Origin: Ochrovirga pacifica
GTDB lineage: Bacteria > Bacteroidota > Bacteroidia > Flavobacteriales > Flavobacteriaceae
Assembly (NCBI RefSeq): GCF_000220525.1
Contig: NZ_AFPK01000044.1
Location: 62,001 to 126,000 of the forward strand
Length of the DNA stretch: 64,000 nt
Reading direction: 5' to 3'
The notes under the pieces are model-generated. The model was not told where the DNA came from and made no database searches. It saw only the letters and a program-made list of their open reading frames with translations. How positions within the stretch are numbered: the stretch's first letter is position 1; each line of letters begins with the position of its first letter. Of the stretch, positions 1-64,000 are shown piece by piece. The position numbers and the translations under genes are program-made.

Positions 1-17
1 TAATTTCTATTTTTCTT

Positions 18-47
18 AAAAAGCTACTCATACCGAGTAGCTTTTTT
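18..47 (+). terminator. Intrinsic terminator of a gene left of the window
   Basis: A 9-bp stem AAGCTACTC / GAGTAGCTT (21-29 with 35-43) closes a 5-base loop and is followed by a T run. A-rich sequence precedes it, so it could act in both directions. The gene it ends lies outside the window. Confidence 0.75.
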
Positions 48-63
48 GTTACTGAACACTTAC

Positions 64-97
64 TGTCTGACAATTTTTCATTTTCACAAGACATTTT
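64..97 (+). promoter_or_regulatory. Candidate heat-shock element upstream of hsp20
   Basis: Two copies of a GACA-(A/T)TTT motif occur here: TGTCTGACAATTTT at 64-77 and AAGACATTTT at 88-97. Closely similar words precede dnaK and clpB in this window. The copies lie about 80-100 bases before the hsp20 start codon. That the motif regulates transcription is inference. Confidence 0.4.
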
Positions 98-168
98 TTC
101 ACTCCATTTTAACAGGCACATCCTTTGTATAGTGATTAAAAAAATGTTTCACCAAAAAAAATTATGTT

Positions 169-606
169 ATGTCTGTAGTAAAATTTTCAAACACATACCC
201 TAGTTTGTTGGATCGTTTTTTTCCGTACGACATATGGACTCAACACACAAAAAACACCAACAAAAACAATGCTTACGAGCCTTTGGTAAATGTATATCAA
301 ACAGAAAAAGGCTATGCAATAGAACTGATTGTGCCTGGTTATAGAAAAGAAGATATACAAATAGAGGTACAAGAAAATTTATTGAGTATTTCTTCTAAAA
401 AACTGCCCCAAGAACAATTACAACCTGAAAAAAAATACACTTATAGAGAATTTTATTATCAGGATTTTAAAAGAAGTTTTAGCTTAACAGAAGAACTTAA
501 TACCGATGGAATTTCTGCAAAATACGAAGAAGGAATTCTAACAGTATCCATTCCTAAAAAAGAAGCTTTACCTTCTAAACCTGTACAATTGATAACAATT
601 GAATAA
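169..606 (+). CDS. Hsp20/alpha-crystallin small heat-shock protein
   Basis: This is an ATP-independent holdase that binds unfolding proteins in the cytoplasm and hands them to DnaK/ClpB. The 145-residue length is usual for bacterial Hsp20. Residues 38-132 form the alpha-crystallin domain: a beta-strand region around 48-76 (YAIELIVPGYRKEDI) and the conserved end GILTVSIP at 122-129. The C-terminal tail contains a Pro/Val-rich IxI-like end. The ATG at 169 is the only sensible start, since a flexible N-terminal arm of about 37 residues precedes the domain. It stands alone, with a GACA/TGTC motif upstream that resembles those before dnaK and clpB. Confidence 0.95.
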   Translation: MSVVKFSNTYPSLLDRFFPYDIWTQHTKNTNKNNAYEPLVNVYQTEKGYAIELIVPGYRKEDIQIEVQENLLSISSKKLPQEQLQPEKKYTYREFYYQDFKRSFSLTEELNTDGISAKYEEGILTVSIPKKEALPSKPVQLITIE

Positions 607-662
607 GCAATTTGCTTGAGTTTTTATTTGATTTTTTATGTGTCTTTTAACCTTTTTACGCT

Positions 663-863
663 ATGATAGAATTACAAAAACATGTATTAAACCAAGTTTA
701 TCCAAACAAAGAGTTATTTATGAAAGAGTTGATGAAATCTAAAAAGTGGTTGCAGCCTCATGAAATTTCTGAATTAAAGAATTGGTTGCTTCAGCGTAAA
801 TTTCATCAACATCAACAGATTGTAGAAGCTGTTTTAGACAATTCTTATCAGTTGGCTTCTTAA
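663..863 (+). CDS. Small conserved hypothetical protein
   Basis: This 66-residue, helix-rich protein has no signal peptide or membrane segment. It is rich in Lys, Gln, His and Leu, with the pattern of two or three amphipathic helices (for example around HEISELKNWLLQRKF). I do not recognise a named family. It lies 56 bases after hsp20 on the same strand and just before a good terminator, so it may be cotranscribed with hsp20 and be stress-linked, which is only inferred from position. Confidence 0.6.
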   Translation: MIELQKHVLNQVYPNKELFMKELMKSKKWLQPHEISELKNWLLQRKFHQHQQIVEAVLDNSYQLAS

Positions 864-872
864 AAACTATTG

Positions 873-910
873 AACTACCATTTCTAAAGATTTAGGAATG
901 GTAGTTTTTT
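873..910 (+). terminator. Intrinsic terminator after the 66-residue ORF
   Basis: A 16-base stem with one mismatch (AACTACCATTTCTAAA at 873-888 pairs with sequence ending GGTAGTT at 907) is followed by a T run. It closes the hsp20/small-ORF transcript. Confidence 0.8.
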
Positions 911-923
911 ACAAGCTAAAAAG

Positions 924-931
924 TAACTTTG
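924..931 (+). promoter_or_regulatory. -7 box (TAACTTTG) for the deacetylase-family gene
   Basis: TAACTTTG matches the Bacteroidota -7 consensus TAnnTTTG. It ends 25 bases before the TTG start codon at 957, which supports that start. No good -33 TTG was seen at the usual spacing. Confidence 0.45.
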
Positions 932-956
932 TACCTACTATTCAAACTTTAATCTT

Positions 957-1859
957 TTGCTAAAAATTGCTTATCACCCTTGCTACGAACATCCGCTTAA
1001 AAAAGGACATCGTTTTCCTATGGAAAAATACGATTTGATACCTAAGCAGCTTATGTACGAGGGAACTTGCGATTTTGAGAATTTCTTTAAGCCACTAAAA
1101 GCTAATTTTTGCGACTTGATAGAAGCCCATACCGAGGCTTATGTAAATCGTCTCCTCAATTTACAATTAACCAAAGAGGAAATTCGACAATCGGGTTTTC
1201 CTTTAAGCAAACAAATCGTAGATAGAGAACTCATCATCACCCAAGGAACTATTGATTGTTCTTATTATGCTTTAGAATATGGTATTGCTATGAACGTTGC
1301 TGGAGGCACGCATCATGCATATAGCAATCGTCCTGATCCTTTTTGTTATCTAAACGATCAAGCTGTTGGAGCTACATATCTACTCAAAAATCGGCTTGCT
1401 AAAAAAGTTTTGATTGTAGACCTGGATGTACACCAAGGAAACGGAACGGCTGAAATCTTTAGAAACACTCCAGAGGTTTTTACTTTTTCCATGCACGGGA
1501 AACACAATTATCCTTTTGAAAAGGAAATCTCTGATTTAGACATAGGCTTAGAGAACAATTGTACAGATGATGAATATTTATCAACCTTAAAACAAGTGTT
1601 ACCTAAACTCCTAAAAGAACAACAACCTGATTTCGTTTTTTATCAATCAGGTGTAGACATTTTAGCTTCCGATAAACTAGGTAAACTAGCTTGTTCTATT
1701 GAAGGTTGTAAAGATCGAGATCAATTTGTATTGGAAACCTTTTTTGAGCTAAATATTCCTGTAGTTTGTTGCATGGGAGGAGGATATTCTAAAGAACTAA
1801 GGACTATTGTAGAAGCGCATTGTAATACGTTTAGAATTGCTAATGAATTAGTTAACTAA
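957..1859 (+). CDS. Histone deacetylase family protein
   Basis: This 300-residue zinc hydrolase belongs to the arginase/deacetylase fold (histone deacetylase, acetoin-utilisation and acetylpolyamine amidohydrolase relatives) and removes acyl groups from lysine or amine substrates in the cytoplasm. Visible catalytic features are GGTHHA (116-121, tandem His119-His120), the zinc ligands Asp157 and His159 in DLDVHQGNG, Asp234 in SGVDIL, and GGGY at 274-277. It starts with TTG: the encoded LKIAYHP opening is where members of this family begin and no ATG lies nearby upstream in frame. A -7 box precedes it. The physiological substrate cannot be told from sequence. Confidence 0.9.
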   Translation: MLKIAYHPCYEHPLKKGHRFPMEKYDLIPKQLMYEGTCDFENFFKPLKANFCDLIEAHTEAYVNRLLNLQLTKEEIRQSGFPLSKQIVDRELIITQGTIDCSYYALEYGIAMNVAGGTHHAYSNRPDPFCYLNDQAVGATYLLKNRLAKKVLIVDLDVHQGNGTAEIFRNTPEVFTFSMHGKHNYPFEKEISDLDIGLENNCTDDEYLSTLKQVLPKLLKEQQPDFVFYQSGVDILASDKLGKLACSIEGCKDRDQFVLETFFELNIPVVCCMGGGYSKELRTIVEAHCNTFRIANELVN

Positions 1860-1957
1860 TTTTTATTACACTTATTTTTTTTAAGACAGCTACTATAAAT
1901 CCCTTTTTTTTATTATTCTTGTTAAGAATACTCTATTCAACATAAAAAAATTGCATA

Positions 1958-4255
1958 ATGAAAAAAATTCTATTAGTCTTTGCATTTGCATTGGTTGGTC
2001 ATGTTTTACATGCTCAAAAAATTATTAAAAATCCTGAATTTAGTGCTACTACTGCCACTAATGTAAAAATTAAAAAAATTGAACTTTATGATACTATAAC
2101 CAAAATAGATTTTGAAGTAAAATATTATCCAAAATGATGGATTCGTGTATCTTCTAACGAAACATACATTCAAAACAGCAAAGGAGGTAAAAAGTTGTTT
2201 GTTACCAATGCAAAGGGAATTGAACTCAATCAAAAACATTGGACTCCAGAAAGTGGACTAAATACATACACACTGTACTTTCCTGCTTTAGATAAAAATA
2301 CTAAAACTATAGATTTTCTAGAAGAAAGTTGGAAAATATACGATATCAATTTATCCGAAAATAAAAAAACCTCACTAATTCCTGAAGAAATTAAAGGTAA
2401 TTGGCTAAAAACAAATGGTAGTAACGAATGGTTAATAAGCCTACTTAATGATGTTGTTATTTATAAAAATAAGGTTTGGAAAAAAATAGCTATCCAAAGA
2501 AAAAGAGGCAAATATGAATTGATTTTACATGACAATAATCAACAAGAAAAAATAACTATTAAAAAAAAGACAAGATTGTAGTACAAAATTCGCTTAAAGA
2601 AAAGTTTCTATTAAGTAAGTCAAAAACTTTTAATAAAAGATATCATAACCCTAATGATAAAGAATACAAAACTCCAATCTTTAAATCAGAAACCGCTATT
2701 TACAAAGGGTTTATTAAGGGATATCATCCTAAAATGAGGAAAACAGGAATGGTTTATGCAAATAACATCATTACTCATAAGCAAAATTCACACTTAATTG
2801 CTATAGAACCAGATGGAAGCTTTTCTTGTCAAATTCCGTTAATCCATCCACAAGATGTTTTGGTTAGGATTTTAAAAATAAACAAGAGTGTTTACTTAGA
2901 GCCTGGGGAAACAACTTTTGAGTTCATAGATTTCTCGAAATATGCAACTCCCCGTAAATTTAGAAAAAAACAAGAACAAAAATCTTTGTTTATGGGAGGG
3001 GTTGCAAAAATTAACTCTGACTTGCTAGCTATGGATAGCATATCTTATTTTGACTATTACAAAATACAAAAAAAAATTCTTAATATGACAGGTGATACTT
3101 ACAAAGCGTATTGTCTTGAAATTATGAATAAAGAGAATAAAGTTTTAGAAAATTTTACTCAAAACAATCAAGTAAGTAAAAAAGCACTTCAAATTAAAAA
3201 AATGCAAATTCAATACAATGCATACACTAATATACTGAGTTTTAACAGATATAGAAATCAAGCCTATTGTAAAAAACATAAAATCCCTAGAAACCAAAGA
3301 GAGATTCCTTTAAAAGAAAAAATATTTAAACCTACGTTTTATGACTTTATTAAAAACAACCCTAATATTAAGAAACCTATTTCGGTAGTTTCTGGAAACG
3401 CTTACAATAGATTAATTAATAAACTACGCTTTTCTAAAAGTATTCGTAGATATTCAATTGAAAAAAAACAACATGAGGTCGTTGTATTTGATTCTATTAC
3501 TAAAAAAAATAAAACTATTAATGCATCTGTTCTAAAAGACTTAGTAACTGGCAAAATATTAAATTTTAAAACTTTTGACGATTTTCAAAAATTCATTTCT
3601 GATAATTTTAAAAACTGTTATAATTTACAAGATGATTTTGCTACAGAAATTATGTTTGCCCAATCTAAATTTTAACTGAATAGCAATGAATTAGAAGCTT
3701 TTAACGACAAAACAAAAGCCGAAATCAAACAAAAAATCTCTCATCCTTTTTTGGTAAAATGGATATTTGACTATGATAATAAAAAAGTGGGGAAAATTAA
3801 GAAAACGATAGAAGCTAATAAAAATAAATCGGGATACACCGTTAATGAAACCCCTAAGAATACAGGCAACAAACTATTTGAAACCACAATGAAAAAATAC
3901 AAAGGTAAAATTGTTTTTGTTGATTTTTGGGCTACTTGGTGTGGACCTTGTCGTAATGGGATCAAAAAAATGAAGACTTTAAAAAACAAACTCAAAGATA
4001 AAAACATTCAATTTGTATATATTACCAATCAAAGTTCACCAAAAAAAATGTGGGATATGATGGTACCTGATATTAAAGGAGATCATTACCGTGTGAATAA
4101 AGACGAATGGAATTATCTATCCTCAAAATTTAAATATTACTGGTATTCCACACTACGTACTAGTAGACCAGGAAGGAAATGTTGCTGATAAAAAAATTTA
4201 TTTTAATTCCTCCAACAAACAACTCAATGCTCTTTTTGATAAATACTTACAATAA
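1958..4255 (+). pseudogene. Disrupted TlpA-family thiol-disulfide oxidoreductase
   Basis: The intact gene would encode a secreted protein of about 765 residues: signal peptide (MKKILLVFAFALVGHVLHA), a long N-terminal region rich in aromatic and lysine residues, and a C-terminal TlpA/thioredoxin domain with WCGPC at 3937-3951. Four lesions break it. An in-frame TGA at 2135 sits beside a TGG and probably replaces Trp. One base is lost in the A8 run at 2561-2568, moving to the next frame. An in-frame TAA lies at 3673. One base is gained near 4132, after which the frame reads NITGIPHYVLVDQEG and ends at 4253-4255. Homologous coding continues across every lesion. Such proteins normally act in periplasmic disulfide exchange. 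With four lesions, decay is far likelier than sequencing error or recoding. Confidence 0.88.
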
Positions 4256-4316
4256 ACCCTGATTTACCAAAACTCAACCTATTATTTTACATATATACTT
4301 TTCTCTTTAATTATAT

Positions 4317-4353
4317 AAAAAACCCGTTTCTAATAAATTAGAAACGGGTTTTT
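4317..4353. terminator. Bidirectional terminator between the pseudogene and dnaK
   Basis: AACCCGTTTCTAA (from 4321) pairs with TTAGAAACGGGTT (to 4350). There is an A run on the left and a T run on the right, so it can stop both converging transcripts. Confidence 0.85.
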
Positions 4354-4381
4354 AGGTATCAAAAAACTAGTGTTTTATTTC

Positions 4382-6286
4382 TTACTTCACCTCTTCAAAA
4401 TCTACATCTTCTACAGAATCTTCAGAGTTGTCTTTGTTTGGTTGTGCCTGTTGTGCTCCGGCATCTGCTCCTCCTTGGTTTGCCTGAGCAGCCGCTTGGA
4501 ATTCTGCAGCAGCTCCTTGCAAAGCAGTGTTCAACTTCTCAATTGCAGGATCAATACCTTCTACATTTTTAGCAGCATGAGCAGCTTTCAGTTCAGTTAA
4601 AGCATCGTCGATTGGCTTTTTCTTGTCTTCTGGTAATTTTCCTTCTACTTCTTTCAATTGTTTTTCTGTTTGGAAAATCATTTGATCAGCAGTGTTCAAT
4701 TTTTCAGCTGTTTCTTTTGCTTTTTTATCAGCATCAGCGTTTGCCTCTGCATCGGCTTTCATTTTAGCAATTTCTTCTTCTGATAATCCTGAAGAAGCTT
4801 CAATCTTAATTTCTTGAGATTTATTAGTTGCTTTATCTACTGCCGATACTTTGATGATTCCATTGGCATCAATATCAAAAGTTACTTCAATTTGAGGTAC
4901 TCCTCTTTGTGCTGGCGGAATGTCAGTTAATTGGAAACGTCCAATGGTTTTGTTATCCGCAGCCATAGCTCTTTCTCCTTGTAGCACGTGGATATCAACA
5001 GAAGGTTGGTTGTCTACAGCTGTAGAGAATACTTGTGACTTTTTAGTAGGAATTGTAGTATTTGCTTCAATTAACTTAGTAAATACATTCCCCATAGTCT
5101 CAATACCTAATGACAAAGGTGTAACGTCTAATAACAATACATCTTTTACATCTCCAGCTAAAACTCCACCCTGAATAGCAGCTCCAATGGCAACTACCTC
5201 ATCTGGGTTTACTCCTTTGTTTGGTTCTTTTCCAAAGAATTTTTTAACTTCTTCTTGAATTACAGGAATACGAGTAGATCCTCCTACTAAAATAACCTCA
5301 TCAATATCAGAAGTGTCTAAATCTGCATCAGCTAATGCTTTTTTCACTGGTTCCATAGAACGAACTACCAATTCAGCAGCCAATTGCTCAAACTTAGCTC
5401 TAGTTAATGTTTTTACCAAGTGCTTAGGTCCAGAAGCCGTTGCAGTTACGTAAGGTAAATTGATTTCTGTTTGTGCAGAAGAAGACAATTCTATCTTCGC
5501 TTTTTCAGCTGCTTCTCTTAAACGTTGCAAAGCCATAGGGTCTTTACGTAAATCTACTTGCTCTTCAGCATTAAACTCATCTGCCAACCAGTCTATAATT
5601 ACTTCATCAAAGTTATCTCCTCCTAAGTGGGTATCTCCGTTTGTTGATAATACTTCAAATACACCGTCTCCAATTTCTAAGATAGAGATATCAAAAGTAC
5701 CTCCTCCTAAATCGTACACAGCAATTTTTTGATCGCTACCTTTTTTATCAATACCATAAGCTAATGCAGCAGCTGTTGGCTCATTAATAATACGTTGTAC
5801 TTTTAAACCTGCAATTTCTCCAGCCTCTTTAGTAGCCTGACGTTGTGCATCGTTAAAGTAAGCCGGTACCGTAATTACAGCTTCCGTAACATCTTGTCCT
5901 AAGTAGTCTTCTGCTGTTTTTTTCATTTTCTGCAAAGTCATCGCAGAAATTTCTTGTGGCGTATACAAACGACCATCAATATCAATACGTGGTGTATCGT
6001 TGTCTCCTTTTACTACTTTATAAGGCACTCTTCCTGCTTCTGTTGCAGACTCAGAGTACTTGTTCCCCATAAAACGTTTTACAGAATAAATAGTTTTTGT
6101 TGGGTTGGTTACCGCTTGTCTTTTTGCCGGGTCTCCAATTTTACGTTCTCCTCCTTCTACAAATGCTACAATAGATGGAGTGGTTCTTTTTCCTTCTGCG
6201 TTAGGAATTACCACTGGATCGTTTCCTTCCATTACAGAAACACATGAGTTGGTAGTCCCTAAGTCAATTCCAATAATCTTACTCAT
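4382..6286 (-). CDS. dnaK: Molecular chaperone DnaK (Hsp70)
   Basis: DnaK is the ATP-driven Hsp70 chaperone that binds exposed hydrophobic peptides with DnaJ and GrpE. The 634-residue length is normal. Residues 1-380 form the actin-like ATPase domain with the phosphate-1 motif GIDLGTTNS at the N-terminus and [10 protein letters not shown] (phosphate 2). The interdomain linker region [15 protein letters not shown] is followed by the substrate-binding domain. The protein ends in the acidic tail ...DVDFEEVK that recruits partners. No dnaJ or grpE lies beside it. The upstream region has no CIRCE element but carries TGTCA/TGACA motifs resembling those before hsp20 and clpB. Confidence 0.99.
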
Positions 6287-6369
6287 AATGATTTATTATT
6301 TAATAAAGTTGTTGATTCAATTTTACAGTTTCAATTAGTCAATATGTATGCCATGAAAATTGAGTTCGC

Positions 6370-6399
6370 AAATTGTCAGAAGTAAGTGACAAGCTGTCA
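6370..6399 (-). promoter_or_regulatory. GACA/TGTC palindrome and repeat upstream of dnaK
   Basis: TGACA-AGC-TGTCA at 6387-6399 is a perfect 5-bp inverted repeat. Beside it, AAATTGTCAGA at 6370-6380 reads TCTGACAATTT on the dnaK strand, a word also found upstream of hsp20. The region lies 84-113 bases before the dnaK start codon. A role as heat-shock operator or promoter is inferred. Confidence 0.45.
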
Positions 6400-6426
6400 G
6401 AAAAAACAAGAAAAGTTTTACTTGTC

Positions 6427-7101
6427 TTATAAATTGTAATAGAAGTCTCGAAGCTGCTTCTCTTTTATATGCTGAATTCTTATGGTTTCCTTTTTATTTT
6501 CTAATTCCAACAATTGATGAAAACCTGAGTTCAGCGAACAGTAATTTAATTCTAATCCAACATCATGTTTGACAAGCATTGCATGATTGGATGCATCCTT
6601 AACAGCAATTTCTTTATTTAAAGGTGTCAAGTGATATTTATTAAATAATACTTTTAAAATATGTTGCTTGGATGTTTTTTTTACTACTGAAAACTTAGCG
6701 GTGATTAAGAAAAGATTCTTTTTAAAAAAATGAAAATCAACCCTTACATTCTGCTTACCAAAAGTTTGTTTGTAGTAGAATATATTTACATCTGTTCCTT
6801 TATGAAGATTAACGATGGCATTGGGCAAACCTAGAGCTTTTAAAACTTCCCTTTTTGTACTTTCTAATTTGATTCCTAAAAAAGATATAGGTGTAGGTGT
6901 TGACTGATAATTGTTTTGTAAAAAATCGGCAACAATATGGTTGTAAGATTTTACATCTGTAAAGGTTTCTTTTAAGTCTTTTTTATGTTTGTTTGTTGGG
7001 TAATAGTATGCTCCTGGTATAAAATTACCTGGTAAAATGCTACTGCCAAAAAGTATATTTTTGACTCGTAACTTGGGTCTTTTTTGAAAGAAATGCAGCA
7101 T
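6427..7101 (-). CDS. Hypothetical protein, 224 residues
   Basis: No family is recognised. The protein is basic, rich in Lys, Asn and aromatic residues, and has no clear signal peptide or transmembrane helix. A middle segment (about residues 70-150) reads as alternating strands: GIKLESTKREVLKALGLPNA, then NIFYYKQTFGKQNVRVDFHF. This is reminiscent of SmpA/BamE-like or DUF-type alpha/beta domains that begin with 'G.....t..ev...lG.P', but the match is too weak to assign. It lies upstream of dnaK on the same strand, 140 bases away, with the dnaK regulatory region between, so it is probably a separate unit. Confidence 0.6.
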   Translation of the reverse strand: MLHFFQKRPKLRVKNILFGSSILPGNFIPGAYYYPTNKHKKDLKETFTDVKSYNHIVADFLQNNYQSTPTPISFLGIKLESTKREVLKALGLPNAIVNLHKGTDVNIFYYKQTFGKQNVRVDFHFFKKNLFLITAKFSVVKKTSKQHILKVLFNKYHLTPLNKEIAVKDASNHAMLVKHDVGLELNYCSLNSGFHQLLELENKKETIRIQHIKEKQLRDFYYNL

Positions 7102-7211
7102 ACTAGGGGTGAATTAGGGTATCATTTCTTAATCATAGATTAGTACCTAAGTACTACAGCTAAAATATACGTATTTCTACGTTAATACTATGACAAACCT
7201 CATGTTTAAAA

Positions 7212-7253
7212 TTGATTAAAATCAACCCGAACAACAGTGTTGATTTTAATCAA
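7212..7253. repeat. 15-bp perfect inverted repeat
   Basis: TTGATTAAAATCAAC (7212-7226) and GTTGATTTTAATCAA (7239-7253) are exact reverse complements around a 12-base loop. Each arm is itself nearly palindromic. On the minus strand the stem is followed by TTTT, so it may be a second terminator behind the one at 7325-7359. It could also be an operator. The rest of 7102-7382 holds no gene. Confidence 0.6.
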
Positions 7254-7312
7254 CTCAGTGTTAAAACTATTTATAAACGTATTCATGATGGTGGTGGTTA
7301 TTTAATAATATT

Positions 7313-7359
7313 TCTTTTAAAAAAAATCCGCATTGCAGTAGTAAGTTGCAATGCGGATT
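7313..7359 (-). terminator. Terminator of the PASTA-rluD-yaaA operon
   Basis: A perfect 13-bp stem, AATCCGCATTGCA (7325-7337) with TGCAATGCGGATT (7347-7359), is followed on the minus strand by a run of eight T residues. It lies 24 bases beyond the stop of the 307-residue secreted protein. Confidence 0.85.
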
Positions 7360-7382
7360 GTGAGATGTTAAAATTAAGTCTC

Positions 7383-8306
7383 TTATTCTATAAACTCAAT
7401 GATTTTGTTTTCAACAGCTAAGCCGTCTTTAGATACTACTTCTTTTTCTTCAATAGTGTAAGTTGTCCATCCAGTTCCTTCATGAATTACAGATGAAATA
7501 TAAGTAGTATTTGTTAATTTTGGAAAGTCTATTAAGGTTGGAAACAAACTTTGAGCCTCTTTAGGCATATTAGACTTGATAAAATCGTAGGTTACTTTGG
7601 TTAACTGCTCACTATCGATCTCAGTTATTGATCTTAAAACAATGGTCCCTTCTTCTTTATCTATTTCATCCAAACTTACACTTAATTGTGCATCAAAAGA
7701 AGAACCTCCTAGTGAGTTAGATACCTTAGTAGCTCCTTGATACTTTTTATTTAGCTCATAACTCCCTCCATGAAAATGATAAAATTGTTGTGCATCTTTC
7801 ATTAAATTGTTCCTTATTCCTTCTTTACTAGCAAAAATAGTTTTTACTTTTTGCAAGGCATTTTTCATAATCTCATTCTCCTTCTCAATCTCTTCTAAAG
7901 AACTTATTTGTTGTAAAACAGTGTCTCTTACGGCCTCCCAGTTTACAATATCTAAAACACCTCCTAATTCATTGGTTTTAAACTTTACTAACAAATTATT
8001 ATTTAACCTATTTATCTTTTGATAAACTGGGTTGTCTGAAGTAATAAGACAGTTGGTGTACAACCAATCTACGGTATAACCTGTGGCAGTTGAATCTTTT
8101 ACCGTAATTTTTAAATCACAAGTTGATTGGAACGTATATACGGTATCTTTTTCTTTGACTGTAAATTTTTCTTGAGAAACTTTAAACATATGACTTTCGT
8201 TCAAGTTCCAATATCCTACAACCTGAGCTACTGTATCGTTTAAAATTTGTCCATAAAAGTTTGTAGATACTCCTATTAAAAGTATCACTAGTGCAATTTT
8301 TTTCAT
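7383..8306 (-). CDS. Secreted hypothetical protein, 307 residues
   Basis: A classical signal peptide (MKKIALVILLIGVSTNFYG, cleavage before Q) directs this protein to the periplasm or outer membrane. The mature part is rich in beta strands, with a lysine/glutamate-rich helical stretch around residues 128-170. The recurrent short strands (for example DLKITVKDSTATGYTVDW and GTIVLRSITEID) are typical of lipocalin-like or DUF proteins of Bacteroidota, but I do not recognise a named family. It is the last gene of the leftward PASTA-RluD-YaaA operon, 24 bases after yaaA, and is followed by a strong terminator. Confidence 0.75.
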   Translation of the reverse strand: MKKIALVILLIGVSTNFYGQILNDTVAQVVGYWNLNESHMFKVSQEKFTVKEKDTVYTFQSTCDLKITVKDSTATGYTVDWLYTNCLITSDNPVYQKINRLNNNLLVKFKTNELGGVLDIVNWEAVRDTVLQQISSLEEIEKENEIMKNALQKVKTIFASKEGIRNNLMKDAQQFYHFHGGSYELNKKYQGATKVSNSLGGSSFDAQLSVSLDEIDKEEGTIVLRSITEIDSEQLTKVTYDFIKSNMPKEAQSLFPTLIDFPKLTNTTYISSVIHEGTGWTTYTIEEKEVVSKDGLAVENKIIEFIE

Positions 8307-8330
8307 TCTTTTCCTTTTTCTTATTAAATG

Positions 8331-9089
8331 CTATCTTGTAAAAATCAATTCTGTATCTGTAGATAAATTGGCATCAAATGCGTAACCTTCATAATTAAAA
8401 CCTTTTAGCCCTTCTAAGTCTTGTACATTGTGATCTACAATATAACGTACCATCAATCCTCTGGCTTTTTTGGCATAAAAAGAGATAATTTTTAACTTGC
8501 CATCTTTATACTCTTTAAAATTGGGAGTTATTACAGGTACTTTTAACAGTTTTGGCTTTACAGCTTTAAAATATTCATTGCTTGCTAGGTTGATAAACAA
8601 TTCGTTTTCTTCTAGTTCATCGTTAAGTTTTTGAGTAATTTCATCTCCCCAAAACTCATACAAATTGCTATGTTTTCCAATATTTAACTTGGTTCCCATC
8701 TCTAGTCGATACGGTTGCATTAAATCCAATGGTTTTAAGATTCCATACTGACCAGATAAAATCCTTAATGTTTGTTGTAAATTTTCAATTTGTTGGGGTT
8801 CTAGATTATAAGCATCTAAACCAGCGTACACATCTCCGTTAAAGGCAAACACTGCTTGTCTAGCATTGTCTTTAGTAAAAGGTAAGCTCCACTCCTGATT
8901 GCGTTGCCAATTCAATTCGCTTAACTTGTCAGATATATTCATTAAGCCTGATAAATCTTTAGGAGATTTCTTTTTCAACTCTTTATTTAGTTTTTCTGCT
9001 TGCTCTAAAAACACTCCTTGTGTAAAGGTCTTTGTGGGAAGTTTAGTGTCAAAATCTAGAGATTTTGCTGGAGAAACAACAATTTTCAT
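8331..9089 (-). CDS. yaaA: Peroxide stress protein YaaA (UPF0246)
   Basis: YaaA limits intracellular iron and oxidative DNA damage during hydrogen peroxide stress in Escherichia coli, and its fold binds DNA. This 252-residue protein has the family opening MKIVVSPAKSLDF, the FNGDVYAGLDA motif near residue 89, the LSGQYGILKPLDLMQPYRLEMG segment (about 110-132), and the C-terminal FYAKKARGLMVRYI region. The length is normal. It lies 31 bases after the pseudouridine synthase gene in the same leftward operon. Confidence 0.95.
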   Translation of the reverse strand: MKIVVSPAKSLDFDTKLPTKTFTQGVFLEQAEKLNKELKKKSPKDLSGLMNISDKLSELNWQRNQEWSLPFTKDNARQAVFAFNGDVYAGLDAYNLEPQQIENLQQTLRILSGQYGILKPLDLMQPYRLEMGTKLNIGKHSNLYEFWGDEITQKLNDELEENELFINLASNEYFKAVKPKLLKVPVITPNFKEYKDGKLKIISFYAKKARGLMVRYIVDHNVQDLEGLKGFNYEGYAFDANLSTDTELIFTR

Positions 9090-9120
9090 TTTTTTATTTT
9101 ATTAGATGACTATCCTTTAT

Positions 9121-10134
9121 TTAACTATTCGTTAGCGTATACCCTCTCCACTTTTCCAAAACTGCTATTAAATCTTGCGGCACTCCACAATCAAATCGTA
9201 AAAATTCGCCCGTGGTAGGATGTTCAAATCCTAGGGTTTTGGCATGCAATGCTTGTCTAGGGATTAACTTAAAACAATTGTCAACAAACTGTTTGTATTT
9301 GGTATAAGTAGTTCCTTTTAAAACAGTATTTCCTCCATAGCGTTCATCATTAAACAAGGTATGACCTATGTGTTTAAAATGTGCTCTAATTTGATGTGTT
9401 CTTCCTGTTTCTAACTCACACTGCACCAAAGTAACATAAGTAAAACGTTCTAACACCTTAAAATGTGTTACTGCAGGTTTTCCATGCTCTCCATCAGTAA
9501 ATACATCTTGCATTAACCTGTTTTTTAAGTGCCTTCCTATGTGCCCTTCTATGGTTCCTTCATCTTCTTCTATATTTCCCCACACCAAGGCATAATACAA
9601 ACGTTCTGATGTTTTGTCTTTAAACTGTTGTGATAAATGTGCCAAAGCATGTTCTGTTTTTGCAATAACCAACAAACCACTAGTATCTTTATCAATTCTA
9701 TGAACCAAACCGGGACGTCCGTCGGCGTTTTCAGGTAAGTTTTTAAAATGATGCATTAATGCATTGACCAAAGTTCCTGTGTAATTTCCATGTCCTGGAT
9801 GTACTACCATTCCCGCAGGTTTGTTTACCACAATTACGGCATCGTCTTCGTGTACAATGTCTAGGGGAATATTTTCAGGTAAAATTTCTGTTTCTCTGGG
9901 TGCATACTCAAACACAACACGCACTACATCTCCTGCTTTTACCTTGTGGTTGGCTTTTACCACTTCGTCATTTACCAATACATTGCCATCTTTTACAGCC
10001 TGTTGCACCTTGTTACGAGTAACATTCATTATAAAGTTCATCAAAAACTTATCAACTCGTAAGGGTTGCTGTCCTTGTTCTGCAACAAATCTATAATGTT
10101 CAAAATTTTCCGCTGCCTCCTCTAAATCATCCAT
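9121..10134 (-). CDS. RluA/RluD-family RNA pseudouridine synthase
   Basis: The enzyme isomerises uridines to pseudouridine in RNA. RluD homologues modify the 23S rRNA helix 69 stem-loop. Residues about 25-85 form an S4 RNA-binding domain. The catalytic domain carries HRIDKDTSGLLVIAK at 145-159 with the nucleophile Asp148, and ends with the ETGRTHQIRAHF motif. At 337 residues it fits RluD. The gene sits 17 bases after the PASTA-protein gene, in an order commonly seen in Bacteroidota. The exact target uridines cannot be told from sequence alone. Confidence 0.93.
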   Translation of the reverse strand: MDDLEEAAENFEHYRFVAEQGQQPLRVDKFLMNFIMNVTRNKVQQAVKDGNVLVNDEVVKANHKVKAGDVVRVVFEYAPRETEILPENIPLDIVHEDDAVIVVNKPAGMVVHPGHGNYTGTLVNALMHHFKNLPENADGRPGLVHRIDKDTSGLLVIAKTEHALAHLSQQFKDKTSERLYYALVWGNIEEDEGTIEGHIGRHLKNRLMQDVFTDGEHGKPAVTHFKVLERFTYVTLVQCELETGRTHQIRAHFKHIGHTLFNDERYGGNTVLKGTTYTKYKQFVDNCFKLIPRQALHAKTLGFEHPTTGEFLRFDCGVPQDLIAVLEKWRGYTLTNS

Positions 10135-10151
10135 TTCTTAATCTTTAATAT

Positions 10152-10748
10152 CTATTCTACTTCTGCGGTTTGGGGTATGCTGTCTGTGCTTGGAATTACG
10201 CTATCCATTCCATTACCTATTACAATATCTATAACAGACATTTTGGGTAGTTTGTCTCCTTTTGCCAAATCTTGTCCTTTGTACTTTAACCCTCTTACTA
10301 CTGTTCCAATATCTTCTATTTCCTCATACGTACCTATTACAAAACCACTATTTACAATAATTTGTTCTATCTCTTTTTGTGTTTTTCCATAAAATTCGGG
10401 AATGGAGGTTACCGCATATCCTTCCGGATTTGTTGTGATGTAAATTTTTCTCTTTTCTTTTACTACCTGTCCCGCTTCTGGCACTTGTTCTAACACCGCT
10501 CCTTTGGGAATTTCTGGTTGATAAGATCCTGTTTCTATAACCTCATAGCGTAGCTTTAAATCTTCTAAAACTACTTTTACCTCATCTGTAGTTAAACCTC
10601 TTAGTTCTGGTACCAAAATTTTTTGTGCTTGATTGGTATACGACTGTAAAAAATGTCCTACTCCATAGGCCAATCCAACTGTTAAAGCCAATATAATCAC
10701 TAAATTGATCCAAAAAACTTTACTTCCTAAAAAACGCAATAAGTTCAT
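10152..10748 (-). CDS. PASTA-domain membrane protein
   Basis: One transmembrane helix (about residues 13-35) anchors a periplasmic part with two PASTA domains: about 40-108 (VPELRGLTTDEVKVVLEDL) and about 112-182 (IPEFYGKTQKEIEQIIVNSG). PASTA domains bind peptidoglycan fragments or beta-lactams in penicillin-binding proteins and Ser/Thr kinases. This protein has neither catalytic domain, and such stand-alone forms are common in Bacteroidota. It is divergent from ddl, which makes D-Ala-D-Ala, so a cell-wall role is plausible. It starts the leftward operon, with a TATCTTTG box very close upstream. Confidence 0.88.
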   Translation of the reverse strand: MNLLRFLGSKVFWINLVIILALTVGLAYGVGHFLQSYTNQAQKILVPELRGLTTDEVKVVLEDLKLRYEVIETGSYQPEIPKGAVLEQVPEAGQVVKEKRKIYITTNPEGYAVTSIPEFYGKTQKEIEQIIVNSGFVIGTYEEIEDIGTVVRGLKYKGQDLAKGDKLPKMSVIDIVIGNGMDSVIPSTDSIPQTAEVE

Positions 10749-10763
10749 TCTAACCTTTTTTGC

Positions 10764-10771
10764 AAAGATAT
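10764..10771 (-). promoter_or_regulatory. -7 box (TATCTTTG) of the PASTA operon
   Basis: On the minus strand TATCTTTG fits TAnnTTTG exactly and ends 15 bases before the ATG at 10748, implying a leader of fewer than ten bases. No matching -33 TTG is visible. Confidence 0.5.
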
Positions 10772-10840
10772 AAAACCTATATCTAGGGTTTTGAATTAAT
10801 ATTTAATATTTTTAACCTCCAATTTATAACACGTTTTACA

Positions 10841-11818
10841 ATGCAAAACATTGCAGTTATTATGGGGGGATACTCTAGCGAGTATAACATTTCTATGATT
10901 AGTGGTTCTGTGGTTTTTAACCATTTAGACACCCAAAAGTACCGTCCGTATAAAGTAGTTATTACCAAAGAAAAATGGATTGTTTTAGGTACTGATAATC
11001 AAGAGTATTCTGTAGATAAAAATGATTTTTCTGTAACCATCAATCAACAAAAAATAATGTTTGATTGCGTATTTAACGTGATTCATGGAAGCCCTGGAGA
11101 AGATGGTAAATTTTTAGGCTATTTGGAAATGTTGGGCATACCACATACCTCTGCCCCTGCCTATCAAATGGCATTAACTTTTAACAAACGTGATTGTTTA
11201 AGTGTGTTACGAAAACATGGAATTCATACCGCAAAATCTCTGTACTACGACAAAGGTGATGCAATAGACATTGATTTTATTGTTGATACCCTAGGACTCC
11301 CTTGTTTTGTAAAACCAAACAATGCTGGCTCTAGCTTTGGAATTTCTAAAGTAAACACTAAAGATGAATTTAAACTAGCTTTTGAAAAAGCTTTTACTGA
11401 AGATCATGAAATTTTGATTGAATCGTTTTTAGAAGGAACCGAAGTTTCCATTGGGGTTATCAACTATCAAGGAATCATAAAACCTTTGCCTGCAACAGAA
11501 ATTGTATCAGAAAATGATTTTTTTGATTACGAAGCTAAATACGAGGGAAAATCTCAGGAAATTACACCTGCTAGAATCTCAGAAACTCAATTACTAAACT
11601 TACACACAGAAGCTATAAAAGCCTACAGAGCCTTAAACATGAAAGGTTTTTCTAGGTCAGAATTTATTTTTATCGGAGATATTCCGTACTTTTTAGAAAT
11701 GAATACCGTACCTGGAATGACTACTGAAAGTTTGTTGCCTCAACAAGCAAAAGCAGCTGGAATTCCATTATCCAATTTGTTAAGCAACGCTATAGAAATG
11801 GCAATAAAAACTACATAA
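10841..11818 (+). CDS. ddl: D-alanine--D-alanine ligase
   Basis: Ddl joins two D-alanines using ATP to supply the peptidoglycan precursor dipeptide. This 325-residue ATP-grasp protein shows IAVIMGGYSSEYNIS at the N-terminus, the ATP-grasp lysine region PCFVKPNNAGSSFGISKV (about 156-173), and the metal-binding end FLEMNTVPGMTTESLLPQQ. The ATG at 10841 places the first beta strand immediately at the start, as in homologues. It is divergent from the PASTA-protein gene and 4 bases ahead of coaD, a gene order typical of flavobacteria. Confidence 0.97.
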   Translation: MQNIAVIMGGYSSEYNISMISGSVVFNHLDTQKYRPYKVVITKEKWIVLGTDNQEYSVDKNDFSVTINQQKIMFDCVFNVIHGSPGEDGKFLGYLEMLGIPHTSAPAYQMALTFNKRDCLSVLRKHGIHTAKSLYYDKGDAIDIDFIVDTLGLPCFVKPNNAGSSFGISKVNTKDEFKLAFEKAFTEDHEILIESFLEGTEVSIGVINYQGIIKPLPATEIVSENDFFDYEAKYEGKSQEITPARISETQLLNLHTEAIKAYRALNMKGFSRSEFIFIGDIPYFLEMNTVPGMTTESLLPQQAKAAGIPLSNLLSNAIEMAIKTT

Positions 11819-11822
11819 ATTA

Positions 11823-12290
11823 ATGAGAAAAGCTGTTTTTCCTGGTTCTTTTGATCCCATAACCTTAGGTCATGCTAACGTGATAGAACGTGCCTTACCT
11901 TTATTTGATGAATTGGTGATTGCTATTGGAATTAATGATGCAAAAAAATACAGATTCTCCTTAGAACAACGCTTGGAATTTATAAAAGAGACCTTTAAAA
12001 GCGAAACAAAGATTAGTGTAGAAACCTATTCGGGGCTAACAACGGAATTTTGTAAAGATATTCAAGCAGATTTTATTTTAAGAGGACTTAGAAATCCAGC
12101 AGATTTTGAGTTTGAAAAAGCCATCGCCATTACCAACAGAAAGCTTACAGGAATTGACACCGTTTTTTTACTAACTAGTGCAGATACTTCTTTTATTAGT
12201 TCTAGTATTGTAAGAGATATTTTAAAGCACGGAGGAGATTTAACCAACTTTGCACCACAAGCGGTTATCAATGCAACTAAAAAAGATTAA
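11823..12290 (+). CDS. coaD: Pantetheine-phosphate adenylyltransferase
   Basis: CoaD transfers AMP from ATP to 4'-phosphopantetheine, the penultimate step of coenzyme A synthesis. At 155 residues it is the standard length. It has the nucleotidyltransferase motif in VFPGSFDPITLGH (T14-x-G-H17), the RGLRN segment near residue 87 and the SS-IVRD motif (SFISSSIVRDILKHGG) for ATP binding. It follows ddl by 4 bases. Its last bases overlap the end of the convergent small secreted-protein gene. Confidence 0.97.
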   Translation: MRKAVFPGSFDPITLGHANVIERALPLFDELVIAIGINDAKKYRFSLEQRLEFIKETFKSETKISVETYSGLTTEFCKDIQADFILRGLRNPADFEFEKAIAITNRKLTGIDTVFLLTSADTSFISSSIVRDILKHGGDLTNFAPQAVINATKKD

Positions 12291-12523
12291 GCAATGGTGT
12301 ACTTTTTTTTAATTGATTTTTTTGAAGGTAACAACAAACGCTCTACTCTTTTATTGGGTCTAAAAACTTCTTTAACCTGATTGTAATCTACTTTTTCAGG
12401 TTGGTACAAAGAATCGTTTACTTTAGGAACATCGTTCAATTTATCATCACCATCTGTTGATGGATTGGCAGAAAATACACTAAAAGAAATTAAGATACCA
12501 AGTAACTGAATTGTTTTTTTCAT
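12287..12523 (-). CDS. Small secreted hypothetical protein
   Basis: The ATG at 12523 is preferred over an upstream in-frame start at 12592 because it places a clear signal peptide (MKKTIQLLGILISFSVFSA) at the N-terminus. The protein is then 78 residues. The mature part is short, acidic then strongly basic (RPNKRVERLLLPSKKSIKKK), with no cysteines and no recognised domain. Its 3' end overlaps the 3' end of coaD by 4 bases in convergent orientation. Confidence 0.6.
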   Translation of the reverse strand: MKKTIQLLGILISFSVFSANPSTDGDDKLNDVPKVNDSLYQPEKVDYNQVKEVFRPNKRVERLLLPSKKSIKKKYTIA

Positions 12524-12868
12524 GAGCTGTTTCCCTAAATTTGGGTGAGCAAATATAGGTAGCTTTCCATCAACACTTAAACTTTTTAACATTAATTTAT
12601 TGTTAAAACAACAAACTACTCAAAGCTACTTTTTTAACAGAGTTTGCTCCCATCTGAAACCAAAAGCTCCCAAAAATCCCTAAGCCGTTTTTTTTGTGTT
12701 TTTTTCTTGATTTTTCGCTTTTCCCTTTCGTCACATTTCTTCGCTAAAGCCAGTGTTTACAAAGGAAAAAATCACCAGTTTACACCTTATTCCTCTAGCA
12801 CAAAACCTAGATCCAAAACTGTAATTTTTAAGGTTTGATGGCTAATTTTAGGTAAACAATTTATTTAG
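12524..12868. other. Gene-free stretch before the photobiology operon
   Basis: This stretch of about 345 bases holds no convincing gene. The middle (12650-12800) is pyrimidine-rich on the plus strand. A near-consensus promoter end (TAAGGTTTG, one base too long) lies at about 12829-12837, shortly before the TetR-like gene. Confidence 0.5.
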
Positions 12869-13525
12869 ATGGAAACAAGAACAGCCACCCAAAAAAAAAT
12901 CTTAAAGCAATACATGGAGTATACTTTAGATAATAACGAAGCTCCCAAATCAATTTATTTGTTTTGTAAAAGTCTACAAATAGAAGAAAAAGAGTTTTAC
13001 GAACATTACAGTTCTATGGAGCAAATCTCTAAAGATGTTTATGCAACTTTTTGTGACGAAACAGTAGCTTTAATCAGCAAGGACGAAAGCTATCAATCTT
13101 TGGATGCTAAAAATAAATTGTTGGTTTTTTACTTTACTTTTTTTGAAATGCTAACTGCAAACAGGAGCTATGTATTATTAACGCTAGAGCATAATAAAAA
13201 TATATTGGAAAGAATTCAATTATTACAAGCCTTAAAAACTGGATTTAAAAACTTTATACAAACCTTAGAAATCAATCACATCGATTTTAAGAAAGACAGT
13301 ATTAACAAGCTTAGTAAAAAAAGTATTGATGAAATTTCATGGAGTCAGTTACTTTTCATCCTTCGTTTTTGGATAGAAGATACATCCAAAGGATTTGAAA
13401 AGACAGACATTCTTATAGAAAAATCCATACATGCTAGTTTTGACTTGTTAGACATTACTCCCCTTAAAAACTTGATTGATCTTGGAAAATTCTTTTTTAA
13501 AGAAAAAATAAAACCCAACCTGTAA
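12869..13525 (+). CDS. TetR/AcrR-family-like regulator heading the operon
   Basis: This 218-residue, mostly helical protein begins with a degenerate TetR-type DNA-binding region (about residues 5-55: TQKKILKQYMEYTLDNN, then KSLQIEEKEFYEHYSSMEQI, corresponding to the helix-turn-helix and the usual 'YyyF.sKe.L' element). A larger all-helical C-terminal domain, presumably ligand-binding, follows. It is the first gene of a ten-gene rightward operon and ends 6 bases before the ABC1 kinase gene. By position it may regulate the operon, which is inferred. Confidence 0.78.
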   Translation: METRTATQKKILKQYMEYTLDNNEAPKSIYLFCKSLQIEEKEFYEHYSSMEQISKDVYATFCDETVALISKDESYQSLDAKNKLLVFYFTFFEMLTANRSYVLLTLEHNKNILERIQLLQALKTGFKNFIQTLEINHIDFKKDSINKLSKKSIDEISWSQLLFILRFWIEDTSKGFEKTDILIEKSIHASFDLLDITPLKNLIDLGKFFFKEKIKPNL

Positions 13526-13531
13526 CCGCCT

Positions 13532-14842
13532 ATGAAAACATTAGACAGCATCCCTACTGGCAAAATTCAACGAGCCTCTAAATTGATTGGTACAGGTACC
13601 AAGGTGGGAATTAACTACCTAAAATATAATGTAGAAAAAACATTTGGAGACTCTAAAACAGCCAAAAACAATTTAGACAAGTCTAACGCTGAAGATATTT
13701 ACGACAGTTTAAAAGATTTAAAAGGAAGTGCCTTAAAAGTTGCACAAATGCTAAGCATGGAAAAAAGCATACTGCCTAAAGCGTATGTAGATAAGTTTTC
13801 TTTGTCTCAATTTTCGGTTCCTCCGCTGTCTTCTGCATTGGTATTAAAAACTTTTAGAAAATATTTTGGCAAAAGTCCTAGCGAAATTTACGATACGTTT
13901 GATTTAAACTCGGTAAACGCTGCCAGCATTGGACAAGTACACAAAGCTACCTTAAACGGAAAGCAACTAGCTGTAAAAATTCAATATCCAGGAGTAGCTC
14001 AAAGCATTAGTTCCGATTTGGCTTTGGTAAAACCTATTGCTATAAAAATGTTTAACATTGGAGGCGAAGGATCGGATAAGTATTTTAAAGAAGTAGAACA
14101 TAAACTTATAGAAGAAACCAACTACATACACGAAGTAGCACAAAGCATTGCCATCTCAGAAGCTTGCCAACACATTCCTAATTTAAAATTTCCTAACTAT
14201 TATCCAGAGCTATCATCGGACAGAATTATTACGATGGATTGGATGGAGGGAATGCACTTGTCTGAATTAAATATAGATACGATTGATAAAACCACCAGAA
14301 ATAAACTTGGGCAAGCTTTCTGGGATTTTTACATGTTTCAGATTCATACTTTAAAAAGAGTACATGCAGATCCGCATCCTGGAAACTTTTTAATCTCTAA
14401 AGAATACAATCTTATTGCTTTGGATTTTGGGTGTACCAAAGAAATTCCGAATGAATTTTATGTGCCTTATTTTGAACTGGCTGATCCTAAAGTGATTGCT
14501 AACAAAAAATTGTTTCAAGAAAAACTGTACGAATTGGAAATTTTAATTCCAGAAGACACCTCATACGAAATTACGTATTTTACAGATCTTTTTCACGAGC
14601 TACTAAGTTTGTTTACTCAACCTTTTCATGCAGAAACATTCGATTTTTCTGACCATCGTTTCTTTGCAAAAATAGGGGAATTAAGCGAGCGTTTTAACAA
14701 CAATTCGGAACTAAAAAACATGAATGGGAACCGTGGTTCTAAGCACTTTATTTATATCAACAGAACCTTTTTTGGCTTGTACAATATAATGCACGATTTA
14801 AAATCGGACCACATTTTAATCAACAACTATAAAAAATACTAA
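13532..14842 (+). CDS. ABC1/UbiB (AarF) family atypical kinase
   Basis: ABC1 (ADCK/UbiB) proteins are atypical protein-kinase-fold ATPases linked to isoprenoid quinone biosynthesis and to photo-oxidative stress in plastids. The 436-residue protein shows the ATP-binding lysine region LAVKIQYPG, the catalytic loop HADPHPGNF and the metal-binding DFG in ALDFGCTKEIP. The N-terminal family signature KxGQ is changed to KVAQ (Lys69-Gln72). No transmembrane helix is evident. It lies between the regulator and the flavin reductase, with gaps of 6 and 4 bases, so it belongs to the light/redox operon. Confidence 0.93.
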   Translation: MKTLDSIPTGKIQRASKLIGTGTKVGINYLKYNVEKTFGDSKTAKNNLDKSNAEDIYDSLKDLKGSALKVAQMLSMEKSILPKAYVDKFSLSQFSVPPLSSALVLKTFRKYFGKSPSEIYDTFDLNSVNAASIGQVHKATLNGKQLAVKIQYPGVAQSISSDLALVKPIAIKMFNIGGEGSDKYFKEVEHKLIEETNYIHEVAQSIAISEACQHIPNLKFPNYYPELSSDRIITMDWMEGMHLSELNIDTIDKTTRNKLGQAFWDFYMFQIHTLKRVHADPHPGNFLISKEYNLIALDFGCTKEIPNEFYVPYFELADPKVIANKKLFQEKLYELEILIPEDTSYEITYFTDLFHELLSLFTQPFHAETFDFSDHRFFAKIGELSERFNNNSELKNMNGNRGSKHFIYINRTFFGLYNIMHDLKSDHILINNYKKY

Positions 14843-14846
14843 GCTT

Positions 14847-15482
14847 ATGAAAACCTTTGACTTAAACGAAATTCATCAGCTAGAACATATTTACAAAATC
14901 AACCTAATTAATAGTGTTACTGGGGTAAAATCTGCTAATTTAATAGGTTCTATATCCAATAGTGGAATGGTAAATGTTGCCGTATTTAGCTCTGTGGTGC
15001 ATATGGGTTCTGCCCCTCCTCTTTTAGGCATGTTGTTTAGACCTACAACTGTGGCTAGAAACACTTATGACAATATAAAAGACAATGGCTATTATACCTT
15101 AAACCATATTCATCAACACAATATAGCAGATGCGCATCATACTAGTGCTAAATATCCTTTTGATGTAAATGAATTTGAAATGACTGAACTAGAAGAAGAG
15201 TACAAACCTGGATGTGCTATTCCATTTGTTGCTGGTTCTCCCGTTCAACTTTTAATGAAGTATAAGAATGAATATCCTATAAAAGAAAACGGAACTATTT
15301 TACTGGTAGGAGAAATTCAGAAACTTTACGTACAAGAAGATTTGATACACTCTGACGGTTTTGTGGATTTAGCCAAAGCAAATGTTGTAGGAATAAACGG
15401 ACTGGATGGTTATGTAAAAACAACATTAATAGAACGCTTACCGTACCAAAGACCTAAAGAATATACAGCCAGTAATTCTTAA
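14847..15482 (+). CDS. Flavin reductase family protein (FMN-binding split barrel)
   Basis: This 211-residue protein belongs to the flavin reductase/FMN-binding split-barrel family, which binds FMN and either reduces it with NAD(P)H or uses it as a cofactor. The N-terminal part (residues 18-75) has the family pattern: SVTGVKSANLIGSI, then NVAVFSSVVHMGSAPPLLGMLFRP, in which the Ser/Thr and backbone contact the FMN phosphate. A role supplying reduced flavin to the photolyase encoded downstream is attractive but inferred. It lies 4 bases after the ABC1 kinase gene. Confidence 0.9.
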   Translation: MKTFDLNEIHQLEHIYKINLINSVTGVKSANLIGSISNSGMVNVAVFSSVVHMGSAPPLLGMLFRPTTVARNTYDNIKDNGYYTLNHIHQHNIADAHHTSAKYPFDVNEFEMTELEEEYKPGCAIPFVAGSPVQLLMKYKNEYPIKENGTILLVGEIQKLYVQEDLIHSDGFVDLAKANVVGINGLDGYVKTTLIERLPYQRPKEYTASNS

Positions 15483-15518
15483 AAAAGGAGAAAACAAATA
15501 ATTAATCTAAAGGAAAAA

Positions 15519-16940
15519 ATGAAAATCTTAATCACAGGAACCACAGGATACATTGGTATGAGACTAATTCCCGTGTTGTTGCAAAACAAACACGAGTTGG
15601 TTTGCTGTGTTAGAGATTTAAACCGAATACCACAAGAGTATGCCAATACAGAACAAATAACATTCATTGAGGTTGATTTTTTAAAATTAGAAACCTTAAA
15701 TCATATTCCTAAAGACATACAAGCAGCTTATTACTTGATCCACTCCATGTCTGCAGATGCAGATGGTTTTGAAACCTTAGAAGAAATTTGTGCTACCAAT
15801 TTTACCTATCAAATAAACCAAACGGAGTGTGAACAAGTAATTTACCTAAGTGGAATTGTTAACGACAAAGTGCTATCAAAACATTTAGGCTCTAGAAAAA
15901 AAGTTGAGGATTTACTTAACAAAGGAACTTTTGCCTTAACCACATTTAAAGCGGGAATTATTGTTGGTAGCGGCAGTGCTTCTTTTGAAATTATTCGTGA
16001 TTTGGTAGAAAAGCTTCCGGTAATGATCACTCCAAAATGGTTAAATACCAAAACTCAACCCATAGGAGTAGCAGATGTAATTCAGTTTTTGTCTAAAGGC
16101 CTAAGCGTTTCAAAGCTATACAATCAATCGTACGATATTATGGGGCCTGAAATTATGACATATAAAGAAATGCTACTGCAATTTGCCCGAGTAAGAAATT
16201 TAAAAAGATGGATTATAACTGTTCCTGTTATGACTCCAAGACTCTCGTCTTACTGGCTATATTTTGTAACCACTACCACTTATTCTTTAGCAAGTAGTTT
16301 GGTAGATAGCATGAAAGTAGAGGTCATAGGAAAACCTTCGGAAATCAACCAAATTTTGGGAATTAACCCAATGACCTACACACAAGCTGTAGAAAAAGCA
16401 TTTGAAAAAATAGAACAAAATGCCATTGTTTCTAGTTGGAAAGATGCTGTAAACGCTCCTATAGATCAACATTTTTTTGGAAAGCATATCAACCCACCAA
16501 AATTTGGATGTTTTAAAGACATACGAGTAGGAACTGTAACCGACCCAAAGAAAGCACTGAATAAAATATGGTCTATTGGCGGAAATACAGGTTGGTACTA
16601 TGGAAACTTTTTATGGGAAATTAGAGGTTTTATCGATTTGCTTTATGGAGGAGTGGGACTTAGAAGAGGTCGTACACACGACAGTAAAATTCAGACAGGC
16701 GATGTGATTGATTTTTGGAGAGTACTCTATGCCAATAAAAAAGAAAAAAAACTACTACTCTATGCCGAAATGAAATTGCCTGGAGAGGCTTGGTTAGAGT
16801 TTAAAATAATTCAAAACAAATTATACCAAAGAGCCATCTTTAGACCCAAAGGATTGTACGGACGTTTGTACTGGTATGCAGTACTTCCTTTTCACGGATT
16901 TATATTTAACGGGATGTTAAAAAACATCATAAAAACCTAG
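15519..16940 (+). CDS. NmrA-like SDR protein with DUF2867 C-terminus
   Basis: The N-terminal half is an atypical short-chain dehydrogenase fold with the dinucleotide-binding motif TGTTGYIG (residues 6-13) and the NmrA-like pattern YLIHSM near residue 72. It lacks a canonical YxxxK site. The C-terminal third (about residues 320-473; RVGTVTDPKKALNKIWSIGGN ...) matches the DUF2867 domain. At 473 residues it has the YbjT-like two-domain length. Proteins of this kind accompany photolyase genes in marine flavobacteria. The substrate is unknown. A purine-rich stretch (AAAGGAAAA) precedes the ATG, and the photolyase follows after 4 bases. Confidence 0.88.
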   Translation: MKILITGTTGYIGMRLIPVLLQNKHELVCCVRDLNRIPQEYANTEQITFIEVDFLKLETLNHIPKDIQAAYYLIHSMSADADGFETLEEICATNFTYQINQTECEQVIYLSGIVNDKVLSKHLGSRKKVEDLLNKGTFALTTFKAGIIVGSGSASFEIIRDLVEKLPVMITPKWLNTKTQPIGVADVIQFLSKGLSVSKLYNQSYDIMGPEIMTYKEMLLQFARVRNLKRWIITVPVMTPRLSSYWLYFVTTTTYSLASSLVDSMKVEVIGKPSEINQILGINPMTYTQAVEKAFEKIEQNAIVSSWKDAVNAPIDQHFFGKHINPPKFGCFKDIRVGTVTDPKKALNKIWSIGGNTGWYYGNFLWEIRGFIDLLYGGVGLRRGRTHDSKIQTGDVIDFWRVLYANKKEKKLLLYAEMKLPGEAWLEFKIIQNKLYQRAIFRPKGLYGRLYWYAVLPFHGFIFNGMLKNIIKT

Positions 16941-16944
16941 AACC

Positions 16945-18429
16945 ATGTATTATAAAGAACCTTTAGCAGTGGTCTGGTTAAAAAGAGACTTAAGACTGCA
17001 AGATAACGAAGCTATTTACAATGCCATCAATACTGGCAAAAGAGTGTTGTTGCTATACGTATTTGAAGATTTTTTATTAAAAGATCCTCATTACGAAACT
17101 AGACACTGGAATTTTATTAAAGAATCTATTGCAGATTTAAATCAACTATTACTGCCCTACAATTCAAAAGTTTTAGCGGTTCATTCCGAAGTCGCTGCAG
17201 TGCTTAATCAATTATTGCAACATTACGAAATTCGAGATTTGTTCTCACATCAAGAAACAGGGCTGTTGTGTACTTATCACAGAGATCAAAAAATAATACG
17301 TTATTGTCATAACAATTTTATTACCTGGAAAGAAAATATTTGGAACGGTGTTTTACGCGGTCTAAAAAACAGACGAGGTTGGGTTGGTAAGTGGAAAAAC
17401 TACATGAATGCTTCAGTATTTCCTTTTCATCCAAAAAATCAATTGCTAACAATTCATGAAATTGAAGAATTAGAGAAACAATTTAGCGTAATGGACTTGG
17501 CCACTCCTGAACAAAATAGCATTCAGAAAGGAGGAGTAACAGAAGCGTTAAAATATGAAAAAAGTTTTTTTGAAGAACGTTATCTAAATTACAACAAGGG
17601 AATATCTAAACCTAAAATTGCGGTAGAATCTTGCAGTAGATTGTCTCCTTATTTGGCTTGGGGAAATTTATCTACCAGACAAGTTTGGCAAGCTTTAAAA
17701 GCAATAAGACACCATAGTAAAAACAAAAAAGATTTAGATGCCTTTGCTGCTAGACTAAAATGGCAAGCCCACTTTATTCAAAAATTTGAAATGGAACATA
17801 CCATGGAAAACGCAAGCATTAACAAAGGATATAGAATGCTAAAGAAAACCATTTCTGAACAATACCAAATAGCGTGGCAAACTGGACAAACAGGAATTCC
17901 TATGATAGATGCTTGCATGCGATGTTTAAATGAAACAGGATATTTAAATTTTAGAATGCGTGCCATGATTGTTTCTTTTTTTACCCACATGCTATGGCAA
18001 CCATGGCAAGACTGTGCCGTATATCTATCTAAAATGTTTATAGATTTTGAACCAGGAATTCATTTTGCTCAAGTACAAATGCAAGCAGGAGAAACAGGAG
18101 TAAATACTTTGCGAATTTACAATCCTATAAAAAATGGATACGAACATGATAGCAATGCTGATTTTATCAGAAAATGGGTTCCCGAATTGGCTCATTTACA
18201 AACCAAGCACATTCACGAACCTTATTTAATGACTCCGCTAGAGCAAGGACTTTATCACTTAAAGTTAGGGACAGATTATCCATTGCCTATCATCGACTTG
18301 AAACAAAAACGAAACCGAGCAAGTAAAATTTTATGGGAAATGAAACACGACCCATTGGTGATGGAAGAAAACGAACGAATATTAGACAGACATGTAATAC
18401 AACCTAAGCCCTTAAATGATGCTGTATAA
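16945..18429 (+). CDS. Cryptochrome/photolyase family protein
   Basis: This 494-residue FAD protein is a light-dependent DNA-repair photolyase or a cryptochrome photoreceptor. Residues 1-135 form the Rossmann-like antenna domain (VVWLKRDLRLQDNEA). The helical FAD-binding domain contains SRLSPYLAWGNLSTRQ, GQTGIPMIDACMRCLNETGYLNFRMR and the NPIKNGYEHD...FIRKWVPEL end. The conserved Trp-rich helix MLWQPWQDC is present. I cannot decide between CPD repair, (6-4) repair and signalling. It is the centre of the ten-gene operon, and its 3' end overlaps the next gene by 14 bases. Confidence 0.95.
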   Translation: MYYKEPLAVVWLKRDLRLQDNEAIYNAINTGKRVLLLYVFEDFLLKDPHYETRHWNFIKESIADLNQLLLPYNSKVLAVHSEVAAVLNQLLQHYEIRDLFSHQETGLLCTYHRDQKIIRYCHNNFITWKENIWNGVLRGLKNRRGWVGKWKNYMNASVFPFHPKNQLLTIHEIEELEKQFSVMDLATPEQNSIQKGGVTEALKYEKSFFEERYLNYNKGISKPKIAVESCSRLSPYLAWGNLSTRQVWQALKAIRHHSKNKKDLDAFAARLKWQAHFIQKFEMEHTMENASINKGYRMLKKTISEQYQIAWQTGQTGIPMIDACMRCLNETGYLNFRMRAMIVSFFTHMLWQPWQDCAVYLSKMFIDFEPGIHFAQVQMQAGETGVNTLRIYNPIKNGYEHDSNADFIRKWVPELAHLQTKHIHEPYLMTPLEQGLYHLKLGTDYPLPIIDLKQKRNRASKILWEMKHDPLVMEENERILDRHVIQPKPLNDAV

Positions 18430-18832
18430 AACCACCTATAAGAATGATAAAATAAAAGAAGAGATCAACCAAGTGGTGGGTGCTCCTTTCTCTTTGATGC
18501 AAAAAATTAGAATGGGACGTATAGGATCTGGTAGAATGATTTTAGCTCAGGTAAGCCCTAAATATTACAAAAACATCAACACCTTAAACGATCTTAAATA
18601 TGTTAATATAGAACTACGACCCAAAGGAATTTTAGTGCATTTGTATCAATCCTTAGAACGATATTCTTGGCCTATCCCCTTTTATCAACTTTCTTTTTTT
18701 GATAGTAACTTGTTTAGTATACATGCCAACGGAAATTTTATCAAAGTGAAAAAAGACAGTCGTTACGAGAGTAATCTTGCTTTTATACAACAAATTTTAA
18801 AAATTAGAAAACAAGCAATTGCATCCGTTTAA
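18416..18832 (+). CDS. Hypothetical protein in the photolyase operon
   Basis: This 138-residue protein has no recognised domain, signal peptide or membrane segment. Its first half is basic (QKIRMGRIGSGRMILAQVSPKYY) and its second half aromatic and strand-rich (RPKGILVHLYQSLERYSWPIPFYQLSFF). Two adjacent ATG codons (18416 and 18419) offer starts. Either way it overlaps the photolyase gene by 11-14 bases, implying translational coupling. Its position between the photolyase and the TIGR03643 protein suggests a role in the same light/redox programme. Confidence 0.75.
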   Translation: MMLYKTTYKNDKIKEEINQVVGAPFSLMQKIRMGRIGSGRMILAQVSPKYYKNINTLNDLKYVNIELRPKGILVHLYQSLERYSWPIPFYQLSFFDSNLFSIHANGNFIKVKKDSRYESNLAFIQQILKIRKQAIASV

Positions 18833-18842
18833 ATTAACAAAA

Positions 18843-19115
18843 ATGAATTTATCAACAGAACAAATAGATAGAGTTGTAGAAATGGCATGGGAAGACAGGA
18901 CTCCTTTTGAAGCTATTCAGTTTCAATTTGGGATTTCTGAACCAGAAGTAATTCGCTTGATGCGCATAGAGTTAAAACCTAGCAGTTTTAGACTTTGGAG
19001 AAAAAGAGTACAAGGAAGAGCTACAAAACACGCCCAAAAAAGATCCTTTGTAAAAGGAGTTTTTAAAAGCAAAATGCAACGAACTATAAGCAATAACAAA
19101 CTTTCAAAAAGATAA
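18843..19115 (+). CDS. TIGR03643 family protein (DUF2805)
   Basis: This 90-residue protein matches the TIGR03643/DUF2805 family by the pattern DRVVEMAWEDRTPFEAI ... EPEVIRLMR ... SFRLWRKRVQGRATKH. The first part reads as a helix-turn-helix-like fold and the C-terminus is very basic, so nucleic-acid binding is plausible but unproven. The ATG at 18843 is preferred to one at 18819, since the family begins right before the first helix and the upstream choice would overlap the previous gene. Members of this family are repeatedly found near photolyase genes. Confidence 0.88.
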   Translation: MNLSTEQIDRVVEMAWEDRTPFEAIQFQFGISEPEVIRLMRIELKPSSFRLWRKRVQGRATKHAQKRSFVKGVFKSKMQRTISNNKLSKR

Positions 19116-19119
19116 AATT

Positions 19120-19815
19120 ATGGCAACATATTTAGTAATAGGAGCTTCGTCTGGAATTGGAAAAGCAACGGCTAAAATATTGGCTTTAGAAGGACATAGT
19201 ATTATTGGAACATACCACAAAACCGAACCCGAAAAAATAGAAAATGTACGTTATTTTCCGTTGGATGTAATCCAAGATACTTTAAATTTCGATTTTGTTC
19301 CCGAGCAAATAGATGGGCTAATTTATTGTCCGGGTAGCATAAATTTACTACCTTTTAAGAGAATCCAACCTAAAGATTTTTTATCGGATTACAACTTACA
19401 GGTCGTAGGAGCCATTAAATCTATTCAAGCAAATTTAAATCGCTTAAAATCAGCCAGCAACCCAAGTATTATAGTATTTTCTACAGTAGCTGTGCAACAA
19501 GGTTTTAACTTTCACACTCAGGTAAGTTCATCCAAAGGAGCTATAGAAGGTTTGGTACGTAGTTTGGCCGCAGAACTATCGCCCACTATACGGGTAAATG
19601 CTGTTGCACCTTCTATTACCCAAACCCCCTTGGCTAAAAAATTGCTAAGCAATTCTTCTAAAATAGAAGCAAATGCACAAAGACATCCTTTAAAAAAAAT
19701 TGGTACCGCTAAAGACATTGCTCATTTAGTTGCTTTTTTAGTTTCTGAAAAAGCTTCTTGGATTACAGGGCAAGTTGTAAACGTAGATGGTGGAATTTCA
19801 ACATTAAAAATATAA
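19120..19815 (+). CDS. SDR-family oxidoreductase lacking the catalytic Tyr
   Basis: This 231-residue short-chain dehydrogenase/reductase fold protein has an intact cofactor motif GASSGIG (residues 8-14) and the C-terminal GQVVNVDGG signature. In the active site the usual YxxxK reads VSSSK: Val135 replaces tyrosine while Lys139 remains. The codon is clearly GTA. Either the catalysis is atypical or the protein is a nucleotide-binding sensor. It follows the TIGR03643 gene by 4 bases and belongs to the same operon. Confidence 0.9.
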   Translation: MATYLVIGASSGIGKATAKILALEGHSIIGTYHKTEPEKIENVRYFPLDVIQDTLNFDFVPEQIDGLIYCPGSINLLPFKRIQPKDFLSDYNLQVVGAIKSIQANLNRLKSASNPSIIVFSTVAVQQGFNFHTQVSSSKGAIEGLVRSLAAELSPTIRVNAVAPSITQTPLAKKLLSNSSKIEANAQRHPLKKIGTAKDIAHLVAFLVSEKASWITGQVVNVDGGISTLKI

Positions 19816-19833
19816 CACAAAAAAAATTACATT

Positions 19834-20010
19834 ATGCTTTCATTTTTCACTAAAAAATCTCCCATTCAAAAATTAGAAAAAGAATTAAATCATCTATTAG
19901 AAGAAGCTTTTAAACTATCTTCTATCAATAGAAAAAAAAGCGACGAAAAAATTTACGAAGCTGAACAAATTGCCATCAAACTACAAGCGCTTAGAAAAGC
20001 TGAAATCTAA
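19834..20010 (+). CDS. Lacal_2735 family small protein
   Basis: A 58-residue protein opens with MLSFFTKKSPIQKLEKEL and continues as a charged helix with the family pattern 'LL.EA..LS..NR..SD.K..EAE.I...' (NRKKSDEKIYEAEQIA). This matches the small flavobacterial Lacal_2735 family of unknown function. It probably forms a single long amphipathic helix or coiled coil. It lies 18 bases after the SDR gene and 16 bases before the SRPBCC gene, within the operon. Confidence 0.82.
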   Translation: MLSFFTKKSPIQKLEKELNHLLEEAFKLSSINRKKSDEKIYEAEQIAIKLQALRKAEI

Positions 20011-20026
20011 TTATTAACAAAATCTT

Positions 20027-20485
20027 ATGTCATTTTATCAATTAAAAAGAGAACAATTTATTCCTGCAGATTTAGACACTGTATGGGATTTTATGTCATC
20101 ACCAAAAAATTTAAAACAAATCACCCCAAAACACATGGGATTTGATATTACTTCTGATAATGGTGATGAAAAAATGTATCAAGGGATGATTATTAGCTAT
20201 GTGGTAAAACCTATGCTAAACATCCCTACAACATGGGTTACGGAAATTACCCATGTAAAAGACAAATTATATTTTGTTGATGAACAAAGAATTGGACCTT
20301 ACAAATTGTGGCATCATCAACATATTTTGATTCCGCAAAATAATGGTGTATTAATGAAAGATATTGTTACTTACCAACCTCCTTTTGGTTTCTTAGGAAA
20401 CATAGCCAATACTTTGTTTATTAGAAATAAATTGAATCAGATTTTTAAATATCGATTTAAAGCGGTAGAAGAACGATTTTATTAA
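20027..20485 (+). CDS. SRPBCC (START-like) family protein
   Basis: The 152-residue protein has the SRPBCC hydrophobic-ligand fold pattern: a starting strand and helix (QFIPADLDTVWDFMSSPKNL), a middle sheet and a C-terminal helix (LFIRNKLNQIFKYRFKAVEE). Such proteins bind lipids or small hydrophobic molecules, and some cyanobacterial and flavobacterial relatives sit beside photolyase and SDR genes. It is the last gene of the operon, and its stop region overlaps the convergent LysR gene by 4 bases. Confidence 0.88.
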   Translation: MSFYQLKREQFIPADLDTVWDFMSSPKNLKQITPKHMGFDITSDNGDEKMYQGMIISYVVKPMLNIPTTWVTEITHVKDKLYFVDEQRIGPYKLWHHQHILIPQNNGVLMKDIVTYQPPFGFLGNIANTLFIRNKLNQIFKYRFKAVEERFY

Positions 20486-21405
20486 TACTCTAAAGACCAG
20501 TTAAAATGTTCGTGAATTAGTTCTTCTTTTTTTTGACGAATTGTGTTAATAAAAGCCTGATGTGCCGTTGTTAGTTTCTTTTCGCTTAAATACACTAAAT
20601 TCCACTTAGTAACCATAGGCAATCCCTCTAATTTGTGGACTTTTATTTCTTTGTTTTTTAACGCCAATCGCAATCCAATAATAGGCATTAGAGAACATCC
20701 TACATCGGCATAAATGGCTTGTTTAATAGCTTCGTTAGAAACCAGTTCCATCGCATTTTTTACTTGTACATTGTGTTCTTTTAAATATTGCTCCATAACA
20801 TCTCTTGTTGCCGATCCAGACTCTCTAAACAGCAAGTTTACTTTTTCTAAATCTTTAGGGGTTTGTAGTCTGTTAACTGCTGTATTTTTGCTTGCAAAAT
20901 AAAGTTTGTTTTCCATCAGTTCTATTTTTTTTAGTTTTAACCCTTCTGGAATAATAGAAACCAAAGCAAAGTCTGTTGCATTGTTTTGCAAATCTTTAAT
21001 GACCCTATTTTTATTAGAAACGTTTACCGAAATTTCTACTTCTGGATACAAATCCATAAATGGTTTTATAAAAAATGGAATTACGTACTTTCCTGTTGAA
21101 ACCACCGATATTTTTAATTTTCCGGTAACCACACCTTTGTATTGAGAAACCGTGTCTTTGATTTCATCAGCTGCTTCGATAATTTTTTCACATTTTGTAG
21201 CTAATACTTTTCCAAATTCGGTTATGTACAACTGCTTACCTATTACTTCAGTTAGGGGCAGTTCAAACTGATCTTGTAGTTTTTTTATTTGAATAGAAAC
21301 TGCTGGTTGGGTTAAGTACAAAGCTTCGGAAGCTTTGGTAATGCTTTTTAACTCTACTACTTTTAAAAAAACCTTTAGTTGATGTAATGTATAATTCATA
21401 CCCAT
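20482..21405 (-). CDS. LysR family regulator, divergent from sbtA
   Basis: This 307-residue LysR-type transcription factor has an N-terminal winged helix-turn-helix (LHQLKVFLKVVELKSITKASEALYLTQPAVSIQIKKL) and a two-lobed effector domain. The resemblance is to CbbR/CmpR-type regulators of inorganic carbon genes. The start may be the ATG at 21405 or the one two codons later. It is transcribed away from sbtA across 140 bases. LysR proteins usually regulate the divergent neighbour, so control of bicarbonate uptake is the natural inference. Confidence 0.92.
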   Translation of the reverse strand: MGMNYTLHQLKVFLKVVELKSITKASEALYLTQPAVSIQIKKLQDQFELPLTEVIGKQLYITEFGKVLATKCEKIIEAADEIKDTVSQYKGVVTGKLKISVVSTGKYVIPFFIKPFMDLYPEVEISVNVSNKNRVIKDLQNNATDFALVSIIPEGLKLKKIELMENKLYFASKNTAVNRLQTPKDLEKVNLLFRESGSATRDVMEQYLKEHNVQVKNAMELVSNEAIKQAIYADVGCSLMPIIGLRLALKNKEIKVHKLEGLPMVTKWNLVYLSEKKLTTAHQAFINTIRQKKEELIHEHFNWSLEY

Positions 21406-21496
21406 AAAAAATTTGATAAAGTCTTTACAAGATACATAAACTTTTACTTATTAAACTCATAAAAACATTAAATAAAAACTAATCATTTGTTTGCTT

Positions 21497-21504
21497 TAAT
21501 TTTG
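21497..21504 (+). promoter_or_regulatory. -7 box (TAATTTTG) of sbtA
   Basis: TAATTTTG is an exact TAnnTTTG match 41 bases before the sbtA ATG. No clear -33 TTG is found at 17-23 bases upstream, in keeping with a promoter that needs an activator such as the divergent LysR protein. Confidence 0.5.
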
Positions 21505-21545
21505 CGGTCAATTACAAACATCACTCGCAACAAAACAACTATCGC

Positions 21546-22508
21546 ATGAATTCAACTCTTATTTTTGAAAACATTTCTAATCCATCACTTTTGTTTTTTA
21601 TTTTAGGAATTTTGGCCGTACAAATTAAAAGTGACTTAGAAATTCCGGCACAAAGCTCTAAGTTTATCTCTATCTATTTATTACTTTGTATTGGGTTTAA
21701 AGGAGGGCAAGAACTCTCTCACAGTGGTTTAGACTCTGAGATTTTTTACAGTGTTTTATTAGCCCTTGGCCTGGCCTTTGTAATTCCCTTTACCACATTT
21801 CAACTACTAAAGCCAAAGTTAGGGGCCGAAAATGCGGGAGCCATTGGTGCCTCGTACGGATCTGTAAGTGCCGTTACCTTTGTTACTGCTTGCTCTTTTT
21901 TAGATTTCGAAAGTGTAAATTTTAACGGGTATATGATTGCCATTATGGCTTTGATGGAAGCTCCTGCAATTATTGTTGGAATTCTTTTGATTCAAATATC
22001 ACAAAAAGAAAAAGGAACCAGTATAAAGAAGATTGTAAAACATTCTCTTACCAATGGTAGTATTTTATTAATTGTAGGTAGCTTGGTTATTGGTATGATT
22101 GCTTCTAGTCAGCAGGCTGCAGACATCAAACCTTTTACTACAGATATTTTTAAGGGTTTTTTAGCAGTCTTTTTACTAGACATGGGAATTAAAAGCGGAA
22201 AGCATATTAAGGGCTTAATTAAAAACGGAATTCATCCATTCGTTTTTTCCATAATCATGCCTTTTGTACACGGGCTAATTACATTGTACATTAGCTTTTA
22301 CATAACAGACAATCCTGGAAATCAACTCTTATTTGCCATTTTAGGAAGTAGTGCTTCGTATATAGCAGTGCCCGCTGTAATGAAAGAAAGCATCCCAAAA
22401 GCAAATCCTGGTTTGTATTTACCCATGGCATTAGGAATTACGTTTCCTGTAAACATCATTATCGGAATTCCTTTTTACTATAGCATTATACAAGCCTTTT
22501 CGGCCTAA
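21546..22508 (+). CDS. sbtA: Sodium-dependent bicarbonate permease (SbtA family)
   Basis: SbtA imports bicarbonate with sodium across the inner membrane. In cyanobacteria this feeds carbon concentration. In flavobacteria it can feed anaplerotic carboxylation. The 320-residue protein has about ten hydrophobic helices in two inverted halves, each with a glycine/serine-rich broken helix (GAIGASYGSVSAVTFVTACS in the first half, AILGSSASYIAVPAVM in the second), matching the Sbt_1 family. The cytoplasmic loop is short. No SbtB regulator is adjacent. The divergent LysR gene probably controls it. Confidence 0.93.
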   Translation: MNSTLIFENISNPSLLFFILGILAVQIKSDLEIPAQSSKFISIYLLLCIGFKGGQELSHSGLDSEIFYSVLLALGLAFVIPFTTFQLLKPKLGAENAGAIGASYGSVSAVTFVTACSFLDFESVNFNGYMIAIMALMEAPAIIVGILLIQISQKEKGTSIKKIVKHSLTNGSILLIVGSLVIGMIASSQQAADIKPFTTDIFKGFLAVFLLDMGIKSGKHIKGLIKNGIHPFVFSIIMPFVHGLITLYISFYITDNPGNQLLFAILGSSASYIAVPAVMKESIPKANPGLYLPMALGITFPVNIIIGIPFYYSIIQAFSA

Positions 22509-22558
22509 TTTTTGACAAGATATACGCAATTCATCCACAAAGATGTTTGTAATTAATG

Positions 22559-22566
22559 TATTTTTG
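22559..22566 (+). promoter_or_regulatory. -7 box (TATTTTTG) touching the next start codon
   Basis: TATTTTTG fits the TAnnTTTG consensus and ends only 5 bases before the ATG at 22572. Transcription would begin at or within the start codon, giving a leaderless mRNA. Confidence 0.45.
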
Positions 22567-22571
22567 CCTGT

Positions 22572-22964
22572 ATGTTAAAGCAACTTAGAAATAGCATTGC
22601 CATTAAAATCTTATTTGGATTGTTAGGATTTCACTTACTAAACATTAGTATTGATAGGCCTAAAGTCTTAAATACACCTAGCCAAAAAACTGTTGGTATC
22701 AATTACCCTAACAGTCTTTTGGAGCTTCTTTTGGAAATAGGTTTGGGTTATGAAGATGCGATAGACGAGTTTGAAGAACATGAAGAAGATGCTAAAAAAC
22801 GCAAACAAAAAAATACGACAGAATTAGAACTTATTGCTATGGCAGGATTTCCAAGCAAAGAAAACACTTCTAATTTGTTAACTAACACACAAGAGTTTCC
22901 TTGTTTAAAAAACCAAATAAACACAGGGCATCATCAGTTAGACACTCCTCCTCCAAAATCTTAG
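22572..22964 (+). CDS. Hypothetical membrane-anchored protein, 130 residues
   Basis: A hydrophobic segment at residues 10-26 (IAIKILFGLLGFHLLNI) can serve as a membrane anchor or uncleaved signal. The remainder is hydrophilic, with an acidic, coiled-coil-like helix (about 55-85; EDAIDEFEEHEEDAKKRKQK) and a Pro-rich C-terminus ending TPPPKS. Small proteins with this layout recur in flavobacteria, but no function is assigned. It stands between sbtA and the exporter operon and is separated from the exporter by a hairpin. Confidence 0.65.
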   Translation: MLKQLRNSIAIKILFGLLGFHLLNISIDRPKVLNTPSQKTVGINYPNSLLELLLEIGLGYEDAIDEFEEHEEDAKKRKQKNTTELELIAMAGFPSKENTSNLLTNTQEFPCLKNQINTGHHQLDTPPPKS

Positions 22965-23030
22965 CATTGCCCAGTGCTGTATCTTGCCAAAACTAAAAAA
23001 AGATACTTCTAAAAGATTCTTAAAAAGAAC

Positions 23031-23051
23031 ATAGCAAGTTTTGCTATTTTT
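23031..23051 (+). terminator. Short hairpin terminator before the exporter operon
   Basis: ATAGCAA (23031-23037), loop GTT, TTGCTAT (23041-23047), then TTTT. The stem is short (7 bp), so efficiency is uncertain. Confidence 0.45.
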
Positions 23052-23178
23052 CAGGAATTAGTACCAAGCAGATTAACTAAGAATCTTAAAAAAACAATTA
23101 AAAACAAGGTATAAATATTGCGTTTTGGAGGACTCTAAAAACGGTGTATTTATTATTTTTGAACAAACGAAAGCGAAC

Positions 23179-24807
23179 ATGGAAACAACCCCACTACTGA
23201 GGTTTTGGAATTTAATCAAACAATACAAAAAAAGAATTCGGTTAATTTATTACTATGCTATTATTAGCGGACTGGTAAACTTATCTCTTCCTCTTGGAAT
23301 TCAAGCCATCATCAACTATTTACAAACTGGAGAACTAACCACATCTTGGTTGGTTTTGGTAGTATTTGTATTGGTAGGAATAGCTATAAATGGAAAAATA
23401 CAAATCAACCAATTAAGAATTGTAGAAGACATTCAGCAAGATATTTTTGCTAGATCGGCATTTGAATTTGCTTACCGAATTCCAAGAATTAAACATTTAA
23501 ATTTCGACAACCTTCACGTGCCTGCTTTGGTGAACCGTTTTTTTGATGTGATGACCATCCAAAAGGGAATGCCTAAAATTTTAATTGATTTTTCATTGGC
23601 CTGTTTCCAAATTATTTTTGGGTTGATTTTGTTAACTTTCTATAGTTCTTATTTTATAATTCTTGGAATCAGCTTGTTTATTATAATTTATTTAATCTTT
23701 AAATACACTGGGCCTAACGGACTAAAAACAAGTATAAAAGAAAGTAAATATAAATATAGTTTGGTGCACTGGCTAGAAGAAATTGCCAGCAACACTAAAA
23801 CCTTTAAAATTGAAAGTCACGAAAATTTACATCTAGACAAAACAGACGATATTAACCTAAAATATTTAGAAAACAGAGAAAATCACTTTAAAGTTTTAAT
23901 TCAACAATTTATTCTTTTTATTGGTTTTAAAGTTTGGGTAGCTGCTGGTTTGTTAGTTTTGGGTAGTTTCTTGGTTTTTCAACAACAAATGAATATTGGA
24001 CAATTTGTTGCTTCTGAAATTATTATCATCTTAATTATCAACTCGGTTGAAAAAATTACACTAGTAGTAGAAACCATTTATGATGTACTAACTGCATTAG
24101 ACAAAATTGGTTATGTTCACGATTTGGGCTTAGATTGCCAAAAAGGGCAGGCTGAATTAGACGATCGTCAAGGTGTTAAAATTGAAGCTAAAAACTTGTC
24201 TTTTCAATATCCAGACGAAGATACTTTTGTGTTTAAAAACCTATCCTTTTGCATAGAACCAAAATCTAAAGTAGTGCTTAAAGGAGACTCCGGTAGCGGA
24301 AAAACAACACTGTTAAACATCTTAGGGAGAATTTATCCTGCAGAAAAAGGTGAATTGTTGTACAACAACCGAGAAAGTTCTTTTTACAACTTAGAATCTT
24401 TTTACAAAAAGATTTCATTTACCGTTCCTACAACAACCTTGTTCGAAGGAACAATTGAAGAAAACATTACGTTAAACAAAAAAATAGACCCTGCCAATTT
24501 AGCCGAAATTTTAGAGGTGCTAAGACTTACAGATTTTATAAATCAACTACCTTATGGTATACAAACCAATGTAGACTCTAAGGGTAGAAAACTATCTAGA
24601 AGTGTTATTCAGAAAATTATTTTGTCTAGAGCTTTGATTGGAAACCCTAGCTTATTATTGCTAGAAGACCCGTTACGATTTATAGACAAAGACGAGAAAA
24701 AAGCGATTATTGATTATATCATGCACCCAGAAAGACCTTGGACAGCAATTATTATTGCAGATTACGAATACTGGTCAGAAAAATGTGGTCAAATTATTAA
24801 ATTGTAA
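23179..24807 (+). CDS. ABC exporter (fused permease-ATPase) with degenerate motifs
   Basis: This is a half-size type I exporter: six membrane helices in about residues 20-310, then a nucleotide-binding domain. The ATG at 23179 is preferred to a TTG at 23125 because the encoded protein then begins at the family's usual N-terminus. No C39 peptidase domain is present. Walker A is intact (GDSGSGKTT, 369-377). The Q-loop Gln is replaced by Thr418, the LSGGQ signature reads LSRSV (472-476), Walker B ends LLLLED instead of DE (Glu496-Asp497) and the H-loop His is Asp528. ATP binding looks possible but hydrolysis doubtful. It is followed by a HlyD and a TolC gene, so it forms a tripartite export system. 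Confidence 0.9.
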   Translation: METTPLLRFWNLIKQYKKRIRLIYYYAIISGLVNLSLPLGIQAIINYLQTGELTTSWLVLVVFVLVGIAINGKIQINQLRIVEDIQQDIFARSAFEFAYRIPRIKHLNFDNLHVPALVNRFFDVMTIQKGMPKILIDFSLACFQIIFGLILLTFYSSYFIILGISLFIIIYLIFKYTGPNGLKTSIKESKYKYSLVHWLEEIASNTKTFKIESHENLHLDKTDDINLKYLENRENHFKVLIQQFILFIGFKVWVAAGLLVLGSFLVFQQQMNIGQFVASEIIIILIINSVEKITLVVETIYDVLTALDKIGYVHDLGLDCQKGQAELDDRQGVKIEAKNLSFQYPDEDTFVFKNLSFCIEPKSKVVLKGDSGSGKTTLLNILGRIYPAEKGELLYNNRESSFYNLESFYKKISFTVPTTTLFEGTIEENITLNKKIDPANLAEILEVLRLTDFINQLPYGIQTNVDSKGRKLSRSVIQKIILSRALIGNPSLLLLEDPLRFIDKDEKKAIIDYIMHPERPWTAIIIADYEYWSEKCGQIIKL

Positions 24808-24811
24808 GCTC

Positions 24812-26191
24812 ATGTTGAATATTTCTAAAAATAACATCGATCACCTGATAAAGTTCAACGAGTTTAAATCTCACCTTCACTTTTCAGATAAAAACTATAG
24901 CAAAAAACGTTTTTACTACGGAATTACATTGATTGTTCTTTTGGTGCTTTCTATTATTGTGCCGTGGACTCAAAATATTACAGGTAAAGGATACGTAACT
25001 ACTTTACTCCCCGAACAAAGACCTCAAGCTATACATTCTATTATTTCTGGTAAACTAGAAAAATGGTATGTAAGAGAGGGAGATTTTGTACACAAAGGCG
25101 ATACGTTAATTTACATTTCGGAAGTAAAAAACGACTATTTTGATCCTAATTTAATTTCTAGAACCAAAGAGCAAGTAAACGCAAAGTCAGAAAGCATTAC
25201 TTCTTACGATGATAAAATCAACGCTTTAAAAGCACAATTAAGTTCTATTAAACAAAGTAAAGACTTAAAACTTGCCCAAGTAAGAAACAAAATTTTACAA
25301 ACTAAAAATAAAATTAAGATTGATAGTATTGATTTGAACGCTTATGAAATTAAATACGAAATAGCTGTTAATCAATTAAAACGTACACAAGAACTGTACA
25401 ATAAAGGGCTAAAATCTCTTTCTGATTTTCAAGACAAAGAATTAAAGAAACAAGAAACCTATGCATCCTTTTTAGCACAAGAAAACAAGCTAGAAAATCA
25501 AAAAAATGCATTGATTAACTTATCGCTAGAACTTTCTTCTACCATAGAAGATTACAATCAAAAAATAGCCAAAACAAATTCTGATATTCAAAGTGCTTTG
25601 TCTGCCAAACTAGAAGCAACCTCTAATACATCTAAACTTAGAAACCAATTAAGTAATTATGAAAGAAGGCAAGATTTGTACTACATTACAGCACCCACCC
25701 AAGGATACATTACCAAAACTATCAAAAAAGGAACAGGTCAGTTAATAAAAGAAGGAACAGATATCTTAACTATTATGCCTTCTAAATACGATTTGGCAGT
25801 AGAGGTGTATGTAAAACCGCAAGATTTGCCTTTGCTAAAAATTAACGACCATACACGTTTGCAATTTGATGGTTGGCCTGCTTTGGTAATTAGTGGATGG
25901 CCTGAAAAATCGACAGGAATTTTTTCTGGAAAAATATTTGCTATAGACCAACACATTAGTGACAACGGTAAATACAGAGTATTAATTGCACCTGATGAAA
26001 CTGAAAAAAAATGGCCCGAAAACTTAAGAGTAGGAACGGGTACGTATACCTTTATTTTGTTAAAAGATGTACCAGTTTGGTACGAGTTGTGGCGTAACTT
26101 AAATGGATTTCCACCCGACTTTTACCGAGACGGAGAAGAACAAAAAAGCGAAGAAATTAAACAAAAAGCACCTTTAAAATCGGTCAAATAA
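24812..26191 (+). CDS. HlyD family periplasmic adaptor
   Basis: This membrane-fusion protein links the inner-membrane ABC exporter to the TolC channel. The ATG at 24812 is chosen over an in-frame start at 24710 because that one overlaps the exporter's last hundred bases and would add an unrelated N-terminus. The 459-residue protein has one membrane helix (about residues 35-55), a biotinyl/lipoyl-like half (GKLEKWYVREGDFVHKGDTL), a long coiled-coil hairpin (about 120-290) and a C-terminal barrel with APTQGYI. It starts 4 bases after the exporter gene and its stop overlaps the next ATG (TAATG). Confidence 0.93.
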   Translation: MLNISKNNIDHLIKFNEFKSHLHFSDKNYSKKRFYYGITLIVLLVLSIIVPWTQNITGKGYVTTLLPEQRPQAIHSIISGKLEKWYVREGDFVHKGDTLIYISEVKNDYFDPNLISRTKEQVNAKSESITSYDDKINALKAQLSSIKQSKDLKLAQVRNKILQTKNKIKIDSIDLNAYEIKYEIAVNQLKRTQELYNKGLKSLSDFQDKELKKQETYASFLAQENKLENQKNALINLSLELSSTIEDYNQKIAKTNSDIQSALSAKLEATSNTSKLRNQLSNYERRQDLYYITAPTQGYITKTIKKGTGQLIKEGTDILTIMPSKYDLAVEVYVKPQDLPLLKINDHTRLQFDGWPALVISGWPEKSTGIFSGKIFAIDQHISDNGKYRVLIAPDETEKKWPENLRVGTGTYTFILLKDVPVWYELWRNLNGFPPDFYRDGEEQKSEEIKQKAPLKSVK

Positions 26192-27576
26192 TGAGAAAAT
26201 TTTATGCACTTGCACTCCTCTTATTTTCTGTCGCCACATTTGCTCAAGAAAAAAAAGAGGAAGTGTTGACTTATAAGGAGTTTATATACAATGTAATTAG
26301 CCAGCACCCTATAGCCAAAAGTGCTGAGCTTAAAGAATTATCGGCAAAAGCAAAATTATTAAATGCCAAAGGTGGATTTGATCCAACACTAACGTCTACT
26401 GTGGATCAAAAAGAATTTGACCAAAAAGAATACTATAGTATTTTTAAAAATAAAGTAACTATTCCAACTCCTATCGGAGTAGATGTAACTGGGGGTTTTG
26501 ACAATAACAGTGGGTATTATTTAAATAATGAAAATAGAACAACCAACAAAGGGTTATGGAGCGTAGGTTTAGAGGTAAATGTACTACAAGGTTTGTTAAC
26601 CAACCAACGTAGAACAGATTTAAAAATAGCCAAAGTGTATCAAGAAGTAGCTAAAAATCAGCAAATGCAGATGTTAAACGAGCTGATTTACAACGCCTCT
26701 AAAGCTTATATAGACTGGCAGCAATATGCTTCTATTTACGAATTTTTACAGAATACAATCAAACTGAGTCACCTTTACTTAAAAAACACCAAAAGTGCTT
26801 TAGAAAATGGAGAGAAAACAGCCATTGATACCTTAGAAGCTCGTGTGTACTTACAAAACAATCTTATTCACATAGAAAAATACCGTCAGTTGTTATTAGA
26901 AAAAAAGCTAAAGGTAGAAAACCATATGTGGTTAGACGACATGCCTGTTCAAATACAAAAGCACGTTATTCCAGAAAGAAACAGCATCTCTACCAACACC
27001 AACATCAATCTGTCTGACAACTTAGATAGTATTCCCATTATTGCCGAAAAAAGAGCAAAAAAACAACAGCTGATTTTAGAGCAAAAAATGAATAGAGAAA
27101 AGCTAAAACCTAAGCTAAAAGTAAAATACAATTACCTACTGGGTACCACGGACGAGTCACTAAGACCCATGTACGATGTAGACAACTACAAATGGGGAGC
27201 GAGTCTTACGTTTCCACTTTTTTTTAGAAAAGAATTGGGAAAATTAAAGCAAAGTAAGTATAAAATTGATGAAATTGATTACGAGATATCTTACAAAAAG
27301 ACAGAAGTTAAAAACAAAATCTTAGCCAACAAACAAAATCAATTAGCTTTGGTAAAACAAATTGATTTGTTAGAAAAAAACGTGCAAGGATATGAACGAC
27401 TGTTAGATGCAGAATCTCAACGTTTTGAATACGGAGAAAGCTCTTTATTTTTAATTAACAAAAGACAAGAAAAATTGATTGAATCTGAACTAAAACTGTT
27501 AGACACACAAAACAAACTCATTACCAATTATTTAGATTTTTTACTTTTAACCAACCACATCGTTCCACAAGAATAG
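26191..27576 (+). CDS. TolC family outer-membrane channel
   Basis: This 461-residue outer-membrane efflux protein has a signal peptide (MRKFYALALLLFSVATFA) and two repeats rich in long helices, separated by strand segments (around LTSTVDQKEF and LKVKYNYLLGTT), as expected for the TolC beta-barrel plus alpha tunnel. It completes the ABC/HlyD/TolC set and shares the TAATG stop/start with the HlyD gene, so the three are translated together. No protease-type or calcium-repeat substrate is encoded nearby. Confidence 0.92.
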   Translation: MRKFYALALLLFSVATFAQEKKEEVLTYKEFIYNVISQHPIAKSAELKELSAKAKLLNAKGGFDPTLTSTVDQKEFDQKEYYSIFKNKVTIPTPIGVDVTGGFDNNSGYYLNNENRTTNKGLWSVGLEVNVLQGLLTNQRRTDLKIAKVYQEVAKNQQMQMLNELIYNASKAYIDWQQYASIYEFLQNTIKLSHLYLKNTKSALENGEKTAIDTLEARVYLQNNLIHIEKYRQLLLEKKLKVENHMWLDDMPVQIQKHVIPERNSISTNTNINLSDNLDSIPIIAEKRAKKQQLILEQKMNREKLKPKLKVKYNYLLGTTDESLRPMYDVDNYKWGASLTFPLFFRKELGKLKQSKYKIDEIDYEISYKKTEVKNKILANKQNQLALVKQIDLLEKNVQGYERLLDAESQRFEYGESSLFLINKRQEKLIESELKLLDTQNKLITNYLDFLLLTNHIVPQE

Positions 27577-27583
27577 CAACATT

Positions 27584-28042
27584 ATGTTAAAAAAAACGCT
27601 CCTTTTTCTTTTACTAAATTTTGCCGCTTTGGGCTTGGGGAGTTTGGTTACCAAAAATGGAGTTGCCTCTGAATGGTATCAGCAGCTAAACAAAGCTCCG
27701 TGGACACCGCCAGGCTACTTGTTTGGAATTGCATGGTCTGTTATTATGATTTGTTTTGCTGTCTATATAGCAAAAATTATTACTTCTAAAACCTCTGTTC
27801 GTTTTGCGATAATACTCTATATTTTTCAGTGGATTTTAAATACAAGTTGGAACTACGTCTTTTTTTACTACCATCTGGATGTTATTGGGTTGTTTGTAAT
27901 TGTAAGCTTAACCCTTGTAATATTTACTTTTTTAATTAAATACTACAAATTGATTCAATTCTATAGCTTATGGATTGCTCCTTATCTTATTTGGCTATTA
28001 ATTGCTACTTCTTTAAATGCTTATATTGTATTTATGAACTAG
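27584..28042 (+). CDS. TspO/MBR family protein
   Basis: TspO is a five-helix membrane protein that binds tetrapyrroles such as protoporphyrin IX and is associated with light- and oxygen-dependent regulation. This 152-residue protein carries the family landmarks: GSLVTKNG, the PWTPPGYLFGIAWSVIM loop-helix, the tryptophan-rich NTSWNYVFF and PYLIWLLIATSLNAYI. It lies 7 bases after the TolC gene, but its function fits better with the light/redox genes found about 8 kb to the left. Confidence 0.92.
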   Translation: MLKKTLLFLLLNFAALGLGSLVTKNGVASEWYQQLNKAPWTPPGYLFGIAWSVIMICFAVYIAKIITSKTSVRFAIILYIFQWILNTSWNYVFFYYHLDVIGLFVIVSLTLVIFTFLIKYYKLIQFYSLWIAPYLIWLLIATSLNAYIVFMN

Positions 28043-28115
28043 TTTAACAAGCATAAGTTTGCTTGCATTTTAAACTTTTAGACAAGCAACTGTTCCAACT
28101 TTCAAAACTTAGAAG

Positions 28116-28123
28116 TACCTTTG
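28116..28123 (+). promoter_or_regulatory. -7 box (TACCTTTG) next to an ATG
   Basis: TACCTTTG fits TAnnTTTG and ends 4 bases before the ATG at 28128, so the transcript would be leaderless. The alternative is that translation begins further inside. Confidence 0.45.
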
Positions 28124-28127
28124 CGGC

Positions 28128-29582
28128 ATGCCAAGAAGAGAACGAAACAAATTTGTAAAAAGAGGTGAAATCATCTCTATTACTATAGAAGACTACGCCT
28201 TTGGAGGAAAAGGAATTGGAAGAATAAAAAATGAAGATGGAGAGTTTGTGGTTTTTGTACCCAATACACTGCCTGGTCAGACCGTAAAAGCACAAATAAA
28301 AAAAACAAGCAAACGCTATGCTGAAGCCAAGTTATTTGAGGTTTTAGAAGCTTCTGAACAAGAAGTGGAAGTTCCTTTTCAAATCATTCCAGGAGCCCCA
28401 TACATTCAATTGCCTATAAACATTCAACATCAATACAAAAAAGAAAGCACCTTAGAACTTTTTAAACGTATCGGTAAGGTGGCAAATATTGAAAATCTTT
28501 TTGATGAATTTATCGCATCACCTGAAGTTTTTCATTATCGCAACAAAATGGAATATGGTTTTTCTGCCATTCGTTATGATTTTGAACAAAAAACAGACGT
28601 AGATGAATTTGCCTTAGGGTTTAAAAAGCGTGGAACATGGTGGTGTACCGAAAATTTAGACAAAGACTCTGGCTTGTTTGATGAGCAAGTAGAAAACAGT
28701 TTAAAAATCATTCGCCAATTCTGTATAGATAGTGGCTTGGAAGCATGGCATGCTCCACAAAAAAAAGGTTTTTTCCGTTACTTTGTGGTTCGTAAAAGTT
28801 ACAAAACCAATCAGGTTTTGTGTAATTTGGTTACTACTTCTCCACAAGTATCTCACTTTAACATGAAAGGATTTGTGAATTTGCTGAGAGATTTATTTGG
28901 AGAGCGTTTGGCAGGATTGATTCACACCACCAACGATGAAATTGGTGATAGAACACTTGCCGTTACTGGAGACGAAACCTTAGTCTATGGAAAAGATACC
29001 TTGGTAGAAAACTTACTAGGATTGAACTTTGAAATATCAATGAAAAGCTTTTTTCAGACCAACCCAAAATCTGCGGAAAAGCTCTATAGCAAAGTCATAG
29101 ACTATGCTTTAGAAAAGGCCGATACTGTAAACGGAAAAATAGTAATGGATTTGTTCTGTGGTACGGGAACTATAGGGCAAATATTGGCTTCTAAAACTAC
29201 CAATACTAAAATAATTGGGGTAGATATTGTAAAAGAAGCCATCATAGATGCAAAAAAAAATGCAACTAGAAATGGGATTAATGGAGTTGATTTTTATGCA
29301 GCCGATGTTGGAAAATTTTTATTAGAATACCCACACTACAAGAGTAAAATAGAAACTATTGTTTTAGATCCACCACGAGCAGGAATTGCTCCAAAAACCT
29401 TAAAAAAAGTCATTCAATTAGGAGCTAGCAGAATGGTCTATGTTTCTTGTAATCCAGCAACACAAGCTAGAGACACCGAAACCTTAATACAAGCTGGTTA
29501 TAAAATTACGAAATTGAGTTTGGTAGATCAATTCCCTCATACTGCACATATAGAAAGTGTGGTATTGTTTGAAAAGGATTAA
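28128..29582 (+). CDS. RNA (uracil-5) methyltransferase, RlmD/TrmA family
   Basis: This SAM-dependent enzyme makes 5-methyluridine in rRNA or tRNA. The 484-residue protein has an N-terminal TRAM-like RNA-binding barrel (about 12-70; AFGGKGIGRI ... VPNTLPGQTVKAQI). The methyltransferase domain has MDLFCGTGTIGQ, LDPPRAGIAPKTLK and the catalytic cysteine in VYVSCNPATQARD. The CxxCxxxC iron-sulfur cysteines expected between TRAM and catalytic domains of RlmD are absent: that stretch reads PGAPYIQLPINIQHQYKK. Homologues are often annotated RlmD, but this is a cluster-free subtype. A -7 box abuts the ATG. Confidence 0.88.
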   Translation: MPRRERNKFVKRGEIISITIEDYAFGGKGIGRIKNEDGEFVVFVPNTLPGQTVKAQIKKTSKRYAEAKLFEVLEASEQEVEVPFQIIPGAPYIQLPINIQHQYKKESTLELFKRIGKVANIENLFDEFIASPEVFHYRNKMEYGFSAIRYDFEQKTDVDEFALGFKKRGTWWCTENLDKDSGLFDEQVENSLKIIRQFCIDSGLEAWHAPQKKGFFRYFVVRKSYKTNQVLCNLVTTSPQVSHFNMKGFVNLLRDLFGERLAGLIHTTNDEIGDRTLAVTGDETLVYGKDTLVENLLGLNFEISMKSFFQTNPKSAEKLYSKVIDYALEKADTVNGKIVMDLFCGTGTIGQILASKTTNTKIIGVDIVKEAIIDAKKNATRNGINGVDFYAADVGKFLLEYPHYKSKIETIVLDPPRAGIAPKTLKKVIQLGASRMVYVSCNPATQARDTETLIQAGYKITKLSLVDQFPHTAHIESVVLFEKD

Positions 29583-29629
29583 CTAACTTTAAGCCATCGA
29601 TCGGTTTTATGTAATATAGCAACACAGTC

Positions 29630-30172
29630 ATGGGAAAAAAATTCACAGAAATTAGCAAAGAGCATCAAGAGTTCATTAGCAAACAACCTCTCTTTTTTGT
29701 TGGGACTGCAGCCGCTGAAGGTCGTGTAAATGTATCTCCAAAAGGAATGGATTCGTTTCGAGTACTAAATGCCAACAAAATTGCATGGCTCAACCTAACG
29801 GGAAGCGGTAATGAAACAGCCGCGCACCTATTGCAAAATGAGCGAATGACCATTATGTTTTGTGCTTTTGAGGGCAAACCACTGATTTTAAGACTGTACG
29901 GAACGGCTAAAATCTATCATACTAGAGATGCTATTTACCAAGAGTATGTTGATTTATTTCCCAAAACACCAGGCTCACGTCAAATTATTATTATGGATGT
30001 TGATTTGGTACAAAGCTCATGTGGTTTTGCTGTTCCTTTAATGGATTACAAAAAAGATCGCTCGGTATTAAAAGATTGGGCAGAGAAAAAAGGCCCTAAA
30101 AAAATAGAAAACTATTGGGAAGAAAAAAACACTCAAAGTATTGATGGATTTGAAACCAATATTTTAGGTTAA
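29630..30172 (+). CDS. Pyridoxamine 5'-phosphate oxidase family protein
   Basis: This 180-residue protein has the FMN-binding split-barrel pattern of the pyridoxamine-phosphate-oxidase-like family: FVGTAAAEGRVNVSPKGMDSFRVLN at about 22-46, then AWLNLTGSGNETAAHL and MTIMFCAFEGKPLILRLYG. Members bind flavin or act as deazaflavin/FMN enzymes. The real PdxH residues are not evident, so the substrate is unknown. It lies 47 bases after the methyltransferase gene on the same strand. Confidence 0.9.
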   Translation: MGKKFTEISKEHQEFISKQPLFFVGTAAAEGRVNVSPKGMDSFRVLNANKIAWLNLTGSGNETAAHLLQNERMTIMFCAFEGKPLILRLYGTAKIYHTRDAIYQEYVDLFPKTPGSRQIIIMDVDLVQSSCGFAVPLMDYKKDRSVLKDWAEKKGPKKIENYWEEKNTQSIDGFETNILG

Positions 30173-30209
30173 TACAACAATAAAAAAATAGTTGCATTCG
30201 TTTTTTAAG

Positions 30210-30217
30210 TATATTTG
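30210..30217 (+). promoter_or_regulatory. -7 box (TATATTTG) of the oxygenase gene
   Basis: TATATTTG matches TAnnTTTG, with a TTG at 30192-30194 spaced 15 bases upstream, a little shorter than usual. It ends 23 bases before the TTG start codon, supporting that unusual start. Confidence 0.5.
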
Positions 30218-30240
30218 TCCGCTATTTTTTTAATACTTTA

Positions 30241-30870
30241 TTGACAACAAAACACCAATTAGAAGATTGGCTTTTCTGGGTGGATGAGCTATCTCAAAAT
30301 GACTTTGTCATCATTGATAATTTTTTAAATCCAAGTGATTTATTACAAATCAACCAGTTGTTTCAAGAAACTTTGCCAGATTTTACGAAAGCAGGTATTG
30401 GAGCAATCAATGACCACGTGATACGACAAGATATCCGTGGAGACCATACTTATTGGTTAGACAGAAAAAGAGACATATCTATTCCTAACTTTTGGTCTCT
30501 TATAGACGAGAGTATGGCTGTATTTAATCGCTATTGTTATTTAGGTCTTGCAGGATACGAATTTCATTTTGCCAAATATCCTCCAGGAACACTATACAAA
30601 AAGCATTTAGACCAGTTTAGCAACCGTACCAATCGCACAATTACGATGGTTTTGTACTTAAATAAAAATTGGCAAAAAGGCGATGGTGGAGAACTAGAAT
30701 TGTTTTTGGAAAACAACAAAACATTAACAGTAGATCCGATTTTAGGAAGGTGTATTTTCTTTAAAAGTGCTGTTGTACCTCATCGTGTTATTGAAGCAAA
30801 TAAAGACCGATATAGCCTTACAGGTTGGTTTTTGCAACAACCTTCTGCTCTGGGACAAATTCTAGGATAA
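30241..30870 (+). CDS. 2-oxoglutarate/Fe(II)-dependent oxygenase
   Basis: The protein (209 residues) has the double-stranded beta-helix iron site: HLD (HxD) in KKHLDQFSNR, the distal histidine in VVPHRVIE about 60 residues later, and an Arg-containing element after it (RYSLTGWF) for 2-oxoglutarate. It resembles prolyl hydroxylase-like and SM-20-type enzymes, with unknown substrate. It starts with TTG, as the next in-frame methionine would cut away nearly half of the domain, and a -7 box lies 23 bases upstream. Confidence 0.87.
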   Translation: MTTKHQLEDWLFWVDELSQNDFVIIDNFLNPSDLLQINQLFQETLPDFTKAGIGAINDHVIRQDIRGDHTYWLDRKRDISIPNFWSLIDESMAVFNRYCYLGLAGYEFHFAKYPPGTLYKKHLDQFSNRTNRTITMVLYLNKNWQKGDGGELELFLENNKTLTVDPILGRCIFFKSAVVPHRVIEANKDRYSLTGWFLQQPSALGQILG

Positions 30871-30890
30871 ACAACTTAGAATCTTTTTTT
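30859..30890 (+). terminator. Terminator overlapping the end of the oxygenase gene
   Basis: ATTCTAGG (30859-30866) pairs with CTTAGAAT (30875-30882), one wobble, followed by seven T residues. The stem includes the last codons of the gene. Confidence 0.55.
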
Positions 30891-31841
30891 AGAAAAATAG
30901 CTTTTTATAAAACCTAATCCGTAACCAGCCATCTGTGCCAAAGTGGTAAGAATTGTTAAAAACGAAACTGAAATTTCTTTAGTAACCCATAGGGCATTTA
31001 AAAAAAGTAAAGTAAAGTACAAGTAATAAAACGCAATCAGTTGCCAATTACCAAACATAAATAAGGTAGAAGCCGCTACAAAACCTATAATAAAAACACT
31101 TGGAAACCAGTAAGTAATTTTGGCTGTACCTGGATATTTTTTGTTTAATATAGGCCTTGCTGTACCAAACTTAAAAGTCTGTTGATAAAAAGCCTCTAAG
31201 CTTGTTCTTCTTTTATGATATACAAAAGCCTCTTCTATTAGTTGAGTCTCAAAACCTTGATTCCACAATTTAAAAGTCAAATCGATATCTTCTCCGTATT
31301 GCATCCTAGAAAAGCCTCCTGTAGTTTCAAACGCTTTTTTAGAAATTCCAAAATTAAAACTTCTTGGTTGAAACTTTCCTACTCCGTTTTTCTTTCCTCT
31401 AATCCCTCCTGTGGTTAATAAAGAAGTCATAGAAAAATTAATGGCTTTCTGAAAAGATGTAAAGCTAGGATGTGCTTCATCGGGTCCGCCAAAAGCATCC
31501 GTATAGTTTTTTTTGAGAGCTTTGTGTACTTTTTTTAAATAATTAACGGGTACCAAAACGTCGGAGTCTATGACTATAAAATAAGCTCCTAGAGCATGAT
31601 TCATTCCAAAATTACGAGCCATACCAGCCCCTTCATTTTCTGTTACGTAATATTGTATATCCAATCGATCCCTGTAGGCTTGTACCACTTCTTTGGCTGT
31701 ATTTTTAGAACCATCTTCTACAATAACTACCTCAAAAGATTTGTGAAAATCTTGCTTGGTTAAACTGTACAACAAATCATTAATTTCTTCGGGTCTGTTA
31801 TACACAGGTACTATAAAGGAATATACAGGTTCTGGATCCAT
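30876..31841 (-). CDS. Glycosyltransferase family 2, membrane-bound
   Basis: This 321-residue inverting GT-A enzyme transfers a sugar from a nucleotide donor to a glycan or lipid acceptor at the inner membrane. The N-terminus has the family opening PVYNRPEEINDLLYSL and VIVEDGS. The metal-binding DSD in YFIVIDSDVLVPVNYL and a downstream Gly-Glu-Asp (YGEDID) are present. Two or three hydrophobic helices near the C-terminus (about 235-310) anchor it. It follows pyrD by 27 bases on the minus strand. The acceptor is unknown. Confidence 0.92.
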   Translation of the reverse strand: MDPEPVYSFIVPVYNRPEEINDLLYSLTKQDFHKSFEVVIVEDGSKNTAKEVVQAYRDRLDIQYYVTENEGAGMARNFGMNHALGAYFIVIDSDVLVPVNYLKKVHKALKKNYTDAFGGPDEAHPSFTSFQKAINFSMTSLLTTGGIRGKKNGVGKFQPRSFNFGISKKAFETTGGFSRMQYGEDIDLTFKLWNQGFETQLIEEAFVYHKRRTSLEAFYQQTFKFGTARPILNKKYPGTAKITYWFPSVFIIGFVAASTLFMFGNWQLIAFYYLYFTLLFLNALWVTKEISVSFLTILTTLAQMAGYGLGFIKSYFSKKRF

Positions 31842-31868
31842 GTCCGTAAATTTCTTTTAAAATAAGAG

Positions 31869-32909
31869 TTATGTATTTTTTAAAATCGCTTTGTTAATTT
31901 TTTTCACCAAAGCAGGTCCCTCATATATAAATCCAGTATAAACTTGTACCAAATCTGCTCCTACAGCAATTTTCTCTAAAGCATCAGCAGCAGAATGAAT
32001 TCCTCCTACTCCTATAATTGGAAAAGCTTTGTTTGATTTTTCTGCTAAATATTTAATAACAGCTGTACTTCTATCTTTTATAGGTTGTCCGCTTAATCCT
32101 CCATTGCCAATTGCTGCTAGTTGCTGCTTACTTGCTTTTAAACCTTCTCTATTTACTGATGTGTTTGAGGCAATCACTCCATCTAATTTTGTCTCAGCAA
32201 CCAAATCGATAATTTCATCTAGCTGAGTTGTATTTAAATCGGGAGCAATTTTTAACAAAATAGGTCTTTGTTCTTCTTTTGAATTGTTTATTTTTTGTAC
32301 AGCAGCAACTAACTCTAACAAATAATCTTTGTCTTCTAATTTAGCGTGACTGCTTACATTGGGGCAACTTACATTTAGCACAAAGTAATCTACATAAGGA
32401 TGTAATTCTTCAAACACATGACAATAATCTTGGGTATATTGATTTTCAGGAATGCCTGTATTTTTACCGATATTTCCTCCTATAATAATTTTTCCTTCGT
32501 TTTGCTTTAAATTTTCAACAATTTCTTTTACGCCCAAATTATTAAACCCCATACGGTTAATAAGTGCCTTGTCTGCTTTAAGACGAAACAAACGCTTTTT
32601 AGTATTTCCTTCTTGCCCTTTTGGCGTTACCGTTCCTATTTCTACAAAACCAAACCCAAAGTCTGCCAACTGATTAAACAACACGGCATTTTTATCGAAC
32701 CCTGCAGCCAATCCTACAGGATTTTTAAAGCTAATACCAAACAATTCTCGAATCAACCTAGGGTCTTCTATTTTATAAATAGCCTGTGTTAGTGCAGATA
32801 CTCCTGGTATTTTTGATAAAAATTTTAAAGTATCAAAAACAAAATAATGTACTTTCTCGGGGTCAACTTTAAATAATAGGGGGCGAATAATTGTTTTGTA
32901 TAAACTCAT
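31869..32909 (-). CDS. pyrD: Quinone-dependent dihydroorotate dehydrogenase
   Basis: PyrD oxidises dihydroorotate to orotate with FMN and passes electrons to membrane quinones in pyrimidine synthesis. The ATG at 32909 is preferred to 32948, because it gives the class 2 N-terminal membrane-associating helix ([25 protein letters not shown]) directly. The 346-residue protein shows [19 protein letters not shown], the catalytic serine in [13 protein letters not shown] and [10 protein letters not shown]. It heads a two-gene unit with the glycosyltransferase. Confidence 0.96.
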
Positions 32910-32982
32910 AATCCTAAATTTTAAACTTGTTCTGTAATTTAAGAACAACGGACTGAAGAATATTACAGTATTCTCCAGTTAT

Positions 32983-33010
32983 AAAAAAGCCTTTACACAG
33001 GTAAAGGCTT
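32983..33010 (-). terminator. Terminator of pheT
   Basis: AAGCCTTTAC (32987-32996), loop ACAG, GTAAAGGCTT (33001-33010) form a perfect 10-bp stem, followed on the minus strand by a T run. Confidence 0.85.
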
Positions 33011-33019
33011 GTAAATAAA

Positions 33020-35446
33020 CTATCTTAACACAGCTTCAAACTGTTTCTGAAACGAGTTTTGGAGCTTGGTCATTATTTTATCTATCTGTTTGTCTTCTAA
33101 GGTTTTGTTCTCGTCTTGTAATACAAAACTCAAAGCGTACGATTTTTTTCCTTCTGGTAATTTATCTCCTTCATATACATCAAACAAATCTACTTCTTTT
33201 AACAAATTCTTTTCCGATTGAAAGGCTGCATTGTACAAATCTTTAAACGCTACTTCTTTGTTTAACAACAAGGCTAAATCTCTTTTTACCAAAGGATATT
33301 TAGGTAATGGACTTACTTTCATTTTTTTGTTTTGAGATACTTTTAGTACCGTATCCCAATTAAAGTCTGCATAAAAAACAGGCTGTTTAATTCCAAATTC
33401 TTTTAGAATTTTAGGACTTACTCTTCCTATATCAACCAAATTCATTTTTCCTAGTCCTAAAGTAATTCCCTCTGCAAACACATCATTTTTTGTTGGAGTA
33501 GTTTTTAAATTTTGATGTCCTAATCTTTCTAAAACTCCTATTACAATAGACTTTAAATAATAAAAGTCTGTAGCTTGACTGGCAGAAATCCAAGTTTCTT
33601 TTGCTCTGTTTCCAGATACAAATAAAGTCAAATGTTTTGCCTCCTCGTATTTTTCTCCATACTTATGATAGGTTTTACCAAATTCGTAAAATTTGATATC
33701 ACTGTTTTTTCTATTGATGTTATAAGCAACCGACTCCAATCCACTAAATAACAAAGACTGTCTCATCACAGCCAAATCGCTACTTAACGGGTTTAGCATT
33801 TCTACATTGTGCTCTGTATTTAAGTTTTCTGACAATGTTACATAAGATGCTTTGGTTAAAGAATTGGCCATGGTTTCGTTAAACCCTTGAACTCTTAACT
33901 GCTCTGCTATGGTGTTTTCTGTTTTTACTCCGTCAAAAATAGAAGGCTCTATAGAAGTGTTTAATTTATGAGAAAATTCTATATTATTATATCCATACAC
34001 ACGTAAAATTTCTTCTACAATATCAGCTTCTCTTTGTACATCAACACGGTAAGAAGGTACTACTAAGCCTAAACCTCCTTCAGTTTCACTATTAATTTTT
34101 ATTTCTAAAGAAGCTAAAATATTTTTGATGGTATCTTTAGACAATTCCTGCCCTATAATTCTAGCAACATTTTGGTAAGAAACAAAAACTTCAAAATCTT
34201 CAATTCTATTAGGATATACCACATCTACATCAGACACTGCTCTACCTCCTGCTACTTCTTGAATTAGCAACGCAGCACGAATCAGTGCGTATTTGGTAAT
34301 GTTCGGATCGATTCCTCGTTCAAAGCGAAAAGAAGCATCGGTATTAAGTCCATGTCTCTTAGCTGTTTTACGAATAGACACAGGGTTGAAATAAGCTGCT
34401 TCTAAAAAGACAGAAGTGGTACGTTCGGTTACTCCAGAATCTAATCCACCTAAAACTCCTGCAATACACATTGGGTTTTCTTCTCCATCACAAATCATTA
34501 AATCTTCTTCGTGCAATTCTCGCTCTACTCCATCCAACGTAGTAAACTTAGTTCCGCTAGGCAAGGTGGTTACCGTTACTTTGTTTCCTATAATTTTATT
34601 GGCATCAAATGCATGCAAAGGTTGCCCTAGCTCATGCAGTACATAATTAGTCACATCAACTACATTGTTGATAGGCTTTACACCAATAGCTTTTAATCTA
34701 TTTTGCAACCATTCTGGAGAATCTTCTACACGAACATCTTTAATGGCTACTCCTGCATATTTAGGAGCTTTTTCAAAATCTTTAACATGGATGTCAATTT
34801 TTAACAAACGTTCATACACATGAAAGTCACTTACCGATGGAGAAATCAGTTCTTTTTGCACACCTTGTTGTAACAATCCTGCTTTTAAATCTCTTGCTAC
34901 TCCTAGGTGACTCATCGCATCAGCTCGGTTAGGAGTTAGTCCTATTTCAAAAACTTCATCTACCTCTATATTAAAAACTTCGGCTGCTGGCGTTCCTGGT
35001 ACTAGAGTATTGTCTAACACCATAATCCCATCATGTCCTGAACCAAGCCCCAGTTCGTCTTCGGCACAAATCATTCCATGGCTTTCTTCTCCTCTTATTT
35101 TTCCTTTTTTTATTTTAAAACCTTCTCCATTTTCATCATACAGAGTAGTGCCTACTGTTGCTACAGGTACTTTTTGGCCGGCAGCTACATTAGGTGCCCC
35201 ACACACCACTTGTATGGGTGTTTCTTTACCTATATTTACAGTAGTTACACTTAGTTTATCTGCATTGGGATGTTTTTCACAAGTCAGTACTTCTCCTACG
35301 ACAACGCCTACCAAACTTCCTTTTATAGATTCAATTTTTTCAATTCCCTCTACTTCCAATCCAAGATCGGTTAACAATTCACCTGTTTGCTCAGCTTCCC
35401 AATCAATTTTGATAAACTGTTTTAACCAATTGTATGATATTTTCAT
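33020..35446 (-). CDS. pheT: Phenylalanine--tRNA ligase beta subunit
   Basis: This 808-residue protein is the beta chain of the heterotetrameric phenylalanyl-tRNA synthetase. It has an N-terminal tRNA-binding (EMAP-like) domain (about 40-150; EVLTCEKHPNADKLSVTTVNIG), B3/B4 editing domain, the B5 domain and a C-terminal anticodon-binding domain (PKYPLVKRDLALLLNKEVAF). The length is typical. pheS is not adjacent, which is common in Bacteroidota. A consensus promoter precedes the gene. Confidence 0.98.
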   Translation of the reverse strand: MKISYNWLKQFIKIDWEAEQTGELLTDLGLEVEGIEKIESIKGSLVGVVVGEVLTCEKHPNADKLSVTTVNIGKETPIQVVCGAPNVAAGQKVPVATVGTTLYDENGEGFKIKKGKIRGEESHGMICAEDELGLGSGHDGIMVLDNTLVPGTPAAEVFNIEVDEVFEIGLTPNRADAMSHLGVARDLKAGLLQQGVQKELISPSVSDFHVYERLLKIDIHVKDFEKAPKYAGVAIKDVRVEDSPEWLQNRLKAIGVKPINNVVDVTNYVLHELGQPLHAFDANKIIGNKVTVTTLPSGTKFTTLDGVERELHEEDLMICDGEENPMCIAGVLGGLDSGVTERTTSVFLEAAYFNPVSIRKTAKRHGLNTDASFRFERGIDPNITKYALIRAALLIQEVAGGRAVSDVDVVYPNRIEDFEVFVSYQNVARIIGQELSKDTIKNILASLEIKINSETEGGLGLVVPSYRVDVQREADIVEEILRVYGYNNIEFSHKLNTSIEPSIFDGVKTENTIAEQLRVQGFNETMANSLTKASYVTLSENLNTEHNVEMLNPLSSDLAVMRQSLLFSGLESVAYNINRKNSDIKFYEFGKTYHKYGEKYEEAKHLTLFVSGNRAKETWISASQATDFYYLKSIVIGVLERLGHQNLKTTPTKNDVFAEGITLGLGKMNLVDIGRVSPKILKEFGIKQPVFYADFNWDTVLKVSQNKKMKVSPLPKYPLVKRDLALLLNKEVAFKDLYNAAFQSEKNLLKEVDLFDVYEGDKLPEGKKSYALSFVLQDENKTLEDKQIDKIMTKLQNSFQKQFEAVLR

Positions 35447-35471
35447 GTGTTCAAAATTCGTTTTCAGTTTG

Positions 35472-35502
35472 CAAATTTACGACTTCAATTAGCAATGTGC
35501 AA
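35472..35502 (-). promoter_or_regulatory. Consensus Bacteroidota promoter of pheT
   Basis: On the minus strand a TTG (35500-35502) is followed after exactly 20 bases by TAAATTTG (35472-35479). This fits the TTG-N17-23-TAnnTTTG pattern and ends 25 bases before the pheT ATG. Confidence 0.65.
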
Positions 35503-35540
35503 TTATCCTATCACAATTTAAACGCATCCTAATTTAAGAG

Positions 35541-37640
35541 CTAACTAATATTTGCCCAAATGCTGGTTCTTTTATGTATTTGTTCATAGGTTTGTTTGAT
35601 TGGTTTGTTTTTTGGCAATGCTAAATTGGGATCTTCTTGTAACACTAGAACGGCTGTATTTCTGGCCAAATGCAACTCTTTTGAGTCTTTTACTAAATCA
35701 GCAATTTTTAAATTTAACACTCCGCTTTGTTGTGTTCCCATTAAATTACCTGGCCCTCTTAATTTCAAATCTACTTCTGCAATTTCAAACCCATCACTGG
35801 TTCTAACCATTGTTTCCAAACGTGTTTTAGAATCGTTAGATAACTTTACTCCAGACATTAAAATGCAATAACTCTGATCGGCACCACGACCTACCCTTCC
35901 TCGTAACTGATGCAATTGTGACAAACCAAAACGTTCTGCACTTTCTATAATCATTACCGAAGCATTAGGTACATTTACACCTACTTCAATTACTGTAGTA
36001 GCTACCATAATCTGCGTTTCACCTTTTACAAAACATTGCATTTCTAACTCTTTATCATCGGGTTTCATTTTTCCGTGCACTATACTAATTCTGTAATCGG
36101 GTAAGGGAAATTCTCTCTGAATACTTTCGTAACCATCTTGCAAATCTTTGTAATCCATAGCTTCGGACTCTTCTATCAATGGATAAACAACATATACTTG
36201 TCTTCCTTTGGCTATTTCGTCACGCATAAATTTAAAGACACGCAAACGTGCACTGTCAAAACGATGTACTGTTTGCACGGGCTTACGACCTGGAGGCAAT
36301 TCATCAATTACAGAAACATCCAAATCTCCATAGGCACTCATGGCCAATGTTCTTGGAATTGGAGTTGCAGTCATGATTAGAATATGTGGAGGCAAGGAGT
36401 TTTTCATCCACATTTTAGAACGCTGAGCCACACCAAATCTATGTTGCTCATCTATAATAGCCAATCCTAAGTTTTTAAATACCACTTTGTCTTCTAAAAT
36501 AGCATGTGTGCCTATTAGAATTTGTAAAGAACCTTCTTCTAACGTTTTGTGAATTTCTCTTCGTACTTTGGTTTTGGTAGAGCCCGTTAACAACTGTACC
36601 GTAACTCCAAAACCTTGCAACAATTCCGTAATTGCCTGATAATGTTGGGTTGCTAGTATTTCGGTAGGAGCTAATAAAGCTGTTTGAAATCCATTGTCTA
36701 AAGCAATTAGCATGGTTAACAAAGCTACAATGGTCTTTCCTGCTCCAACATCCCCCTGCAACAAACGATTCATATGTGCTCCTGTAGCCATGTCGGCTCT
36801 TATTTCTTTTAACACTCTTTTTTGAGCTCCGGTTAAGTCGAACTTTAATCCTGATTGGTAAAAAGAATTAAAATACATTCCAATATGCTCAAAAACATAA
36901 CCTTTTATTTTATCTTTTCTGATAAGCTTGTTACGAATTAGCTGCATTTGAATATAAAAAAATTCTTCAAACTTTAATCGCTTCTGAGCCTTTGCTAAAA
37001 GTTCGTGACTTTTGGGAAAATGAATATTTAGTAGTGCTTCTTTTTTACTCATCAGGTCGAGTTCTTTTAAAACTTCTGGTGATAGCGTTTCATGTATGTA
37101 AGGAAAAGCTTCTTTTAACAAATGCTCTAGAGCCTTAGAGATAACTTTGTGATTAAACCCTTTGGCACTCATTTTTTCTGTAGATGGATACAGAGCCTGC
37201 AAACCAGTCGTTAAACTTTTTTTATAATGTTCTTCTAACTCCATTTCTGGATGAGGCATACTAAATGATCCGTTAAAAAAGTTCAGCTTTCCGTAAATTA
37301 CATAAGGTTCGTTAATTTTAATGCTAGACTTTAACCATTTGGTGGCACGGAACCAAATTAGCTCTAGAGTTCCCGTATCATCCTTAAATGTAGCCACCAA
37401 CCTAGAACCTCTTTTTTGTTGTACTTCTTTGATCCCCACCACTACTCCTTTGATTTGAACTTCGCTAGCATTGGGAACCAATTCTCTGATTTTAAAAAAC
37501 TGAGATTTATCTACATATCGATGCGGAAAAAAATTCAGTAATTGATTGGCTGAAAAAATTCCCATTTCTTTCTGTAGTACCGTAGCTTTGGCCGGTCCTA
37601 TTCCAGTTAAATAAGTAACAGGTGTATCAAAATCAAACAT
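35541..37640 (-). CDS. recG: ATP-dependent DNA helicase RecG
   Basis: RecG rescues stalled replication forks by regressing them into Holliday junctions. The 699-residue protein has an N-terminal OB wedge domain (about 1-180), then helicase motifs: Walker A LLQGDVGAGKTIVALL, DEQH box AIIDEQHRFGVAQR, motif III MTATPIPRTLAMS and motif VI QLRGRVGRGADQS. The length is normal. It is transcribed toward pheT, 94 bases away, as a separate unit. Confidence 0.97.
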   Translation of the reverse strand: MFDFDTPVTYLTGIGPAKATVLQKEMGIFSANQLLNFFPHRYVDKSQFFKIRELVPNASEVQIKGVVVGIKEVQQKRGSRLVATFKDDTGTLELIWFRATKWLKSSIKINEPYVIYGKLNFFNGSFSMPHPEMELEEHYKKSLTTGLQALYPSTEKMSAKGFNHKVISKALEHLLKEAFPYIHETLSPEVLKELDLMSKKEALLNIHFPKSHELLAKAQKRLKFEEFFYIQMQLIRNKLIRKDKIKGYVFEHIGMYFNSFYQSGLKFDLTGAQKRVLKEIRADMATGAHMNRLLQGDVGAGKTIVALLTMLIALDNGFQTALLAPTEILATQHYQAITELLQGFGVTVQLLTGSTKTKVRREIHKTLEEGSLQILIGTHAILEDKVVFKNLGLAIIDEQHRFGVAQRSKMWMKNSLPPHILIMTATPIPRTLAMSAYGDLDVSVIDELPPGRKPVQTVHRFDSARLRVFKFMRDEIAKGRQVYVVYPLIEESEAMDYKDLQDGYESIQREFPLPDYRISIVHGKMKPDDKELEMQCFVKGETQIMVATTVIEVGVNVPNASVMIIESAERFGLSQLHQLRGRVGRGADQSYCILMSGVKLSNDSKTRLETMVRTSDGFEIAEVDLKLRGPGNLMGTQQSGVLNLKIADLVKDSKELHLARNTAVLVLQEDPNLALPKNKPIKQTYEQIHKRTSIWANIS

Positions 37641-38030
37641 GAATTTCTTTAGGTTTATGGCATTCTATCAACCATCAAAAATAAGAATTCCTTTTCTTAA
37701 ATACACATCGCTTTTTTTACTATAAATTGAACAAGTGTTCACTAAAAGAAGAACTGCATCAACTAAACCCAATAACCTTTATGCAGACATAATATTTTAA
37801 ACTTTTTTTTATTGATTTTAAACAACTAACCTAACATTTCAGAAAAATTATGCCTACATTCGCTAGTACTAAAGTATGATATCATTACATATATTTATTG
37901 CTACCCCTTTTATATAACGACCCTAGATTAAGGGCAGTAGTTTACTGCCCTTAGTTGAAAGTCGAGAACTTTTATAGTAGTTAAAGTTCAAAAAACGCTT
38001 ACCTTTGCACTTCCATTTAGAATATAACGC
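37641..38030. other. Gene-free stretch between recG and an RNA methyltransferase
   Basis: About 390 AT-rich bases with no ORF I would support. It contains the inverted repeat TAAGGGCAGTA / TACTGCCCTTA (37929-37939 with 37943-37953, loop GTT) without a T run, and a -7 box TACCTTTG at 38000-38007 serving the rightward gene. The recG promoter must also lie here but no clear match was seen. Confidence 0.6.
38000..38007 (+). promoter_or_regulatory. -7 box (TACCTTTG) of the RsmB-like gene
   Basis: The exact TAnnTTTG match ends 23 bases before the ATG at 38031. A matching TTG is not obvious at -33. Confidence 0.5.
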
Positions 38031-39239
38031 ATGAGACTTCATAGAAATCTAGTATTTACAGTTATTGATTCGTTACACGCAATTTTTAACGAACAAGAAT
38101 ATGCTGATAAAGTTGTACAAAAAGCATTAAAAAAAGACAGTCGCTGGGGAGCCAGAGACCGAAAGTTTGTTGCAGAAACCATTTACGAAATTGTAAGATG
38201 GAAACGTTTGTATAACGAAATTGCTGGAACCAAAGACCATTACACACGTGATAATTTATGGAAACTGTTTGCAGTTTGGGCGGTATTAAGAGGAATTGAG
38301 TTGCCTGAGTGGAAGTATTTTACTGAAACGCCTGTAAGAAGAATTAAAGGAAAGTTTGATGAACTTCAAAGCCAAAGAGCCATTGCGCAATCTATACCTG
38401 ATTGGATGGATGATTTGGGAATTAAAGAATTAGGAGAAGAAGTTTGGAGCAAAGAAATCAAAGCACAAAACATTCCTGCATCTGCCATCTTAAGAGTGAA
38501 TACACTAAGAGGAACCAAACAGCAATTGCAAAGCTTATTAGCCAAAGATGACATTGCTACACAGCCCATTAAAGGTTATCCTTATGCCTTAGAATTAGAC
38601 GAACGTAAAAACGTATTTACCACAGCTGCTTTTAAAAGTGGTTTGTTTGAAATGCAAGATGCTTCTTCTCAACTAGTGGCTGAATTTCTAGAAGTAGCCC
38701 CAGGTATGCGCGTAGTAGATACTTGTGCTGGAGCTGGTGGAAAAACTCTACACATTGCTGCATTAATGGAAAACAAAGGTTCTATTATAGCTACAGACAT
38801 TTACGGTGGTAAATTAATGGAATTAAAAAAACGTGCCAAAAGAGCAGGTGCATTTAACATTACTACCAAAAAAATAGAATCGACCAAAACGATTAAAAAA
38901 TTATACAACACTGCAGATCGTGTATTGATTGATGCACCATGTTCTGGTTTGGGAGTCTTAAAAAGAAATCCAGATAGTAAGTGGAAATTACAACCCGAGT
39001 TTTTCGAAAACATCAAGCAAGTACAGGCAGAAATCTTAGATCGCTACAGCAAAATTGTAAAAACAGGAGGAAAAGTAGTTTATGCTACTTGTTCTATTTT
39101 TCCTAGTGAAAACCAACAACAGGTTGAATTCTTTCTAGCCAACAATCCAAATTTTAAACTTGTTAAAGACAATAAAATCTTAGCCTCAGAATCTGGCTAC
39201 GACGGATTTTATATGGCTCTTCTAGAGAGAGTAGAATAA
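38031..39239 (+). CDS. RsmB/NOP family RNA (cytosine-5) methyltransferase
   Basis: This 402-residue SAM-dependent enzyme methylates cytosine C5 in RNA, like RsmB on 16S rRNA. The N-terminal helical NusB-like part (about 1-150; WGARDRKFVAETIYEIVRWKRL) precedes a Rossmann methyltransferase domain with VDTCAGAGGKTLHIAA, the first catalytic-site cysteine in LIDAPCSGLG and the second in YATCSIFPSENQQQ. Both cysteines of the two-cysteine mechanism are present. The exact target base is not predictable. Confidence 0.93.
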   Translation: MRLHRNLVFTVIDSLHAIFNEQEYADKVVQKALKKDSRWGARDRKFVAETIYEIVRWKRLYNEIAGTKDHYTRDNLWKLFAVWAVLRGIELPEWKYFTETPVRRIKGKFDELQSQRAIAQSIPDWMDDLGIKELGEEVWSKEIKAQNIPASAILRVNTLRGTKQQLQSLLAKDDIATQPIKGYPYALELDERKNVFTTAAFKSGLFEMQDASSQLVAEFLEVAPGMRVVDTCAGAGGKTLHIAALMENKGSIIATDIYGGKLMELKKRAKRAGAFNITTKKIESTKTIKKLYNTADRVLIDAPCSGLGVLKRNPDSKWKLQPEFFENIKQVQAEILDRYSKIVKTGGKVVYATCSIFPSENQQQVEFFLANNPNFKLVKDNKILASESGYDGFYMALLERVE

Positions 39240-39242
39240 AAA

Positions 39243-41558
39243 TTAAGACGTTAATATGTTCCAAACCAATTCTTTTGTTAAGGGTTGGTTTTTTGCTTTT
39301 TCTTTGATGGTAACAAAATCCATTTTAAAATCGCAACCCGTTTTGTATTCCGAACATCCGTAAGCAGTAGCACCTTTTAATATGGTTCCTTTTTTACATT
39401 TTGGACACATCAAAACCTCGGGTACTTTTTGGGCTTCAGTTTTGTTTTTTTTAGGGACTTTAGGCTTCAATTTTAACTGAAAATCTTTATCAAAAACAAC
39501 TGTACCTTCTACTTTTTTATCCTTTTGTTCAAAACCTTTTAGGTTTACCGTACTTCCTTTGCTTAACAAACGAACAAATTGATTTTCTGATATTTTTTTT
39601 CCTAAATATTCGAATGGTAAAATAAAATTACAATTCTCATTGTATTTGCTACATCCATAAGCTTTGCTGCCTTTTAAAAGCTGTCCTTCTTTGCATTTAG
39701 GACACGATTTTCCAACAACCCCTTGGGTTTCTTTTTGAATAGCCTGTACTTCTTTCTTACTTGCCACATCTACCTGAATAGGTCTATAATTGGACAAACG
39801 CACCTCTACCACCAAATCATCTACCATCTGTTTCATATTTCTTATAAACGTCCCTGCGTGGTAAGTTCCTCTTTCAATATCTTTTAATTGCTTTTCCCAT
39901 TCCCCTGTTAATCTTGCTGATTTTAACAATTTATTTTGAATAGTATCAATCAATTGAATTCCTGTAGACGTAGGTAAAATTTGTTTTTTATTACGTTCTA
40001 TATAATTTCTTTTAAACAAGGTTTCTATAATACTTGCTCTGGTTGAGGGTCTTCCTATTCCATTTTCTTTCATCAAGTCTCTCAACTCATCATCTTTTAC
40101 CTGCTTTCCTGCCGTCTCCATAGCTCTTAACAAAGTTGCTTCGGTATATTGCTTTGGAGGCTTGGTTTCTTTTTCTAAAAAAGAAGGTTTATGCACACCC
40201 GATTCTCCTTTTACAAAAGTGGGCATTACTTTATCGTCTTCTGTTTTTTTTGCTGTTGATTGATTTTGTTCTGCTGTTTTAAAAACCACTCTCCAACCTT
40301 CGGTTAAAATTTCTTTTCCTGTGGTTTTAAAACCTATTTTTTCTACTTCTGCCAATACAGTTGTGTTAGACACATCACTATCTGGATAAAAAACTGCAAT
40401 GAATCTACGAGTAATAATGTCGTATACTTTTTGTGCATTGGCATGCAAGGGCACTTCTACTCCTGTAGGAATAATAGCATGATGATCTGTTACTTTTTTA
40501 TCGTTAAAAACCTTGATGGATTTTTTGATTTTTTTCTCTGCTAAAACTGGAGCTGTTAAGGTTTGATAACGACTTAATTTTGATAAAATACCTCTTACTT
40601 TTGGATACAAATCATTAGGTAAAAAAGTAGTATCAACCCTAGGATACGTAACTACTTTTTGCTCGTACAATCCTTGGGTAAGCTTTAAGGTTTCATCGGC
40701 TGTAAAGCCAAACTTATTATTGCAATAAACTTGCAACCCTGTTAAATCGAACAGTTTGGGAGCATATTCTTTTCCCTTTTTTTTAAGAACGGATGTTATT
40801 TCTAAAGGTTTGTCTTTAATTAACGCTAAAGTTTGTTCTCCGTCTTCTTTTTTTAAATAACGTCCTTGTTCGTTGTTAAAAATGGTATCTCTGTACAAGG
40901 TCTGAATTTCCCAGTACGGTTGGGGCTTAAAGTTTTGTATTTCTAAAAAACGTTTTACAACCATGGCTAAGGTTGGAGTTTGCACTCTACCTACAGACAG
41001 CACTTGTTTGTCTCTTCCGTATTTAAGAGTGTACAAACGCGTTGCATTCATTCCCAACAACCAATCTCCTATTGCTCTAGAACTTCCTGCATAATACAGG
41101 TTATCGTATTTTTCTGCGGGTATTAATTTCTCAAATCCTTCTTTAATAGCTTCTGTGGTAAGTGATGAAATCCACAAACGCTCCACTTTGCCTTTGTATC
41201 CTGCTTGGTTGATTACCCAACGCTGAATCAATTCTCCTTCTTGTCCTGCATCGCCACAATTAATTACTACATCTGCTTTACTAAATAGAAATTTAATGGT
41301 ATTGAATTGCTTCTGAACTCCCTTGTCTTCCATTACCTTTACTTCAAAACGTTCAGGAAGCATGGGTAAAGTGTCTAAATTCCAACTTCGCCAATGAGGT
41401 TTGTATTCGTGCGGAGCATACAACCCACACAAATGTCCAAAAGTCCATGTTACTTGATATCCATTTCCTTCATAATATCCATCACAACGAAGATTAGCTC
41501 CTAAAACAGCAGCTATTTCTTTGGCAACACTTGGTTTTTCGGCAATACAAACTTTCAT
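39243..41558 (-). CDS. Type IA DNA topoisomerase (topoisomerase III-like)
   Basis: This 771-residue type IA topoisomerase cuts one DNA strand via a tyrosine to relax or decatenate DNA. The Toprim domain begins with CIAEKPSVAKEIAAVLGA and includes NCGDAGQEGELIQRWV. The catalytic tyrosine is Tyr305 in VVTYPRVDT. At the C-terminus two CxxC-type zinc-ribbon segments follow: CPKCKEGQLLKGSKAYGCSKY, and CPKCKKGTILKGATAYGCSEY. This makes it TopB-like. A -7 box TATATTTG (minus strand, 41590-41597) lies about 30 bases upstream of the start. Confidence 0.95.
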   Translation of the reverse strand: MKVCIAEKPSVAKEIAAVLGANLRCDGYYEGNGYQVTWTFGHLCGLYAPHEYKPHWRSWNLDTLPMLPERFEVKVMEDKGVQKQFNTIKFLFSKADVVINCGDAGQEGELIQRWVINQAGYKGKVERLWISSLTTEAIKEGFEKLIPAEKYDNLYYAGSSRAIGDWLLGMNATRLYTLKYGRDKQVLSVGRVQTPTLAMVVKRFLEIQNFKPQPYWEIQTLYRDTIFNNEQGRYLKKEDGEQTLALIKDKPLEITSVLKKKGKEYAPKLFDLTGLQVYCNNKFGFTADETLKLTQGLYEQKVVTYPRVDTTFLPNDLYPKVRGILSKLSRYQTLTAPVLAEKKIKKSIKVFNDKKVTDHHAIIPTGVEVPLHANAQKVYDIITRRFIAVFYPDSDVSNTTVLAEVEKIGFKTTGKEILTEGWRVVFKTAEQNQSTAKKTEDDKVMPTFVKGESGVHKPSFLEKETKPPKQYTEATLLRAMETAGKQVKDDELRDLMKENGIGRPSTRASIIETLFKRNYIERNKKQILPTSTGIQLIDTIQNKLLKSARLTGEWEKQLKDIERGTYHAGTFIRNMKQMVDDLVVEVRLSNYRPIQVDVASKKEVQAIQKETQGVVGKSCPKCKEGQLLKGSKAYGCSKYNENCNFILPFEYLGKKISENQFVRLLSKGSTVNLKGFEQKDKKVEGTVVFDKDFQLKLKPKVPKKNKTEAQKVPEVLMCPKCKKGTILKGATAYGCSEYKTGCDFKMDFVTIKEKAKNQPLTKELVWNILTS

Positions 41559-41670
41559 AAAAAAGAGGCTTCTTTTTTTGGATAGGGAACAAATATACTA
41601 CAAAAGTTTTTCTAGTTTAGAGAAAGATATTCACAGTTTCACGACTATGGATATTTAAACTTTTTTAGAA

Positions 41671-42822
41671 ATGAACAAACCCCTTATACTCTGTCTTATT
41701 GTACTAAGTCAGTTTTTTGGTACCTCTCTTTGGTTTAGTAGCAATGCCGTGCTTTTCTCTATTGCAGAATACCATCATTTAGAAAATTCGGATTTGCTAG
41801 CGAACCTAACCATTGCTACGCAAGTAGGTTTTATTTTAGGGAGTTTGTTGTTTGCTTTTTTTAGCATAGCAGACAGATACAAAGCTAACTGGGTGTTTAG
41901 CGGTAGTATTTTACTTGCTGCTTTGTTCAATACTTGTATCACCCTTCCTGAACTAACGTTTAATTGGATTTTTGCCTTTCGCTTTTTGACTGGTTTTTTT
42001 CTTGCAGGAGTGTATCCGGTGGGCATGAAAATTGCTGCATATTTTTTTCCTAAAAAAGTTAGCAATGCTCTTGGTGTTTTGGTAGGTGCTTTGGTTTTAG
42101 GAACCGCTTTCCCTCATTTTGTAGCTAGTTTTCAAATAGACTTGTCTTGGAAAGCAGTTATTTTTACAAGCTCAATTCTCGGAATTTTAGGAAGTTTTTT
42201 AATGATTGGTTTGTCAACACCAACAAACAGCAACTTAACTCGACTAGACATGACTCTACTTCCTAAACTCTTTAAAAAACAAGATTTTAGAGCCGCAAGT
42301 TGGGGTTATTTTGGTCATATGTGGGAATTGTACACCTTTTGGACATTTGTGCCTTTGCTTATTTCTAAATTTGCTCAACAACAAAACTCAACAGTCAATA
42401 CTTCTTTCCTTTCTTTTATCACCATAAGTGCAGGTGCTTTGGGTTGTGTATTCGCTGGAAAACTTGCATTGAATTTAGGAACACTAAAAGTTACCCGATG
42501 GGCTTTGTTTGCTTCATTTTTTTGTTGCTTGTTAGCTCCAATAAGTTTGTATTTCCCTACAGAATTGTTTTGTGTTTTTTTAGTTTTTTGGGGGCTTGTC
42601 GTGGTAGCAGACTCTCCTTTATTATCAACACTTATCAACCAAAACTCAATACCCAACTACAACGGAACTGCATTAACCATTTCTACCAGTATCGGTTTTA
42701 TGATTACAATTGTTAGCATTGCCCTTTTTAACTATGCAATGCAATACTTTACAATTCCTTTCGTTTTTGTATTACTTGCACTGGGGCCTTTAATTAGTAT
42801 TTGGGCTTTGCCTAAAAAATAA
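41671..42822 (+). CDS. MFS transporter
   Basis: A 383-residue major facilitator superfamily permease with about twelve hydrophobic helices. The first loop after helix 2 carries the conserved basic motif (FSIADRYKANWVF region), and helix 4 has FAFRFLTGFFLAGVYPVGMKIAAYFF, typical of sugar-phosphate or anion carriers of the superfamily. The transported compound cannot be identified. It is divergent from the topoisomerase gene and 13 bases ahead of a secreted hypothetical protein gene. Confidence 0.9.
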   Translation: MNKPLILCLIVLSQFFGTSLWFSSNAVLFSIAEYHHLENSDLLANLTIATQVGFILGSLLFAFFSIADRYKANWVFSGSILLAALFNTCITLPELTFNWIFAFRFLTGFFLAGVYPVGMKIAAYFFPKKVSNALGVLVGALVLGTAFPHFVASFQIDLSWKAVIFTSSILGILGSFLMIGLSTPTNSNLTRLDMTLLPKLFKKQDFRAASWGYFGHMWELYTFWTFVPLLISKFAQQQNSTVNTSFLSFITISAGALGCVFAGKLALNLGTLKVTRWALFASFFCCLLAPISLYFPTELFCVFLVFWGLVVVADSPLLSTLINQNSIPNYNGTALTISTSIGFMITIVSIALFNYAMQYFTIPFVFVLLALGPLISIWALPKK

Positions 42823-42856
42823 GTATCTTATAGTTATGGGCTTATTATCTAAAATT

Positions 42857-43390
42857 ATGTCTAAAGTATATCTTATTTTTCTATGTTGTTCTAACTTGTT
42901 GTTTTCTCAAGAAGTTCCTAAAGATTGTTTGTTGATTGTTAAAGAGAACCATTGGAAAATGAACTTTGTTATGCCTGTAAAAAAAAGCAACAACGCAGAA
43001 CTTAATGATTTACAAGCTATTGAAAAAGCTATTACCAATTCTCCTTTTGTTCAAGGATACAAGTACAAAATTGATTTAAAATATATAGAAAAAATTGCTC
43101 CAGTTCCTAGTTTAGAATCTTTACTTCCTCTTAGCAAAACATCGTTTTTAGACACGGATTTGTTTCCCAACCTAAACAGTAACTTGCATTTAAACGGAAG
43201 TGTAAACATAAACGGAATTACACAACTCATCACCCTAAAAGGAGATTTAAACAAATACGATGGTAAATACCTGCTACAAATAAGTTATCATATTGGTACA
43301 GAACAAAGTTATCTACCTAAAATTGTACATCAGCGAGTGCAAGAAGGATTGGGACTAATTCTAAAAATAAACCTAGAACGTTCTAAATAA
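42857..43390 (+). CDS. Secreted hypothetical protein
   Basis: The ATG at 42857 (MSKVYLIFLCCSNLLFSQ) gives a direct signal peptide and is preferred to the one 7 codons earlier at 42836, though the latter cannot be excluded. The mature part of about 160 residues is rich in beta strands. Its second half (LHLNGSVNINGITQLITLKGDLNKYDG) is faintly like YceI-type lipid-binding barrels, but this is not secure. It follows the MFS gene on the same strand. Confidence 0.65.
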   Translation: MSKVYLIFLCCSNLLFSQEVPKDCLLIVKENHWKMNFVMPVKKSNNAELNDLQAIEKAITNSPFVQGYKYKIDLKYIEKIAPVPSLESLLPLSKTSFLDTDLFPNLNSNLHLNGSVNINGITQLITLKGDLNKYDGKYLLQISYHIGTEQSYLPKIVHQRVQEGLGLILKINLERSK

Positions 43391-43421
43391 AAAGAGCAAC
43401 AAATATAAACTTGCTGCTCTT
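43386..43421 (-). terminator. Terminator of ytxJ
   Basis: AAGAGCAACAA (43392-43402) pairs with TTGCTGCTCTT (43411-43421) with one mismatch. On the minus strand the stem is followed by TTTTTATTT. Confidence 0.6.
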
Positions 43422-43443
43422 CTGCTTTATTGATCTTTATTTT

Positions 43444-43824
43444 TTAAAAACTCAATTCTAGAATTCCATAATGAGAATCGTGCTGCTTTACCTTTCCGTC
43501 TTTTAAAAAGATAGCTTGTGGAGATTGATGTACAATTTCAAACTTTTCGGCAATGGCATTAGACACATCTCTGTTTGCAATTAAATCTAAATAATACAGT
43601 TTATACGTATCACTAGCTCCTACTTGATTTTTAAAACGATTTAATACACTAGAACTAATACTACAACGTGTGCTGTGTTTAAAAATTACAACTTCTTGCG
43701 TTTTAGATTCCTCTATCAGGGTTTCTAATTGAGCAACATCTACCAAAGGATGCCAAGTTGTTTCTGAACTTTCCTTTGATGCATCTGATTTGTTGTTTCC
43801 TAAAAATTTATTAAATAATCCCAT
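43444..43824 (-). CDS. ytxJ: Bacillithiol system redox-active protein YtxJ
   Basis: YtxJ is a small thioredoxin-fold protein of the bacillithiol redox system, thought to act as a monothiol bacilliredoxin. The 126-residue protein has the single-cysteine site in VIFKHSTRCSISSSVLNRF (Cys54, CxxS) and the cis-proline region near HQSPQAIFLKDG. It lacks a signal peptide, so it acts in the cytoplasm. Its presence implies bacillithiol, the low-molecular-weight thiol found in many flavobacteria. Confidence 0.93.
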   Translation of the reverse strand: MGLFNKFLGNNKSDASKESSETTWHPLVDVAQLETLIEESKTQEVVIFKHSTRCSISSSVLNRFKNQVGASDTYKLYYLDLIANRDVSNAIAEKFEIVHQSPQAIFLKDGKVKQHDSHYGILELSF

Positions 43825-43923
43825 CTATTTTAGTTGTTTTGTTAATTGTCTTTTTACAAAGATTAAAAATTAAGTCGAAACAAAACCTGTTGCTTACAAC
43901 AAACTAAGTCTTAAAACAATGTT

Positions 43924-44850
43924 TTAATTGCACTGTGTTCTAAATTCTAGCGGAGACATTTGGGTCTTTTTTTTAAATAATTTATGAAAAGACGATGGGT
44001 GTCCAAACCCCAAATCATAAGCTATCTGACTAACAGATAATTGGGTATTTGCCAACTGTTCTTTGGCTAGTGAAATTACGCTAGCATGTATGTGCTGCAA
44101 AGCACTCATACCTGTTACTGAAGTTAACAAGCTACTTAAATAACTTGGAGATAAACAAACAGCTTCTGCTAATTGCTCTACAGTAGGCAACCCTTTTTCT
44201 AATCCCTTGGCTTCTTTGAAATAAGTTGCTAGCCAAAGCTCTACTTTTTCAATAATTTGATGATTGGATTTGTTTCTAGTAAGAAACTGTCTTTGATAAA
44301 ATCGTTCGGCATAATTAAGCAACAACTCTAAATGAGCTACTATAATTTTTTGACTAAAAGGGTCTAAATTGCCCTGATATTCTTGTTCAATACTTTTGAA
44401 AAGTGTAACTACTTGGGCTTCTTCTTTTAACGACACGAACAGAGCTTCGTGGGTAGTATAATTAAAAAAATCATACGATTTTATTTTTTTTACCAATGCT
44501 GTCTTCCAAAAAAAGTCGGGATGTATTAACAATAACCAACCTGAAGGTTTTAGATGAGTCTCCACTTTTAAATTGGGATTGTGCTCCATGCTTAGCACCT
44601 GATTGGGTGCTATAAAAGTCATCACTCCTTCATTAAAATCATAGGTTTGCTGACCGTAATAAAACTTGTACGGAACATTCCTCTTTAGTCCAATAACATA
44701 ATATTCGTGCTTTAATTTCCAACTTTCCCAATCTTTTGGATAAGCAATTTGGTTGTACGCTACCAAACTGATAAGAGGATGTTCCGGAGCAGGCAAATTG
44801 GCAAAGCTATGGTAGTCGCTAATAGTTTTAAAATGGTTCAATTTTTCCAA
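43924..44850 (-). CDS. AraC family transcriptional regulator
   Basis: A 308-residue AraC-type activator. The C-terminal region (about 195-305) contains both helix-turn-helix units: LPTVEQLAEAVCLSPSYLSSLLTSVTG and LSVSQIAYDLGFGHPSSFHKLFKKKTQMSPLEFR. The N-terminal part is a cupin-like sensor. It lies 30 bases downstream of the SDR gene on the minus strand, so the two are probably cotranscribed. The inducer is unknown. Confidence 0.93.
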   Translation of the reverse strand: MEKLNHFKTISDYHSFANLPAPEHPLISLVAYNQIAYPKDWESWKLKHEYYVIGLKRNVPYKFYYGQQTYDFNEGVMTFIAPNQVLSMEHNPNLKVETHLKPSGWLLLIHPDFFWKTALVKKIKSYDFFNYTTHEALFVSLKEEAQVVTLFKSIEQEYQGNLDPFSQKIIVAHLELLLNYAERFYQRQFLTRNKSNHQIIEKVELWLATYFKEAKGLEKGLPTVEQLAEAVCLSPSYLSSLLTSVTGMSALQHIHASVISLAKEQLANTQLSVSQIAYDLGFGHPSSFHKLFKKKTQMSPLEFRTQCN

Positions 44851-44880
44851 GTTTTTTTATTGACTAATTTATAAAAACAT

Positions 44881-45639
44881 TTACAGTAACATTCCTCCTG
44901 AAACTTCTATACGTTGCCCATTGATCCAGTTTGCTTTCTCCGAACATAAAAAAGCAACCACACCACCAACATCTTCTGCCTCACCTACTCTTCCCAAAGC
45001 TGTAATATTTTTAATGATTGTTCTTTTCGCTTCGTTATCTCTATTTGCTCCGTTCCCAAAATCGGTGGCAATAGCTCCTGGAGCAACCACATTGGATCTT
45101 ATTTTTCTATCACCCAATTCTTTGGCTAAGTAACGTGTAAACACTTCTACCCCACCTTTCATTATTGCATAAGCAGAAGCACCAGGAAAACTGAATCTTG
45201 TTAACCCACTAGAAATATTTACAATACTTCCCCCTTGATTTATATAAGGAATAGCGGCTTGGGTAAGAAAATAAACACTTTTTAAGTGAATTTGAAACAT
45301 TTCATCAAAATCTATTGCTTGGGTTTGCTCAATCGTTTTGTTTAAGCCTGTCCCTGCATTGTTGATAAGGAAATCAAAATTAGGATGTCCATTTTCTTTT
45401 TGTAAAAATGCCGTAACTTCTGCCAGCAATTCTCTACCCGACAACGGATTGTTAGCATGGTAAACAAACGCTTTGGCTTTAACTCCCAAAGCTTCTATTT
45501 CGGTAATTACCTCATCAGCTTTGTTTTGATTGCTATGGTAAGTAAAAAGAATGGTAACTCCTTCTTTGGCTAAATTCAAAGCCATATCTTTTCCTAGACC
45601 TCTGCTTGCTCCTGTAATAAATGCAATTTTGTTTTTCAT
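44881..45639 (-). CDS. SDR family NAD(P)-dependent oxidoreductase
   Basis: A classical 252-residue short-chain dehydrogenase. It shows TGASRGLGKDMA for the cofactor, NNAG in FDFLINNAGTG, the catalytic serine in NISSG and YxxxK in SAYAIMKGG, and closes with INGQRIEVSGGML. All catalytic residues are present. The substrate is unknown. It probably heads a unit with the AraC regulator. Confidence 0.94.
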   Translation of the reverse strand: MKNKIAFITGASRGLGKDMALNLAKEGVTILFTYHSNQNKADEVITEIEALGVKAKAFVYHANNPLSGRELLAEVTAFLQKENGHPNFDFLINNAGTGLNKTIEQTQAIDFDEMFQIHLKSVYFLTQAAIPYINQGGSIVNISSGLTRFSFPGASAYAIMKGGVEVFTRYLAKELGDRKIRSNVVAPGAIATDFGNGANRDNEAKRTIIKNITALGRVGEAEDVGGVVAFLCSEKANWINGQRIEVSGGMLL

Positions 45640-45764
45640 CTTACTAAATTTTAAAAGTTCTATGTTGTAAAACTAGTCCGATAGGTTGTAACTATTGTTT
45701 CCATATTTGGGTTTGTTGTGTCCATATCTTCGTCTTTACTTTTTTATTACGATGTAGCACAAAA

Positions 45765-45802
45765 TGTCATCTAAACCCAATAAAATCAAGACATTTTGTC
45801 TT
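45765..45802 (+). promoter_or_regulatory. GACA/TGTC palindrome upstream of clpB
   Basis: AAGACATTTTGTCTT at 45788-45802 is a perfect 6-bp inverted repeat around TTT. TGTCA also occurs at 45765-45769. AAGACATTTT is found identically upstream of hsp20. The element lies about 105-120 bases before the clpB ATG. Function as a heat-shock element is inferred. The remaining intergenic sequence up to 45906 holds a promoter-like TATAATTTG (45826-45834). Confidence 0.45.
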
Positions 45803-45906
45803 TATTCACGTCAAAATTTCAGCTTTATAATTTGGGAATAGGAATTGCTTATTGGCAAGTGTAAATAGCTATTTTAAAAAGTAAAAAAAATTAAAAACCT
45901 CAAGAC

Positions 45907-48504
45907 ATGAATTTTAACAATTATACCATAAAATCACAAGAGGTTGTGCAACAATCTCAACAAATTGCCCAAGGGTTTGGGCATCAACAAATAGAAAATA
46001 CTCACTTGCTAAAAGCCATTTTAGAAGTAGATGAAAACGTTACTCCATTTTTGTTAAAAAAGTTACAAGTCCCCGTAAACTTATTAACACAAGTGTTAGA
46101 AAAAAACTTGCAAAGCTTTGCCAAGGTGCAAGGAGGACAAATTGGTCTATCTCCAACAGCTGCACGTACGTTGACAGATGCAAGCAATATTGCCAAAAAA
46201 ATGGACGATGAGTATGTATCTATAGAACATTTATTACTGGCATTGTTAAACAACAAAGATACTGTTAGCAACCTTTTAAAAGATCAAGGTGTTACCGAAA
46301 AAGCATTGAAAGCTGCCATTGATGAGATTAGAAAAGGACAAAAAGTAACGTCGCAAAGTGCCGAAGAAACCTACAATGCACTAAACAAATACGCAAAAGA
46401 TTTAAACAAACTAGCCAGTACTGGTAAACTGGACCCTGTGATTGGTAGAGACGAAGAAATTCGTAGAATTTTGCAAATTTTATCGCGTAGAACCAAAAAC
46501 AACCCAATGTTAATTGGTGAACCTGGAGTAGGAAAAACAGCCATTGCCGAAGGACTAGCGCACCGAATTGTAAAAGGCGATGTGCCTGAAAACCTAAAGA
46601 ACAAACAAGTGTTTTCTTTAGATATGGGAGCTCTAATTGCGGGTGCCAAATACAAAGGAGAATTTGAAGAACGTTTAAAATCTGTAGTAAAAGAAGTGAC
46701 TTCTGCCGAAGGAGACATTGTATTGTTTATTGATGAAATCCACACTTTGGTGGGTGCAGGTGGTGGTGAAGGTGCTATGGATGCTGCCAACATTCTAAAA
46801 CCCGCTTTGGCCAGAGGAGAACTAAGAGCAATTGGTGCCACTACCTTAGATGAATATCAAAAGTATTTTGAAAAAGACAAAGCTTTGGAAAGACGTTTTC
46901 AAAAAGTAGTGGTAGATGAACCAGATACTGAAAGTGCGATTTCTATATTGCGTGGTATTAAAGAAAAATACGAAGCACATCATAAAATTCAAATTAAAGA
47001 TGCGGCTATTATTGCAGCAGTAGAACTAAGTCAGCGATATATCACCTCTCGTTTTTTGCCCGACAAAGCTATTGATTTAATGGATGAAGCAGCAGCAAAA
47101 ATGCGTATGGAAATCAACTCTAAACCCGAGGAATTGGATGTATTGGACAGAAAAATTATGCAGCTAGAAATAGAGATAGAAGCCATCAAAAGAGAAAAAG
47201 ATGAAAACAAACTAAGCTATCTGCGTAAGGATTTGGCCAATATCAAAGAGGAAAGAGATAGTATTTATACCCAGTGGAAATCTGAAAAAGAGGTGGTAGA
47301 TCAAATTCAAAGTGTTAAAGACGAGATTGATCAATACAAACATCAGGCAGAAAAAGCAGAACGAGACGGAGATTACGGTTTGGTTGCTGAATTAAGATAT
47401 GGTAAAATAAAAGAAGCTCAGGAACGCTTAGAAGCAGCACAACAAACACTTAACGAAAAGCAAGAAAACAGTTTGGTAAAAGAAGAAGTTACCGAAGATG
47501 ACATTGCCGAAGTGGTTGCTAAATGGACAGGAGTGCCCGTACAAAAAATGTTGCAAAGCGAACGTGAAAAATTACTAAAGCTAGAAGAGGAATTGCACCT
47601 AAGAGTTGTGGGACAAGAGGATGCCATAGAAGCGGTATCGGATGCAGTAAGAAGATCGAGAGCAGGATTGCAAGATGCCAGAAAACCTTTGGGAACTTTT
47701 TTATTCTTAGGAACTACGGGAGTTGGTAAAACAGAGTTGGCCAAAGCGTTGGCAGAATATTTGTTTGATGATGAAAATGCGTTGACAAGAATAGATATGA
47801 GTGAGTATCAAGAACGTCATTCGGTAAGTAGATTGGTGGGAGCACCTCCTGGATATGTTGGGTACGATGAAGGTGGGCAATTGACCGAGGCTGTAAGACG
47901 TAAACCTTACTCTGTAGTTTTGCTAGACGAGATTGAAAAGGCTCATCCAGATACGTTTAACATTTTGTTACAGGTACTGGATGAAGGAAGATTGACAGAC
48001 AACAAAGGACGTTTGGCTGACTTTAAAAACACTATTATTATCATGACATCCAATATGGGGGCTGAGATTATTCAGGAACGATTTGATAAGGTTAAAGATC
48101 AAGACAGAGAAAAGGCTGCCACACAAGCAAAAGGAGAAGTGTTGCAAAATTTAAAACAAATTGTAAGGCCAGAATTCATTAACCGTATTGATGAGATTGT
48201 AATGTTTACTCCGTTAAATCTAAATGAGATTGCACAGATTGTAGACTTGCATTTAAATGGATTAACTGATTTGTTACGCAACAAAGAGATTACACTAGAA
48301 GCTACGGAAGATGCTAAAATTGCCTTGGCTAAAAAAGGATTTGATCCTGAATTTGGTGCAAGACCTGTAAAAAGAGTGATTCAAAAACAAGTATTAAACT
48401 TATTATCTAAAGAAATTCTAGCAGGTAAAATAACCAACAAAAGCCGTGTTATTTTAGATGCTGTAGACGAACAACTTTTTTTTAGAAACGGAGATTTGGT
48501 GTAA
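45907..48504 (+). CDS. clpB: ATP-dependent disaggregase ClpB
   Basis: ClpB is the hexameric Hsp100 that pulls polypeptides out of aggregates with DnaK. The 865-residue protein has the N-domain (about 1-140), two AAA+ modules with Walker A motifs GEPGVGKT and GTTGVGKT, Walker B sites (VLFIDEIHTL; VVLLDEIEKA), the pore loop with Tyr (AKYKGEFEERL) and the ClpB-specific coiled-coil middle domain (about 410-520), which distinguishes it from ClpA/ClpC. A GACA/TGTC palindrome like that of dnaK precedes it. Confidence 0.98.
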   Translation: MNFNNYTIKSQEVVQQSQQIAQGFGHQQIENTHLLKAILEVDENVTPFLLKKLQVPVNLLTQVLEKNLQSFAKVQGGQIGLSPTAARTLTDASNIAKKMDDEYVSIEHLLLALLNNKDTVSNLLKDQGVTEKALKAAIDEIRKGQKVTSQSAEETYNALNKYAKDLNKLASTGKLDPVIGRDEEIRRILQILSRRTKNNPMLIGEPGVGKTAIAEGLAHRIVKGDVPENLKNKQVFSLDMGALIAGAKYKGEFEERLKSVVKEVTSAEGDIVLFIDEIHTLVGAGGGEGAMDAANILKPALARGELRAIGATTLDEYQKYFEKDKALERRFQKVVVDEPDTESAISILRGIKEKYEAHHKIQIKDAAIIAAVELSQRYITSRFLPDKAIDLMDEAAAKMRMEINSKPEELDVLDRKIMQLEIEIEAIKREKDENKLSYLRKDLANIKEERDSIYTQWKSEKEVVDQIQSVKDEIDQYKHQAEKAERDGDYGLVAELRYGKIKEAQERLEAAQQTLNEKQENSLVKEEVTEDDIAEVVAKWTGVPVQKMLQSEREKLLKLEEELHLRVVGQEDAIEAVSDAVRRSRAGLQDARKPLGTFLFLGTTGVGKTELAKALAEYLFDDENALTRIDMSEYQERHSVSRLVGAPPGYVGYDEGGQLTEAVRRKPYSVVLLDEIEKAHPDTFNILLQVLDEGRLTDNKGRLADFKNTIIIMTSNMGAEIIQERFDKVKDQDREKAATQAKGEVLQNLKQIVRPEFINRIDEIVMFTPLNLNEIAQIVDLHLNGLTDLLRNKEITLEATEDAKIALAKKGFDPEFGARPVKRVIQKQVLNLLSKEILAGKITNKSRVILDAVDEQLFFRNGDLV

Positions 48505-48525
48505 CCTATTTGTTTTAAAGACAGT

Positions 48526-48562
48526 AAAACCACTTTTAACCAATTTAAAAGTGGTTTTCTTT
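48526..48562. terminator. Terminator between clpB and the monooxygenase gene
   Basis: AAAACCACTTTTAA (48526-48539) pairs with TTAAAAGTGGTTTT ending 48558, with T residues after it and A residues before, so it can serve both convergent genes. Confidence 0.85.
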
Positions 48563-48566
48563 TGCT

Positions 48567-48890
48567 TTAAAGACTAAAAAATTCGTAGTCTCTTTCTACT
48601 TTACAGATTCTAGTTTTGTAGTGTTTGTACCATTCCGATTTGCCTTTTTCTTGTGCTATTATATGCTGCGAGTGTTGTTTCCATGCCTGAATGGCCTCTA
48701 AACTTTTCCAGTAAGAAACCGTAATTCCTATTTCGTTTCTGGCACTTTCTATGCCTAAAAACCCCTTTTGTTCTTGTGCTATGTTTATAAGTGTTTCTGC
48801 CATAGCATTGTACTGGGGAGTATTGTTTCTTTTAATGGAGGTAAAAATTACAGCATAGTAAGGAACTTGTGGAGTGTTAGCAATTTTCAT
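48567..48890 (-). CDS. Antibiotic biosynthesis monooxygenase (ABM) family protein
   Basis: This 107-residue ferredoxin-like fold protein resembles the ABM family (heme-degrading and quinone-forming small monooxygenases). The pattern PYYAVIFTSIKR ... MAETLINIAQEQKGFLGIES ... GITVSYWKSLEAIQAWKQHSQH ... WYKHYKTRICKVERDY is close to that of widespread cytoplasmic stress-linked members. It is the last gene of a leftward unit with the histidine kinase and the DUF1272 protein, 13 bases after the latter. Confidence 0.93.
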   Translation of the reverse strand: MKIANTPQVPYYAVIFTSIKRNNTPQYNAMAETLINIAQEQKGFLGIESARNEIGITVSYWKSLEAIQAWKQHSQHIIAQEKGKSEWYKHYKTRICKVERDYEFFSL

Positions 48891-48903
48891 TTATATTTTC
48901 TTT

Positions 48904-49185
48904 TTATCTATTTTCAGGGAGCTTATTTTTGTTTTTTGCCAAGTACTTATTGTGAATAACTGGCTTGTGTATTTTTTCTTTTTTTACAGGATGTTTTAGC
49001 AAGTTTGCTTTGGGTCTAATGGGTCTTGGCTGAAAGCCTCCACCGCAATTAGGACACACGTTGTGCAGTAGCTGTTCTACACAATCTTTACAAAAAGTAC
49101 ATTCGTAAGAACAGATTCTGGCTTGCGTACTGTTGTAAGGTAGTTCTTTTTCGCAATGTTCACAAGTGGTTCTTATTTGTAGCAT
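48904..49185 (-). CDS. DUF1272 zinc-ribbon protein
   Basis: A 93-residue protein starting MLQIRTTCEHCEKELP. The DUF1272 family is defined by four CxxC-type pairs: CEHC, CSYECTFCKDC and CPNC, which probably bind one or two zinc ions. The C-terminus is basic (RPIRPKANLLKHPVKKEKIHK). The ATG at 49185 matches the family start, and an in-frame ATG three codons earlier (49194) is possible. It lies between the histidine kinase gene (12 bases) and the ABM gene (13 bases), suggesting a common operon. Confidence 0.93.
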   Translation of the reverse strand: MLQIRTTCEHCEKELPYNSTQARICSYECTFCKDCVEQLLHNVCPNCGGGFQPRPIRPKANLLKHPVKKEKIHKPVIHNKYLAKNKNKLPENR

Positions 49186-49197
49186 ACGGATCAAGGC

Positions 49198-50190
49198 TTA
49201 TTTAGGGCAGCTCATTACAAACTTGGTTCCTAGTTTTCCATCAGAGATAACTTCTACGTTGCCCTCGTGTTTTTCTACAATCTTTTTTACAATAGACAAG
49301 CCAATACCAGTGCTTTCGTATGTATCTCTATCGTTTAGGGTTTGAAAAACTTCGAATATTTTTTGATGGTATTTGGGATCTATTCCGGGTCCGTTGTCTT
49401 GGAAGGTAATAAAGTATTTGTCGTTGGTTTCTATAGAAGAGATGACGAGCTCACAAACAGGTTTGTCGTTATATTTAACTGCGTTGCTTATTAAATTGGC
49501 TACTACCTGAGACAATTGCAAACGGTCTCCTTTAACAACAGGCAACTGGTTTTTTACAGTACAATTTAGGTTTGTGTTGTTTTGATATTCTTCTAACTCA
49601 TCAATTACTATCTCGTGAAGGTTTACGGATTCTTTTTTGATATTTCCTATTCTAGAATAATGAAGTATTCCTGTAATTAAGCTTTCTAAACGCTCTATAC
49701 GTCCTTGCATAAAGTCTAAATGCTTATATACATCTTCGGTTTTTCCTGCTTGCAAGTCTTCTTTAATAAAAGTAGCCAAGCTAGAAATTCCGCGTAAAGG
49801 AGCTTTAAGGTCGTGGGAGGTGATGTAGGCAAACTGTTCTAACTCTTCGTTTTTTAGTTCTGTATCGTCTAGATTTTGGTGCAATTGTTTAAGTTTTGTA
49901 AAGCTATCTAGTCCTGTACTTACCACTAAAAACACAAACAAAGACCCCATAAAAAAAATGGCTCCGGAAAGAATGGCTAATAGTTCTGTTTTGCCTAATA
50001 CAACCACTAAGGCCACACCTATGTAACCCACAAAGAAGATTAGCATTAAAACTCTTAGCTTTTTCCAGTTGCTTTGTAGGTTGTTGTCTGATAAAAGGCG
50101 AAATATTTTTTGGGTATAACGAGCACTTAGCAAAATAATAATGGCTCCTGATAAAACTAAGCCTGTAATGATGTAATCATAGAAGTCCAT
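49198..50190 (-). CDS. Membrane histidine kinase
   Basis: A 330-residue sensor kinase. Three hydrophobic helices (about 5-25, 46-66 and 70-92) with little periplasmic sequence suggest sensing in or near the membrane. The HisKA helix has the phospho-acceptor His126 in YITSHDLKAPLRG. The ATPase part has N box ANLISNAVKYN, G1 FQDNGPGIDP and G2 STGIGLSIVKKI. No response regulator gene is adjacent, so it is an orphan kinase. It leads a unit with the DUF1272 and ABM genes. Confidence 0.92.
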   Translation of the reverse strand: MDFYDYIITGLVLSGAIIILLSARYTQKIFRLLSDNNLQSNWKKLRVLMLIFFVGYIGVALVVVLGKTELLAILSGAIFFMGSLFVFLVVSTGLDSFTKLKQLHQNLDDTELKNEELEQFAYITSHDLKAPLRGISSLATFIKEDLQAGKTEDVYKHLDFMQGRIERLESLITGILHYSRIGNIKKESVNLHEIVIDELEEYQNNTNLNCTVKNQLPVVKGDRLQLSQVVANLISNAVKYNDKPVCELVISSIETNDKYFITFQDNGPGIDPKYHQKIFEVFQTLNDRDTYESTGIGLSIVKKIVEKHEGNVEVISDGKLGTKFVMSCPK

Positions 50191-50983
50191 AGTATGCAGT
50201 TTTTAAGGGATAGAATTTTTGGGGTACTGAGCAATCTTTGACCTTTCTGATAAAAATACTATTTTTGTTTGATATTGGTTTGTTTTCTTACTTATTATCT
50301 GCTTGTTTTTTTAGATATTTGGACTACTTTTTGAAACACAATATTTTAGCGGCTTTGTTTTTGTTTGGTTTTTGCTTTTTATACACTGTCTTTGCCGTTT
50401 TTTGATTTGGGTAAGCATAACAAAGCTACCTTTATGGACTTTTATAAAACAGGATGTTTGTTTGTAGTATTGCCTTTAAAGATTCTTAAATTACGATACT
50501 AAAACCGCCAATTGCATTGCCATTATTTTTAATTACATTGCTAGAACCACAAATGTAATTGCAACTTTTTTATTTTACATTGCCACATTCTTATTTGTGT
50601 TTGTCTTATTTACTTGTGAGATTGCCATTATTTTGTTTTGCGTTGCTAATACCGCAAACAGGGTTTGCTGTTTTTTGCTTTGGCTTGTGCTATTTTTTTA
50701 GCAGGTTGCCATAATGTGGTGGGTTGCTGCCCTATTGTTTTTTTGGATGGTACTTATGATGTATGGACTTGATGTAGTTGAAAAAGTGGTTTTAAGTTTT
50801 GCTTTTGGGGATTGAAAAAGTGTACAGCTACTAGGCATTTAATTGGTTTGGGTTGGCTAGTTGGTAATGGAGGTTTGGATTGTAAGCTAGCTTGTGTGCT
50901 TAACAACAAAAACCCTTACAAACTTGGTATAGGTTTGCAAGGGATTTGAGAAAACTTAAATTAAAATAACAAAACTGTACGGC
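50191..50983. other. 793-bp gene-free T/G-rich region
   Basis: No convincing gene is visible on either strand. The plus strand is rich in T and G, with many ATTGC words. The 14-mer ATTGCCATTATTTT occurs twice (50516-50529 and 50621-50634). AATTACATT / AATGTAATT (50531-50539 and 50552-50560) form a 9-bp inverted repeat between them. Near its right end is the susD terminator (about 50904-50943). It looks like decayed or non-coding sequence. Confidence 0.55.
50904..50943 (-). terminator. Terminator of the susC-susD operon
   Basis: On the minus strand CCCTTGCAAAC and GTTTGTAAGGG (one G-T pair) form an 11-bp stem at 50913-50943, followed by TTTTTGTTG. It lies 41 bases past the susD stop. Confidence 0.75.
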
Positions 50984-52765
50984 TTATTGCCAACCAAAGA
51001 CTTGTTTTAGGTTGCTGTTTAGCTGTATTTCTGAGGCTGGTATGGGTCTGTAATAATGTTTGGGTTCTGTAAATGTACCACGCTCTGGATTGGCTACAAT
51101 GTATCCGCTTGTTCCTTGGCTTAGGTACACGTTTGCATTGATGTTACCTACGGTACCTACTTTGTAGTATACGAGCTCGGCACCTAGGGTATTTTTTTCT
51201 TTGGGGTTGGGTACTGCATCGGTTTCTTGTATTAGTACAATGTCTGGGATGCCATCGCCTGTTAGATCGTGCTTTCCTAAACCGCTAAAGTACATTCCTA
51301 CGGGTTCTTTTTCTAGTAATTTTCCTGCTGCCCATCGGTTTAAATCGTCTAGACGACGACCCTCTAAGGCTAATTCTACCCTACGTTCTCTTCGGATTTC
51401 TAGCAATAGTGTATTTCCTATTTTTGGATGTCTGGCTGCCTGTATAGGGTCTGTTGGGGTTGCTATGGTCATAGGAGTTAAGCCTACACGATTTCTTAAT
51501 AGGTTGATGCTTTGGTCTAAGTCGGTCTGGGTAATGGTATTTAGTTCTTGTTTGGCTTCTGCGTAGTTTAGCAATACTTCGGCATACCTTAGCACAGGAA
51601 CATCGACCCCAGCACGAATGTCTTGTAGGGGGCTATTGGTAAATCCTTTGATTTGATGGTATCCTGTAAAGTTCTTTTTAAGTTCTTGTACATACAGGGT
51701 GTTTCCTGGGCTGTAGGTTGATGTGTAGTACAACTGCCACCCTGGGTAAGCAAAGGTTTGAGATAAACGAGGGTCTCTGTTCTGAAATTCTTCTACAAAA
51801 GACATGTTTGTGTTTGCGTTAAAAAAGCTTCCGTCTGCATTTAGATAAGCGGTTAACAAATCTCTGGCAGGTCCTGGCTCGTAGCTTCCGAACATGTATT
51901 GGGGGTCTGCTGCATTCTTTAGGTTGTTCTGAAATGTATTGGCAAAAATAATTTCTGGGTTGGTGGTTAGGTCTTGGCTTTGAAACAAATCTTGATAATC
52001 GCTATTGGGATTTCCTGTGTTGTAAATGCTATACCCCCCTTGATCCATGATTTGTTTGGATACGGTGGCTGCCATTTGTAGGTATTGGTTAGCGGTGTCT
52101 GTAAGCTCTAGTTCTGGATGGTATTTTCTGAACGTACCTTCGTGCAAGGCATTGCGGCTGTAGTAGGCAGCTACTACCCATTTGTTTACTTCGCCTGTGG
52201 GTCTGGTTGCCATTACGTTTTCTAGGGCAAATTGATAGTCTTCGAAAATGTGAGTGATTACGGTGGTTCTATCATCACTAGCTTTGTATAGGTCTTGGCT
52301 AGAGGTACCTAGTACTTGGCTGTACCAAGGAACGTTAGAGTATCTTTTTACTTTTTCCATGTAAAAGTTGGCTCTAAAAAAACGAGCGACTCCTATGTAG
52401 TGGTTGCGTACTTCTTCGGTAACATCGGCTTTTTCTATGTTTTCTAGAAAGAAATTGATGTTTCTTAGCTCGCTCCAGTTCCATCCTGATGTGATGGTGG
52501 TTGCGTTTGCTTCGGTTGTCATGATGGTTTTAATTTCGCGACTTCCTGTGGTGTTCATGTTGTCGGTAGCTTCATCGGCTATGTACAAATCGTCATCAGG
52601 AAAATTGTACATGCTGTAGGCGTAAGTGGCCAAATCTTCTTCGGTATTGAAAAAGTTTTCGGCTCCTATTTCTGTTTCGGGGAATTTGCTTAGGTAGTCG
52701 TCATCACAAGACATCAAACAAATAAAACTGAACAGACAAAGTGTTTTGGTGATATATTTTTTCAT
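50984..52765 (-). CDS. SusD/RagB family glycan-binding lipoprotein
   Basis: SusD proteins are surface lipoproteins that hold glycan fragments as a lid over the SusC channel. The 593-residue protein has a lipoprotein signal with LMSC lipobox (MKKYITKTLCLFSFICLMSC), SusD-type tetratricopeptide helices in its first half and ends with the family element RPIPASEIQLNSNLKQVFGW. The surface-facing residues that choose the glycan cannot be read. It follows the SusC gene by 18 bases, the canonical order. Confidence 0.97.
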   Translation of the reverse strand: MKKYITKTLCLFSFICLMSCDDDYLSKFPETEIGAENFFNTEEDLATYAYSMYNFPDDDLYIADEATDNMNTTGSREIKTIMTTEANATTITSGWNWSELRNINFFLENIEKADVTEEVRNHYIGVARFFRANFYMEKVKRYSNVPWYSQVLGTSSQDLYKASDDRTTVITHIFEDYQFALENVMATRPTGEVNKWVVAAYYSRNALHEGTFRKYHPELELTDTANQYLQMAATVSKQIMDQGGYSIYNTGNPNSDYQDLFQSQDLTTNPEIIFANTFQNNLKNAADPQYMFGSYEPGPARDLLTAYLNADGSFFNANTNMSFVEEFQNRDPRLSQTFAYPGWQLYYTSTYSPGNTLYVQELKKNFTGYHQIKGFTNSPLQDIRAGVDVPVLRYAEVLLNYAEAKQELNTITQTDLDQSINLLRNRVGLTPMTIATPTDPIQAARHPKIGNTLLLEIRRERRVELALEGRRLDDLNRWAAGKLLEKEPVGMYFSGLGKHDLTGDGIPDIVLIQETDAVPNPKEKNTLGAELVYYKVGTVGNINANVYLSQGTSGYIVANPERGTFTEPKHYYRPIPASEIQLNSNLKQVFGWQ

Positions 52766-52783
52766 GATTCTTCTGGTTTATAG

Positions 52784-55700
52784 TTAAAAGCTTAGGTTTA
52801 CCCCTAACGCGTATTTACGTTGGTACGGGTATTGGTAGCCACTGGTTTCGGTACGTCCTGGGCTGTAGCCTGGATTTAGACGATTGTTGATGTCTGAAAT
52901 GGCTTCTGGGTCGAAAAAGTCTGCAATTTCTGACCACTCGAACAAGTTGTCTCCACTGAAATAGATACGGAACTTAGAGATTCTCATTTTTTTAGAAATC
53001 GATGTTGGAAGTGTGTATCCGAAGGTGATGTTTTTTAGTCTTAGGTAAGCTGCATTTAGCAAATAAGCACTTTGTGGCAAGGCCAATCCTTTTGCTTGGT
53101 CTAGACGTTCTCCTAGGTTACGATCTGCCAACCATGCCTGTGCTACTGGAAATTTTGCGTTGGGATTTGCAGATGCTAAGCCTGCGTTGATGTAGGCTTG
53201 GGAGTGCATTGCCATTAACTGTGCACTGTCGTCTGATGCTCTGTAATAATCGTTTAGGTGAGCGTATCCTCCTGCATAAGGTTGTTGGTAAAAGCCCCAG
53301 TATAGGTAATCTTTTGGATAGTAATCTCTTTTACCGACTCCTTGAAAAAAGACTCCTAAGTCGAAGTTGTTCCAGTCCATGTTTACATTCATCCCGAAAC
53401 GATATCTAGGCATCATGTTTCCTATAACACTTACGTCTTTTGGATTGTCTGCGGTGGTACCGACTTCTATTTTTTGATTTCCGTCTAGGTCTTTGTACTT
53501 AGGCCATCCTTCTACAATTTCTAGAGCTCCCCATGGAATTAGTTCTGTTTGGTCTAAGGCATTGATTTCTTCTTGCGATTGGAAGAGTCCGTCTGAAGTT
53601 AAGCCCCAGATTTCTCCTAGTTCCATCCCTTCTCTGTACTGAAGCAAGCTATTGTTAGGGTTGTCGAACTTGGTAATGTACGAACGGCTATCACTTAAGA
53701 TAAAACGTGTACTAAGCCCGAAAGGTTTGTGTGATCCAAAGCTGTCTTGGTAGCCGATAGACAATTCCCAACCGTTGGTTTTTAAATCTGCAGCGTTCTC
53801 TAGAGGTTCGTTAGCTCCGATAACACCCGGCAAATCTTTTCCTAAGGTAAGCATGTCTTTGGTGTCTCTTCGGTAAATATCGAACGTAGCGTTGATTCTG
53901 TTTTTAAGTAAACTTACATCTACCCCAAAGTTTAAGGTGGTTACTTTTTCCCAGGTGTAATTGTCTGAGACCAATTCTGGTGAACTTACTTGCAGTGGCA
54001 ACTCTCCATCTACAATATAATTGCTGTTGGTGGCAGACATGAACGGAATGTAATCGAACGAATTAACGTCTTGATTTCCTAAGGTACCGTAAGAGGTTCT
54101 AATTTTTAACAAGCTTAGGACGGGTATGTTGTTCATAAAATTTTCTTTGGTGATGTTCCAGGCAGCAGAAACGGAGGGAAAGAAACCGTACTGTTTGTCT
54201 TTAGGAAATTTAGACGAGCCATCGTAACGACCGTTTAGTTCTAGAATGTAACGATCTTGTAAGGTATAATTGGCTCTGTAAAACAATCCTCTAACGGCCC
54301 AACTATAAATATTTTGGCTTGCTTGTATGTTTCCTGTGGCAAGCTGAAAAGTAGGAAGGGAAGCAGAAATAACACCGTCTCTGTTAATGTCTGAATACTC
54401 GTAACGCAATTCTTCTTGGTTGTACCCCCCTATAAATGTTAGGTTGTGATTTTTATTGAACTGCTTGTTAAATGTGGCAAACAGGTTTAAGACTTGGTAC
54501 TTTTGCTCTCCAAAACCTTTCCATACTTGGTTCACACCTTCTTCGCGGATGTCGTTAGGAGCAAAACCAATTTTGTATTTGGCATAGTTGGCATCGTAAT
54601 TTTCATTTTGCTTTTCGTAGGTATATTCTGCATTTACTTTAAGTATGTCTTTTAGTAGCCAAGCTTGCCCCGTAAAGTTGGTTCTAAAAGTACTTTCTAC
54701 GTTTTTTTCATCTCCCCCATCGGTAATTTGAGCAGCCATTCGCCCCACGCCCGTGTTTGCCCAACTACCATCTGGATTTGTATTGTATTCGTACGGGTTA
54801 AAGTTGTAAATACTGGTTAGGTTAAAATAAGATGGATTTTTGCGAATTCCTTCTATGTAAGAAGTGTTGTTTCCTATTTGCAACCAATCGTTTACTTTGG
54901 CGTTTAGTTTGGTTCTAACCCCTGTTCTTGTAAAAGAATCTTCGGCTAGCTTTAAGGCTCCGTTGCTGGTATTTTTAGAGCCAGAGACAAAGTAGTTTAG
55001 TTTGTCATTTCCTCCGCTAATGCTTAGGTTGTGATTTTCTGAATAGGTGTTGTTTGCCAAAAAGTATTCTGACCAGTCTCTATTTCCCATATACTCCCAC
55101 ATTCCTGTGCTGCTGTTTTCTCTTACCCCTACAGTTCCGTTGGGGTTGTCGCTTCGGTTTTTGGCCCATTCCCACTGGTCATCAGAAAAAAACTGATTGT
55201 CCCAAGGAGTGTTTCCAGAAAACGTTTTTTGCAAACGCATGTAAATGTATGGATCGCTGATTTTTTTAGGCAATACGGTAGGTGTACTTACAGTAACAAA
55301 ACTGTTGTAATTGACTTTAGTTTTTCCTTTGGCTCCGTTTCTTGTGGTGACCAATACTACCCCAAAGGCTGCTCTAGATCCGTAAATTGCCGATGAAGAA
55401 GCATCTTTTAATACGGAAATATTCTCTATGTCTTCTGGAGCTATTTGGTTTAGGTAAGAAACATCTGAAGGGATGTTGTCTATTAAAATTAAAGGCTCCC
55501 CTCCGTTAATGGATGTGAACCCACGAATGTTGATGTTGGGATTTCCGCCAGGAGCACCACTGTTAAAATCGATATTTAATCCTGGAGACACCCCTTGTAA
55601 CCCCTGAGTTACGTTGCTTACAGGACGAGTAGACAATTGATCTACAGAAACTGAATTTACGGCTCCTGATAGGTTTACTTTTTTTTGAGTTCCGAATCCT

Positions 55701-56014
55701 ACAATAACAACCTCGTCTAAACTCTGTAAATCTTCTTCTAAGGTGATGTTTATTTGAGATTGATTTTTTACACTTACAGTTTTGGTTAAGTAGCCTATGT
55801 AGGTAAACTCTAATTCTTTTCCTTGGGTAAGGGTAATTTCGTAGTTTCCATCATAATCTGTCATGGTAGAGTTGTTTTGCCCTACTACCATAACTGTAGC
55901 CCCAGGAATGGGAACGTTGGTAATGTCTGTTACTTTTCCTACGACACGTTTTTGTGCAAAACTGTAGGACGTAGTTATTAGAAATAATAACCCTAAGATT
56001 TTGTTTAGTTTCAT
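52784..56014 (-). CDS. SusC/RagA TonB-dependent outer-membrane transporter
   Basis: The 1076-residue transporter imports oligosaccharides across the outer membrane with energy from TonB. It has a signal peptide (1-20), a carboxypeptidase-D regulatory-like domain (about 23-107; VVGKVTDITNVPIPGATVMV), the plug domain (about 110-230; GLQGVSPGLNI, VLKDASSSAIYGSRA), and a 22-strand barrel ending in a strand NLSF. Length and layout are typical. It precedes susD and follows the phosphatase-superfamily gene by 23 bases, so the three appear cotranscribed. Confidence 0.97.
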   Translation of the reverse strand: MKLNKILGLLFLITTSYSFAQKRVVGKVTDITNVPIPGATVMVVGQNNSTMTDYDGNYEITLTQGKELEFTYIGYLTKTVSVKNQSQINITLEEDLQSLDEVVIVGFGTQKKVNLSGAVNSVSVDQLSTRPVSNVTQGLQGVSPGLNIDFNSGAPGGNPNINIRGFTSINGGEPLILIDNIPSDVSYLNQIAPEDIENISVLKDASSSAIYGSRAAFGVVLVTTRNGAKGKTKVNYNSFVTVSTPTVLPKKISDPYIYMRLQKTFSGNTPWDNQFFSDDQWEWAKNRSDNPNGTVGVRENSSTGMWEYMGNRDWSEYFLANNTYSENHNLSISGGNDKLNYFVSGSKNTSNGALKLAEDSFTRTGVRTKLNAKVNDWLQIGNNTSYIEGIRKNPSYFNLTSIYNFNPYEYNTNPDGSWANTGVGRMAAQITDGGDEKNVESTFRTNFTGQAWLLKDILKVNAEYTYEKQNENYDANYAKYKIGFAPNDIREEGVNQVWKGFGEQKYQVLNLFATFNKQFNKNHNLTFIGGYNQEELRYEYSDINRDGVISASLPTFQLATGNIQASQNIYSWAVRGLFYRANYTLQDRYILELNGRYDGSSKFPKDKQYGFFPSVSAAWNITKENFMNNIPVLSLLKIRTSYGTLGNQDVNSFDYIPFMSATNSNYIVDGELPLQVSSPELVSDNYTWEKVTTLNFGVDVSLLKNRINATFDIYRRDTKDMLTLGKDLPGVIGANEPLENAADLKTNGWELSIGYQDSFGSHKPFGLSTRFILSDSRSYITKFDNPNNSLLQYREGMELGEIWGLTSDGLFQSQEEINALDQTELIPWGALEIVEGWPKYKDLDGNQKIEVGTTADNPKDVSVIGNMMPRYRFGMNVNMDWNNFDLGVFFQGVGKRDYYPKDYLYWGFYQQPYAGGYAHLNDYYRASDDSAQLMAMHSQAYINAGLASANPNAKFPVAQAWLADRNLGERLDQAKGLALPQSAYLLNAAYLRLKNITFGYTLPTSISKKMRISKFRIYFSGDNLFEWSEIADFFDPEAISDINNRLNPGYSPGRTETSGYQYPYQRKYALGVNLSF

Positions 56015-56037
56015 AATATAGATTTAGTTTGGCATTT

Positions 56038-57270
56038 TTATTTAGTTATCCAGTAATTAAGTGTGGTATTGGGGGTTTCTAAAACCACTTTATAAAAATT
56101 GGAAGGTCTTCTTTTTACAGAGGTTTTAAAGTATTCTTTAGACAAATCTACCTCGCCAATTTTTATATAAGTATCTGTTTTAGATTGGTTAAAATGATTG
56201 GTGGTTGTTAGATATAGATTTGCTTTTCCGCTTTGTAAGGCTTTCCAACGAATTTCTAATTTGTTTGCTTTTTTGGTAGCACTAAGCTGTATGGCATCTA
56301 CGGGACGTAGTAAAGAAACTCCATCTAACTCTCTTAAAACTGCTTTGGATGGGGTTAAGCTTAAGTGCTGTAACATGGTAGGATAAATGTCTACAATGGC
56401 AGGAATTTGCTTTTTAAAATACGTATTGGTTTCTTTTTTGTTAATGGCAATCCAAGTGCTACGCTCTCTTGCAGTTTGACCTCCGTGATGCTTTCCGTCT
56501 GAGGCTCTACGTCCGTGGTCTGTAGTAACTACAAACAACCAGTCTTCGTTATGCGTTTGTTGCCTTTTTTGTACTGCATTGTAAATTCTACCTATTAAAC
56601 CATCTTCAAAAGTAACCGCTGCGTTGAACCTAGGACTATCTCCAAAGGCATGTCCCATATCGTCTGTAAACTCTAAGTAGACCCAAGAAACATCTGGTCC
56701 TTTGTTTTCAATCACTTCCGAAGCTTTTAGGGCAACATGCATGTCTATCATTTTCATAAAATTGCGTTGTTTGTCATGCGGAAAGTTGATGGAGTCGTGC
56801 TCCATACCATCGTAATGTTCGTTTACCTTTAAATACTTTGTTTCAGGCAATCCATCGCCTACTAATTTGGTTCTATTGTCTAACCAAGAAGAAAAAACAG
56901 CAATGCTACCGTTGGGGTGTTGGTCTTTGTAAAGCCTAAAAATGGTAGGATAACTATAATTGGGCTTTTTAATGCCATTACCGTATACATTGTGTTTATT
57001 TGCCCAAGTTCCTGTTAACAAACTATTGTAACCTACGGCCGATATGGTAGGCGTATTTCTGTAGTCTTCTGCAATTCCCCCTACATAAGCTTCGGTAAAG
57101 CTACCTTCTTTAGCAATGCGGTCTAAATGAGGAGTTTTAGCGGTTTGCAATTGGTCGTATGAGATTCCATCGACAATGATAAAGACAACCTTTTTTGAAG
57201 TTCTTGCTGGCATATTTTGAGAAAATACCAGGGTTGTCATTAAAATAAAAGCGAGATAAATATGTTTCAT
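56038..57270 (-). CDS. Alkaline-phosphatase-superfamily hydrolase, secreted
   Basis: A 410-residue protein with a signal peptide (MKHIYLAFILMTTLVFS) and the type I phosphodiesterase/nucleotide pyrophosphatase fold. Metal-site residues are visible: Asp34 (IIVDGIS), DDMGHAFGDSP, TTDHGRR and KHHGG. Aligning the LLTG element points to Ser77 (PTISAVGY) as nucleophile. The sulfatase signature C/S-x-P-x-R is absent. The ATG at 57270 is preferred to 57306, since it leads with the signal peptide. It begins the leftward susC-susD operon, suggesting it trims phosphate or phosphodiester groups from a glycan, but non-canonical desulfation cannot be excluded. Confidence 0.85.
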   Translation of the reverse strand: MKHIYLAFILMTTLVFSQNMPARTSKKVVFIIVDGISYDQLQTAKTPHLDRIAKEGSFTEAYVGGIAEDYRNTPTISAVGYNSLLTGTWANKHNVYGNGIKKPNYSYPTIFRLYKDQHPNGSIAVFSSWLDNRTKLVGDGLPETKYLKVNEHYDGMEHDSINFPHDKQRNFMKMIDMHVALKASEVIENKGPDVSWVYLEFTDDMGHAFGDSPRFNAAVTFEDGLIGRIYNAVQKRQQTHNEDWLFVVTTDHGRRASDGKHHGGQTARERSTWIAINKKETNTYFKKQIPAIVDIYPTMLQHLSLTPSKAVLRELDGVSLLRPVDAIQLSATKKANKLEIRWKALQSGKANLYLTTTNHFNQSKTDTYIKIGEVDLSKEYFKTSVKRRPSNFYKVVLETPNTTLNYWITK

Positions 57271-57307
57271 GAGTTCTATTCTTTGGTATAAAAGTAGTAT
57301 TGCCATA

Positions 57308-57331
57308 AATAGATTGAACAGTTGTTCTATT
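57308..57331. promoter_or_regulatory. Candidate operator between the SusC operon and tetR
   Basis: GAACA-GT-TGTTC (57316-57327) is a 5-bp inverted repeat of the kind bound by TetR proteins, within a larger symmetric frame AATAGA / TCTATT (57308-57313 and 57326-57331). It lies about 45 bases upstream of the alkaline-phosphatase-superfamily gene and about 110 bases from the divergent regulator gene. Regulation by that regulator is inferred. Confidence 0.45.
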
Positions 57332-57440
57332 AAAAAACATTTAAGTAAATTTAAACGAAATGTTACCTGATTTTTTTTCAGAAAACAGCCCCTTTAAATT
57401 GTATTAGATTGTCTATTTTAGAGTTTTAAAGAAATGAGAT

Positions 57441-58049
57441 ATGGGAAGAGTTAGTTTGCAAGATAAACGTCGAGAAGAAATAACCATGGCCTTTTATGAA
57501 GTAGCAAAAGAGGTAGGATTAGAGAACGCGACCATTGCCAAAGTTGCCGATAAAATGAAGATTAGTAAAGGCCTGGTAATGCATTATTTTGCCACTAAAG
57601 AAAGTTTGATTTTTGCTTTGAATGATGAAATTTTAAACCGTTATCTAAACTTTGTAGTTTCTGATAAATACCTGAATATTTCAACCCAAAAAGAATTAGA
57701 AAACTATATCCGTTCTTTATTTTCTAGAGAGTGGAATCACTATATAGACGATGGTGTATTTTATAGTTTTTACGCTATGATTTATCAGAATGAGAAAATA
57801 CGAGCCAATTATCGGAACTTTTTATTAGAAATAAGAAATGGAATTTACACTATCTTAACAAATAGCCATCAACAAGGTATCATTAAAAACGCAGATATTA
57901 CAAAAACTGCAAATATTTTGTACGCTTTGATAGACGGTGCATACTTTCAGTTGGGGTCGCATATAAATAATGAAGTATCGTATTTAGAAGAATCGCAATT
58001 GTTTATTGATCACGCTTTGAGCCTGCTTGAGTTTTCTGAACTTTCTTGA
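57441..58049 (+). CDS. TetR/AcrR family transcriptional regulator
   Basis: A 202-residue TetR regulator with a typical helix-turn-helix at residues 8-55: RREEITMAFYEVAKEVGLENATIAKVADKMKISKGLVMHYF, followed by KESL. The C-terminal ligand-binding helices have no obvious ligand. It is divergent from the alkaline-phosphatase-susC-susD operon, with a TetR-like palindrome between them, so it is the likely repressor. Its 3' end overlaps the convergent small membrane protein gene by 47 bases. Confidence 0.93.
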   Translation: MGRVSLQDKRREEITMAFYEVAKEVGLENATIAKVADKMKISKGLVMHYFATKESLIFALNDEILNRYLNFVVSDKYLNISTQKELENYIRSLFSREWNHYIDDGVFYSFYAMIYQNEKIRANYRNFLLEIRNGIYTILTNSHQQGIIKNADITKTANILYALIDGAYFQLGSHINNEVSYLEESQLFIDHALSLLEFSELS

Positions 58050-58281
58050 ATTTGATTCTAAGATTTAAGCAAGTACACAACGCAATGATTCCCCAAAGCG
58101 TATTTACTGCTACCGAGGGTACGTCTTTTGTTACAGTACTATTAAAAACCAAACAAGCTGCCCCCAAAACATTGAGCCAATGATAGGTTGTTTTTTGTGC
58201 ACTTAGCACATTTAAGCTTAGTAACAAATAAGCAATAATAAATACAAACACCCCAATCCAACCAACAATCGTAAACCACAT
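58003..58281 (-). CDS. Small integral membrane protein, CBU_0592 type
   Basis: A 92-residue protein with about three hydrophobic helices (IVGWIGVFVFIIAYLLLSL; YHWLNVLGAACLVFNST; ALNTLWGIIALCTCLNL region), opening like the CBU_0592 family. It may associate with transport or a sensor, but no function is known. The 3' end overlaps the tetR coding end by 47 bases in opposite direction. Confidence 0.72.
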   Translation of the reverse strand: MWFTIVGWIGVFVFIIAYLLLSLNVLSAQKTTYHWLNVLGAACLVFNSTVTKDVPSVAVNTLWGIIALCTCLNLRIKFKKVQKTQAGSKRDQ

Positions 58282-58583
58282 TTTATTTTTCTTTGTTTTT
58301 ATACTATAAGTAAAAGTAGGTTTTTATTGATTTCTTTTGACTACGTTAAAAAAACTTAACACAAAACTACCTAAAATACCTTAGGCTTTTTTACCATCAA
58401 AAAAAAATGAAAGCTCTTTGTATGGGCAATACCCCCTTAATAATTTGCTAGTAGCGTTGGTATGTTGGTTAAAAGGGGGAGATTGTAATTTTATAAAGAG
58501 GTGTAATTGTGCAATGTGTTGCTTTTGATTTTTTAAAACATAGAAACCCTGTATTTTTATCACACTTACTATATTATATAAAC
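58282..58583. other. Intergenic stretch before the DUF1961 gene
   Basis: About 300 bases with no supported gene. CCCCCTT (58432-58438) pairs with AAGGGGG (58473-58479) across a 34-base spacer, a G/C-rich inverted repeat unusual for this AT-rich DNA. It is possibly a structured leader of the DUF1961 gene. Confidence 0.45.
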
Positions 58584-59372
58584 ATGAAAAAAATATTCCT
58601 ATTACTTGGTATTGCTTTGGGTTTGTTTTTATTCCTAAACTTTAAGAAGAAAGATTGCAAACCTTGGACAAAATCAAAACTATTATTTGCTGATGATGGT
58701 ACTGGAAACTGGCGAGAAAAATGGATGCTAGACGGAGAAAAATCTACCGTAATAAATTCTAAAGACGGTATGGAATTGATTGCTGGACCAGAACACGGTA
58801 ACGATAGTTGCCATACCGTTTTGTGGACCCAACAGCGTTTTAAAGGAAATATATGTATTGAATACGAATACACTAAAACCGATACCACCACTAGATGTGT
58901 GAACATTCTATATTTTCATAGTACAGGAAAAGGAAGCCCTGCATACCCTACAGATATTTCTTTGTGGAACCACAAAAGAACCGTTCCTTATATGAAAACC
59001 TATTTTAATTATATGCACACGTACCATATTAGCTACGCAGCATTTTCTGCCAACCAATACTCTGGCGACCAAGACTACATTCGTTTACGAAGATACAACC
59101 CTACAAACATGGGCTTACAAAACACAGATGTTCCTGGAGACCATTTTAATACAGGACTTTTTAAAGTTGGTGTTCCTTATCATATTCAAGTATTTAAATA
59201 CAAACATCAAATTGAAATGCATATTCAGAACCAGCAAAACCTTGCAGACCAAAAAATATGCAAATGGGATGTATCTGCATTTGATGATTGTACTTCTGGA
59301 CGAGTAGGATTAAGGCATATGTATACAAGGAATGCACGCTACAAAAACTTTAAAATTTGGCAATTAGAATAG
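58584..59372 (+). CDS. DUF1961 (YesU-like) family protein
   Basis: A 262-residue protein with an N-terminal hydrophobic anchor (MKKIFLLLGIALGLFLFL) followed by a concanavalin-like beta-sandwich resembling the DUF1961/YesU family, found in rhamnogalacturonan and related uronate-glycan clusters. Aromatic and acidic motifs are spread through it (RWREK-type start GTGNWREKWMLDG, LWTQQRFKGNICIEYEY, GRVGLRHMYTRNARYKNF). The ATG at 58584 gives the anchor directly and is preferred to 58509. It is probably periplasmic or membrane-held and acts on a glycan. A lyase or esterase activity is not established. Confidence 0.87.
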   Translation: MKKIFLLLGIALGLFLFLNFKKKDCKPWTKSKLLFADDGTGNWREKWMLDGEKSTVINSKDGMELIAGPEHGNDSCHTVLWTQQRFKGNICIEYEYTKTDTTTRCVNILYFHSTGKGSPAYPTDISLWNHKRTVPYMKTYFNYMHTYHISYAAFSANQYSGDQDYIRLRRYNPTNMGLQNTDVPGDHFNTGLFKVGVPYHIQVFKYKHQIEMHIQNQQNLADQKICKWDVSAFDDCTSGRVGLRHMYTRNARYKNFKIWQLE

Positions 59373-59387
59373 ATTTAATCCATAAAA

Positions 59388-59420
59388 AACCCTCGGAACA
59401 ATAATTCTTCCGAGGGTTTC
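59388..59420. terminator. Bidirectional terminator between DUF1961 and DUF4861 genes
   Basis: AAACCCTCGGAA (59388-59399) pairs perfectly with TTCCGAGGGTTT (59409-59420), with A residues before and a short T-rich stretch after. It separates two convergent genes. Confidence 0.8.
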
Positions 59421-59438
59421 TACTTCTTTTCTAAAGTA

Positions 59439-60605
59439 TTATTTAAGTTCTACCAACAAAGGATATTCTAATTTGTTTTTAAAATCTTTTAAATAGGCTT
59501 TCCACTCTGCTTCGGTTGTAAACTCTTTGGCTTTTTTCCAACCAAAACCAGCATAATACGTTACTTTATTGTTGTTAACTTTTAGATGCGCATAAGCATT
59601 GCATAAATCTTTTTCTTCTACAATGTAAGTTTCTTGACCTAAAAAATCATTATTGCTAGCAACAATTCCCGTTCCTATTTCAGAATCTTGTAAAGGTTCC
59701 CAGTAGCTCATCCAACCTTGCTTTTGGTTAACATCTACTTTTCCTTTTTGATCGTGTAGAGTCAAGCCTACAGCAACCTTGTCTGTACCTGTTATAAAAG
59801 TTTCTATTTTAGATAAATTATTTCCTTTGTCTAAAGTGATGATTTTATGCTCTGTTATGGTTTGATCTCCCACCTTCCAATCTGCAAACTTTAAATAAAA
59901 AGAAGTTCTTAAAGGCCCTGTAGTGATGGTTTTCCATGCGGTGTAATTTTTAGAAAAATGATAGGTGTTATTTTCCTTGATAGCCAAACCACCAATTCCC
60001 CTACTTACACCTACATGAAAGTTATCGAGACCTTCTCCTGTATCTTTATGATAAGCTCCAGGATGCTCGTCATTTTCTGCATACCATTTGTTGATGATTG
60101 AATAAGAAACTTTTTTTAACCAACCGTCTATACCGCTAGAAAGTGTTCCTCCTGGTACTCCGTCTTCTTTCATTTTTTGAGCAGTGGGACCATACATTCT
60201 AAAAGCCACTTTGTCATTTTCCCATGTATAATCATCGGTGCGTTCTGGAACAAATCTAGAATAACACCATGTTTCAGACTTAGGTTGTTCTTGCTCGGTA
60301 ACCGTAACTACAGCAAAATTTGTTTCAGAATTACTTTCTACTTTGGGCTGAAATAACAATTCATCCATTTCTCCATCTCCGTCAAGATCAACCAATTGCA
60401 CGACCTCTAGTTGGCCAGTACTTTTATTTTTAATTCCTATATTCTTAAGACTTTCTACTTTTAAAAACGCTTTGGTTAAGACCACATTTTCTGAAGAACG
60501 AGGCACATCTAAGGTGTTTTTAACAACAATGTTTGTTTGTTTCTTACAAGACAAGAAACAAACAAACCCTAATAAGATTCCTAATTTATTGATAGTACGT
60601 AACAT
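59439..60605 (-). CDS. DUF4861 family lipoprotein
   Basis: A 388-residue lipoprotein: hydrophobic leader MLRTINKLGILLGFVCFLSC, with lipid-modified Cys20. The ATG at 60605 is preferred to 60635, which would overlap the upstream gene and bury the signal. The mature part is beta-rich and belongs to DUF4861, whose members accompany uronate-degrading enzymes in Bacteroidota polysaccharide clusters. It includes an acidic stretch DLDGDGEMDELLF, possibly calcium-binding. The enzymatic role is unproven. The gene begins 4 bases after kduD in the kduI-kduD operon, so it likely acts on the same uronate glycan. Confidence 0.87.
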   Translation of the reverse strand: MLRTINKLGILLGFVCFLSCKKQTNIVVKNTLDVPRSSENVVLTKAFLKVESLKNIGIKNKSTGQLEVVQLVDLDGDGEMDELLFQPKVESNSETNFAVVTVTEQEQPKSETWCYSRFVPERTDDYTWENDKVAFRMYGPTAQKMKEDGVPGGTLSSGIDGWLKKVSYSIINKWYAENDEHPGAYHKDTGEGLDNFHVGVSRGIGGLAIKENNTYHFSKNYTAWKTITTGPLRTSFYLKFADWKVGDQTITEHKIITLDKGNNLSKIETFITGTDKVAVGLTLHDQKGKVDVNQKQGWMSYWEPLQDSEIGTGIVASNNDFLGQETYIVEEKDLCNAYAHLKVNNNKVTYYAGFGWKKAKEFTTEAEWKAYLKDFKNKLEYPLLVELK

Positions 60606-60609
60606 AACA

Positions 60610-61401
60610 TTAATTTTCGTTAGAAGGTTTACCAATGGTTGCTAAAATACCACCATCTACATAAACTACATGTCCATTAACAAAATCACTTGCTTTAGAA
60701 CTTAAAAAAATAGCTGCTCCTTGCAAATCTTCTGGGTCTCCCCATCTAGCTGCTGGCGTTCTATTGATGATAAACTCGTTAAAAGGATGACCGTCTACTC
60801 GAATAGGTGCAGTTTGGCTAGTTGCAAAATATCCAGGACCAATTCCGTTGGTTTGTATGTTGTATTTTGCCCATTCTGTAGCCATGTTTTTGGTTAACAT
60901 TTTTAAACCTCCTTTGGCAGCAGCATATGCACTTACAGAATCTCTTCCCAGCTCACTCATCATAGAACAAATGTTGATAATTTTTCCTCCTCCTCTTTGT
61001 ATCATTCCTTTTGCAACTGCTTTAGAAACAATAAAAGGAGAAATTAAATCCACGTTAACAACCGCAGTAAAATCAGCTACTTCCATTTCAATCATAGATG
61101 TTCTTTTGATAATTCCCGCGTTGTTGATTAGGATATCAATAGGTGCGACCTCTGCTTCTATAGTTGCTATTCCCTTTACTACAGCTGCCTCATCGGTTAC
61201 ATTAAACACATAACCATAAGCTTCTATTCCACAAGTTTTGTATTCTAACAAAGCTTTGTCTATAGCTTGTTGAGACAAATCGTTTACCACTATTTTAGCT
61301 CCTGCCTTTGCTAATCCTTTGGCCATAGCCATTCCTAATCCATGTACTGCCCCTGTTACTAGTGCTGTTTTTCCTGTTAAATCAAATAAGTTAATTGACA
61401 T
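60610..61401 (-). CDS. kduD: KduD-type 2-dehydro-3-deoxy-D-gluconate 5-dehydrogenase
   Basis: KduD reduces the diketo sugar made by KduI to 2-keto-3-deoxygluconate with NAD(P)H. This 263-residue short-chain dehydrogenase shows TGAVHGLGMAMA, LINNAGI, ICSMMSELGRDSVSAYAAAKGG (Ser and YxxxK) and GHVVYVDGG at the C-terminus. It follows kduI by 35 bases. Assignment to KduD rather than gluconate 5-dehydrogenase rests on the kduI neighbour. Confidence 0.92.
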   Translation of the reverse strand: MSINLFDLTGKTALVTGAVHGLGMAMAKGLAKAGAKIVVNDLSQQAIDKALLEYKTCGIEAYGYVFNVTDEAAVVKGIATIEAEVAPIDILINNAGIIKRTSMIEMEVADFTAVVNVDLISPFIVSKAVAKGMIQRGGGKIINICSMMSELGRDSVSAYAAAKGGLKMLTKNMATEWAKYNIQTNGIGPGYFATSQTAPIRVDGHPFNEFIINRTPAARWGDPEDLQGAAIFLSSKASDFVNGHVVYVDGGILATIGKPSNEN

Positions 61402-61436
61402 TTATTTTTGGTTTTGGTTACTTTATTTTTTTGGTT

Positions 61437-62279
61437 TTATCTTAATTCGTTGATTTTACACATGTCCATATCGCTATAGTCTAAATTTTCTCCTGCCATT
61501 CCCCAAACAAAAGTGTAAGCAGAAGTACCAGACCCTGAATGAATAGACCATGGTGGTGAAATAACTGCTTGTTCATTTGCCATCCACAAGTGTCTTGTTT
61601 GGGTTGGTTGTCCCATAAAATGACATACAGCTTGGTCTTGAGGAACATCTATGTAGAAATATACTTCCATTCTTCTATCGTGAACATGTGCTGGCATGGT
61701 ATTCCACACGGAACCTTTTTTTAAGGTAGTCATTCCCATTTGTAGTTGACAAACATTCAATACACTGTTTACAATGTACTTACGAAGTGTTCTTGCATTG
61801 GCTGTTTCTTCGGAACCTAACTCAACAGTTTCTACATCACCTAACCCAATTTTTTTAACAGGGAAAGATTGATGTGCAGGTGTAGAGTTTATATAAAACT
61901 TAGCAGGTTCTTTTGCATTGTTACTTTTAAATGTTAGCTCTTTGTTGCCACTACCCACATACAAAGCCTCTTTGTGATCTAGTTCATATGTAGTTCCATC
62001 AACTTCTACCAAACCTTTGCCTCCTACATTTATAACTCCCAATTCACGTCTTTCTAAAAAGTAATTTGCCTTTAAAGCATCTACCGTTTCCAACTTAACA
62101 GCTTTGTCTATTGGCAGGATTCCTCCAATAACATAACGATCATAATGAGAGTATACCAATCTTACCTCATCTTTGATAAATAAAGTCTCGATTAGAAATT
62201 CATCTCTCAATTCTTGCGTATCCATTTGCTTCACTTCTCTGGGTGATGCCGCATATCTAGTTTCTACATTTTTCTTCAT
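61437..62279 (-). CDS. kduI: 5-dehydro-4-deoxy-D-glucuronate isomerase
   Basis: KduI isomerises the unsaturated-uronate product 5-keto-4-deoxyuronate to a 3-deoxy-2,5-diketo sugar acid in pectin, alginate-like and other uronate catabolism. The 280-residue protein is a cupin, with the metal site visible: His198, His200 and Glu205 in MPAHVHDRRMEVYFYID and His247 in SPPWSIHSGSG. The length is standard. It leads the operon with kduD and the DUF4861 gene, and a 38-bp palindrome lies in its promoter. Confidence 0.97.
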   Translation of the reverse strand: MKKNVETRYAASPREVKQMDTQELRDEFLIETLFIKDEVRLVYSHYDRYVIGGILPIDKAVKLETVDALKANYFLERRELGVINVGGKGLVEVDGTTYELDHKEALYVGSGNKELTFKSNNAKEPAKFYINSTPAHQSFPVKKIGLGDVETVELGSEETANARTLRKYIVNSVLNVCQLQMGMTTLKKGSVWNTMPAHVHDRRMEVYFYIDVPQDQAVCHFMGQPTQTRHLWMANEQAVISPPWSIHSGSGTSAYTFVWGMAGENLDYSDMDMCKINELR

Positions 62280-62306
62280 AATGTTATACTTTTTATGATT
62301 TTTTGG

Positions 62307-62371
62307 TAAATGTAGTAAATATTTTAAAAATACAATCGATTGTATTTTTAAAATATGAATTTATATATTTG
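62307..62371. promoter_or_regulatory. Divergent promoter pair joined by a 38-bp palindrome
   Basis: The perfect palindrome spans 62319-62356, with core TACAATCGATTGTA. Its two TTG triplets act as -33 boxes. Rightward, TTG (62340-62342), 21 bases, TATATTTG (62364-62371). Leftward, TTG (62333-62335 on the minus strand), 18 bases, TACATTTA (62307-62314), a one-base mismatch to TAnnTTTG. A regulator bound here would cover both promoters. Confidence 0.7.
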
Positions 62372-62410
62372 TTATCAATTCATTTCAGTACTATTTTTAC
62401 ATGGTTGTTT

Positions 62411-62446
62411 TTTTAGAAACGTATCAACTTTACTGCGTTTCTAAAA
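62411..62446 (+). other. Hairpin in the leader of the regulator gene
   Basis: TTTTAGAAACG (62411-62421) and CGTTTCTAAAA (62436-62446) are perfect complements around a 14-base loop. The hairpin lies in the predicted 5' leader, 32 bases before the ATG, with no T run, so it is not a standard terminator. Confidence 0.55.
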
Positions 62447-62478
62447 CATGATTATTGACTGTTAGACTTACTTAATTT

Positions 62479-64000
62479 ATGACTCTAAAAAACTCTTTTT
62501 TATCTAGAATTCTTATCTTATTTTTCGGACTGATTGTTGGTCAAAACAACAGCTTTGGACAAACAGCTTTTGACAAATTAGAAAACCTACGCTTTAAGCA
62601 TTTGTCTATTAAAGAAGGGCTTTCTCAGCGATCTGTTACTTCCATTATACAAGACTCTAAAGGATATTTATGGTTGGGTACAAGAGATGGTTTGAACCTG
62701 TTTGATGGAACTAAATTCGTTGTATTTAGACACAACTCCGAAGATACTACAAGTCTTAGTCACAGTTGGGTCACTTCCGTTTTTGAAGACAGTAACCAAA
62801 ATATTTGGATAGGAACTACAGATGGGTTGAACTTGTACAATCCTAAAGAGCGAAATTTCATCCGTTATCAACAAAATAATCCTCATAACTTTTTAACCGA
62901 TAATAATGTTTGGAATATTGCTCAAGTTGATGATAAAACCCTATGGATTACCACCAATAAAACTATAACAGTAGTTGATATTGACAGTAAAAATTCTATG
63001 TCTTTGCCCAAAAAAATTAGTGACATTATTCAATTTAATCAAGTACGATCTATTTACAAACCACACGAGAATTATGTTTGGCTGTGTACCTCTAAAAAGA
63101 TTATTCAGTACAATTTACTGTCTAACAAAGCTTTGTTCTATTCCTATCCGAATACTTCTAGCAATGAAGCACATCACAACAATTCTCCTAAAATTTACGA
63201 AGATGCACATAAAAACATTTGGCTGGGTTACGAAAACGGATTGGCTATTTGGGATGCCAAACAAAACAAATTTGTAGATGCCCCTTACAACATTACAAGT
63301 CCTGTTAGAGCTTTTAATGAAGACCTTGATGGAAATTTATGGATTGGTAGTTATACTGGCTTGTACATTTTAAATTCACAAAGAACTAAGGTCAAACAGT
63401 TTACCAACAATCCTAACCAGCTGGGGAGTTTGAGTCAAAACTCAATTTATGCCATTACTAAAGACAACCGTGGAGATTTATGGATTGGTACTTGGGCTGG
63501 TGGTGTTAATTACTTTGATTACAATTTTCAAGCTTTTCAACAAATTGCTTATGGAACTAGCAATAAAATGTTAAACTATAGTGTAGTTAGTTCTATTATA
63601 GAACTACAAAACGGTAACTTATTTGTGGGGACTGAAGGTGGTGGTTTGAATTTTTATCACAAAAACAACGATATTTTTACTTACTACAAACACAATCCTA
63701 AAGATGCAAGCTCTATAGGCTCTAACAACATCAAAGCACTTTTGTTAGACCAGCAACAAACGTTGTGGATTGGGACTCATGACAAAGGTTTGTTTTACAC
63801 TGATATTCAAAAAAAGCCGTTTTCATTCCACAAAGTAAACCCCGTTTTGAATGATGGAGGTTCTTTAGAAGAGTGTAGAATTTTAAGTTTGTATCAAGAC
63901 GAACAACAAAATATATGGATTGGAACCTTGTCTAAAGGACTTTTTGTATACAACACCACCAACAAAACCATCAAAAAAATAGCCAATCATTTGAAATCGA
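62479..64000 (+). CDS. Hybrid two-component system regulator, N-terminal part
   Basis: The reading frame is open from the ATG at 62479 to the window edge (507 codons visible). A signal peptide ends about NNSFGQ (residue 27). At least seven beta-propeller (Reg_prop) repeats follow, each with the pattern (L/I)W(I/L)GT..GL (for example GYLWLGTRDGLNLFD, QNIWIGTTDGLNLYN, GDLWIGTWAGG). This is the periplasmic glycan sensor of SusC/SusD-linked hybrid regulators, whose kinase, receiver and AraC-type domains would lie beyond the window. It sits divergent from kduI, so it probably senses the oligosaccharide and controls the region. Confidence 0.93.
   Translation, partial: MTLKNSFLSRILILFFGLIVGQNNSFGQTAFDKLENLRFKHLSIKEGLSQRSVTSIIQDSKGYLWLGTRDGLNLFDGTKFVVFRHNSEDTTSLSHSWVTSVFEDSNQNIWIGTTDGLNLYNPKERNFIRYQQNNPHNFLTDNNVWNIAQVDDKTLWITTNKTITVVDIDSKNSMSLPKKISDIIQFNQVRSIYKPHENYVWLCTSKKIIQYNLLSNKALFYSYPNTSSNEAHHNNSPKIYEDAHKNIWLGYENGLAIWDAKQNKFVDAPYNITSPVRAFNEDLDGNLWIGSYTGLYILNSQRTKVKQFTNNPNQLGSLSQNSIYAITKDNRGDLWIGTWAGGVNYFDYNFQAFQQIAYGTSNKMLNYSVVSSIIELQNGNLFVGTEGGGLNFYHKNNDIFTYYKHNPKDASSIGSNNIKALLLDQQQTLWIGTHDKGLFYTDIQKKPFSFHKVNPVLNDGGSLEECRILSLYQDEQQNIWIGTLSKGLFVYNTTNKTIKKIANHLKS

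Follow-up and report, generated by a model that had tools for sequence, protein, structure and literature searches.

What protein reads the long palindrome that lies between kduI and the divergent gene of a hybrid two-component regulator (HTCS), and does it govern one of these genes or both? In the window, a stretch of 64,000 nucleotides from Ochrovirga pacifica, this is the sole perfect palindrome of more than 16 bp. Its inverted symmetry extends without mismatch over 38 bp (ATATTTTAAAAATACAATC/GATTGTATTTTTAAAATAT), as a sequence-only reading of the same DNA had claimed, and the start codons (ATG) of kduI and of the HTCS gene are 58 bp and 141 bp, respectively, from its centre (Table 1). A chance origin is ruled out, since no palindrome longer than 28 bp arises when the 199-bp intergenic region (62280-62478) is simulated 20,000 times with a Markov model. 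The same reading was right that neither a LacI-type regulator nor an HTCS-type direct repeat accompanies the palindrome: there are no direct repeats of the kind expected of an HTCS-binding site in the intergenic region, and the HTCS gene is the only regulator gene of the window to adjoin the palindrome, the next one encoding a TetR protein (57441-58049). The HTCS protein (1360 aa) runs past the end of the window and carries Reg_prop, Y_Y_Y, HisKA, HATPase_c, Response_reg, and HTH_18 domains. From the comparisons below, the palindrome is very probably the operator of a KdgR-like LacI repressor, through which kduI-kduD-DUF4861 and the HTCS gene would be jointly controlled. This reading is based on the conservation and position of the site, its co-occurrence with a LacI protein, the geometry of the kduI promoter, and gene order in relatives.

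Table 1. Features of the kduI-HTCS region (window coordinates).
Feature	Position	Strand	Basis or remark
kduI, 5-keto-4-deoxyuronate isomerase (proposed target)	61437..62279	-	Pfam PF04962
kduD-like SDR dehydrogenase, putatively in an operon with kduI	60610..61401	-	PF13561; kduI-kduD order kept in relatives
DUF4861 protein, putative end of the kduI operon	59439..60635	-	PF16153; order kept in relatives
HTCS gene, 5' part (proposed target)	62479..64000	+	profile domains
Perfect 38-bp palindrome (operator with symmetric arms)	62319..62356	none	palindrome scan, Markov copies
18-bp operator core AATACAATCGATTGTATT, conserved; putative LacI-family site	62329..62346	none	family conservation
TTG of the kduI promoter, -33 position	62333..62335 (CAA on + strand)	-	spacer 18
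kduI -7 box TACATTTA	62307..62314	-	spacer 18 from TTG; 18-20 in relatives
TTG of the HTCS promoter, possible -33 box	62340..62342	+	spacer 21
HTCS -7 box TATATTTG	62364..62371	+	homologous to the Wenyingzhuangia LacI promoter

Conservation was assessed in family-level relatives (301 genomes), O. pacifica (G000; 3.38 Mb in 77 contigs) being the sole genome of its genus in the comparison set. Among the things that the sequence-only reading had named as speaking against a function were a lack of conservation in close relatives and the absence of any other copy in the genome. Neither is seen: the exact core is present in 23 of the 301 same-family genomes (a reversed control pattern in 0), and a near-copy lies in the promoter of a LacI gene elsewhere in O. 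pacifica. Of the 38 bp, the 18-bp core is conserved, and the outer parts fall outside the conserved site. Among the best 30 kduI loci, about half carry the core upstream of the gene, either exactly or with one or two changes, and in one relative a symmetric double change is found (AATCCAATCGATTGGATT). The distance to kduI in relatives is mostly 48-135 bp. As an even palindrome with a central CG, the core fits the length of 16-22 nt given for LacI operators (PMC4052901). Such operators are expected some 30-140 bp upstream of start codons, a range that includes kduI (58 bp) and in which the HTCS gene (141 bp) is marginal.

In a wider scan of one genome per species, at least 117 exact sites were found in at least 116 stretches. 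Among the matches listed, 52 of 117 exact sites have kduI on one side and a LacI gene on the other, 17 of 117 have no recognised neighbour, and others precede kduI alone, LacI alone, or genes for TRAP-transporter dctP, kdgK, uxaC, lyase-like, and SusC proteins. The neighbours tallied from these listed matches thus include the targets expected of a regulon for the KDG (2-keto-3-deoxygluconate) pathway (kduI, kduD, kdgK, and uptake), and kdgK-kdgA and uxaC-kdgK loci also have the site (L089, L091). Carriers among the matches listed include Flavobacteriaceae, Flammeovirga, Reichenbachiella, and one Saprospiraceae MAG. In O. pacifica itself, the site-bearing genes are kduI, HTCS, and LacI only. 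Two one-mismatch copies in this genome (C32:6211 and C56:18415) are within coding sequence and were treated as chance, as was a copy with two mismatches inside an ORF of the window (16119).

The LacI proteins beside the sites form one orthogroup. Nearly all of them fall in a single group (support 100/98) that excludes the remaining LacI proteins of O. pacifica, and the orthogroup is present in 23/23 core-bearing genomes versus 11/278 others (Fisher p = 1.7e-26). Its only O. pacifica member is encoded on contig C44 (101397-102401), alone among unrelated genes. This protein is 72-80% identical to Wenyingzhuangia proteins and groups with L106 (support 97/81). Its domains (PF00356, PF13377, PF00532) correspond to an N-terminal LacI helix-turn-helix and a periplasmic-binding-protein-like sugar-sensor domain, and its PDB matches include CcpA and PurR. 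The promoter of its gene holds the near-copy of the operator (AACAATCGATTGTA / CCTACAATCGATTGTTGG), centred 78 bp from the start and matched over the inner 14 bp only, with one mismatch; the gene is thus probably autoregulated through its own version of the site. The sequence-only reading had likened the palindrome to a LacI-type operator and suggested that control might come from a distant gene. The first guess agrees with the even symmetry, the central CG, and the many listed sites between kduI and one LacI orthogroup; the second is borne out by the orthologue encoded on contig C44, whose gene has a near-copy of the site in its promoter.

The operator overlies the kduI -33 region at a constant position, since in 47/63 distinct relatives TANNTTTR lies 18-20 bp from the TTG of the palindrome. 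At spacers of 16-23, the element is found in 48/63 kduI promoters, whereas shuffled sequences give 2.4 on average and 10 at most. In Flavobacterium johnsoniae, the -7 consensus was confirmed and a -33 motif was not found (PMC7366714); the fixed spacing at kduI may therefore reflect placement of the repressor rather than contact with the sigma factor. In the LacI direction, spacing varies among relatives with a peak at 14, and the TTG there is consequently not clearly a -33 box, even if a spacer of N21-22 is shared by the window, the Wenyingzhuangia relative, and the C44 LacI promoter (-7 box TATATTTG at N21 from TTG). The TTG and -7 elements that had been proposed from the letters alone are all present, with spacers of 18 and 21. 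The accompanying claim that the palindrome holds the -33 boxes of both promoters stands for kduI and is less certain for the HTCS gene, where the spacing is not conserved. Downstream of the HTCS promoter, at about 62391-62402, there is a second -7-like element, TACTATTTTTAC; the LacI promoters of contig C44 and of the Wenyingzhuangia relative have similar elements in a comparable position.

Gene order in relatives suggests how the HTCS gene came to face the operator. Wenyingzhuangia sp. 2_MG-2023 has the order SusC, HTCS, LacI, palindrome, kduI, kduD, DUF4861, with identities to O. pacifica of 83% for kduI, 80% for LacI, 66% for HTCS, and 80% for SusC. The module HTCS-LacI-[palindrome]-kduI recurs at 15 loci, LacI then HTCS on the same strand. 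In O. pacifica, LacI is absent from the slot between palindrome and HTCS, and a search of this interval for a LacI remnant gave no convincing match (best E 2.9). When aligned with the Wenyingzhuangia LacI promoter, the HTCS-side promoter scores 60.5, versus 38.6 +/- 4.4 for shuffles (0/1000). With LacI gone from its slot and the two promoters homologous, the HTCS gene appears to be the heir of both the LacI promoter and its operator. Snuella sedimenti likewise has HTCS-[palindrome]-kduI, with LacI elsewhere.

These relationships bear on the possibility that the palindrome controls kduI alone, the HTCS gene being a mere neighbour with an independent promoter. This is unlikely, but it carries some weight: the site is much closer to the kduI start than to that of HTCS, relatives differ in the spacing on the side away from kduI, and the second -7-like element lies downstream. 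Against it, the promoter on the HTCS side is a homologue of the closest relative's LacI promoter and keeps TTG-N21-TATATTTG, the LacI-HTCS pair recurs, and Snuella shows the same arrangement. With 141 bp between the centre of the palindrome and the HTCS start codon, and a second possible -7 element downstream, repression of the HTCS gene may be partial.

A model of joint control can be proposed, in which the binding of the protein, its action as a repressor and not an activator, and the identity of the inducer are all inferred. When unsaturated uronate is lacking, a repressor dimer would sit on the 18-bp core, over both divergent -33 regions, and hold kduI-kduD-DUF4861 and the HTCS gene low. 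Lyases and GH88 enzymes are expected to give unsaturated uronates, which KduI and KduD convert to KDG. With 4-deoxy-5-ketouronate set free by these enzymes, the repressor would be released by an intermediate, probably KDG, and the degradation pathway would rise jointly with the sensor of the neighbouring polysaccharide locus. The ancestral place of the repressor gene would be between palindrome and HTCS, as is still the case in relatives. Past the right end of the window (L046:11399-19901) are genes for SusC/SusD, GH88, a DUF4955 pectate-lyase-like protein, a sulfatase, and a PL8-type lyase. The GH88, DUF4955, sulfatase, and PL8 genes suggest that the substrate is a sulfated uronic-acid polymer.

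The arms that flank the core (62319-62328 and 62347-62356) are perfectly symmetric, and in many genera arm sequence differs between species. Symmetric arms occur in 13 genera including that of the window (L166, L189, L124, L200, L195, L172, L111, and others), reaching 60-62 bp in Flammeovirga and an Algibacter MAG. Half-arms of at least 16 are found at 16/97 sites, where chance pairing of arms would give 0.94 and none of 2000 shuffles gave more than 5; when each genus contributes a single site, there are 7.0 such cases versus 0.4 expected. Another LacI operator type shows symmetric arms too. Template switching is described as perfecting imperfect inverted repeats (PMC7202029, PMC8794818), and as the simplest cause it probably made the arms symmetric. 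That the arms are themselves functional and add to regulation, as a hairpin or cruciform or through a second pair of contacts that read symmetry instead of a set sequence, with long perfect palindromes being selected, seems improbable.

The other operator type, TGTTCAAACGTTTGAACA, is found at L268:9613-9630 (G000:C67) and also at L204:6091 and L197:1819, and its arms are symmetrically extended in relatives as well. On contig C67 it separates a LacI gene from a divergent operon with kdgK and kdgA, and this LacI is the nearest paralogue of the C44 protein. KDG kinase and aldolase were considered as co-targets of the C44 protein in O. pacifica, and no site was found at their genes in the C67 cluster. 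Since these genes stand beside a different LacI paralogue, the regulon in O. pacifica may comprise only two or three promoters.

It is very improbable that the true occupant of the kduI site is another regulator, whether the C67 paralogue, an AusR-type GntR protein, or the HTCS itself. Candidates do exist: O. pacifica encodes 9 LacI and 2 GntR proteins, and alginate genes of Zobellia are reported to be repressed by AusR, a GntR protein (PMC8286568). However, both co-occurrence with the site and flanking of it are seen for the C44 orthogroup only, the C67 paralogue was rejected on account of its own different palindrome, the two GntR genes do not flank the site, the HTCS-type direct repeat is absent, and an even palindrome with a central CG suits LacI proteins (PMC4052901). 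Finally, a hairpin (terminator, attenuator, or cruciform) in place of a protein site can hardly be credited, despite a stable fold as single-stranded DNA (z = -7.2) and the sequence-varying symmetric arms of many genera, because the palindrome precedes both -7 boxes and is thus a DNA feature absent from either transcript, the core is conserved to the base beyond what pairing alone requires, and there is no GC-rich stem.

Flavobacteriia and parts of Cytophagia degrade much marine algal and animal polysaccharide. For uronate catabolism in these groups, the comparisons provide a base-precise candidate operator and a named candidate repressor. If the proposal is true, a cytoplasmic LacI repressor stands above the gene of a periplasmic-sensing HTCS, and the last part of the pathway acts back on the sensor that stands at its start. 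The window seems to illustrate what follows once a repressor gene has moved out of its cluster and the sensor gene has taken over its promoter. Bacteroides KdgR (BT0487), UxaR, UxuR, and UxmR are LacI-family proteins predicted to control uronate and KDG catabolism (PMC3878776, PMC4052901). The likeness to KdgR (BT0487) is one of regulon content, and unlike the Bacteroides set, the regulon described here is built around kduI-kduD, TRAP uptake, and lyases, and belongs to Flavobacteriia and some Cytophagia. The available text of a survey of LacI-family operators does not name the core AATACAATCGATTGTATT (Ravcheev et al., 2014, PMC4052901), and the regulator gene here is apart from its target, with a hybrid sensor gene in its place. 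A search of the literature for the motif text CAATCGATTG, which does not reach motifs given only in figures, gave no report of the motif as a LacI operator among the 10 of 20 hits listed, all of which deal with other subjects. AusR of Zobellia galactanivorans is likewise described as a local repressor in a marine flavobacterial uronate-polymer system that is relieved by degradation products (PMC8286568, PMC7874173), but it belongs to the GntR family, whereas the co-occurring regulator here is a LacI protein. The symmetric, drifting arms form a natural data set for the template-switch evolution of operators. One further symmetric element is found in the region, a perfect 11-bp inverted repeat (TTTTAGAAACG) with a 14-nt loop at 62411-62446, within the leader predicted for the HTCS mRNA.
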